This document shows positions 1 to 24,185 of a stretch of 24,185 bases of DNA, piece by piece (within the stretch, counting starts at the first letter, position 1; the number at the start of each line of letters is the position of its first letter). Source of the stretch: a virus. The notes below the pieces were generated by a model. That model was not told the origin of the DNA, ran no database searches, and saw only the letters and a program-made list of their open reading frames with translations. The DNA lies in the IMG/VR virus record IMGVR_UViG_3300032954_000524, positions 1 through 24,185 of that record. One strand, given 5' to 3'. Made by a program: the position numbers and the translations under genes.

Positions 1-1
1 C

Positions 2-439
2 GTGATGCCGGGGAATGCGACAAATACCGTGTTGCTGTATGCAGTGAGGGTAAGCTGTCTGCAAACCACGGCCGGCCAGGTCACGCTTTATTTGATTAAG
101 CGTTCCAGTGCAGACAGCAGCGGCACGCCGGTATCGATGACGGCGGTTGCGCAAGACAGCAACTCAACCGCAGCGTCGAGCGCGCCTGTTACTTACACCG
201 CCAACCCTACCACCGGCTCGGCAGTGGGTAATGTGGATGTGTATAGCTTCGGGTGCATGGCTGCGGCGACAACGAGCCCGAACGATATTTACATCTCGCC
301 GGCCGACTGGCGCATGAAGCCGATCGTGCTGCGGGGGACGGCGCAACAGGTTGCCGTGAACCTGAACGGCGTGACGGTGACGGGCGGGGCTTTCACTGTT
401 ACTTTCGATTGGATTGAAACGAAGACGATCACACCATGA
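2..439 (+). CDS. Structural-region hypothetical protein, probably 5' partial
   Basis: The frame is open from the window edge, so the visible GTG/ATG at 2-7 may be internal. The 145 residues are rich in Thr, Ser, Val and Gly and alternate in the manner of beta-strands, for example around VTLYLIKRS and VAVNLNGVTVTGGAFTVTFDWIETK near the C-terminus. I see no catalytic motif, signal peptide or membrane segment in the visible part. The stop overlaps the next start as ATGA (436-439), which argues for translational coupling with the following secreted beta-rich protein. A role in the virion, such as a tail or baseplate accessory, is an inference from composition and position. I do not recognise the family. 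Confidence 0.6.
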   Translation: MMPGNATNTVLLYAVRVSCLQTTAGQVTLYLIKRSSADSSGTPVSMTAVAQDSNSTAASSAPVTYTANPTTGSAVGNVDVYSFGCMAAATTSPNDIYISPADWRMKPIVLRGTAQQVAVNLNGVTVTGGAFTVTFDWIETKTITP

Positions 440-1245
440 GATTGAGAATCAGATTGGGGATCAGACTTTTTCTGTTTTTCCTTGTCTGCAACGCGCTCGC
501 TTTCGGCGCGCTGGCGATTGATGTGACCAGCACCAAAGACAACACGGCCGGCCACTTCTCGCCCTTCTCATTAACGAGCAATGCGTTCACTACGGCGAAC
601 GCGACGGAGCTGCTGGTTGTATTTTTAGGTGCCGGGCAAGCTGGAACCGGGGGAATGCCTGATTTACCCGATGGTGTAATCACAGGGTCGGTTTCAGGGG
701 CGGGTTTGACTTGGCAACTTGCCGTGCGGACCAATGTGCAAGGCGGAACGGCCGAAATTTGGTATGCGCTTGCAACCACCATCCTCACTTCACAAACGGT
801 GACAGCAACGTTGACCGTAACAGGCGGGACTTTCAATCAGATCAGGGGGGTTTCAATCACTCTGGTTTCGTTTACCGGCGCGAGCACTTCAACCGGAATC
901 GGAGCTACGGGAACAGGGAACGCGGCGACGGGTGCGCCGACTGCGAATTTGACCACTACGCAGAATAATTCCTGGGTTTTTGGGGTGGGAGTTGACTGGT
1001 CTAACGACACGGCGCGCACGGTCGGATCTGGACAGACGATTGTGCATCAGGATGTTGACTCAACGAATGGTATTACGATTTGGGCGCAGCGCCAGAACAG
1101 CACGACCCCTGCGAGCGGCACGAGCGTCACGATTAATGATACTGCTCCCACTACGGATGAGTGGAATTTAAGCCTTGCTGAAATTCTGCCATTTACTCCT
1201 AAGGGCTTATCCAAAAGTAAAAAAATTGAGAGGTTGAGTCCATGA
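436..1245 (+). CDS. Secreted beta-sandwich-like protein with signal peptide
   Basis: This is a 269-residue protein with a clear Sec-type leader: arginines at residues 2-10, a hydrophobic core (LFLFFLVCNALAFGALA), then a polar mature region. The body is a run of Thr/Gly/Val-rich strands, with segments such as WYALATTILTSQTVTATLTVTGG and NNSWVFGVGVDWSN that resemble a single jelly-roll or Ig-like surface domain. No catalytic residues stand out. It starts inside the stop of the preceding gene (ATGA) and ends at a second ATGA with the next gene, so the three are probably one transcript. A signal peptide is unusual for a cytoplasmically assembled tail protein; the product could be exported to the host surface or be a membrane-associated virion protein. 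The exact function is unknown. Confidence 0.65.
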   Translation: MRLRIRLGIRLFLFFLVCNALAFGALAIDVTSTKDNTAGHFSPFSLTSNAFTTANATELLVVFLGAGQAGTGGMPDLPDGVITGSVSGAGLTWQLAVRTNVQGGTAEIWYALATTILTSQTVTATLTVTGGTFNQIRGVSITLVSFTGASTSTGIGATGTGNAATGAPTANLTTTQNNSWVFGVGVDWSNDTARTVGSGQTIVHQDVDSTNGITIWAQRQNSTTPASGTSVTINDTAPTTDEWNLSLAEILPFTPKGLSKSKKIERLSP

Positions 1246-1940
1246 AGAAGGTAATTTTAAGCTTATTCCTTGCGCTTGCCCCATGTGCCTGGCCGCAGGT
1301 CATCAGTGCAACTCTGACGAATCCGGGATCGGCCTACACTTCCGCGCCAGCGGTGACGGCGACGGGAGGCGGGTGCACCTCCGAGCCGACGCTCGTTGCA
1401 ACTATCGATAACAATACGCATGTGGTCAACGGGGTATCGCCGACATTTGCGGGGTCGGGGTGTACATCGGCGCCCAGTCTCGGCTTCAGCGGGGGCGGGG
1501 GAAGCGGGGCTGCGGCGACGGCGGTGTTGCTGCCTTACCGCATTTTCATTCTGTCCAATGTCAATTCACTCACGGGGGCGAGTGTAACCCCTACCCCCGC
1601 ATCGAACAGTTATGTTGCCTGGCAGTTTGCCTGTTACATCCTGGTGCCCAGTTCGCGCGTGCCCTTCGTTGCCGCAAAACTGTTCCCGTTCCCGGGATCG
1701 GCGCAGGTGACTGCGCAAGTCTCGCCGCCCGCCGCGATTGTGAGCGCACTGGCATCGGGGATTATTTCTGAGTACGTGGACTCGGTGCTTGTGCCAGTGA
1801 GCACGGTTACGGCGACGATTGAAGGCCTTCTCGTGCAGGCGTGCACCAACGCCCAGGTTAATTTTTCAGCCTGGAACCCATGGTCATTCTATGGCACCAG
1901 TTACAACGGCTCGACCTGGACCGTGGTTACAATTCCTTAA
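1242..1940 (+). CDS. Secreted protein with YTSAP/GGGG repeats
   Basis: This is a 232-residue protein with an N-terminal signal peptide (Lys-Lys, then VILSLFLALAPCAW, probable cleavage near PQ). Two copies of a repeat follow: GSAYTSAPAVTATGGG near residue 30 and GSGCTSAPSLGFSGGG near residue 72. This is like the GSGYTSAPTVTFSGGGG repeats common in phage fibre and bacterial adhesin-type proteins. The C-terminal 130 residues look like a separate beta-rich domain ending in Trp/Tyr-rich strands (WNPWSFYGTSYNGSTW). The gene is translationally coupled to the one before it (ATGA at 1242-1245). A host-surface or receptor-interaction role is inferred from the repeat family and location. Confidence 0.65.
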   Translation: MKKVILSLFLALAPCAWPQVISATLTNPGSAYTSAPAVTATGGGCTSEPTLVATIDNNTHVVNGVSPTFAGSGCTSAPSLGFSGGGGSGAAATAVLLPYRIFILSNVNSLTGASVTPTPASNSYVAWQFACYILVPSSRVPFVAAKLFPFPGSAQVTAQVSPPAAIVSALASGIISEYVDSVLVPVSTVTATIEGLLVQACTNAQVNFSAWNPWSFYGTSYNGSTWTVVTIP

Positions 1941-1942
1941 AA

Positions 1943-2746
1943 ATGCGCCTCTACCCTCGCTATCCCCGCCATCTTTTTTACAGTGTTCTGCTGCTGCTCG
2001 CGGCGGGGTTGGGCGTGCTGTGGCGGGCCGTATCGCCCGCCGATGTCCGCGCAAGCAGCATCACGCAGCCTCAGGCGATGCGCGGCACTTTTGCCTCGCG
2101 CCCCGCGACCGGAGCGGTTTACTATTCGACGGATGTGCCGATCATCAGCCAGTGGCAGAATGGCGCCTGGGCCGATTGGGTTTTCGGGAACCCGGTTACG
2201 CTGCCTGCCACTACCTCTTTTTCCTGGCGCAATCAGGGTGGGGCGACGTTGACCACCAACGGGATTATGAGCGTGGCTTTCCCGGCGAGCGGAAGCGATG
2301 AGTACCGCGGGAATGAAGTGGCGCTACCATCGACGCCTTTTACCATTGATGGGTGTTTCACGGTAGCCATGAACTCTGCGCAGTTTGTGAACACCATGGG
2401 GCTGTACGATACGGATGGCACGAAGCTGGTGACCTATGGAGTGAGTCAGTTCTCGGGCGGGGCTCCGGGTGTTTACGTGGGCCACTGGACGAACGTAACC
2501 ACCAGTTCAAGTTTTCCGTTCACAACCGCGACCGCTCTCTCAGCGGGAGGGCAGTATTGCCTGCGCTGGAACGATGATGGATCGGATATCAACCTTTCCT
2601 TGAGTGAGGACGGGGGATTTAGCTGGGCGCTGATGTACAGCGAATCCCGCACAACGTTTCTCACTCCTACAGACATCGGTTGGGGCGGCGATCCGGCAAA
2701 CAACAAACCGGCCGCCCTCACACTGACGAGCTGGCATCAGCATTAG
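1943..2746 (+). CDS. Membrane-anchored, tail-fibre-like protein with lectin-like C-terminus
   Basis: I take the ATG at 1943, three bases after the preceding stop, because the longer frame from 1880 would overlap that gene by 61 bases. The 267-residue product has basic residues, then a membrane segment (residues 11-30, LFYSVLLLLAAGLGVLWRAV). Next comes a SRPATGAVYYSTDV...WQNGAWADW module (residues 52-79) of the kind found in phage tail and receptor-binding proteins. Residues 95-267 look like a jelly-roll or LamG-like carbohydrate-binding domain (DGCFTVAMNS, GQYCLRWNDDGSDINLSLSEDGGFSW). The module assignments are by eye. The anchor again suggests export or membrane association of this gene block. 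Confidence 0.65.
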   Translation: MRLYPRYPRHLFYSVLLLLAAGLGVLWRAVSPADVRASSITQPQAMRGTFASRPATGAVYYSTDVPIISQWQNGAWADWVFGNPVTLPATTSFSWRNQGGATLTTNGIMSVAFPASGSDEYRGNEVALPSTPFTIDGCFTVAMNSAQFVNTMGLYDTDGTKLVTYGVSQFSGGAPGVYVGHWTNVTTSSSFPFTTATALSAGGQYCLRWNDDGSDINLSLSEDGGFSWALMYSESRTTFLTPTDIGWGGDPANNKPAALTLTSWHQH

Positions 2747-2758
2747 GCGGCAGGCGGC

Positions 2759-3313
2759 ATGCGAATCTACCTGGGGAGTGCGAGCGCCGGATTAGGCACG
2801 ATGCAACAGGTGGTCAGTACGATCACTTCAACGGAAAGCGCACGCCCGCAGCTCAACAACCCCGGGAACCTTATCTATGTGGGCCAGGCCGGGGCATCGC
2901 CAAGCTCCTACAGCTTCGTTGGGAGTGACGGCAAGACCTATTATCTGGCGCAATTCGACACGCCTGAAGACGGGGAAGCAGCCCTGGAGAATCAGATCAA
3001 TCTTGACGCGGCGCGCGGCATGACGATTAGCCAGTTCACCCAAAGCTATGCGCCGGCTGGAAGCGGGAATGATCCGGCGTCCTATGCGCAGTACATCGCC
3101 GGAGCGACGGGGTTGAGCGTAGATGATTCGTTGGCGAATGCGCTCAGTACGGGGGCAGGAGCAGGAGCGGGAGCAGGGGCGGCAGATACAGGATTGGATT
3201 TGAGTGCGCTGACAGGAGCGGGAGTGGGGGATGCGGGAGTGAGTGTGGATTACACGCCCTGGATTATGGGTGCGGGGTTAGCGTTGCTGTTTCTGTTTGC
3301 GGCGCGCGCCTGA
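2759..3313 (+). CDS. NNPGN-domain virion lysozyme-like protein with C-terminal membrane segment
   Basis: This is a 184-residue protein. Residues 32-118 contain NNPGNLIYVGQAG, then a Phe-rich segment with FDTPEDGEAALENQI, RGMTISQFTQSYAP and NDPASYAQYIAGATGL. This order of motifs matches the small phage virion domain (NNPGNIR ... F.....G..A......Y ... RG..T....I..WAP....ND...Y) found in PRD1 P5-like and tail-associated peptidoglycan-active proteins. An Ala/Gly linker (GAGAGAGAG, residues 132-140) leads to a C-terminal hydrophobic helix (YTPWIMGAGLALLFLFAARA). The likely role is local cell-wall processing at entry or exit, anchored to a membrane. Enzymatic activity is not proven by any visible catalytic pair. 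Confidence 0.55.
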   Translation: MRIYLGSASAGLGTMQQVVSTITSTESARPQLNNPGNLIYVGQAGASPSSYSFVGSDGKTYYLAQFDTPEDGEAALENQINLDAARGMTISQFTQSYAPAGSGNDPASYAQYIAGATGLSVDDSLANALSTGAGAGAGAGAADTGLDLSALTGAGVGDAGVSVDYTPWIMGAGLALLFLFAARA

Positions 3314-3423
3314 GGTTCCTCCTTTTTTCTTTTTCTTAAAATCTGAACGAAAGGTACTGGTACAGGGGTACGCTTGCGCTTTCTGTGGGGAGAAGCGTAT
3401 AACAGGGCATGAATCGAAAGCCT

Positions 3424-3724
3424 AAGCGAGCCGCAAATTGTGAAGCAGCGTTGTGGTTGAGTGAGCCGAAGTACGAGAAACAGCCCGCCGCCGAAGAATC
3501 TTCGTGAATCCCGAGTAAATCGTGACATATGAACTTGCGAGAAAACTGAATGAGCCGAGATCGGAGAAGCAGCATTTGTGCCGAGTGAGCCGCAAGCCAA
3601 GAATCCTCGCAATCTCGGAGCGAATCGCCCTTGACGAACCAGCGAAATAGAATGAACCGAAAAGGATGAACCTGCGAAGGATCAGAGTTGAGCCGTAAGT
3701 TACGAACTATCGACTTGAAGGAGC
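3424..3724 (+). repeat. TIGR-like dual-spacer array, upstream of tas
   Basis: Nine imperfect tandem units of about 35 nt fill most of the gap before the Tas-like gene. Each unit is a 10-nt edge repeat (consensus GAGYGAGCCG), an 8-nt variable segment A, a 9-nt loop repeat (consensus GAANCNGCG) and an 8-nt variable segment B. Loop repeats start at 3442, 3477, 3496, 3531, 3566, 3601, 3636, 3668 and 3704. A segments: caaattgt, aagtacga, ccgccgaa, tgacatat, agatcgga, caagccaa, cccttgac, aaaaggat, taagttac. B segments: ttgtggtt, (missing), tgaatccc, agaaaact, tttgtgcc, caatctcg, aaata, aaggatca, acttgaag. Degenerate units may extend back to about 3345. The array ends in GAGC followed by GTTTT. The period is not a multiple of three, so it is not coding. 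The layout matches TIGR arrays, whose tigRNAs are about 36 nt with two spacers. Confidence 0.85.
3718..3723 (+). promoter_or_regulatory. Candidate ribosome binding site of tas, inside the array's last edge
   Basis: AAGGAG lies 13 nt before the ATG at 3737. It is made from the end of the last B segment and the terminal edge repeat of the upstream array. If used, guide processing at this edge would cut the mRNA leader of the tas gene, which could couple array processing to tas expression. The spacing is longer than ideal. Confidence 0.35.
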
Positions 3725-3736
3725 GTTTTAAGAATC

Positions 3737-4816
3737 ATGTCCAAAGAACCAGAAAATCCCAACCCCAACCCTAACCCTGACCCCAATCCCAAGCCGCCAA
3801 AATCCCAGAAGCCGCTGCGGAAACCGCGCGAGCCAAAGCCGCCGCAGCCGCCGCTGCCGCCGTTGCCGCTGCCTCCTGGTGAACTCTTCATCCCCATCTC
3901 GAAAGCTTCCCGCGATCTGTCCCACGCTAAAAAAATGTCTATCGCCGAAGTCCGTTACGCGGTGGATCTCTATTATCAGATTCAAACCTTCCGCCAGGCC
4001 GCAGGGTTGCAGGTGCGCGCAGCGGATAAAGCTCAAACCCCCGGCCCCGAGCCCAGCGACTTTTTGTTGTGGACATTCAGCACCATGAAGACCGTCGAGG
4101 ATACCATCAAGCGCGCGCTCGATCGCTGGACGGACGATCAAATCGTGGGCCGGTGGGCTAAATCCATCGTGGGCATCGGACCCGTGATCTCGGCCGGGTT
4201 GCTGGCGCGCATCGATATGGGGATCGCGCTGCACGCCGGGCACATTTTCAAATTCGCCGGCCTGGACCCGTCAAGCAAGTGGGAGAAGGGCAAGAAACGC
4301 CCCTGGAATGCGGCGCTGAAGCGTCTCTGCTGGCTCATTGGTCAGAGCTTCATGAAAAACCGGAATCGCGAGGGCGACGTTTATGGGCACATTTACGCTG
4401 AGCGCAAGCAGTACGAGACCACGAAAAACGCCCTGGGCGATTACGCTGCACAGGCCCGGGAGAAGCTTGCCAATTTCAAAATTGGCAAGGACACCGAAGC
4501 ATGGGCGTGGTACTCGGGATGCTTTCCTGGGATCATCCTGGCCGATTGGATGAGCCTTGAGGAAACCGAGCGCGCCCGCCGCGTGAAAGAGATGCGCGGG
4601 CAGCCGGGATCGGGAGTGGAAATGCTCCCGCCAGCCAGAATCGAGCTGCGCGCTGAAAGATATGCGGTGAAGATGTTTTTGAGCCACTGGCACGCGGTCG
4701 CGTTCGAGGTGAGGTATCAGAAAAAGGCACCGCGGCCCTGGATTATCGAGTTCGGCGGGCATGTGGATATGATAGAGCCGCCGAATTGGCCCATGACAGT
4801 AGACAAGCCGTTCTAG
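3737..4816 (+). CDS. tas: TasA-like Nop/IS110-domain protein of a TIGR-Tas system
   Basis: This is a 359-residue protein. Residues 1-50 are a Pro/Asn/Lys-rich disordered tail. Residues 52-140 are helical. Residues 144-160 (VGIGPVISAGLLARID) form a helix-hairpin-helix followed by HIFKFAGLDPSSKWEKGKKRPWNAALKRLCW (169-199), the signature of the C-terminal domain of IS110 transposases. That domain is related to the Nop fold of box C/D RNP proteins. A C-terminal conserved-looking segment follows (LSHWHAVAFEV ... PPNWP, 315-352). The IS110 N-terminal DEDD/RuvC domain is absent and no HNH motif is seen, so it fits the nuclease-less TasA type. Both flanks carry dual-spacer arrays in the same orientation, which strongly favours an RNA-guided Tas protein over a transposase. 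It is expected to bind tigRNAs and pair them to both strands of a DNA target. Databases may label it transposase. Confidence 0.8.
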   Translation: MSKEPENPNPNPNPDPNPKPPKSQKPLRKPREPKPPQPPLPPLPLPPGELFIPISKASRDLSHAKKMSIAEVRYAVDLYYQIQTFRQAAGLQVRAADKAQTPGPEPSDFLLWTFSTMKTVEDTIKRALDRWTDDQIVGRWAKSIVGIGPVISAGLLARIDMGIALHAGHIFKFAGLDPSSKWEKGKKRPWNAALKRLCWLIGQSFMKNRNREGDVYGHIYAERKQYETTKNALGDYAAQAREKLANFKIGKDTEAWAWYSGCFPGIILADWMSLEETERARRVKEMRGQPGSGVEMLPPARIELRAERYAVKMFLSHWHAVAFEVRYQKKAPRPWIIEFGGHVDMIEPPNWPMTVDKPF

Positions 4817-4986
4817 AGGAAACAGCGAAATCTGTGAGCGAGCCGAAGTTGAAGAATCTGCGTATGAACGAGAGCGAGCCGTACATTCTGAATCAGCGTA
4901 CAACGAGAGCGAGCCGTACCTGTGGAACCAGCGCGCCACTTGAGAGTGAGCCGTAGGTGACGAACCCGCGTACTTCAGGAGCGAGC
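4805..4986 (+). repeat. TIGR-like dual-spacer array, downstream of tas
   Basis: Five units of 35-37 nt have the same edge and loop repeats as the upstream array and are better conserved. Loop repeats: GAAACAGCG (4819), GAATCTGCG (4854), GAATCAGCG (4890), GAACCAGCG (4925), GAACCCGCG (4962). Edge repeats GAGY+GAGCCG begin at 4836, 4872, 4907 and 4944; a terminal GAGCGAGC (4979-4986) runs into a T-run. A segments: ttctagag, aagttgaa, tacattct, tacctgtg, taggtgac. B segments: aaatctgt, tatgaacga, tacaacga, cgccacttga, tacttcag. The first unit starts inside the tas coding sequence: its AAGCCG encodes Lys-Pro and its first A segment contains the stop codon. Most variable segments are exactly 8 nt. 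Confidence 0.87.
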
Positions 4987-4996
4987 TTTTTCTCTC

Positions 4997-5087
4997 TTCC
5001 CCTGCCCTACTCGCCGTTCCAAATGTCGCCTAAGTGCCAAAGAGCGGCGTAGTCGCGGGGAAAGGAGCAGGGGAAAGGGGGTTTTTT
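4997..5087 (+). terminator. Long imperfect hairpin with T-run after the array
   Basis: TTCCCCTGC (4997-5005) pairs with GCAGGGGAA (5067-5075). Inside it, CTA (5007-5009) and CGCCG (5012-5016) pair with CGGCG (5045-5049) and TAG (5050-5052). A G-run and six T residues (5082-5087) follow. This can end the tas-array transcript; the large internal loop also allows a structured RNA. No coding frame is supported in 4987-5172. Confidence 0.5.
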
Positions 5088-5113
5088 GGGGTTGTGGGAG
5101 GGCGAATGTCGTG

Positions 5114-5141
5114 TTAGCATTCATTTGTGCGACTTTAGATT
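5114..5141 (+). promoter_or_regulatory. Weak candidate promoter before the Ig-like gene
   Basis: TTAGCA (5114-5119) and TAGATT (5136-5141) are spaced by 16 nt, each matching sigma-70 hexamers at 4 of 6 positions. It lies after the probable terminator and before the strong ribosome binding site at about 5162, which is where a new promoter would be needed. Confidence 0.25.
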
Positions 5142-5172
5142 GTAGTGCAGCAGTGCAGAAAAGGAGGAGTAA

Positions 5173-5487
5173 ATGCAGGCTTTTTCAGTCCCCCTCGGGG
5201 GATCTAAGACGGTTACGGCCGCTCCAGAAGACGCAGCCGGCAACCCTGGCGGGATGGCCGCAGGGAACGTGCCCACATGGAAGCTTCATGATGGCTCGAC
5301 CGCGGGCATTGTGAGTATCACCCCTTCAACCGATGGGCTCTCAGCGGTGGTGCAATCCACAGGCGGGCCGGGCAGCGTGGAGATCGACGTTACCGGGCTC
5401 AATTCGGCGGGTCAGGGATTCACTTCGACGTTTGAAGTGGATGTGCAACAGGCCCCCGCAACGCAGTTCGTTTTCAGCGCATCGTAA
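5173..5487 (+). CDS. Small Ig-like (Big_2-type) domain protein
   Basis: This is a 104-residue protein with a strong ribosome binding site (AAGGAGGA about 6 nt before the ATG). The strand pattern (WKLHDGSTAGIVSITPSTDGLSAVVQSTGGPGSVEIDVTG cut by turns) is typical of bacterial Ig-like group 2 domains, which bind as decoration or spacer modules on phage virions. There is no signal peptide, unlike the beta-rich proteins at 436-2746, so it would stay cytoplasmic until assembly. It is isolated by the hairpin upstream and is followed 48 nt later by the recombinase. A virion decoration or fibre accessory role is inferred from fold type only. Confidence 0.6.
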   Translation: MQAFSVPLGGSKTVTAAPEDAAGNPGGMAAGNVPTWKLHDGSTAGIVSITPSTDGLSAVVQSTGGPGSVEIDVTGLNSAGQGFTSTFEVDVQQAPATQFVFSAS

Positions 5488-5535
5488 ACCGATAAACCCG
5501 ATACCGGCTTTTCTATAAACCGTGAGGCGCCCGCT

Positions 5536-6219
5536 GTGAGCAAATCTTTCATTCGCGCCGTTGTCACCGCCGCCCGCCGCGAGCGCCTCACTTATGCTGC
5601 TTTTAACGAAGCCTGCAAACTCGCCCGCAAGCAGCTCCGCTTAACCCGGCCGCGCACTCCGCACCGCCTCCCCCAACTCATTCCCCCCGACGCCCTCGCC
5701 CGGTTCTACACTACGATCGATCGCGCCGGCAATCTCCAACATCAAATCATGCTGCGCCTGCTCTTTTACACGGCGATCCGCATATCCGAACTCTGCAACA
5801 TCGAAACCGGCCACGTTTCCCTGGAAGAGTGCAAAATCTTCATCGAACAAGGCAAAGGAGCGAAAGACCGTTACATCCTCTTCCCCGAATCCTTCCGCTT
5901 GCCCCTCACCGCCCACATGCGCGCCAACCCCCGCAACCGTTACCTGTTCGAGTCCAATCGCCGGTCCCGCTATTCCGAGCGCCAGGTGCAGCGCATCGTG
6001 AAGGATTACGCGCGTGAAGCCGAGATCCCGGTGAACGTTCACCCGCACCTGTTCCGGCACCAGTGTTTGAGCTTTTTAACGCGCGCCGGATTGAGCGATG
6101 CCCAGATCCAGCTTATCAGCGGGCACGCAAGCAAGAAATCTCTCGAAGTGTACCAGCATTTGACGCTGGAGGATGTGGCGGAAGATTACCAGGCGGCGAT
6201 GAGAAGGATAGGTGTGTGA
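5536..6219 (+). CDS. int: Tyrosine recombinase (phage integrase), short form
   Basis: This 227-residue site-specific recombinase of the lambda-integrase/XerD family starts with GTG. The catalytic set is complete: Arg82 in TAIRISEL, the beta-hairpin lysine in GKGAKDR (106-112), HLFR (His171, Arg174), His197 in SGH and the nucleophile Tyr206 in VYQHL. The N-terminal DNA-binding part is only about 50 residues, shorter than in usual integrases of about 300 residues, and there is no obvious arm-binding domain, so it may resemble Xer-like or integron-type enzymes. It would catalyse phage integration and excision, or possibly resolve dimers. I could not identify an attachment site; no tRNA gene is seen nearby. 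Confidence 0.88.
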   Translation: MSKSFIRAVVTAARRERLTYAAFNEACKLARKQLRLTRPRTPHRLPQLIPPDALARFYTTIDRAGNLQHQIMLRLLFYTAIRISELCNIETGHVSLEECKIFIEQGKGAKDRYILFPESFRLPLTAHMRANPRNRYLFESNRRSRYSERQVQRIVKDYAREAEIPVNVHPHLFRHQCLSFLTRAGLSDAQIQLISGHASKKSLEVYQHLTLEDVAEDYQAAMRRIGV

Positions 6220-6248
6220 AAGGGGCACACATGAGGCAATAGGTGATA

Positions 6249-6277
6249 TTGACTTTCCGCCAACGCTGAGATACATT
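6249..6277 (+). promoter_or_regulatory. Candidate promoter giving a leaderless transcript
   Basis: TTGACT (6249-6254) and TACATT (6272-6277) are separated by 17 nt. The expected start of transcription is about 6284, directly at the ATG at 6285, and no ribosome binding site is present between them. Confidence 0.45.
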
Positions 6278-6284
6278 TCCAACC

Positions 6285-6812
6285 ATGATCCCTTACCCCG
6301 GCTTCGACCGCGAATTGTACATCTCGACCCTCGCCGACTTAAAAATGCAGATCGGCATACAGCAGGAGTTTGAGCAATCCCTCGAACGCAAGCTCGAACA
6401 ACTGCGGGAAATGGAAAACAGCAGCGGCACGCTCGCCCAGGAGCTACTCTGCATCGCGCAAATCGAGTTTCTACTCATCAGCTCCCGTCAGGTGCGCATG
6501 GGATATGAAGCGCAGGCGCGGAACATGGAGCGGATAATTGATTCTCCTCCTCCCATTTCTTTTCCTGCTCCCGCCCTCACTTTTGGCCCCGGCTTCGGCC
6601 CCCGGCTGCCCACGCGCGACGATGGCAACGTCACAACCGACTGGGCTTGCACGGCGTGCGGCGCAACCGGAAGCCTTGAGCACGCGCCGGATATCTGCTT
6701 CTCCAATGTGTGTATCCTGGTTAGGCATTCCTGCCCCCGGCAAGGCGATTTTGACGGCCTGAAGATTTCGCTTACCCTTACCCCAGCACCCATGCCCAAG
6801 GATCTCCGATGA
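6285..6812 (+). CDS. Coiled-coil protein with C-terminal cysteine cluster
   Basis: This is a 175-residue protein I do not recognise. Residues 15-85 are predicted helical with heptad-like charge (QQEFEQSLERKLEQLREMENS), followed by a Pro-rich linker (about 88-110). The C-terminus has five cysteines, one CxxC pair followed by three scattered ones (WACTACG near residue 121, then DICFSNVC and HSC), which could bind zinc. No ribosome binding site precedes the ATG; a promoter 8 nt upstream suggests leaderless translation. It overlaps the next gene by ATGA, so the two are coupled. It may be a small DNA- or protein-binding regulator. Confidence 0.6.
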   Translation: MIPYPGFDRELYISTLADLKMQIGIQQEFEQSLERKLEQLREMENSSGTLAQELLCIAQIEFLLISSRQVRMGYEAQARNMERIIDSPPPISFPAPALTFGPGFGPRLPTRDDGNVTTDWACTACGATGSLEHAPDICFSNVCILVRHSCPRQGDFDGLKISLTLTPAPMPKDLR

Positions 6813-7078
6813 AGCACAAACGCACAAACACCACCGTTGCCACCGCCGCCACCGCCGCCGCCAATCCCTACCCCCCGCGGCGCCGCGCCCTCCCCGTCCC
6901 CAAGCAAATCCGCTGGGCCGCGGAAGTATGGATGGACATTTTCCACGACACCCTTCTCGCCCTCCTCAACCCTGAAGCCCGGCTTGACGAGAATATTACC
7001 CGTGTAAAAATGGCGCGCACCATTGCTGATTTGGCGCTGGAAGAGTGCGAGGAGAGATGGCCGGAGGTGAGGGTGTGA
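6809..7078 (+). CDS. Hypothetical protein, basic N-terminus and helical body
   Basis: This 89-residue protein starts within the stop of the previous gene (ATGA). The first 35 residues are Thr/Ala/Arg/Pro-rich and basic. Residues 36-86 are likely two helices (WAAEVWMDIFHDTLLALL and ARTIADLALEECEERW). No catalytic motif is visible and I do not recognise the family. Its position in a run of small phage genes suggests an early or accessory role. Confidence 0.55.
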   Translation: MKHKRTNTTVATAATAAANPYPPRRRALPVPKQIRWAAEVWMDIFHDTLLALLNPEARLDENITRVKMARTIADLALEECEERWPEVRV

Positions 7079-7100
7079 GCAAGAGCAAGGGTGTAAGCAA

Positions 7101-7262
7101 GTGAGCAAGCGCGGCAATCCCGTATCCCGTGCCAAACGCCGATTTCTGCGCGAGCACCGTGCTTCAAAGAGGGGTTCATGGGCATGCGTGAATTGCGGTG
7201 GAAGGCATGCATACAGGGAAAGGTGCCCGGTTCAAACAAAAAGTGAGGGAAAGGAGGCTTAA
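7101..7262 (+). CDS. Small basic zinc-knuckle-like protein
   Basis: This is a 53-codon frame starting with GTG and filling an otherwise empty gap of 186 nt. The product begins VSKRGNPVSRAKRRFLREHR and contains WACVNCGGRHAYRERCP, a C-x2-C-x3-H-x5-C arrangement that resembles a CCHC knuckle. It is strongly basic, as expected for a nucleic-acid-binding peptide. Its stop (7260-7262) lies 2 nt before the next ATG. The ribosome binding site is weak, so expression is not certain. Confidence 0.5.
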   Translation: MSKRGNPVSRAKRRFLREHRASKRGSWACVNCGGRHAYRERCPVQTKSEGKEA

Positions 7263-7264
7263 AA

Positions 7265-7474
7265 ATGCCGATGGAAATGCAGGTTTGTGCGTATTGCGCT
7301 ATGGAGTGTGATTCAGGCGACACGGATTTTGTGGAGGTGGACGGCTTCCCTTTTTGCTCCCAGGAGTGTGCGGACGCTTACGCGGAGGACGAAGAGGAAG
7401 AGGACGATGAGGGTTATGAAGACGAAGATGAAGATGAGGACGAAGATGAGGATGAGGACGAGGACGAAGAATAA
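7265..7474 (+). CDS. Zinc-finger protein with acidic tail
   Basis: This 69-residue protein has a strong ribosome binding site (AAAGGAGG 7 nt upstream). CAYC (residues 8-11) and CSQEC (31-35), plus Cys15, can form a small zinc site similar to TRASH or MYM-type fingers. Residues 40-69 are almost only Asp and Glu, encoded by GAAGAT/GAGGAC tandem repeats, and could mimic nucleic acid or bind a basic partner such as the basic peptide encoded just upstream. The stop overlaps the next ATG (TAATG). The function is unknown. Confidence 0.65.
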   Translation: MPMEMQVCAYCAMECDSGDTDFVEVDGFPFCSQECADAYAEDEEEEDDEGYEDEDEDEDEDEDEDEDEE

Positions 7475-7887
7475 TGAATAACATTGCCAATCCCGCGAAC
7501 CCCGCGAACCCCGCGAACTCCTCGAACCCCGCGAACCCTCTCTACCATATCGATTTCGCTTCCGTCCGCATCCGCCCCGGCAAGATCGTCCTTGACATCG
7601 ATCCCCTGCCCGACCGCTGCGGCTCCCTCCACATCCCGGACACCGCCCGCGAGCAGAAGCCCACCGATATCTCCCACACCGCGCGCATTGTGGCGATCGG
7701 CTACGGGCCGTTTCGCGAGTACGACACGGAAAAAAAGAAATGGCTCCCTTACCCCGGATTGCTGGCGCAGGATACCCGCCCCGGCGACCAGGTTGTTTTC
7801 CGCATGCTCATGTCTGATCTGAACCAGGGACGCATCTTTACCGATGTGCGCCGGATTGACGCGGTGATTGAGCATGCAGGCAGTTAA
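7474..7887 (+). CDS. GroES-like co-chaperonin
   Basis: This is a 137-residue protein. Residues 1-22 are an Asn-Pro-Ala repeat tail. The rest reads like the GroES beta-barrel: FASVRIRPGKIVLDIDPLPDRCGSLHIPDTAREQKPTDISHTARIVAIGYG, then a loop with extra residues (PFREYDTEKKKWLPYPG) and DTRPGDQVVFR. The segment HIPDTAREQKPTDISHT corresponds to the mobile loop that contacts GroEL. Phages such as T4 (gp31) carry such subunits to help the host chaperonin fold capsid protein. It is linked by TAATG to the zinc-finger gene and overlaps the methyltransferase gene by 14 nt. Confidence 0.75.
   Translation: MNNIANPANPANPANSSNPANPLYHIDFASVRIRPGKIVLDIDPLPDRCGSLHIPDTAREQKPTDISHTARIVAIGYGPFREYDTEKKKWLPYPGLLAQDTRPGDQVVFRMLMSDLNQGRIFTDVRRIDAVIEHAGS
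7492..7536 (+). repeat. 9-nt tandem repeat encoding Asn-Pro-Ala
   Basis: There are five copies of CCCGCGAAC, the fourth diverged to TCCTCGAAC. They encode the NPANPANPANSSNPA tail of the GroES-like protein. Such a short in-frame repeat can vary in copy number by slippage without breaking the gene. Confidence 0.85.
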
Positions 7888-8644
7888 TCAATTGACTGCC
7901 GCTCCTCCCGCTCCCATTCCCGGAATCGCCGAGGATCTTGCCCGCCAGCTCACCGGCATCAACAAAATCGACCCCATCGAAGACCCCAGCCGCTACGATT
8001 TACGCTTAAACGGCGGGGACTGGCCGATCAGCGATCCCGAAGCCCTTACGATGATCGGGATGCAGCGCATGCGCAACATCTACACCCTTACCGCCGATCT
8101 GCTCTCCCGCCGCGTACCCGGCAACTTCATGGAGTGCGGCGTGTGGCGCGGCGGCGCCGCGATTTACATGCGCAAGCTGCTTAACCTTTACGGCGGGGGT
8201 CAGGCGGATCGCTATGTGATCCTGGCCGATTCCTTTGAGGGCTTGCCTGTGATGGAAGCGCGCACCCACAGTGCCGATCATCTGGACTTTGGCTCGAACT
8301 CCGTGCTTGCAGTGAGTTTGTGGGAAGTTATGAAAAACTTTTCCTCAACCCCCGGTCCCGTCAAATGGCTTCCCGGCTGGTTTAAAGATACCCTTCCGGA
8401 TTTTGGCAACCGTGGGCTTGCGCCTCTTGCCTTGCTTCGCATCGATTGTGATTTGTACGAGTCTACGATGTGTTGTTTGGAAAATCTGTACCAGTACGTT
8501 TCATCTGGCGGCTACATTATCGTGGACGATTACGCCCTTTCCCCTTGCCGCATGGCGGTTGAGGAATTCCGCAGCACGGTTTCCCTTAACGACTCCCCGT
8601 TAATCAAAATCGATTGGACTGGGGTGTACTGGCGGAAACCCTGA
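7874..8644 (+). CDS. TylF/MycF-type SAM-dependent O-methyltransferase
   Basis: This is a 256-residue protein; I take the ATG at 7874 rather than the TTG at 7868. Motifs in order: FMECGVWRGGAA (85-96) for SAM binding, LADSFEGLP (118-125), LRIDCDLY (188-195) and YIIVDDY (214-220), the acidic metal-binding set of the macrocin O-methyltransferase family. These enzymes methylate sugar hydroxyls in a Mg-dependent way. In a phage the target might be a host surface glycan or a virion sugar, but no glycosyltransferase is nearby. It overlaps the GroES-like gene by 14 nt, so it is co-translated. The length is normal for the family. Confidence 0.82.
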   Translation: MQAVNQLTAAPPAPIPGIAEDLARQLTGINKIDPIEDPSRYDLRLNGGDWPISDPEALTMIGMQRMRNIYTLTADLLSRRVPGNFMECGVWRGGAAIYMRKLLNLYGGGQADRYVILADSFEGLPVMEARTHSADHLDFGSNSVLAVSLWEVMKNFSSTPGPVKWLPGWFKDTLPDFGNRGLAPLALLRIDCDLYESTMCCLENLYQYVSSGGYIIVDDYALSPCRMAVEEFRSTVSLNDSPLIKIDWTGVYWRKP

Positions 8645-8690
8645 GTTATTCGTATTGCATCCCGCCGCTTCCTATGACAGAATAACCCCC

Positions 8691-8933
8691 ATGAACATCC
8701 TGAAATACCTCAACCTTGCTCTCGAAGTCGCCGCTTCAGTCGAAGCCTTAATTAGCCTGTTTGCCGTCTCCGCTCCGGTCACAGGCCCGGCGATCTCCCT
8801 TGCCGTGCAGCCGGCGATCAGTGCCGTGCAAGCGGTGTTCCCGAAAGCGAACATTCCGCCCGCGCTCGTTACCGATGTGTGCGATGCTGCGGCGGATGCG
8901 ATTAATGCGTACTTTAAACGGACTGGCGCTTAA
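8691..8933 (+). CDS. Small hydrophobic hypothetical protein
   Basis: I choose the ATG at 8691, giving 80 residues. Residues 5-60 are Ala/Val/Leu-rich and amphipathic (LNLALEVAASVEALISLFAVSAP and ISLAVQPAISAVQAVF). This might be one or two weak membrane helices or a helical bundle; it is less hydrophobic than typical holins. The C-terminus is a polar helix (DVCDAAADAINAYFKRT). I do not recognise the family. Confidence 0.5.
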   Translation: MNILKYLNLALEVAASVEALISLFAVSAPVTGPAISLAVQPAISAVQAVFPKANIPPALVTDVCDAAADAINAYFKRTGA

Positions 8934-8971
8934 ACGGAACTGAGCACTGAGCATGGCGGCACACCCGGCTG

Positions 8972-10204
8972 ATGGATCTCGCTTTTTACAACGACAATGA
9001 CCCCTATTGCTGCCGATGGCTCGAAAGTCTCATCTCCGCTGGAGTTCTCCCTAACGGCGTCGTTGATTGCCGCCCGATCCAGAAAATCAAGCCAATCGAG
9101 CTCGCCCCTTACACCCAAGTCCATCTCTTCGCCGGGATGGGCGGATGGCCCTACGCTCTCGCCCTCGCCGGATGGCCCGCATCCCGCCGCGTCTGGACCG
9201 GCTCCTGTCCATGTCAACCTTTTTCCGTTGCCGGAAAGCGCGAAGGCACCCGCGACAAACGTCACCTCTGGCCGGTTATGCGCAATCTCATCCGGGACGC
9301 CGCCATCACCAAGCCTGCAACAATCTTTGGAGAACAGGTTGCGAGCAAGGCTGGACGTGAATGGTTCTCTGGAGTACGGGTTGATCTGGAAAAGCTGGGC
9401 TATGAAACGGGGTGCGCCGATTTGTGCGCTGCGGGCGTCGGCGCGCCGCACATCCGGCAAAGGCTTTACTGGGTGGCCCAGCGCAAGGGTCAGCGATGCG
9501 GGGAAAGCGGTACGCTCAACGGAAGGGGCACTGGCGGAAGTGAAACGGAAGGGTGGCCCGCAAGATTTGGGTTGCGCGGTAATGTTGACGGGCTGGCCCA
9601 GCGCACAGGCGCGGGATTACCGCAGCGGCAAAACGAAAATGGATTACGGGAACTCCCGGCCACTGAGCGAGATTGTGCAATTAGCGGGGTGGGCGTCGCC
9701 CAACGCGATCCCGGCGAACCGGGGCGGCTTGCAACGCAACCCCCAAAAAGCTCTCAACCGGAGAACGGAAGGGCACATGCTAAATCTGGATGATCAGGTG
9801 GTACTGGCAGGCTGGCCCTCCCCAATGGCGAGCACCCCAGGCACCGATTCCTACAATCCAGCGAGCAACAACGACAACAGCCGAAAGACGTCGCGGTTAG
9901 CGGGTTGGGCAACAGTACACATGGGGAGTTCTCTAACCCGCACCAAGTACGGCAAGCAACAATTGCCCAAACCCCACCCCCCGGACTCTCACGGCAATAC
10001 TGGGATGCCTGGGAAGCCCTCTACTGCCTCGACCACGCTTACCGCCGCACTAAACCCGGAGTTCACCCTCTGGCTCATGGGGTACGATCCCGTCTTCCTG
10101 TCCTACGCGCCTTAGGAAACACGCTTTGCATTCCCCTCGCCGTCGAGTTCATCTGTTCTTTTCTTGAAGCGGAAGCGAATATTACGGGCGTAAAGCGGGC
10201 GTAA
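8972..10204 (+). pseudogene. dcm: C5 cytosine DNA methyltransferase interrupted by in-frame TGA
   Basis: Frame from 8972: motif I FAGMGG (53-58), motif IV GSCPCQPFS with catalytic Cys81, motif VI as FGEQV (119-123), and motif VIII GAPHIRQRLYWVA (157-169). The variable target-recognition region then runs to a TGA at 9791-9793 (residue 274). Reading on in the same frame to 10204 there is no other stop, and the end has PLAHGVRSRLPVLRALGNTL, the motif X region of this family. So a methyltransferase of about 410 codons is cut by a single stop. The 273-residue product lacks motif X and may be inactive, unless the stop is read through, the two parts complement each other, or the TGA is a sequence error. 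The enzyme would methylate phage DNA against host restriction. Confidence 0.75.
8997..10115 (+). CDS. GWP-repeat protein overlapping the methyltransferase in another frame
   Basis: This 372-codon frame is offset by +1 from the methyltransferase and has no stop throughout. Its product carries WKSWAMKRGAPICALRASARRTSG, then five GWP/GWA segments (FTGWPSARVSD, LTGWPSAQARD, LAGWASPNA, LAGWPSPMAS, LAGWATVH) and ends LNPEFTLWLMGYDPVFLSYAP. I recognise this pattern from phage proteins often annotated near cytosine methyltransferases. The first 160 residues coincide with the methyltransferase catalytic region. Either it is an overprinted gene or a well-known shadow frame; staying open across the place where the methyltransferase frame is broken argues for selection. 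The start is uncertain and could be further downstream. Confidence 0.45.
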   Translation: MTPIAADGSKVSSPLEFSLTASLIAARSRKSSQSSSPLTPKSISSPGWADGPTLSPSPDGPHPAASGPAPVHVNLFPLPESAKAPATNVTSGRLCAISSGTPPSPSLQQSLENRLRARLDVNGSLEYGLIWKSWAMKRGAPICALRASARRTSGKGFTGWPSARVSDAGKAVRSTEGALAEVKRKGGPQDLGCAVMLTGWPSAQARDYRSGKTKMDYGNSRPLSEIVQLAGWASPNAIPANRGGLQRNPQKALNRRTEGHMLNLDDQVVLAGWPSPMASTPGTDSYNPASNNDNSRKTSRLAGWATVHMGSSLTRTKYGKQQLPKPHPPDSHGNTGMPGKPSTASTTLTAALNPEFTLWLMGYDPVFLSYAP

Positions 10205-10221
10205 AGCTCTAGCCCTACCCC

Positions 10222-10494
10222 TTAGTTGACCGCCGCGTGCACCAGAAAGCTGTACAAATCGTCCAGGCTGATATTAATCCGGTGCGCCATCGCTGCGGCA
10301 ACTTCGAGACTCGGCCGCCGTTTCCCCGCAAAAATAAAGCTGACATGCGACGGGTGCAAGCCTAGCGCCCTCGCAAACTGCCGCTGGTTTCTGACGGCAT
10401 GCGCGATTTTCCGTTTGGCCTGCTCGGTGGGCGGGCGGGGCACAACTGCCGTCCCCGCCACACTCATGGCTGTTATGGCTGTTCCCGCAGTCAT
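10222..10494 (-). CDS. XRE/Cro-type helix-turn-helix repressor
   Basis: This 90-residue protein is on the minus strand. Residues 36-85 hold the HTH: RNQRQFARALGLHPSHVSFIFAGKRRPSLEVAAAMAHRINISLDDLYSFL, where FARALGL and HPSHVSFIFAGKRRP are the two DNA-recognition helices. There is no peptidase or dimerisation tail, so it is Cro-like in size. It is one of only two genes on this strand and is divergent from the replication operon, the usual layout of a lysogeny switch. No ribosome binding site precedes the ATG; the candidate promoter puts the transcript start at the ATG itself. A later start at residue 11 is possible. Confidence 0.78.
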   Translation of the reverse strand: MTAGTAITAMSVAGTAVVPRPPTEQAKRKIAHAVRNQRQFARALGLHPSHVSFIFAGKRRPSLEVAAAMAHRINISLDDLYSFLVHAAVN

Positions 10495-10500
10495 GCCCGC

Positions 10501-10529
10501 ATCTTACACCAAAAATCCCCATAAATCAA
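10501..10529 (-). promoter_or_regulatory. Candidate promoter of the repressor gene, leaderless
   Basis: On the minus strand, TTGATT (10529-10524) and TAAGAT (10506-10501) are spaced by 17 nt. The expected transcript start is at 10494, the A of the repressor ATG. The -10 box lies inside one copy of a 10-bp direct repeat, so bound repressor could control it. Confidence 0.42.
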
Positions 10530-10560
10530 CATTTAGGCACATGAAACCTCTCTTACACCA
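10502..10560 (+). repeat. Pair of 10-bp direct repeats in the switch region
   Basis: TCTTACACCA occurs at 10502-10511 and again at 10551-10560, 49 bp apart (between four and five helical turns). The first copy covers the repressor -10 box. They may be operators or contacts for a second regulator. Confidence 0.6.
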
Positions 10561-10613
10561 CTGGTAGCGTGGCACTAGCGTAGTACTTTCCTGAAAATTT
10601 TTCTTTTCGGTAT

Positions 10614-10630
10614 GTTGACTCTCAGTCAAC
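10614..10630. promoter_or_regulatory. Palindromic operator candidate
   Basis: GTTGACT-CTC-AGTCAAC is a perfect 7-bp inverted repeat with a 3-bp centre. Its left arm contains the -35 box of the rightward promoter, so a dimeric HTH repressor bound here would block transcription of the replication operon. Confidence 0.6.
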
Positions 10631-10644
10631 ACTCGCGTTACTAT
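10615..10644 (+). promoter_or_regulatory. Candidate rightward promoter of the replication operon
   Basis: TTGACT (10615-10620) and TACTAT (10639-10644) are spaced by 18 nt. Transcription would start near 10651, only about two bases before the GTG at 10653, which has no ribosome binding site. The -35 box lies in the palindrome at 10614-10630. Confidence 0.5.
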
Positions 10645-10652
10645 CTTTAACC

Positions 10653-11024
10653 GTGACACCCAACATTCCGCCAGAAGCCATCATCGCCCAGGCCCGCGAA
10701 GAACGCGCCAGAATCAGTTTGCGCCAGGAGGTTTCTACACGAGTAAAAACCATGCTCTCAACCGCGCGGGAGAAGCTGCGCGAGGGGCAGGCGCTCACGG
10801 CTACAGGGAACATGCTTGATGTGGTTACCGCCGTGGGGAAGGTGTGTGAGGCACTGGAGTGTTTTGTACTGAGTCAGGTGGAGCAGCTCCGGTTGAACGA
10901 TTCGGAAATGGCGGCGACGGCGGCGCGGCTGGATGAGGCGTTATCCCGCGCGAGTTCGCCAATCCTGCGTCCCACGCATTACAGCAGGCCCGGATCAGGC
11001 CCGGCAACGGGAGGCGCAAAATGA
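10653..11024 (+). CDS. Hypothetical helical protein, first gene of the replication operon
   Basis: This 123-residue protein starts with GTG and is nearly all helix (QAREERARISLRQEVSTRVKTMLSTAREKLREGQ; VGKVCEALECFVLSQVEQLRLND), with a polar Gly/Pro-rich tail. It has no motif I can name. It starts the operon right after the palindromic operator and is coupled to the next gene by ATGA. By position it would be an early gene; an anti-repressor or replication accessory role is possible but unsupported. Confidence 0.6.
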   Translation: MTPNIPPEAIIAQAREERARISLRQEVSTRVKTMLSTAREKLREGQALTATGNMLDVVTAVGKVCEALECFVLSQVEQLRLNDSEMAATAARLDEALSRASSPILRPTHYSRPGSGPATGGAK

Positions 11025-11656
11025 GCCGGCGCGCTGCAAACAATGACTACCCACCTAACGGTGCTGTCACCGCTTACCCCACGCCCCGCCCGGTTCCCAA
11101 TTCCCTCTCCGGCGTGCCTTACGTAGATGCAAACGAAGACGCCGGCGAGATCCCGCTCGACCAGATTGATTCTTTCGTCGTGCCTGCCCAGGATCAGAAC
11201 CACGTCTCCGAATCCGTTCACTTCCGCATTCCGCCTTACCTCAAACGTTACGCAAAAATCCTGGTCTCCTCAGGCCGCTTCCCTTATCTTGACATCGAAG
11301 ACCTGATCCGCCACGCCATTCTCAGGCATATCACCTGGTTGTGCTCCATCCGTACCACTCTCCCATTTCACATCCGCATCGGGCTCGCACAACAGGCCGA
11401 AGTCTGCGCCGACGATGAAATGCGCATGCAGGTCGAGCAAGCCTTTGCCCGCACCGAGGAGCGCATCAAATACCACATGGCCCGCGGAGATCAGGCGGAA
11501 GTGATACGCCTGTTGAACATGGTGAAGCAGCGCATGGACCAGGTGCATTCGAGCGCGCGCATGAGGGAGTGGAAAGAGAGATTTGAGAAAAGTTACGGGC
11601 AGTATCTTGCGGCGCACCGCATTGCACAATTGACCAATTCAGCAGGAGTGCAGTAA
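11021..11656 (+). CDS. Putative ribbon-helix-helix-like DNA-binding protein
   Basis: This is a 211-residue protein. After a disordered N-terminus (1-60), the segment SESVHFRIPPYLKRYAKILVSSGRFPYLDIEDLIRHAILRHI (64-105) has a strand followed by two helices, like a ribbon-helix-helix domain. The C-terminal half (about 118-205) is a long charged helix (DDEMRMQVEQAFARTEERIKYHMARGDQAEVIRLLNMVKQRM). It overlaps the previous gene by ATGA and precedes the helicase gene by 47 nt. It may be a transcription or replication regulator; family identity is not certain. Confidence 0.55.
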   Translation: MSRRAANNDYPPNGAVTAYPTPRPVPNSLSGVPYVDANEDAGEIPLDQIDSFVVPAQDQNHVSESVHFRIPPYLKRYAKILVSSGRFPYLDIEDLIRHAILRHITWLCSIRTTLPFHIRIGLAQQAEVCADDEMRMQVEQAFARTEERIKYHMARGDQAEVIRLLNMVKQRMDQVHSSARMREWKERFEKSYGQYLAAHRIAQLTNSAGVQ

Positions 11657-11703
11657 CCAGTAACCGTAACCCTAAACAAACCCTAAATCTCAAACCTCAA
11701 ACC

Positions 11704-13275
11704 GTGATTCCCTTCGCCACTCTTAACGAAATCGAACCCCGCGACCTGGGCATGCCCGCGCGCTTCCCCTCCTGGCGCCCGGGCCAGCTCCCCGCTCTTT
11801 ACCGCACCGCTGCTTCTCCTCACCGTTTTATCGCTCAGTGCGCCCCTACCGGCTTCGGCAAATCCCCTTACGCCGTCGCTTGCGCGCTTCTGTTCGGGGT
11901 GCGTTGTTGCATCCTCACCTCAACAAAAATTCTCCAACAGCAATACCTGAACGACTTCGCCGAATGCGGAATCACCGACATCCGCGGCCGGCACAATTAC
12001 CCATGCCCCATTGCCAAAGGCGCAACCTGCTCAGACGGCCGCATTCTCGGATGCAAAAACATCGAGTGCCCGCGCACGCTCGCGCTGATCCGCGCCAAGG
12101 AATCCCAGCTCGTCATCACCAACTACGCCTGTTACATGCATTCTTACGCGCACGGCGAAGGGTTAGGCGAGTTCGGCATGTTAGTGCTCGATGAGGCGCA
12201 CGGGATCGCGGATGAGTTGTGCTCCTTCCTTGAAATCACGATTGACCATGCGCAAAACGAATACATATACGGCATGCTTTCTCACCCGCCGCCTCATGCG
12301 CAGCCTTTGAAATCCTGGATTGATTGGGCGGCAGCCAGCATGCCCGAAGCCAGATCCCACCTTGACAGCCTCAAGGAGCAATCTGCATCCCTGCTCGTCA
12401 TCCGCGAGGCTGACCGTTTCCTTGACACCATCAGCAAACTCGCGGTGATCGGCGAGGACTGGATTTTAGATGAGCAGCCGGGTGTATCCTGCACCTTCGC
12501 CCCGCTCTGGCCCACCGAACACGCTGAGCAACTACTGTACCGCAACATCCCTAAAATCCTCCTCCTTTCCGCGACCATCGTGCGCAAATCGCTTGACATC
12601 ATCGGCGTGACTTCCTCAGACCGCGAATTTCTGGAGCAATCCCACACTTTCGACCCCAACCGCGCTCCCGTCTACCTGTTCGGCCCTTCGCGCATCGATT
12701 ACCGCTCGACCGAAGGCCAGCTCGCTGAATGGATTGGCCGCATGGACATGCTCATCTCGCGGCGGCTCGACCGCAAGGCGCTCATTCACACTATTTCTTA
12801 CGCGCGCCAAAAGGAAATCGTATCCCGTTCTCAGTACGCCCACTTCATCCTCGCTCCCGCATCCCACACCCTCAACACGGCAATTGAGGTTTTCCGCCAG
12901 TCACCACCGCCTAAGCTTCTCTCTTCCCCCGCTCTGACAACCGGGTACGATTTCCCCTTCCGGGACGCTGAATACCAATTCATCATGAAAATGCCTTTCA
13001 TCGATGGCCGCGGCGCCATCCTCAAGGCGCGCGCCGCCTCCGATCCGGACTATCTGCCTTACCTCACCGCTCAAATTCTGGTGCAGATGTGCGGCCGGAT
13101 CATGCGCGCGCCCAAAGATCGCGGCGAAACGATCATCCTTGACGCACATGCAAACTGGTTCACCAGAAAGCACCGCAATCTTTTGCCCTCCTGGTTCTCG
13201 CGGCAACTGCGCTACCCGGACGGTCCACCTATACCCCCGCCTGCGCTTACAGACGCAGACGTAACCGTAACCTAG
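11704..13275 (+). CDS. DinG/XPD-like superfamily 2 helicase with Fe-S cysteines
   Basis: This 523-residue protein has a GTG start. Walker A is APTGFGKS (47-54) and the DEAH box is VLDEAHG (161-167). Between them lie four cysteines, Cys101, Cys109, Cys117 and Cys122, spaced as in the 4Fe-4S domain of XPD/DinG helicases. Motif V is TTGYDFPF and motif VI is QMCGRIMRAPKDRGE (461-475). These enzymes unwind DNA 5'-3' and here would serve phage replication or recombination. The length is shorter than cellular DinG (about 700 residues) but fits phage versions. No ribosome binding site is evident before the start. Confidence 0.88.
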   Translation: MIPFATLNEIEPRDLGMPARFPSWRPGQLPALYRTAASPHRFIAQCAPTGFGKSPYAVACALLFGVRCCILTSTKILQQQYLNDFAECGITDIRGRHNYPCPIAKGATCSDGRILGCKNIECPRTLALIRAKESQLVITNYACYMHSYAHGEGLGEFGMLVLDEAHGIADELCSFLEITIDHAQNEYIYGMLSHPPPHAQPLKSWIDWAAASMPEARSHLDSLKEQSASLLVIREADRFLDTISKLAVIGEDWILDEQPGVSCTFAPLWPTEHAEQLLYRNIPKILLLSATIVRKSLDIIGVTSSDREFLEQSHTFDPNRAPVYLFGPSRIDYRSTEGQLAEWIGRMDMLISRRLDRKALIHTISYARQKEIVSRSQYAHFILAPASHTLNTAIEVFRQSPPPKLLSSPALTTGYDFPFRDAEYQFIMKMPFIDGRGAILKARAASDPDYLPYLTAQILVQMCGRIMRAPKDRGETIILDAHANWFTRKHRNLLPSWFSRQLRYPDGPPIPPPALTDADVTVT

Positions 13276-13306
13276 TCCTCTTAAAACCGAAAGGAAACGC
13301 AAAGCA

Positions 13307-14269
13307 ATGTCAACAGCACCCCGCCAACCCTCCATCGTCTCAAACGACGTTGACGATTTCGTGCAGGCCGGTTTATACCCGGGCGGCACGGGCATCGTTG
13401 AAGATATCGAGTACAAACTCTGGGATTACGACGGCAAACGGCCCCCGGATTCACAGCTCGCCGTGCGCATGATCTTTCAGCCCACGGATGGCAGCAATGA
13501 AGGCAAGCTCCTTGACAACCTTTATTTCAGCGTCGGCCCGGCTTCCGATTTCCAGCCTTCGCAGGATGGCGGATTCGTTTTTGCCGTGGGGTCGAGCGCA
13601 CAATTGCGGCAAAACTCCAACTGGCATTTCTTCGCGACCAAACTGCGCGACAACTGCGGCCTGGAGCGCGGCAAGCTCAACGGCCCGAGCGGAATCAAAA
13701 TTCTCAAGGGCACACAATTAACCCTCACTCGCGTCGATCAGCCGCACCGCGATATCGCCGAAGATGCCGCAGCACCCGGCGCCCCTCACATGCAAGGGCA
13801 GCAGCAGCGCACCCGCAAGCCCACCATCCTCATCCCCACCGCAGCCGTGTTTTCGTGGGATAAGGGCACCGCTGCTAGGCGCCCGGCTGCGCGAGCTGCC
13901 GCACCTGCGCCGACACCCACACCCGCGCCTATGCCCGCGCAAACCGCCGCTGCGGCACCTGTTCCCGCCTCTGCCCCCTCCCCCGCTCCTGCGGCCGCTC
14001 CCGTCAACGGCTCAGCTTCCGGTATTCCCGGTGACCGTGACAGCCTCATCACCGAGGTTCTCCGCGAACTCCTGAGCGAAACCCCGGGCAACATGCTTGA
14101 AGTCGCCAAACTCCCCAGCGCAATGATTGAGAAAATCGGTCCTGCCGGCCGCGGCATCGCCGTCAGCGCGCGTATGGAGATTCTGAAACAAGTAAAAGAT
14201 ACCGCCTATATTCAGTCTCTCGCCGCAGCAAACGGCTGGACCACAGACGGCGCAATCCTTTCCTTGTAA
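13307..14269 (+). CDS. Phage replication-module protein, possible ssDNA-binding protein
   Basis: This is a 320-residue protein. Residues 5-150 form a beta-rich domain (SIVSNDVDDFVQAGLYPGGTGIVEDIEYKLWDYDGKRPPDSQLAVRMIFQPTDGS, then DNLYFSVGP and FVFAVGSSAQL, with line-like turns). Residues 185-250 are an Ala/Pro linker, and 250-320 a small helical domain (REL LSETPGN MLEVAKLPSAM). I have a sense of related phage proteins of this layout between helicase and nuclease genes, where a ssDNA-binding protein would be expected, but I cannot name the family. A purine-rich AAAGGAA lies 11 nt before the ATG. Confidence 0.6.
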   Translation: MSTAPRQPSIVSNDVDDFVQAGLYPGGTGIVEDIEYKLWDYDGKRPPDSQLAVRMIFQPTDGSNEGKLLDNLYFSVGPASDFQPSQDGGFVFAVGSSAQLRQNSNWHFFATKLRDNCGLERGKLNGPSGIKILKGTQLTLTRVDQPHRDIAEDAAAPGAPHMQGQQQRTRKPTILIPTAAVFSWDKGTAARRPAARAAAPAPTPTPAPMPAQTAAAAPVPASAPSPAPAAAPVNGSASGIPGDRDSLITEVLRELLSETPGNMLEVAKLPSAMIEKIGPAGRGIAVSARMEILKQVKDTAYIQSLAAANGWTTDGAILSL

Positions 14270-14277
14270 TACTTGGG

Positions 14278-14372
14278 CAGGCTCCTGCGCACATTGAGGC
14301 GGCTTCATCAGATCCGCACATAAAGCGCCATCTGCTCAAGCGTACTTCATACGGCGTAGGAGCCTGATTTTT
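14278..14372 (+). terminator. Long-range inverted repeat with T-run
   Basis: CAGGCTCCTGCG (14278-14289) pairs with CGTAGGAGCCTG (14355-14366) at 11 of 12 positions, with a 65-nt loop, followed by TTTTT (14368-14372). It fills most of the 135-nt gap between two genes of the operon. It could be an attenuating terminator or a processed RNA element; the large loop is unusual for a simple terminator. Confidence 0.45.
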
Positions 14373-14404
14373 CAAACCGAAGCCGAACCGAAACCGGAAA
14401 CGAA

Positions 14405-15061
14405 ATGACAATCACCACCCATCCCGCCGCTCCCTTCCGCCTCCAATCCCCGCACGCCCAGCCCCGCACCTCCGGCGTCCATCTCTCCGGTATCCTGCGC
14501 CGCATGGCCCTCGCCGCAGGCAAACTCCCCGCCAAGTATGCCAACAGTGGACTTGCCGAGCTTATGCGCACAACCCCTTACACCCACGCCGGCTTTTGCG
14601 CCCCTCTCTGCAAGGCCGCTTTCGGGATGGCCTGGGAAGACTGGATCGCGCCCCACGTCTCCCAATGGGCCAAAGGCATGATCCACCAGCCCGGCGAGCT
14701 CATCCGCGATGACATCCGCGGCACCCCGGACGGCATCAGTTTTGACGATCACGGGCACCCCATCGTGCACGAGTTCAAATTCACCTACAAATCCGCCAGC
14801 CGCAATATTGAAGAGGAGTGGTTATGGCTTGCTCAAATCTGCGGCTACTGCGCGATAGTTACCACTTATTTTGGCGAACCTTGCACCCAAGCCTATCTCC
14901 ATGTCGCCTATGCCATGGGGGATTACACGCGGTCGGAAACAAGCGGCCCCTGCTACCGCATTTATGCGATCACGCTCAGCCTCGAAGAAATCGAGCGCGC
15001 CTGGCAGGAAATTGTCGCCAACAAAAACGAAACCGAACCCGAAGATTGGAACAACGACTAA
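14405..15061 (+). CDS. PD-(D/E)XK nuclease, Cas4/RecB-like
   Basis: This is a 218-residue protein. The nuclease core reads WEDW (78-81, acidic residue in the first helix), GTPDGI (106-111, Asp109), HEFKF (122-126, the E-x-K) and WLAQICGY (141-148), the QxxxY motif typical of RecB and Cas4-type nucleases. It has no Fe-S cysteine set. Phage members of this family act as recombination exonucleases beside a RecA-like or annealing protein, and a Sak4-like ATPase lies two genes downstream. It follows the 14278-14372 hairpin. The likely role is resection of phage DNA ends. Confidence 0.8.
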   Translation: MTITTHPAAPFRLQSPHAQPRTSGVHLSGILRRMALAAGKLPAKYANSGLAELMRTTPYTHAGFCAPLCKAAFGMAWEDWIAPHVSQWAKGMIHQPGELIRDDIRGTPDGISFDDHGHPIVHEFKFTYKSASRNIEEEWLWLAQICGYCAIVTTYFGEPCTQAYLHVAYAMGDYTRSETSGPCYRIYAITLSLEEIERAWQEIVANKNETEPEDWNND

Positions 15062-15071
15062 TTAAGCGCCC

Positions 15072-15452
15072 ATGTACAAACATCTAAGAGAGTTTTTCAA
15101 AGTCAAACAAGCTGGCAAGCTGGCCGAACAGGTTGGCATGCTGCGCCGCGAAATTTCCACACTCCGGGAGCGTAACACCGACCTGGATGCCCAAGTCCGC
15201 TCCCTCCTCGCCGCTCAACCCATCACCGTTTCCGAACGCGCCGAAATCGCCCGCATCCGCTTCGAACACACCCAGCTAATCGTGGAACAATCCGAAATCA
15301 TTGTTTACATCCGTAATAATTTCTCCGACGAAATGAAGAAAGGGGCGTTTCGGGGGATGGGGGCGGCGCAGATGGTGTGCAAGTTGTTGGAGAGGCTGAA
15401 GGTGCTGGAGGATGAGGAAAGGGAAAGGAAGAAGTATGCCCGGGGAAATTAA
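15072..15452 (+). CDS. Coiled-coil hypothetical protein
   Basis: This 126-residue protein is almost fully helical and charged: KLAEQVGMLRREISTLRERNTDLDAQVRSLL (about 16-46) is a clear coiled coil, and a second helix lies at the C-terminus (CKLLERLKVLEDEERERKKYARG). It overlaps the next gene's start by 17 nt. It has no enzymatic motif. It may be a scaffold or accessory subunit of the recombination proteins around it. Confidence 0.6.
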   Translation: MYKHLREFFKVKQAGKLAEQVGMLRREISTLRERNTDLDAQVRSLLAAQPITVSERAEIARIRFEHTQLIVEQSEIIVYIRNNFSDEMKKGAFRGMGAAQMVCKLLERLKVLEDEERERKKYARGN

Positions 15453-16389
15453 GAACATGCCAATGAACAGCCCGGGAACCCCTAGCGCCGGGCCGGTGAT
15501 GGCTTCCAGGCCCGTCCCAGCCCCTACAATAGGCACTTTAGAAGGGAATGGTGCGGTGGGGGGTGCTATGGGCGCGGGCGTGGGCGCAGGCGCAGGCGTC
15601 AAAGCCTATTTCAAACCCGTAAGCGCAATCATGCGCCCTCCCCGGATCGCCCTTTCGCTTGAAGCCCTTGATAAATGTGGTAAATCGCACTGGGCCATCA
15701 TGACACCTCCCGGGCCGCTCGTTGTAGCGATGACCGATGACGGAACAGAGTACGTTTTGCGCAAAGCCAAAGCCGCAGGCCGGCCGGTTGCGGGGGTGTT
15801 GGATTTGCACTACACGCGGCCGGCGACGATCGGCAAATCCCAGGCCAACGAAACCTTGCAAAAGGAATGGCGCGAGAAGTGGGAACTGTTTAAAAACGGG
15901 ATGAATGCCGTTGCCGCGGATAAAAGCATCCGGACAGTTGTGCGCGACACCGAAACGGAAATCTGGCAGCTTGCGCAGCTCGCATACTTCGGGCGCCTCA
16001 CCCAGATCCCACAGCATTTGCGAACCGAGTGCAATGCGGATTACCTGCGGACCTTCCGGGTGCTGTACGGCCGCGAGGATTTAAATATTGTGCTCGTGCA
16101 CCAGCTCAAAAAAGAATACAAACCCAACTCGAAAGGTGAAGCGGACTGGACCGGGAAGTACGAACGCGACGGCATGAACAAGATCGGTTTCGCGGTCGAT
16201 CTGGTGCTGCGCGCCGGCTGGGACGGAAACAGGAGAAGTTTTTATACCCAGGTGCCGACTGAGCAGGCAACGCGATTTGGCGCGGATCTGGCGGGGAAGC
16301 AGTGGTATGGAGAAGAGAGCGGGTTCGGGTATCTCGGAATGGAGTTGTTCCCAGAGACGGGGTTGACGCCGGAGGTGTGGGGGTTATGA
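15436..16389 (+). CDS. Sak4/RecA-like phage ATPase
   Basis: I choose the ATG at 15436 because GGAAGAA lies just upstream; a longer frame starts at 15412. The 317-residue product has a 60-residue Gly/Pro-rich tail, then PPRIALSLEALDKCGKSHWAIM (68-89), a P-loop whose first Gly is replaced by Glu (EALDKCGKS). VVAMTDDGTEYVL (96-108) and SIRTVVRDTETEIWQLAQLA fit the Walker B and following region of AAA_24/Sak4-type ATPases. LNIVLVHQLKKEY is the next strand. These proteins promote strand annealing or exchange in phage recombination. It sits between a PD-(D/E)XK nuclease and an ERCC4 nuclease. Confidence 0.7.
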   Translation: MPGEIKNMPMNSPGTPSAGPVMASRPVPAPTIGTLEGNGAVGGAMGAGVGAGAGVKAYFKPVSAIMRPPRIALSLEALDKCGKSHWAIMTPPGPLVVAMTDDGTEYVLRKAKAAGRPVAGVLDLHYTRPATIGKSQANETLQKEWREKWELFKNGMNAVAADKSIRTVVRDTETEIWQLAQLAYFGRLTQIPQHLRTECNADYLRTFRVLYGREDLNIVLVHQLKKEYKPNSKGEADWTGKYERDGMNKIGFAVDLVLRAGWDGNRRSFYTQVPTEQATRFGADLAGKQWYGEESGFGYLGMELFPETGLTPEVWGL

Positions 16390-16718
16390 AAACGAGTGCA
16401 AGCTTAAACAAACATGATGAAGGTATGCGCCGCGCATGCTGGCCCAATCCCGCTCCCCATGGCCCCTTCCGCATAATTCAGCGTATTATTGGGGAAAGAA
16501 TTGCCGTGCCCGTCACTCACTATGAAGTGAACGGCATAGCATTCCTGGTCCCTGATGGGGAACCCCTTACCGATATCCTGAACCGGGCATACGCGCTCGC
16601 AATCGCCGCTCAAAAGCAGGAAAGCGAAGAACTCGCGATCAAGCTTGCCGCAGGCGCGCTGCATGAGCTTGCCGAAGCCGCGCAGCGTATTACGGGACGG
16701 GATGGGCGGGAAAGGTAA
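16386..16718 (+). CDS. Hypothetical protein
   Basis: The start at 16386 overlaps the ATPase stop (ATGA), giving 110 residues; the longer frame from 16302 would lie inside the ATPase gene. The product has a small beta unit (IQRIIGERIAVPVTHYEVNGIAFLVPDGEPL, about 33-63) and a long helix (LNRAYALAIAAQKQESEELAIKLAAGALHELAEAAQRI). I do not recognise it. Its place suggests a partner of the ATPase or the nuclease. Confidence 0.6.
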   Translation: MKTSASLNKHDEGMRRACWPNPAPHGPFRIIQRIIGERIAVPVTHYEVNGIAFLVPDGEPLTDILNRAYALAIAAQKQESEELAIKLAAGALHELAEAAQRITGRDGRER

Positions 16719-16746
16719 ACCGGAGACGAGGAACCGGGGAAGCTTA

Positions 16747-17532
16747 ATGATTTACGTTGACGAACGCACCGGCTCCGTGGAACTGGCAACCCAGTTCCAA
16801 TCCCATCGCGCCAAACCCGCCATCGCGCTGAAGCGGCTCCCTGCTGCGGATTTCTGCTTTTCCGGCTACGGTCCCAATGGCCCCGCGATGATTGGGGTAG
16901 AGCGCAAAACCGTCAAGGATATGCTTTCCTCAATCCGCACGGGCCGCTTTGCCGGCGAGCAGCTCCCCAAACTCCTGGAGCATTACGAGTTCCCGTTTCT
17001 CGTACTCGAAGGCGTGATCCGCACGAATTATCAAACCGGCGCCCTGGAGGAGCTCTGGGGCCGCGGGTGGGGGCCGGTCAAGCTCGGACAGCAAACTTTT
17101 CTCGCGCTTGAGCTCGAATCCTTCCTCACCACGATCGAACTGCGTACCGCCGTGCGCGTGCATCGCACTTCGGACCAGAAGGGGACTGTGGAAGACGTGA
17201 TCGCTCTCACGCACTATTTTTCAAAACCCTGGGAGAGACATCACGCTCACTTCGCCTTGCACGTTCCCCCGGAAGCCGCAACCATCGGCAAGGCGAGTAC
17301 GGTGCGGCGTGTAGCGTTCGCGTTGAACGGAATTGGCTGGGATCGGAGCGCGATGGTTGCGGAAAAGTTTTGCTCGGTCGCCCAGATGATTTGTTTGAAC
17401 CCGGAGAAGTGCGTGGAGGAGGGGTATGCACGGCCGGCAAGGGATTGGCAGAAGCTTGATGGGTTTGGGAAAGTGTTGAGCAGGAAAGTGTGGAGTGAGT
17501 TGCATGGAGACGGGGGAGGGGGAATAGATTAG
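16747..17532 (+). CDS. ERCC4-family nuclease with C-terminal helix-hairpin-helix
   Basis: I choose the ATG at 16747 (GGGGAAG 6 nt upstream), giving 261 residues. The XPF/ERCC4 nuclease core: IYVDERTGS (2-10, first Asp), LPAADFCF (31-38), GVERKTVKDMLSSI (50-63, the E-R-K catalytic motif) and QLPKLLEHYEFPFLVLEG (72-89). The C-terminus ends with KLDGFGKVLSRKVWSEL, an HhH DNA-binding element. Such nucleases cut branched DNA (flaps, forks, Holliday-type structures). In bacteria-infecting phages it would process recombination intermediates made by the neighbouring enzymes. Confidence 0.85.
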   Translation: MIYVDERTGSVELATQFQSHRAKPAIALKRLPAADFCFSGYGPNGPAMIGVERKTVKDMLSSIRTGRFAGEQLPKLLEHYEFPFLVLEGVIRTNYQTGALEELWGRGWGPVKLGQQTFLALELESFLTTIELRTAVRVHRTSDQKGTVEDVIALTHYFSKPWERHHAHFALHVPPEAATIGKASTVRRVAFALNGIGWDRSAMVAEKFCSVAQMICLNPEKCVEEGYARPARDWQKLDGFGKVLSRKVWSELHGDGGGGID

Positions 17533-17534
17533 AA

Positions 17535-18002
17535 ATGCCCCCCCAGCCGCCGCACAATCTCCTTGAAGAATTAATGGCCCGTTTCGTAGAAGAGGTTATG
17601 GTCCCTCAAATGAACGAGATTTTTGACCGGATAAGCAGCCTCCACCGCCGCTCCCATCCCCGCTCCTCTCACACCAAACCCCCCAAATCCCCATCCTCGC
17701 GCAAGGCCATGCCGTTCAACGACAATCCAAAAAAGCGCCGCCCCAATCCCGGCACCGCAAACGCTCACCCGCGTCCTGTTCCGCAACGCCTGCGGGTGAC
17801 TCTTTACGATGTGCTTGAAGTGTCCCCGAAAGCGAGCGCGGATGTGATTGCTGCGGCGTACCGATCTCTTGCAAAGCGTCATCATCCGGACGTGAGCAAG
17901 AGCAAACATGCAGTGGAAGAGATGAAAATAATCAACCAGGCGTTTAGCGTGCTCAAAGATGCAGAGAGGCGCGCGGCGTATGACAGGAGTATTGGATTAT
18001 GA
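17535..18002 (+). CDS. J-domain (DnaJ-like) protein
   Basis: This is a 155-residue protein. Residues 1-38 are a helix, 39-85 a basic Pro/Ser/Lys-rich linker. Residues 88-152 are a full J domain: VTLYDVLEVSPKASADVIAAAYRSLAKRHHPDVSKSKHAVEEMKIINQAFSVLKDAERRAAYD, including the HPD triad (117-119) that stimulates Hsp70 ATPase. There is no Gly/Phe or zinc region. A phage J protein can direct host DnaK to viral complexes, for example to the replication machinery. It lies 2 nt after the ERCC4 nuclease gene and overlaps the next start by ATGA. Confidence 0.88.
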   Translation: MPPQPPHNLLEELMARFVEEVMVPQMNEIFDRISSLHRRSHPRSSHTKPPKSPSSRKAMPFNDNPKKRRPNPGTANAHPRPVPQRLRVTLYDVLEVSPKASADVIAAAYRSLAKRHHPDVSKSKHAVEEMKIINQAFSVLKDAERRAAYDRSIGL

Positions 18003-18274
18003 GCAGAACACGAGTTCCCAATCCGGGTGCGGGTGTTAGCGAGGAAGTCCGCGAGCGCAACTACAAAGCGCAGAAATTTTTAAGCGTATTGCTCAAGGGG
18101 TTCGCTGGCGAGATGGAGCAATGCTATACCCACGAGGACGCTCAAGGCTTGCTTGATGCGATGAATGAGAAATTGCCGCCTGCGATCCGAGAGGCGCGGG
18201 ACGCCTATGAAGCTTATGCCCCTTACCGCAGACGGCGGCGGATGGTGTCCTCCAACCGGAAAGTTGTGAACTAA
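17999..18274 (+). CDS. Hypothetical protein
   Basis: This 91-residue protein is coupled to the J-domain gene by ATGA. It is helical and charged (RERNYKAQKFLSVLLKGFAGEMEQCY; AMNEKLPPAIREARDAYEAY) with a basic tail (RRRRRMVSSNRK). It has no recognised motif. Its stop abuts the next ATG at 18275. Confidence 0.6.
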   Translation: MSRTRVPNPGAGVSEEVRERNYKAQKFLSVLLKGFAGEMEQCYTHEDAQGLLDAMNEKLPPAIREARDAYEAYAPYRRRRRMVSSNRKVVN

Positions 18275-18607
18275 ATGACCATTGGAAAGTGCAGCCTATG
18301 CGGATATCAGAACGATAGCCCAACAGCACTTTGCGATCTCATCCAATGCCCACTCATGGCGGCAGAGAAGTCAAATCAAGAGAAGTCGAGTCAGGAAGAC
18401 GCCGCTGTGAATCATCCTCTCCATTACGGCGGCGACACTCCGCACGAAGTCATCAAATGCCTTGCTGCCTGGGGCCTGGAGTCTGACGCATTGTTGTGGA
18501 ATACGGTGAAGTACATTGCGCGCGCCGGTAAAAAGGGAAGTGCGCTTGAGGATTTGAAAAAGGCACGGTTTTATCTGGACCGGCGCATTAGGAATCTGGA
18601 GGGCTAA
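18275..18607 (+). CDS. DUF3310 phage protein with N-terminal zinc-ribbon-like part
   Basis: This is a 110-residue protein. Residues 5-26 have CSLCGYQNDSPTALC...C, a possible zinc site. Residues 45-108 (VNHPLHYGGDTPHEVIKCLAAWGLESDALLWNTVKYIARAGKKGSALEDLKKARFYLDRRI) match the conserved DUF3310 pattern: HPxHY, then EVI, then W...KYI.R.GKK....DL.KA..YL. These small proteins occur in many phage replication regions and may relate to nucleotide metabolism, but the function is unproven. It sits head to tail with its neighbours, with no gap. Confidence 0.82.
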   Translation: MTIGKCSLCGYQNDSPTALCDLIQCPLMAAEKSNQEKSSQEDAAVNHPLHYGGDTPHEVIKCLAAWGLESDALLWNTVKYIARAGKKGSALEDLKKARFYLDRRIRNLEG

Positions 18608-19030
18608 ATGCTGGAAATTGAACAAAATGAGTTTGATCACACAATAGGGCAATTGGATCACGTTTTATCCAAACTAGTGCTATGGGGGAAGCGAGTCAAA
18701 AAAGATGGTTACCGTTATGTGACGGAACCGAATGCTCAAACTCTCAAACATCATGCGGAAGACATGATCGCTGCGGGGCAGAAAATAATTTCTGATTTGG
18801 GGATTGAGGTGCAGGGGACTCCGCAGCCCAGAGCGCGCTATGCAGGAAAGTTTTCAGAAACGAAAGCCGAAAACAGAGACCCGGAAAAAGAGTGCAAGAT
18901 TTTGGAGTCCAGCGAAAATGAAGATGAAAGCTGGCTCACACCTTATTGCACTTGTACGACATCTTTCACAGTCCCGGCGCTCCCCGTGCAACCAAATCCA
19001 ACTTGCCCTTTCCACGGCACCAAAAAGTGA
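18608..19030 (+). CDS. Hypothetical protein with cysteine-rich tail
   Basis: This 140-residue protein starts directly after the DUF3310 stop. Residues 1-65 are helical (TIGQLDHVLSKLVLWGKRVKKDG; LKHHAEDMIAAGQKII). The C-terminus has YCTCTTSFTVPALPVQPNPTCPFHG, a CxC ... CxxH arrangement that could hold zinc. Its stop overlaps the GTG of the glycosylase gene (GTGA). I do not recognise the family. Confidence 0.6.
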   Translation: MLEIEQNEFDHTIGQLDHVLSKLVLWGKRVKKDGYRYVTEPNAQTLKHHAEDMIAAGQKIISDLGIEVQGTPQPRARYAGKFSETKAENRDPEKECKILESSENEDESWLTPYCTCTTSFTVPALPVQPNPTCPFHGTKK

Positions 19031-19557
19031 ACCGCTGCTCCCTCTGTCCCAAACTTATCTACCGCCGCCCCATTCCCCCGGACGGCCCCCGCCCCTCGCG
19101 CCTCCTCTTCCTCGGCGAAGCCCCCCACGTTGACGAGGACAAAACCGGCATCCCCTTCGCCGGCAAAACCGGCATGGAGCTCAACAACGTCTACCTTCCC
19201 ATTCTGGGCCTTCCCCGATCCGAAGTCTGCATCTTCAACGCCTGCGCCTGCTCTCAACCGTCTTACGACAACCCTACCCCTGAGCAAGCTCTCGCCTGCT
19301 CCTCGGTCCACCTCGCGCCATTGCTCGCCGAAGTGCAACCGGAAATCATCATCCCCATGGGCGCGGTTGCATGCTCGCTGTTCGGCAAGATCAATCTAAA
19401 CTACGATCACGGATTGCCGCGCGAGGGGCGATGGGGCGGATGGCGCGGCGTGCTGTGGCCCACCTATCACCCAAGCGCAGGCATACACGCAACAGCCTAC
19501 ATGATTCCGCTGATGCAGGACTTTCATGCGCTGAAGGGGTTCCTGGCGCAGCTATGA
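19027..19557 (+). CDS. Family 4-like uracil-DNA glycosylase
   Basis: I choose the GTG at 19027, overlapping the previous stop, which gives 176 residues starting right before CSLC. Cysteines at 4, 7, 75 and 91 fit the 4Fe-4S ligands of family 4/5 enzymes. The active-site segment is FLGEAPHVDED (28-38), followed by PFAGKTGMELN (43-53), and YHPS (147-150) is the second conserved motif. The enzyme removes uracil from DNA. It may protect phage DNA or prepare uracil-containing host DNA. A longer frame from 18946 lies inside the preceding gene and is less likely. Confidence 0.82.
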   Translation: MNRCSLCPKLIYRRPIPPDGPRPSRLLFLGEAPHVDEDKTGIPFAGKTGMELNNVYLPILGLPRSEVCIFNACACSQPSYDNPTPEQALACSSVHLAPLLAEVQPEIIIPMGAVACSLFGKINLNYDHGLPREGRWGGWRGVLWPTYHPSAGIHATAYMIPLMQDFHALKGFLAQL

Positions 19558-19994
19558 AAGAAATCGGCGGCGACATCTGGACCTTTCACACTCAAGGCTG
19601 GCCCATCTGCATTACAACCAACGGAGCCATCCGGCGCGATGGAGCTTGCATCATGGGCCGCGGCGTCGCACTCCAGGCGCGTGAACGCTTCCCTGGTATC
19701 GCTTACAGAATTGGGAACTATCTAAAAGTCTATGGCAATCATGTCCAGTTTCTTATGGATTACAACATTTTTACCTTCCCGGTAAAAGTGCACTGGGCGG
19801 ATCAAGCGGACCTGGCATTGATTGAGCAGAGTGCAAACGAGCTCAAGCGCGTCCTGCTCGAAAGCTCGAAGGTTTACTTGCCGCGCCCGGGCTGCGCAAA
19901 CGGTCGGCGCGATTGGATCACGGAAGTAAGGCCGATCCTTGAACGTGTGTTTCAGGGCGATCCCCGTTTTATTGTGGTGCATCGCGGGTTATGA
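19554..19994 (+). CDS. Macro-domain-like ADP-ribose-binding protein
   Basis: The start at 19554 overlaps the glycosylase stop (ATGA). The 146-residue product reads IGGDIWTFHTQGWPICITTNGAIRRDGACIMGRGVALQARERFPG in its first half, which resembles the adenosine-diphosphate-ribose pocket of Poa1p-like macro domains (TN...G...MG.G.A). PRPGCANGRRDWITEVRPILERVF is the conserved end of this phage family. It may remove or bind ADP-ribose marks, or act on ADP-ribose-1''-phosphate. In a phage this could counter NAD- or ADP-ribose-based host defence, which is inference. Confidence 0.75.
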   Translation: MKEIGGDIWTFHTQGWPICITTNGAIRRDGACIMGRGVALQARERFPGIAYRIGNYLKVYGNHVQFLMDYNIFTFPVKVHWADQADLALIEQSANELKRVLLESSKVYLPRPGCANGRRDWITEVRPILERVFQGDPRFIVVHRGL

Positions 19995-21019
19995 ATGAAC
20001 TCGCCCTCTCCCTCGCCCACACCCTCACCCTTGACCCCTTCCCCTCCCCGGACTACTCCATCATCCGCACTCCCGCCGAACTCACCGCTTACCTTTACTC
20101 CGGCCGTGACGGATACCGCGACTCCCTCAACCCACGCCCCATCATCGCCGAAGACACCGAATCCCTCCCCGCGCCTAGCCGAGAACCCTACTGCCTCACG
20201 TTCTCCATCTGCCCTGGCACCGGGCGCCTCATCTACGTTCGCGATCACGATTTAATTGCGCGTTACCGCGACTGGCTCACCGTCTGGCACCCTCATCAAC
20301 TCTTCCACAATTACCTGCACGATTCCGTAATCTTCAAGCAGCTCTCCTTACCCGTTGACCATTTCACCGATACCATGGTGCGCGCTTACAACTTATGCTT
20401 GGGCGGCGGCGGCGATGCGGAAGACGATGAGTCCCGCGCCGGCCGCGGCTTACTCAGCCTCAAAGTCCTCGCCTGGCGCCATCTGCACATGCGCATGACC
20501 AGCTTTCAGGACACCGTGCACCCGCACTCCATTCCCTACGCCCTCGCCTGGCTTGAATCCGCATGCTCTCTCCTCACCCCTGCCCCGCCGCGCAAAACCT
20601 GCACCTGCGGCCACTACCGCGACACTCATGCGCCGCGCGGCAAAACCGGCAAGGTGATGGGAGCCTGCACGCAATGCGGCTGCCCCCGCTACAAGCAAGG
20701 GAAAGTGGCGGCAAAACCCGCAGAGGATAAGCAAGCCCAGCTCCTTTACACCAAGCTCAACCGTCTCACCGACTCCCTGCGCGCGCAGGAAACAGACCCG
20801 GAAACGGGGCAGCTCATCGACCCGTGGAAGCGGTACAAAGGCTGGCACGATTGGGACCGGGAAATGCTCGAAGGCGCGCTCGGGCCAATCCCTCAACCCT
20901 CCATCGCGTATGTTCCCGAGGAGGAGTTGTGTAATTACGCGATCCGTGATGCGGATGCAACGCTGCGGCTGTATCTGTACATGCGCAGGCTCAAGCCGTG
21001 GATTTTTTACCAACGATGA
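19991..21019 (+). CDS. DEDDy 3'-5' exonuclease (PolA-type proofreading domain) without polymerase
   Basis: This is a 342-residue protein. ExoI: IIAEDTES (51-58; Asp55, Glu57). ExoII: HNYLHDSVIF (106-115; Asp111), then TDTMVRAYNL. GLLSLKVLAWRHL (153-165) is the usual helix, and ExoIII is YAIRDAD (316-322; Tyr316, Asp320). This is the proofreading domain of family A polymerases. A zinc-ribbon-like insert (CTCGHYRDTHA ... CTQCGCPRYKQ, about 208-236) breaks the domain. The gene ends right after ExoIII, where the polymerase domain would start; none lies downstream in the window. It may be a separate exonuclease subunit or pair with a host or distant polymerase. Confidence 0.78.
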   Translation: MNELALSLAHTLTLDPFPSPDYSIIRTPAELTAYLYSGRDGYRDSLNPRPIIAEDTESLPAPSREPYCLTFSICPGTGRLIYVRDHDLIARYRDWLTVWHPHQLFHNYLHDSVIFKQLSLPVDHFTDTMVRAYNLCLGGGGDAEDDESRAGRGLLSLKVLAWRHLHMRMTSFQDTVHPHSIPYALAWLESACSLLTPAPPRKTCTCGHYRDTHAPRGKTGKVMGACTQCGCPRYKQGKVAAKPAEDKQAQLLYTKLNRLTDSLRAQETDPETGQLIDPWKRYKGWHDWDREMLEGALGPIPQPSIAYVPEEELCNYAIRDADATLRLYLYMRRLKPWIFYQR

Positions 21020-21465
21020 GCCTTCGTATCGTACCACTCACTTTGAAGCAGGCCAATCAACTAGTGGGTGAATGGCACAGGCATCACAAACTTGCAATCG
21101 GACATCGCTGGTCAATTGGTGTGATGGAAAACAATGAGCTTGTAGGAGCCGCGATCATTGGACGTCCTGTTGCGCGCATGACTCACCCTTACGAAGTAGC
21201 GGAAGTCGCGCGTCTTGTAACAAACGGTCACCGTAATGCTTGCTCTAAATTATACGCGGCTTGTGCGCGAGCTGCACAAGCAATGGGATTTAGAGAGATT
21301 CAAACTTTCATACTGGAAACCGAAGACGGCACATCTCTGCGTGCGGCAGGTTGGATAGAAGATTTAGAACGTTCATGTGGTGGGGATTGGAACCGTGTAT
21401 CCCGGAACCGTAGCAAGAACCAGCCACAAGGCCCGAAGCGCAGGTTTTTCAAGTTGCTTAATTAA
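21016..21465 (+). CDS. XF1762-like protein with GNAT-type fold
   Basis: I choose the ATG at 21016, which overlaps the exonuclease stop (ATGA), giving 149 residues. The order LTLKQANQLVGEWHRHHK, WSIGVMENNELVGAAIIGRPVAR, YEVAEVARLVTNGHRNACSKLYAACARAAQAMGFREIQTFILETEDGTSLRAAGW matches the phage XF1762 family, which looks like an acetyltransferase fold (V/I strand, RL..N..RN....L..A). The substrate is unknown. Its end overlaps the minus-strand HTH gene by 8 nt, so the two are convergent. Confidence 0.75.
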   Translation: MSLRIVPLTLKQANQLVGEWHRHHKLAIGHRWSIGVMENNELVGAAIIGRPVARMTHPYEVAEVARLVTNGHRNACSKLYAACARAAQAMGFREIQTFILETEDGTSLRAAGWIEDLERSCGGDWNRVSRNRSKNQPQGPKRRFFKLLN

Positions 21466-21967
21466 GCTCATTCTCAACTTTCTGCGACCCCCACCCCACC
21501 GCCGGCACCTTACTTCCCTCACACCTCTTCCTTCTCCCCTCCCCCACCTTCGGCGGGTAATGCCTCACTGGAAACCTCCTCCAATCCCCCTCCGTAAAGC
21601 TCGCTACCGTCCCCATCACCTTCCCACACACCACGCACGCCCCCCTCAGCCTCATATCCCTCGTCAACGCCCACGGCACAGTAACCTGCAACTCCTGCGC
21701 CTGCCGGATATCCCATGCCTGTTGCTCGTTCACACTGTACCCATGCAGCAACACATGCCCCAGCCCTTTCTTCGCCACCCAAACCGTGCGCAAAAGCGTG
21801 ATACTCTCCAGCCTTCGATCACGGCACAACTGTCTGACGCGCGATTCCGAAATGCCCAGCTTCACCGCCGCCTCTTTCACGGTGATATAGTTCTCCCGGA
21901 TATCGCGCTTCAACAGCAGCGCATCAAGCCGCTGCTTATCTCTCTGTGTAAAAACACCTCTCGGCAC
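21458..21967 (-). CDS. HTH DNA-binding protein (excisionase/MerR-like)
   Basis: This 169-residue protein on the minus strand has a GTG start. Residues 27-70 (NYITVKEAAVKLGISESRVRQLCRDRRLESITLLRTVWVAKK) are a winged helix of the excisionase/MerR type with the characteristic KEAA.LGIS...VR.L...R.L. A CVVC pair (about 112-115) lies in a small middle region and the C-terminal tail is basic. It could be an excisionase, although it lies far from the integrase, or a regulator of the intergenic region 21968-22300 that it faces. The convergent + frame over the same DNA is Pro/His-rich and unsupported. Confidence 0.72.
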   Translation of the reverse strand: MPRGVFTQRDKQRLDALLLKRDIRENYITVKEAAVKLGISESRVRQLCRDRRLESITLLRTVWVAKKGLGHVLLHGYSVNEQQAWDIRQAQELQVTVPWALTRDMRLRGACVVCGKVMGTVASFTEGDWRRFPVRHYPPKVGEGRRKRCEGSKVPAVGWGSQKVENELN

Positions 21968-21990
21968 TTCTCCACACCCCCTCTTTTTTA

Positions 21991-22007
21991 CTGCGTAATA
22001 GTCGCAG
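21991..22007. repeat. Small inverted repeat upstream of the minus-strand HTH gene
   Basis: CTGCG (21991-21995) and CGCAG (22003-22007) flank a 7-bp centre, 24-40 bp upstream of the HTH gene start. This is the usual place for autoregulation. Confidence 0.35.
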
Positions 22008-22044
22008 AACGTGAAACGCGAAAATGCACCAAAATCTTGAAAGT

Positions 22045-22105
22045 GGGTGCGTCTGGGGCCTTTGAAGGGCTAGTGACTAACCCCTCGCACGCCCCAGACG
22101 CACCC
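22045..22105. repeat. Perfect 15-bp inverted repeat with 31-nt loop
   Basis: GGGTGCGTCTGGGGC (22045-22059) and GCCCCAGACGCACCC (22091-22105) are fully complementary. The loop holds a smaller palindrome, TAGTGACTA (22071-22079), flanked by AGGG (22066-22069, then C22070) and CCCC. AT-rich DNA follows at once. This is the strongest secondary-structure element in the region and lies between divergent genes, so a terminator for either neighbour is unlikely. It may be an origin, an attachment or resolution site, or a structured RNA. Confidence 0.85.
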
Positions 22106-22116
22106 ATAATAATATA

Positions 22117-22130
22117 TTGAAAATATTCAA
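22117..22130. repeat. AT-rich palindrome
   Basis: TTGAA-AATA-TTCAA, a 5-bp inverted repeat in an AT-rich stretch directly after the large hairpin. It could be a regulator site or a melting element. Confidence 0.45.
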
Positions 22131-22134
22131 AAAT

Positions 22135-22164
22135 CAAGGCCATCGTCAATGTTTACGGGCCTTG
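22135..22164. repeat. 7-bp inverted repeat
   Basis: CAAGGCC (22135-22141) and GGCCTTG (22158-22164) are perfect inverted copies 16 bp apart. Confidence 0.5.
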
Positions 22165-22246
22165 CAAGAAAATATTAGAGGTATCCGTAAGTTGTTGATA
22201 TTGTCCCCCCTTAGAGAGTACATCTGATCCTTAAAATTTTCTTGCA
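22163..22246. repeat. 11-bp inverted repeat, 62 bp apart
   Basis: TGCAAGAAAAT (22163-22173) and ATTTTCTTGCA (22236-22246) are perfect inverted copies. The right copy overlaps the -35 box of the next promoter. Regulator-dependent looping is possible. Confidence 0.6.
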
Positions 22247-22271
22247 CTCCCACAAGATAATAAGGTATAGT
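22243..22271 (+). promoter_or_regulatory. Candidate promoter of the RHH gene
   Basis: TTGCAC (22243-22248) and TATAGT (22266-22271) are spaced by 17 nt. Transcription would start near 22278, leaving a short leader with AAGGAAG before the ATG at 22301. The -35 box overlaps the right arm of the 11-bp inverted repeat. Confidence 0.42.
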
Positions 22272-22300
22272 GAGTGTCAACAAAAAGAAAAAGGAAGCTC

Positions 22301-22573
22301 ATGGCAAAGCTTGTTCAGGTGTGGATTGAAGATGAAGTGTGGGGGCGTCTGAGCGCCGCCGCAGCAACTTTAGGACAATCCCGGCCGGCATTCATTCGAG
22401 CACTGTTTGAAGAGAGCAAGGATATCGAGCGGCTGCTTGATGAGCGCAAGAAGCAAATCGCTGAGGGTACGGTGTTCTGGCGCGAGCGTGCGTTGATTGC
22501 CGAGGAAACGGTTAAGCAGGATGTTGCGCCGCTCTCCTGGAGCGCGTGCGCAATTTGCAGAGGGAGGCAATAG
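22301..22573 (+). CDS. Ribbon-helix-helix-like small regulator
   Basis: I choose the ATG at 22301 with AAGGAAG 5 nt upstream, giving 90 residues; a GTG at 22274 would lack a site. Residues 1-40 (MAKLVQVWIEDEVWGRLSAAAATLGQSRPAFIRALFEES) have one strand and two helices in the ribbon-helix-helix pattern. A charged helix follows (DIERLLDERKKQIAEG), and the end has CAIC. It stands just after the inverted-repeat-rich region and may bind one of those repeats. The family is assigned by pattern only. Confidence 0.62.
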   Translation: MAKLVQVWIEDEVWGRLSAAAATLGQSRPAFIRALFEESKDIERLLDERKKQIAEGTVFWRERALIAEETVKQDVAPLSWSACAICRGRQ

Positions 22574-22575
22574 TC

Positions 22576-22659
22576 ATGCAGGGCAATCTCGACGCCTGCC
22601 AGCAGAGATATCGCTCTCTATTGAACCGTCTGAAGGAAAGCGAGAAGGTGCCCGCTTGA
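22576..22659 (+). CDS. Very small open frame, possible coupling peptide
   Basis: A 27-codon frame begins 2 nt after the RHH stop (ATGCAGGGC) and is helical and basic (NLDACQQRYRSLLNRLKESEK). Its TGA overlaps the TTG proposed as the start of the next gene. It may be a real small protein or a leader whose translation supports the next gene. The evidence is limited to position and continuity. Confidence 0.35.
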   Translation: MQGNLDACQQRYRSLLNRLKESEKVPA

Positions 22660-23006
22660 TCTCCGCAACCGACACTCCCAACATTCTCCGCGTTTCCTTC
22701 CCGGTCGAGGTTTCCGATTCCCGACAAATGGAAGTCGTATGCTTCGTGCGCGCCGAATCGAGCGGCATCGGCATTTACTATTCGCACCACCAATGGCGCC
22801 GCCGCGCTACCCCTGGCGGCGTGTGGGAGGACGAGAACTCCATGCGCCTCAGCATGACGCCGCAACTCGAAACCCAGATCCTTGCTTCAGTGCCAAATGA
22901 AATCTGGTCGGCATTCGCGCGCACGGTGCGCGTGCTTCCCGGGGATGTAGGGGCAAAGATTTCTATGATCTCATTTGAGGTGCCGGCGCAAGGCATGCAT
23001 TCATGA
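22656..23006 (+). CDS. Hypothetical protein, uncertain start
   Basis: I propose the TTG at 22656, which overlaps the preceding tiny frame's stop and has GAGAAGG upstream, giving 116 residues. The frame is open back to 22497 but that would overlap the RHH gene by 77 nt. The product has a beta-rich core (NILRVSFPVEVSDSRQMEVVCFVRAESSGIGIYYSHHQW) and a helical end with a final strand (KISMISFEVPAQ). It has no motif I can name. Its stop overlaps the next start (ATGA). Confidence 0.5.
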   Translation: MISATDTPNILRVSFPVEVSDSRQMEVVCFVRAESSGIGIYYSHHQWRRRATPGGVWEDENSMRLSMTPQLETQILASVPNEIWSAFARTVRVLPGDVGAKISMISFEVPAQGMHS

Positions 23007-23350
23007 GCACGTTCTGCCAAACCCTCATCTCCGCTCTCTGGCACGAGCACCATACCCGCGTCATCGATGAGCGCAGCGATTACGAATCATTGCGCACGGC
23101 CGTATACGAATTGCGCCGCATGACCGGGTTGAGCCTTGAGCAGCTCGCCGGGCGTCTGGGCATGTTCCCTCATCAGTTGCGCCTGATCGAAAAACGCGGC
23201 TCCCCGATTGAGATTGCCGATGTTGAGCGCATGAAGTTGATTGCCTGGCAGTTCTCGCTGTTCAAACTGTGGCAATACTTCGATAAGGAGATCCTGGCCC
23301 TGCGCGACCGTCTCAAACCCAATCGCCGGAGGAAGCTGAATGCGTCCTGA
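23003..23350 (+). CDS. XRE-like helix-turn-helix protein
   Basis: This 115-residue protein is coupled to the previous gene by ATGA. Residues 30-70 (RTAVYELRRMTGLSLEQLAGRLGMFPHQLRLIEKRGSPIEIADVERM) look like a lambda-repressor-type HTH (L..LSLEQLA..LG.....L...E). The C-terminal helix contains WQFSLFKLWQYFDKEILALRDRL. It might be a second regulator of this region. Its end overlaps the next gene by 11 nt. Confidence 0.62.
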   Translation: MSTFCQTLISALWHEHHTRVIDERSDYESLRTAVYELRRMTGLSLEQLAGRLGMFPHQLRLIEKRGSPIEIADVERMKLIAWQFSLFKLWQYFDKEILALRDRLKPNRRRKLNAS

Positions 23351-23564
23351 TCCTGAGCGTAATCTCGCTGTAATCGTTTTTGCAGTATGGTTGACTATTG
23401 CCGTGCTGTCGCTCGTCGCTTTCTGTTTTTACGCTGCGGCGCAGGATTTGATTCAGGCTTACTCCTGCCTCGCCCTTGGAATCTTCGGAGTCGGCGGTGC
23501 GGTCGTGTGCATTCCCGCCCTGCTTAAGCGCAAGCACACCCACACCCGGGAATATGATGCCTGA
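23340..23564 (+). CDS. Small membrane protein with two helices
   Basis: This 74-residue protein has two hydrophobic segments (LAVIVFAVWLTIAVLSLVAFCFYAAA and YSCLALGIFGVGGAVVCIPALL) with a short polar turn and a basic C-terminus (KRKHTHTR). The layout resembles class II holins, but no endolysin lies next to it in this window, so lysis function is only possible. It overlaps both neighbours by about 11 nt. Confidence 0.58.
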   Translation: MRPDPERNLAVIVFAVWLTIAVLSLVAFCFYAAAQDLIQAYSCLALGIFGVGGAVVCIPALLKRKHTHTREYDA

Positions 23565-23862
23565 TTCCGCGGAAAAGGAAATCGTGAACTTTCTGGCAAT
23601 GCTCGAAGCCGCAGACACCGACGAATCCGCGCTCATCCATGAAGCCAAGCAGCGCGCCGCAAATCTGGAGCTCGAAAACGTGCGCCGCGAAGTGCTCGAA
23701 CTGGAGCGGCAGAAACGGGAAATGCTCGCCAGCCTAACACGCCCACACTCACGCCCACACCCGCGCTCAATTGCGCGCCCCAGGACGCATCCGGCACCGG
23801 GACGCGGTAAACAGTCACCCGCGCGCAACAAACGCGCCCAGCCTCGCAGAAAAGGCAAATAA
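23554..23862 (+). CDS. Coiled-coil protein with basic tail
   Basis: The start at 23554 or 23557 overlaps the membrane-protein stop; I give the 102-residue form. Residues 10-65 form a charged coiled coil (KEIVNFLAMLEAADTDESALIHEAKQRAANLELENVRREVLELERQKREM). The last 35 residues are Arg/His/Pro-rich (RPHSRPHPRSIARPRTHP) and could bind nucleic acid or membrane. The next ATG follows 1 nt after the stop. If the membrane protein is a holin, this might be a spanin-like partner, but it lacks a membrane segment or lipobox. Confidence 0.55.
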   Translation: MMPDSAEKEIVNFLAMLEAADTDESALIHEAKQRAANLELENVRREVLELERQKREMLASLTRPHSRPHPRSIARPRTHPAPGRGKQSPARNKRAQPRRKGK

Positions 23863-23863
23863 G

Positions 23864-24185
23864 ATGCGTACAGACGAAAACCGCAACCCCACTGCATTCA
23901 CCACGGATCTAGCAAAAGAGGCAAGGTTGATCTTGGGTGTGGATTACGTGCAAGGCACAGGGTTCCTGGCGGGGTCCAATCCCTATCCCTACTACACAGC
24001 TCACATTCTCGGCGATCCGATCGACGTGACCCGGCGCCTGATTGATGCGGTGACTTTCTACACCCACGCCGGCTCCCCGCGATGGACGTATATTGCGCTC
24101 CCTCAATGGGCCTGGAAGCAACTCAACCCCGTCGATGTCATCGGCTATATGTACATGCGCGAAGGGGGCAGGGAGATGCGGCACC
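23864..24185 (+). CDS. Conserved-looking phage protein, 3' partial
   Basis: The frame starts 1 nt after the preceding stop and runs off the window end (107 codons visible). It reads MRTDENRNPTAFTTDLAKEARLILGVDYVQG, then TAHILGDPIDVTRRLIDAVTFYTHAG, PRWTYIALPQWAWKQLNP and VIGYMYMREGG. The pattern (NPTAFTTD, LGVDY, LGDPID, REGG) looks like a conserved phage family, but I cannot name a function. The visible part has an alternation of helices and strands and no catalytic motif I can assign. Confidence 0.65.
   Translation, partial: MRTDENRNPTAFTTDLAKEARLILGVDYVQGTGFLAGSNPYPYYTAHILGDPIDVTRRLIDAVTFYTHAGSPRWTYIALPQWAWKQLNPVDVIGYMYMREGGREMRH

What the first reader, a model, noticed from the sequence alone, without database searches (positions are those of the whole stretch)
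3424..4986. A TIGR-Tas-type RNA-guided locus in a phage
Seen: two arrays of short units with two alternating repeats (edge GAGYGAGCCG, loop GAANCNGCG) separated by two variable 8-nt segments, flanking a gene for a protein with the IS110 C-terminal / Nop-like domain (VGIGPVISAGLLARID, then KGKKRPWNAALKRLCW). Known: TIGR-Tas systems, described in 2025, have dual-spacer guide RNAs of about 36 nt and Nop-domain Tas proteins, and are common in phages. Inference: this is a nuclease-less TasA-like member with fourteen units. The protein would otherwise be annotated as transposase and the arrays as empty intergenic DNA.
Basis: partly seen in the sequence, partly recalled or inferred. Interest (0 to 1): 0.96.

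Follow-up and report, generated by a model that had tools for sequence, protein, structure and literature searches.

The report
TIGR-TasA guide-RNA locus in a phage
This phage fragment carries a small RNA-guided DNA-binding system of a kind first described in 2025 (TIGR-Tas, the version without a DNA-cutting domain), and guides in two related loci match other phages or a phage parasite, which makes the open question of what these systems aim at testable.

Summary
Two arrays of alternating short repeats (edge GAGYGAGCCG, loop GAANCNGCG, 8-nt variable segments, about 35 nt per unit) flank a 359-aa gene on the same strand. There are 12 exactly spaced edge-8-loop pairs; simulations give 0.26. The protein is a Tas protein: sequence match to solved TasR (3e-16) and TasH; predicted fold matches TasH (Z 19.9) and TasR (18.8), ahead of IS110 recombinases (13.6). 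It has no HNH or RuvC domain, so it is a TasA. Of 59 viral relatives fetched, more than 50 carry such arrays, mostly strict 36-nt units, and spacers turn over between nearly identical TasA proteins. The window is a divergent member: 35-nt units, 9-nt loops, degenerate first array, a 33-aa insertion. Identity is about 95% certain.

New leads on function come from relatives. In Acidobacteriaceae KBS 96, a prophage's first tigRNA matches 16/16, in the published geometry, a regulatory gene of a 10.2-kb satellite-like element in the same chromosome (expected about 0.004). Another tigRNA, shared by six phages, matches the T4-type gp32 gene in five diverged lineages. No self-targets were seen. Best model: nuclease-free RNA-guided blocking of competing mobile elements, inferred, not shown. 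The window's own targets remain unknown.

The parts
3424..3725 (+). upstream TIGR array: 9 loop repeats, 8 recognisable full edge repeats and a 3'-truncated edge GAGCG (3721-3725)
3477..3504 (+). damaged unit: loops GAAACAGCC (3477) and GAATCTTCG (3496) are 19 nt apart, the edge repeat between them is lost
3737..4816 (+). tasA: 359-aa Tas protein with Nop domain and no nuclease domain; Pro-rich disordered N-terminus (about residues 1-50) and a private insertion (residues 262-294)
4801..4986 (+). downstream TIGR array: 5 loop repeats; first edge-like repeat (AGACAAGCCG, 4801-4810) and first spacer A overlap the last codons and stop of tasA; ends in truncated edge GAGCGAGC (4979-4986) then TTTTT

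Best explanation
The locus is a phage-borne TIGR-TasA system. The arrays would be transcribed with tasA and cut within the edge repeats into guide RNAs (tigRNAs) of about 35 nt. A TasA dimer would bind the paired box-D-like (GA) and box-C-like (CG) ends of edge and loop. Spacer A would pair with one DNA strand and spacer B with the other at an adjacent site, so the target strand reads A + reverse complement of B. Lacking a nuclease, TasA would bind and bend the DNA and so block transcription or replication there. The most likely aim is other mobile elements competing for the same host (satellites, other phages). Shown here: gene, arrays, fold, family and spacer turnover; in relatives, sequence matches to a satellite-like element and to T4-type gp32. 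Inferred from published TasA/TasR/TasH work: processing and dual-strand DNA binding. Inferred only: blocking of rivals, and that the window's own array is active. Confidence: identity 0.95; RNA-guided DNA binding 0.8; directed against rival mobile elements 0.5.
For: phmmer to PDB 9mty (TaTasR) 3e-16 and 21kl (TasH) 2.8e-5 (9MTY named as TasR in PMC12045711). AF2 model pLDDT 82.5; Foldseek's first 11 hits are all TasH or TasR; VIA-align Z 19.9 TasH, 18.8 TasR, 13.6 IS621, 7.3 Prp31 Nop domain. Arrays far above chance. 36-nt arrays in nearly all relatives, with edge and loop ending alike: CCA with CCA in most loci, CCG with CCG in L012, L014, L015, L034, L045 and L062. Spacer turnover. Targets: KBS 96 prophage tigRNA1 matches TAAAAGCAGAATCGAA 16/16, gap 0, once in 6.69 Mb with reversed control 0; expected 0.0009 (composition) to 0.004 (order-3 Markov). 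The site is codons 9-14 of an HTH_17 gene, divergent from an XRE repressor, in a 10.2-kb element bounded by 26-bp tRNA-Glu repeats with integrase, small terminase, capsid and protease. tigRNA4 has a 14/16 site in the same element. A tigRNA shared by six arrays matches gp32-type ssDNA-binding protein genes at one homologous site in five diverged lineages, 14 of 33 IMG/VR hits.
Against: No RNA data. The window's own spacers have no convincing target: none in its own contig, and one IMG/VR scan (W13) found only near-identical copies of one T4-like terminase site, which may be chance. The target evidence comes from relatives (44-49% identical) and rests on few tests: four of the five KBS 96 tigRNAs have no exact match, and tigRNA4's three near matches genome-wide equal the reversed control. 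The upstream array of the window is degenerate and TasA sits on a long branch, so this copy could be decaying or diverging.
Confidence: 0.62

Rival explanations
1. TIGR-TasA acts on the phage's own or the host's genes (RNA-guided repressor, or aid to the phage integrase) rather than on rival elements.
For: A tyrosine recombinase gene lies just downstream (5536-6219). The TIGR paper proposes integrase aid and gene regulation as possibilities. KBS 96 tigRNA3 has a 15/16 site between two divergent chromosomal genes.
Against: 694 distinct tigRNAs searched against 1.45 Mb, mainly the full contigs of their own phages, show no excess over wrong-pairing and wrong-arrangement controls (71 hits versus 58, 76, 84). 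The window has no self-match better than 2 mismatches. The KBS 96 tigRNA3 site is near chance level (reversed control found 2).
Confidence: 0.2
2. The window's copy is a decaying or inactive TIGR locus: the family is real, but this array no longer makes working guides.
For: Degenerate edges and loops, a missing edge, 35-nt units and 9-nt loops where relatives have 36 and 10, and a long TasA branch with a private 33-aa insertion.
Against: The ORF is intact with all family-invariant residues. The downstream array has perfect, regular repeats. GA...CG at both ends of edge and loop is kept almost throughout, as expected of co-adapted TasA and repeats.
Confidence: 0.15
3. An IS110-family transposase with unrelated repeats nearby.
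For: PHROG 4285 is labelled transposase; weak Pfam match to Transposase_20, below its cut-off.
Against: No DEDD catalytic domain: the first 50 residues are disordered and the match covers the C-terminal domain only. Fold and sequence are closer to TasH and TasR than to IS621. More than 50 relatives carry the same dual-repeat arrays.
Confidence: 0.02

Closest known systems
TIGR-TasA dual-repeat systems (e.g. Flavonifractor plautii FpTIGR; Faure et al. 2025, PMC12045711)
   Same: Solo Nop-domain Tas protein without nuclease, flanking arrays of alternating edge and loop repeats with two short spacers per unit, in a phage
   Different: 35-nt units with 9-nt loops ending GCG, degenerate first array, Pro-rich N-terminus and 33-aa insertion; no terminator hairpin found
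TIGR-TasH of Salicola phage CGphi29 (SpTIGR) and TIGR-TasR (TaTIGR, PDB 9mty)
   Same: Same RNA-binding and dimerisation fold (Z 19.9 and 18.8); 8-nt spacers as in SpTIGR; edge AAGCGAGCCA of SpTIGR resembles GAGYGAGCCG
   Different: No HNH or RuvC nuclease domain
IS110-family RNA-guided recombinases (IS621)
   Same: Related C-terminal RNA-binding domain (Z 13.6)
   Different: No DEDD domain, arrays of guides instead of one bridge RNA
Box C/D snoRNP Nop5 / Prp31
   Same: Distant Nop-domain similarity (Prp31, Z 7.3)
   Different: No fibrillarin-recruiting domain seen, no K-turn RNA

Membership tests
TIGR-Tas | Tas protein with a Nop-type RNA-binding domain related to TasR/TasH/TasA | tested here: met
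   phmmer 9mty 3e-16, 21kl 2.8e-5; Foldseek and VIA-align top hits all TasH/TasR
TIGR-Tas | Adjacent array of two distinct alternating 8-12-nt repeats separated by short variable spacers | tested here: met
   edge 10 nt, loop 9 nt, spacers mostly 8 nt
TIGR-Tas | Edge and loop share co-varying box C / box D-like ends | tested here: met
   GA...CG at the ends of both edge and loop in the window; in relatives edge and loop end alike, CCA or CCG. In the window the loop ends GCG, the edge CCG, so the box C match is two of three bases
TIGR-Tas | Array ends in a truncated edge followed by a rho-independent terminator | tested here: inconclusive
   Truncated edges and T-runs present at 3721 and 4979, no hairpin found by the scan
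TIGR-Tas | Spacers variable between related loci while repeats are kept | tested here: met
   In relatives with TasA 97-99% identical only part of the units is shared; no close relative of the window itself was found
TIGR-Tas | Arrays processed to about 36-nt tigRNAs bound by Tas | not testable with these tools
   needs RNA sequencing
TIGR-Tas | tigRNA-guided binding of both DNA strands | not testable with these tools
   needs biochemistry; genomic matches in the A + rc(B) geometry were found for relatives
TasA subtype | No N-terminal HNH or RuvC nuclease | tested here: met
   No such Pfam match at E<=1; residues 1-50 low confidence and unstructured, Tas-type core 66-353
IS110 transposase | N-terminal DEDD catalytic domain | tested here: not met
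   only the C-terminal domain is matched, about 50 disordered residues precede it
CRISPR-Cas | One long repeat (25-36 nt) with spacers of similar length | tested here: not met
   two different 9-10-nt repeats with 8-nt spacers
Box C/D snoRNP (Nop5) | Nop5 family membership | tested here: inconclusive
   No Pfam Nop match; Prp31 Nop domain Z 7.3

The most novel reading that the evidence does not exclude
Phage-borne TIGR-TasA arrays are guide collections against rival mobile elements: a nuclease-free, RNA-guided superinfection or anti-satellite system that silences regulatory or essential genes of satellites and other phages in the shared host. In KBS 96 it targets the early HTH_17 regulator of a co-resident satellite-like element; in a freely exchanging group of phages it targets T4-type gp32. 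Spacers are renewed by gain, loss and point drift.
Probability: 0.45. Interest if true: 0.88.

Novelty: new member of a known kind. Interest (0 to 1): 0.62.

Why it matters
The 2025 description of TIGR-Tas states that natural targets and the role of nuclease-free TasA are unknown (PMC12045711). The locus itself adds a divergent member. The survey it prompted gives a bacterial genome (Acidobacteriaceae KBS 96) in which a TIGR-TasA prophage and an exactly matched satellite-like element sit in one chromosome. If this holds, the biological role becomes testable with ordinary genetics: delete tasA or one guide and measure the element.

Tried and rejected
Self-targeting: 694 distinct tigRNAs of relatives against 1.45 Mb of mainly their own contigs, with wrong-pairing and wrong-arrangement controls: no excess. 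Window tigRNAs against 1.79 Mb of held DNA: 4 hits with one mismatch (one locus held four times) against 2 in the control, so no signal. IMG/VR scans of single 16-mers are mostly noise: for the KBS 96 site 33 hits, about 20 unrelated plus one redundant prophage group; GAGATTGCTCATACCA 14 hits without a clear single gene beyond a small 58-aa ORF in three variants; TGGTCCCATGGATTTT 6 hits, three of them copies of one site. Window W13 (TAGGTGACCTGAAGTA): 7 hits, all one T4-like large-terminase-like site in near-identical DNA, not distinguishable from one chance match. All tigRNAs against 0.6 Mb of those fetched viral loci: no excess. Palindromic targets (A similar to B): not above permutation. 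Codon-period drift of spacers: p = 0.05, not claimed. Relatives of the satellite's 257-aa protein in IMG/VR: none found. TasA in 396 Acidobacteriota genomes: only KBS 96 clearly. Shared phage backbone between window and relatives: none beyond TasA, apart from three weak gene matches, so the cassette moves between unrelated phages. First AF2 model with 6 sequences was poor and was replaced.

Full report
WHAT IS THERE. The window is a 24,185-base IMG/VR virus record. A 359-aa gene at 3737-4816 (+) is flanked on the same strand by two arrays. Upstream, 3424-3725: nine loop repeats. Downstream, 4801-4986: five loop repeats. The unit reads edge GAGYGAGCCG (10 nt), spacer A (8), loop GAANCNGCG (9), spacer B (mostly 8; 9 or 10 in some), about 35 nt. 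Six exact edges occur on the + strand of the window, all in the arrays. Twelve edge-8-loop pairs are seen in the array regions against 0.26 in Markov simulations, maximum 3. The upstream array is degenerate and has lost one edge (between 3485 and 3496). The downstream array begins inside the last codons of the gene and its first spacer A contains the stop codon. Both arrays end in a truncated edge and a T-run. No hairpin terminator was found.

THE PROTEIN. Pfam gives only a sub-threshold IS110 C-terminal match. PHROGs gives phrog_4285 'transposase', 1e-35. Against PDB sequences the best match is 9mty, 3e-16, then TasH 21kl, then IS621; the TIGR paper deposits TasR as 9MTY. A 35-sequence alignment of relatives gave an AlphaFold2 model with mean pLDDT 82.5. 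Foldseek's 11 matches below 0.001 are all TasH or TasR. VIA-align Z: TasH 19.9, TasR 18.8, IS621 13.6, Prp31 7.3. Residues 1-50 are Pro-rich and unstructured. Residues 262-294 are absent from nearly all relatives. No HNH or RuvC domain is present. This is a TasA.

RELATIVES. Scans of IMG/VR gave 59 loci encoding relatives, and genome contigs gave two: Acidobacteriaceae KBS 96 (a prophage with its own integrase) and a Pyrinomonadaceae MAG. More than 50 carry dual-repeat arrays, mostly of strict 36-nt units with 10-nt edges and loops and 8-nt spacers. Where the edge ends in CCA the loop does too; where it ends in CCG (as in the window's nearest relatives L012 and L014, 50-52% identical) the loop also ends in CCG. 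This matches the published co-variation of edge and loop. The window differs in its 9-nt loop ending in GCG. Spacers turn over: loci with TasA 97-99% identical share from one to about half of their units, others differ by one or two bases, others are unrelated. Apart from three weak gene matches, the window shares nothing but TasA with these contigs, so the cassette moves between unrelated phages. The window's helicase is nearest to one of a Tunturiibacter (Acidobacteriota) phage, a weak hint of host.

TARGETS: METHOD. From the published rule (8-nt 3' overhangs, cut 5' of the base pairing with spacer position 5) the target strand must read A + rc(B), gap 0-2. The opposite arrangement rc(A)+B, and pairing of B with the next unit's A, serve as controls.

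TARGETS: SELF. 694 distinct tigRNAs against 1.45 Mb of mainly their own contigs: 71 hits with up to one mismatch, controls 58, 76 and 84. No self-targeting is visible.

TARGETS: KBS 96. The prophage array has five full units. Each was searched exactly in the 6.69-Mb chromosome. Unit 1 hits once, 16/16, gap 0: TAAAAGCAGAATCGAA at 6329962-6329977; the other four do not; reversed controls are 0. Expected number for unit 1: 0.0009 by base composition, 0.004 by an order-3 Markov model; about 0.016 summed over the five units at gap 0. The site lies 26-41 nt into an 86-codon HTH_17 gene, which diverges from an XRE repressor next to a tyrosine integrase. The element also encodes a small terminase, an HK97-type capsid and prohead protease. 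I saw no large terminase, portal or tail genes in the ORF lists. A 26-bp repeat of the 3' end of tRNA-Glu lies at 6321951 and at the integrase side, about 10.15 kb apart. It therefore looks like a capsid-encoding phage satellite; that name is an inference. Unit 4 has a 14/16 match, mismatches only in the two outermost bases, 0.9 kb away in the same element. Genome-wide it has three such sites, as many as its reversed control, so only its position is notable (about 0.005 for this unit, about 0.02 over four units). Unit 3 has a 15/16 site between two chromosomal genes, not distinguishable from chance.

TARGETS: SHARED GUIDES. The most widely shared tigRNA (six arrays) predicts TCGAACAATATGGTTT. 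IMG/VR holds 33 stretches with it. Fourteen are at one homologous site (motif [AV]IEQYG or AVEQYG) of a 335-350-aa protein, in five lineages with diverged flanks. PHROG 1192 names it single-strand DNA-binding protein; by my knowledge it is T4 gp32-like. The five genes share few other 16-mers (note they were collected by this 16-mer). None of the TIGR-carrying contigs has such a gene. This is suggestive: abundance of T4-type phages in the database could inflate it. Other scans gave no clear target, and the one spent on the window (unit 4944) found only copies of a single terminase-like site.

HOW IT MOST LIKELY WORKS. Shown: anatomy, family, fold, spacer turnover, matches in relatives. From published work on TasA, TasR and TasH: processing to 36-nt guides, dual-strand pairing, strong DNA bending (for TasR). 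Inferred: a nuclease-free roadblock on rival mobile elements. The paper itself lists inter-element competition, integrase aid and regulation as open options and contains no mention of satellites. The self-search argues against regulation of the phage's own genes by full-length guides; the KBS 96 match argues for competition.

VERDICT. Ordinary in kind (a new member of a family described in 2025), divergent in detail, and useful because its relatives make the target question testable.

Noticed in passing
L198 (Mycobacterium phage BPBiebs31, 2440-2800) and L202 (Gordonia phage Morrissey, 2480-2780, 3580-3770): Next to Tas-like genes annotated transposase or hypothetical lie palindromic units with CCA/CCC boxes that look like stem-loop TIGR arrays; hosts are laboratory strains, so these may be good model systems.
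   Followed up: partly
L200 (Microcystis phage Mvi-JY20), 3620-3850: Dual-repeat TIGR array (ATGCGAGCC / ACGAAACCC) downstream of an unannotated Tas gene.
   Followed up: no
L151:12150 to L152:2430 (KBS 96, about 6.3220-6.3321 Mb): 10.2-kb satellite-like element in tRNA-Glu with integrase, repressor, HTH_17, small terminase, capsid and protease but no large terminase or tail genes seen.
   Followed up: partly
L009:2658-2960: Small HNH-endonuclease-like ORF immediately upstream of tasA in a nuclease-free system; could be a separate partner nuclease (recognised by eye).
   Followed up: no
arrays of L019-L047: Among drifting related tigRNAs, spacer position 4 changes least (3 of 116 variable positions), position 1 next (6); might reflect the seed, but the wrong-pair control is only weakly different.
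   Followed up: partly
window 5536-6219: Tyrosine recombinase gene shortly downstream of the second array.
   Followed up: no
window 20998-21465: Mom-like protein (PF25680), possible DNA base modification against restriction; a C-5 cytosine methylase is at 8972-9793.
   Followed up: no
L256-L262: Predicted target of the window unit at 4944 (TAGGTGACCTGAAGTA) occurs in IMG/VR only in a T4-like large-terminase-like gene, in near-identical contigs from several samples.
   Followed up: partly
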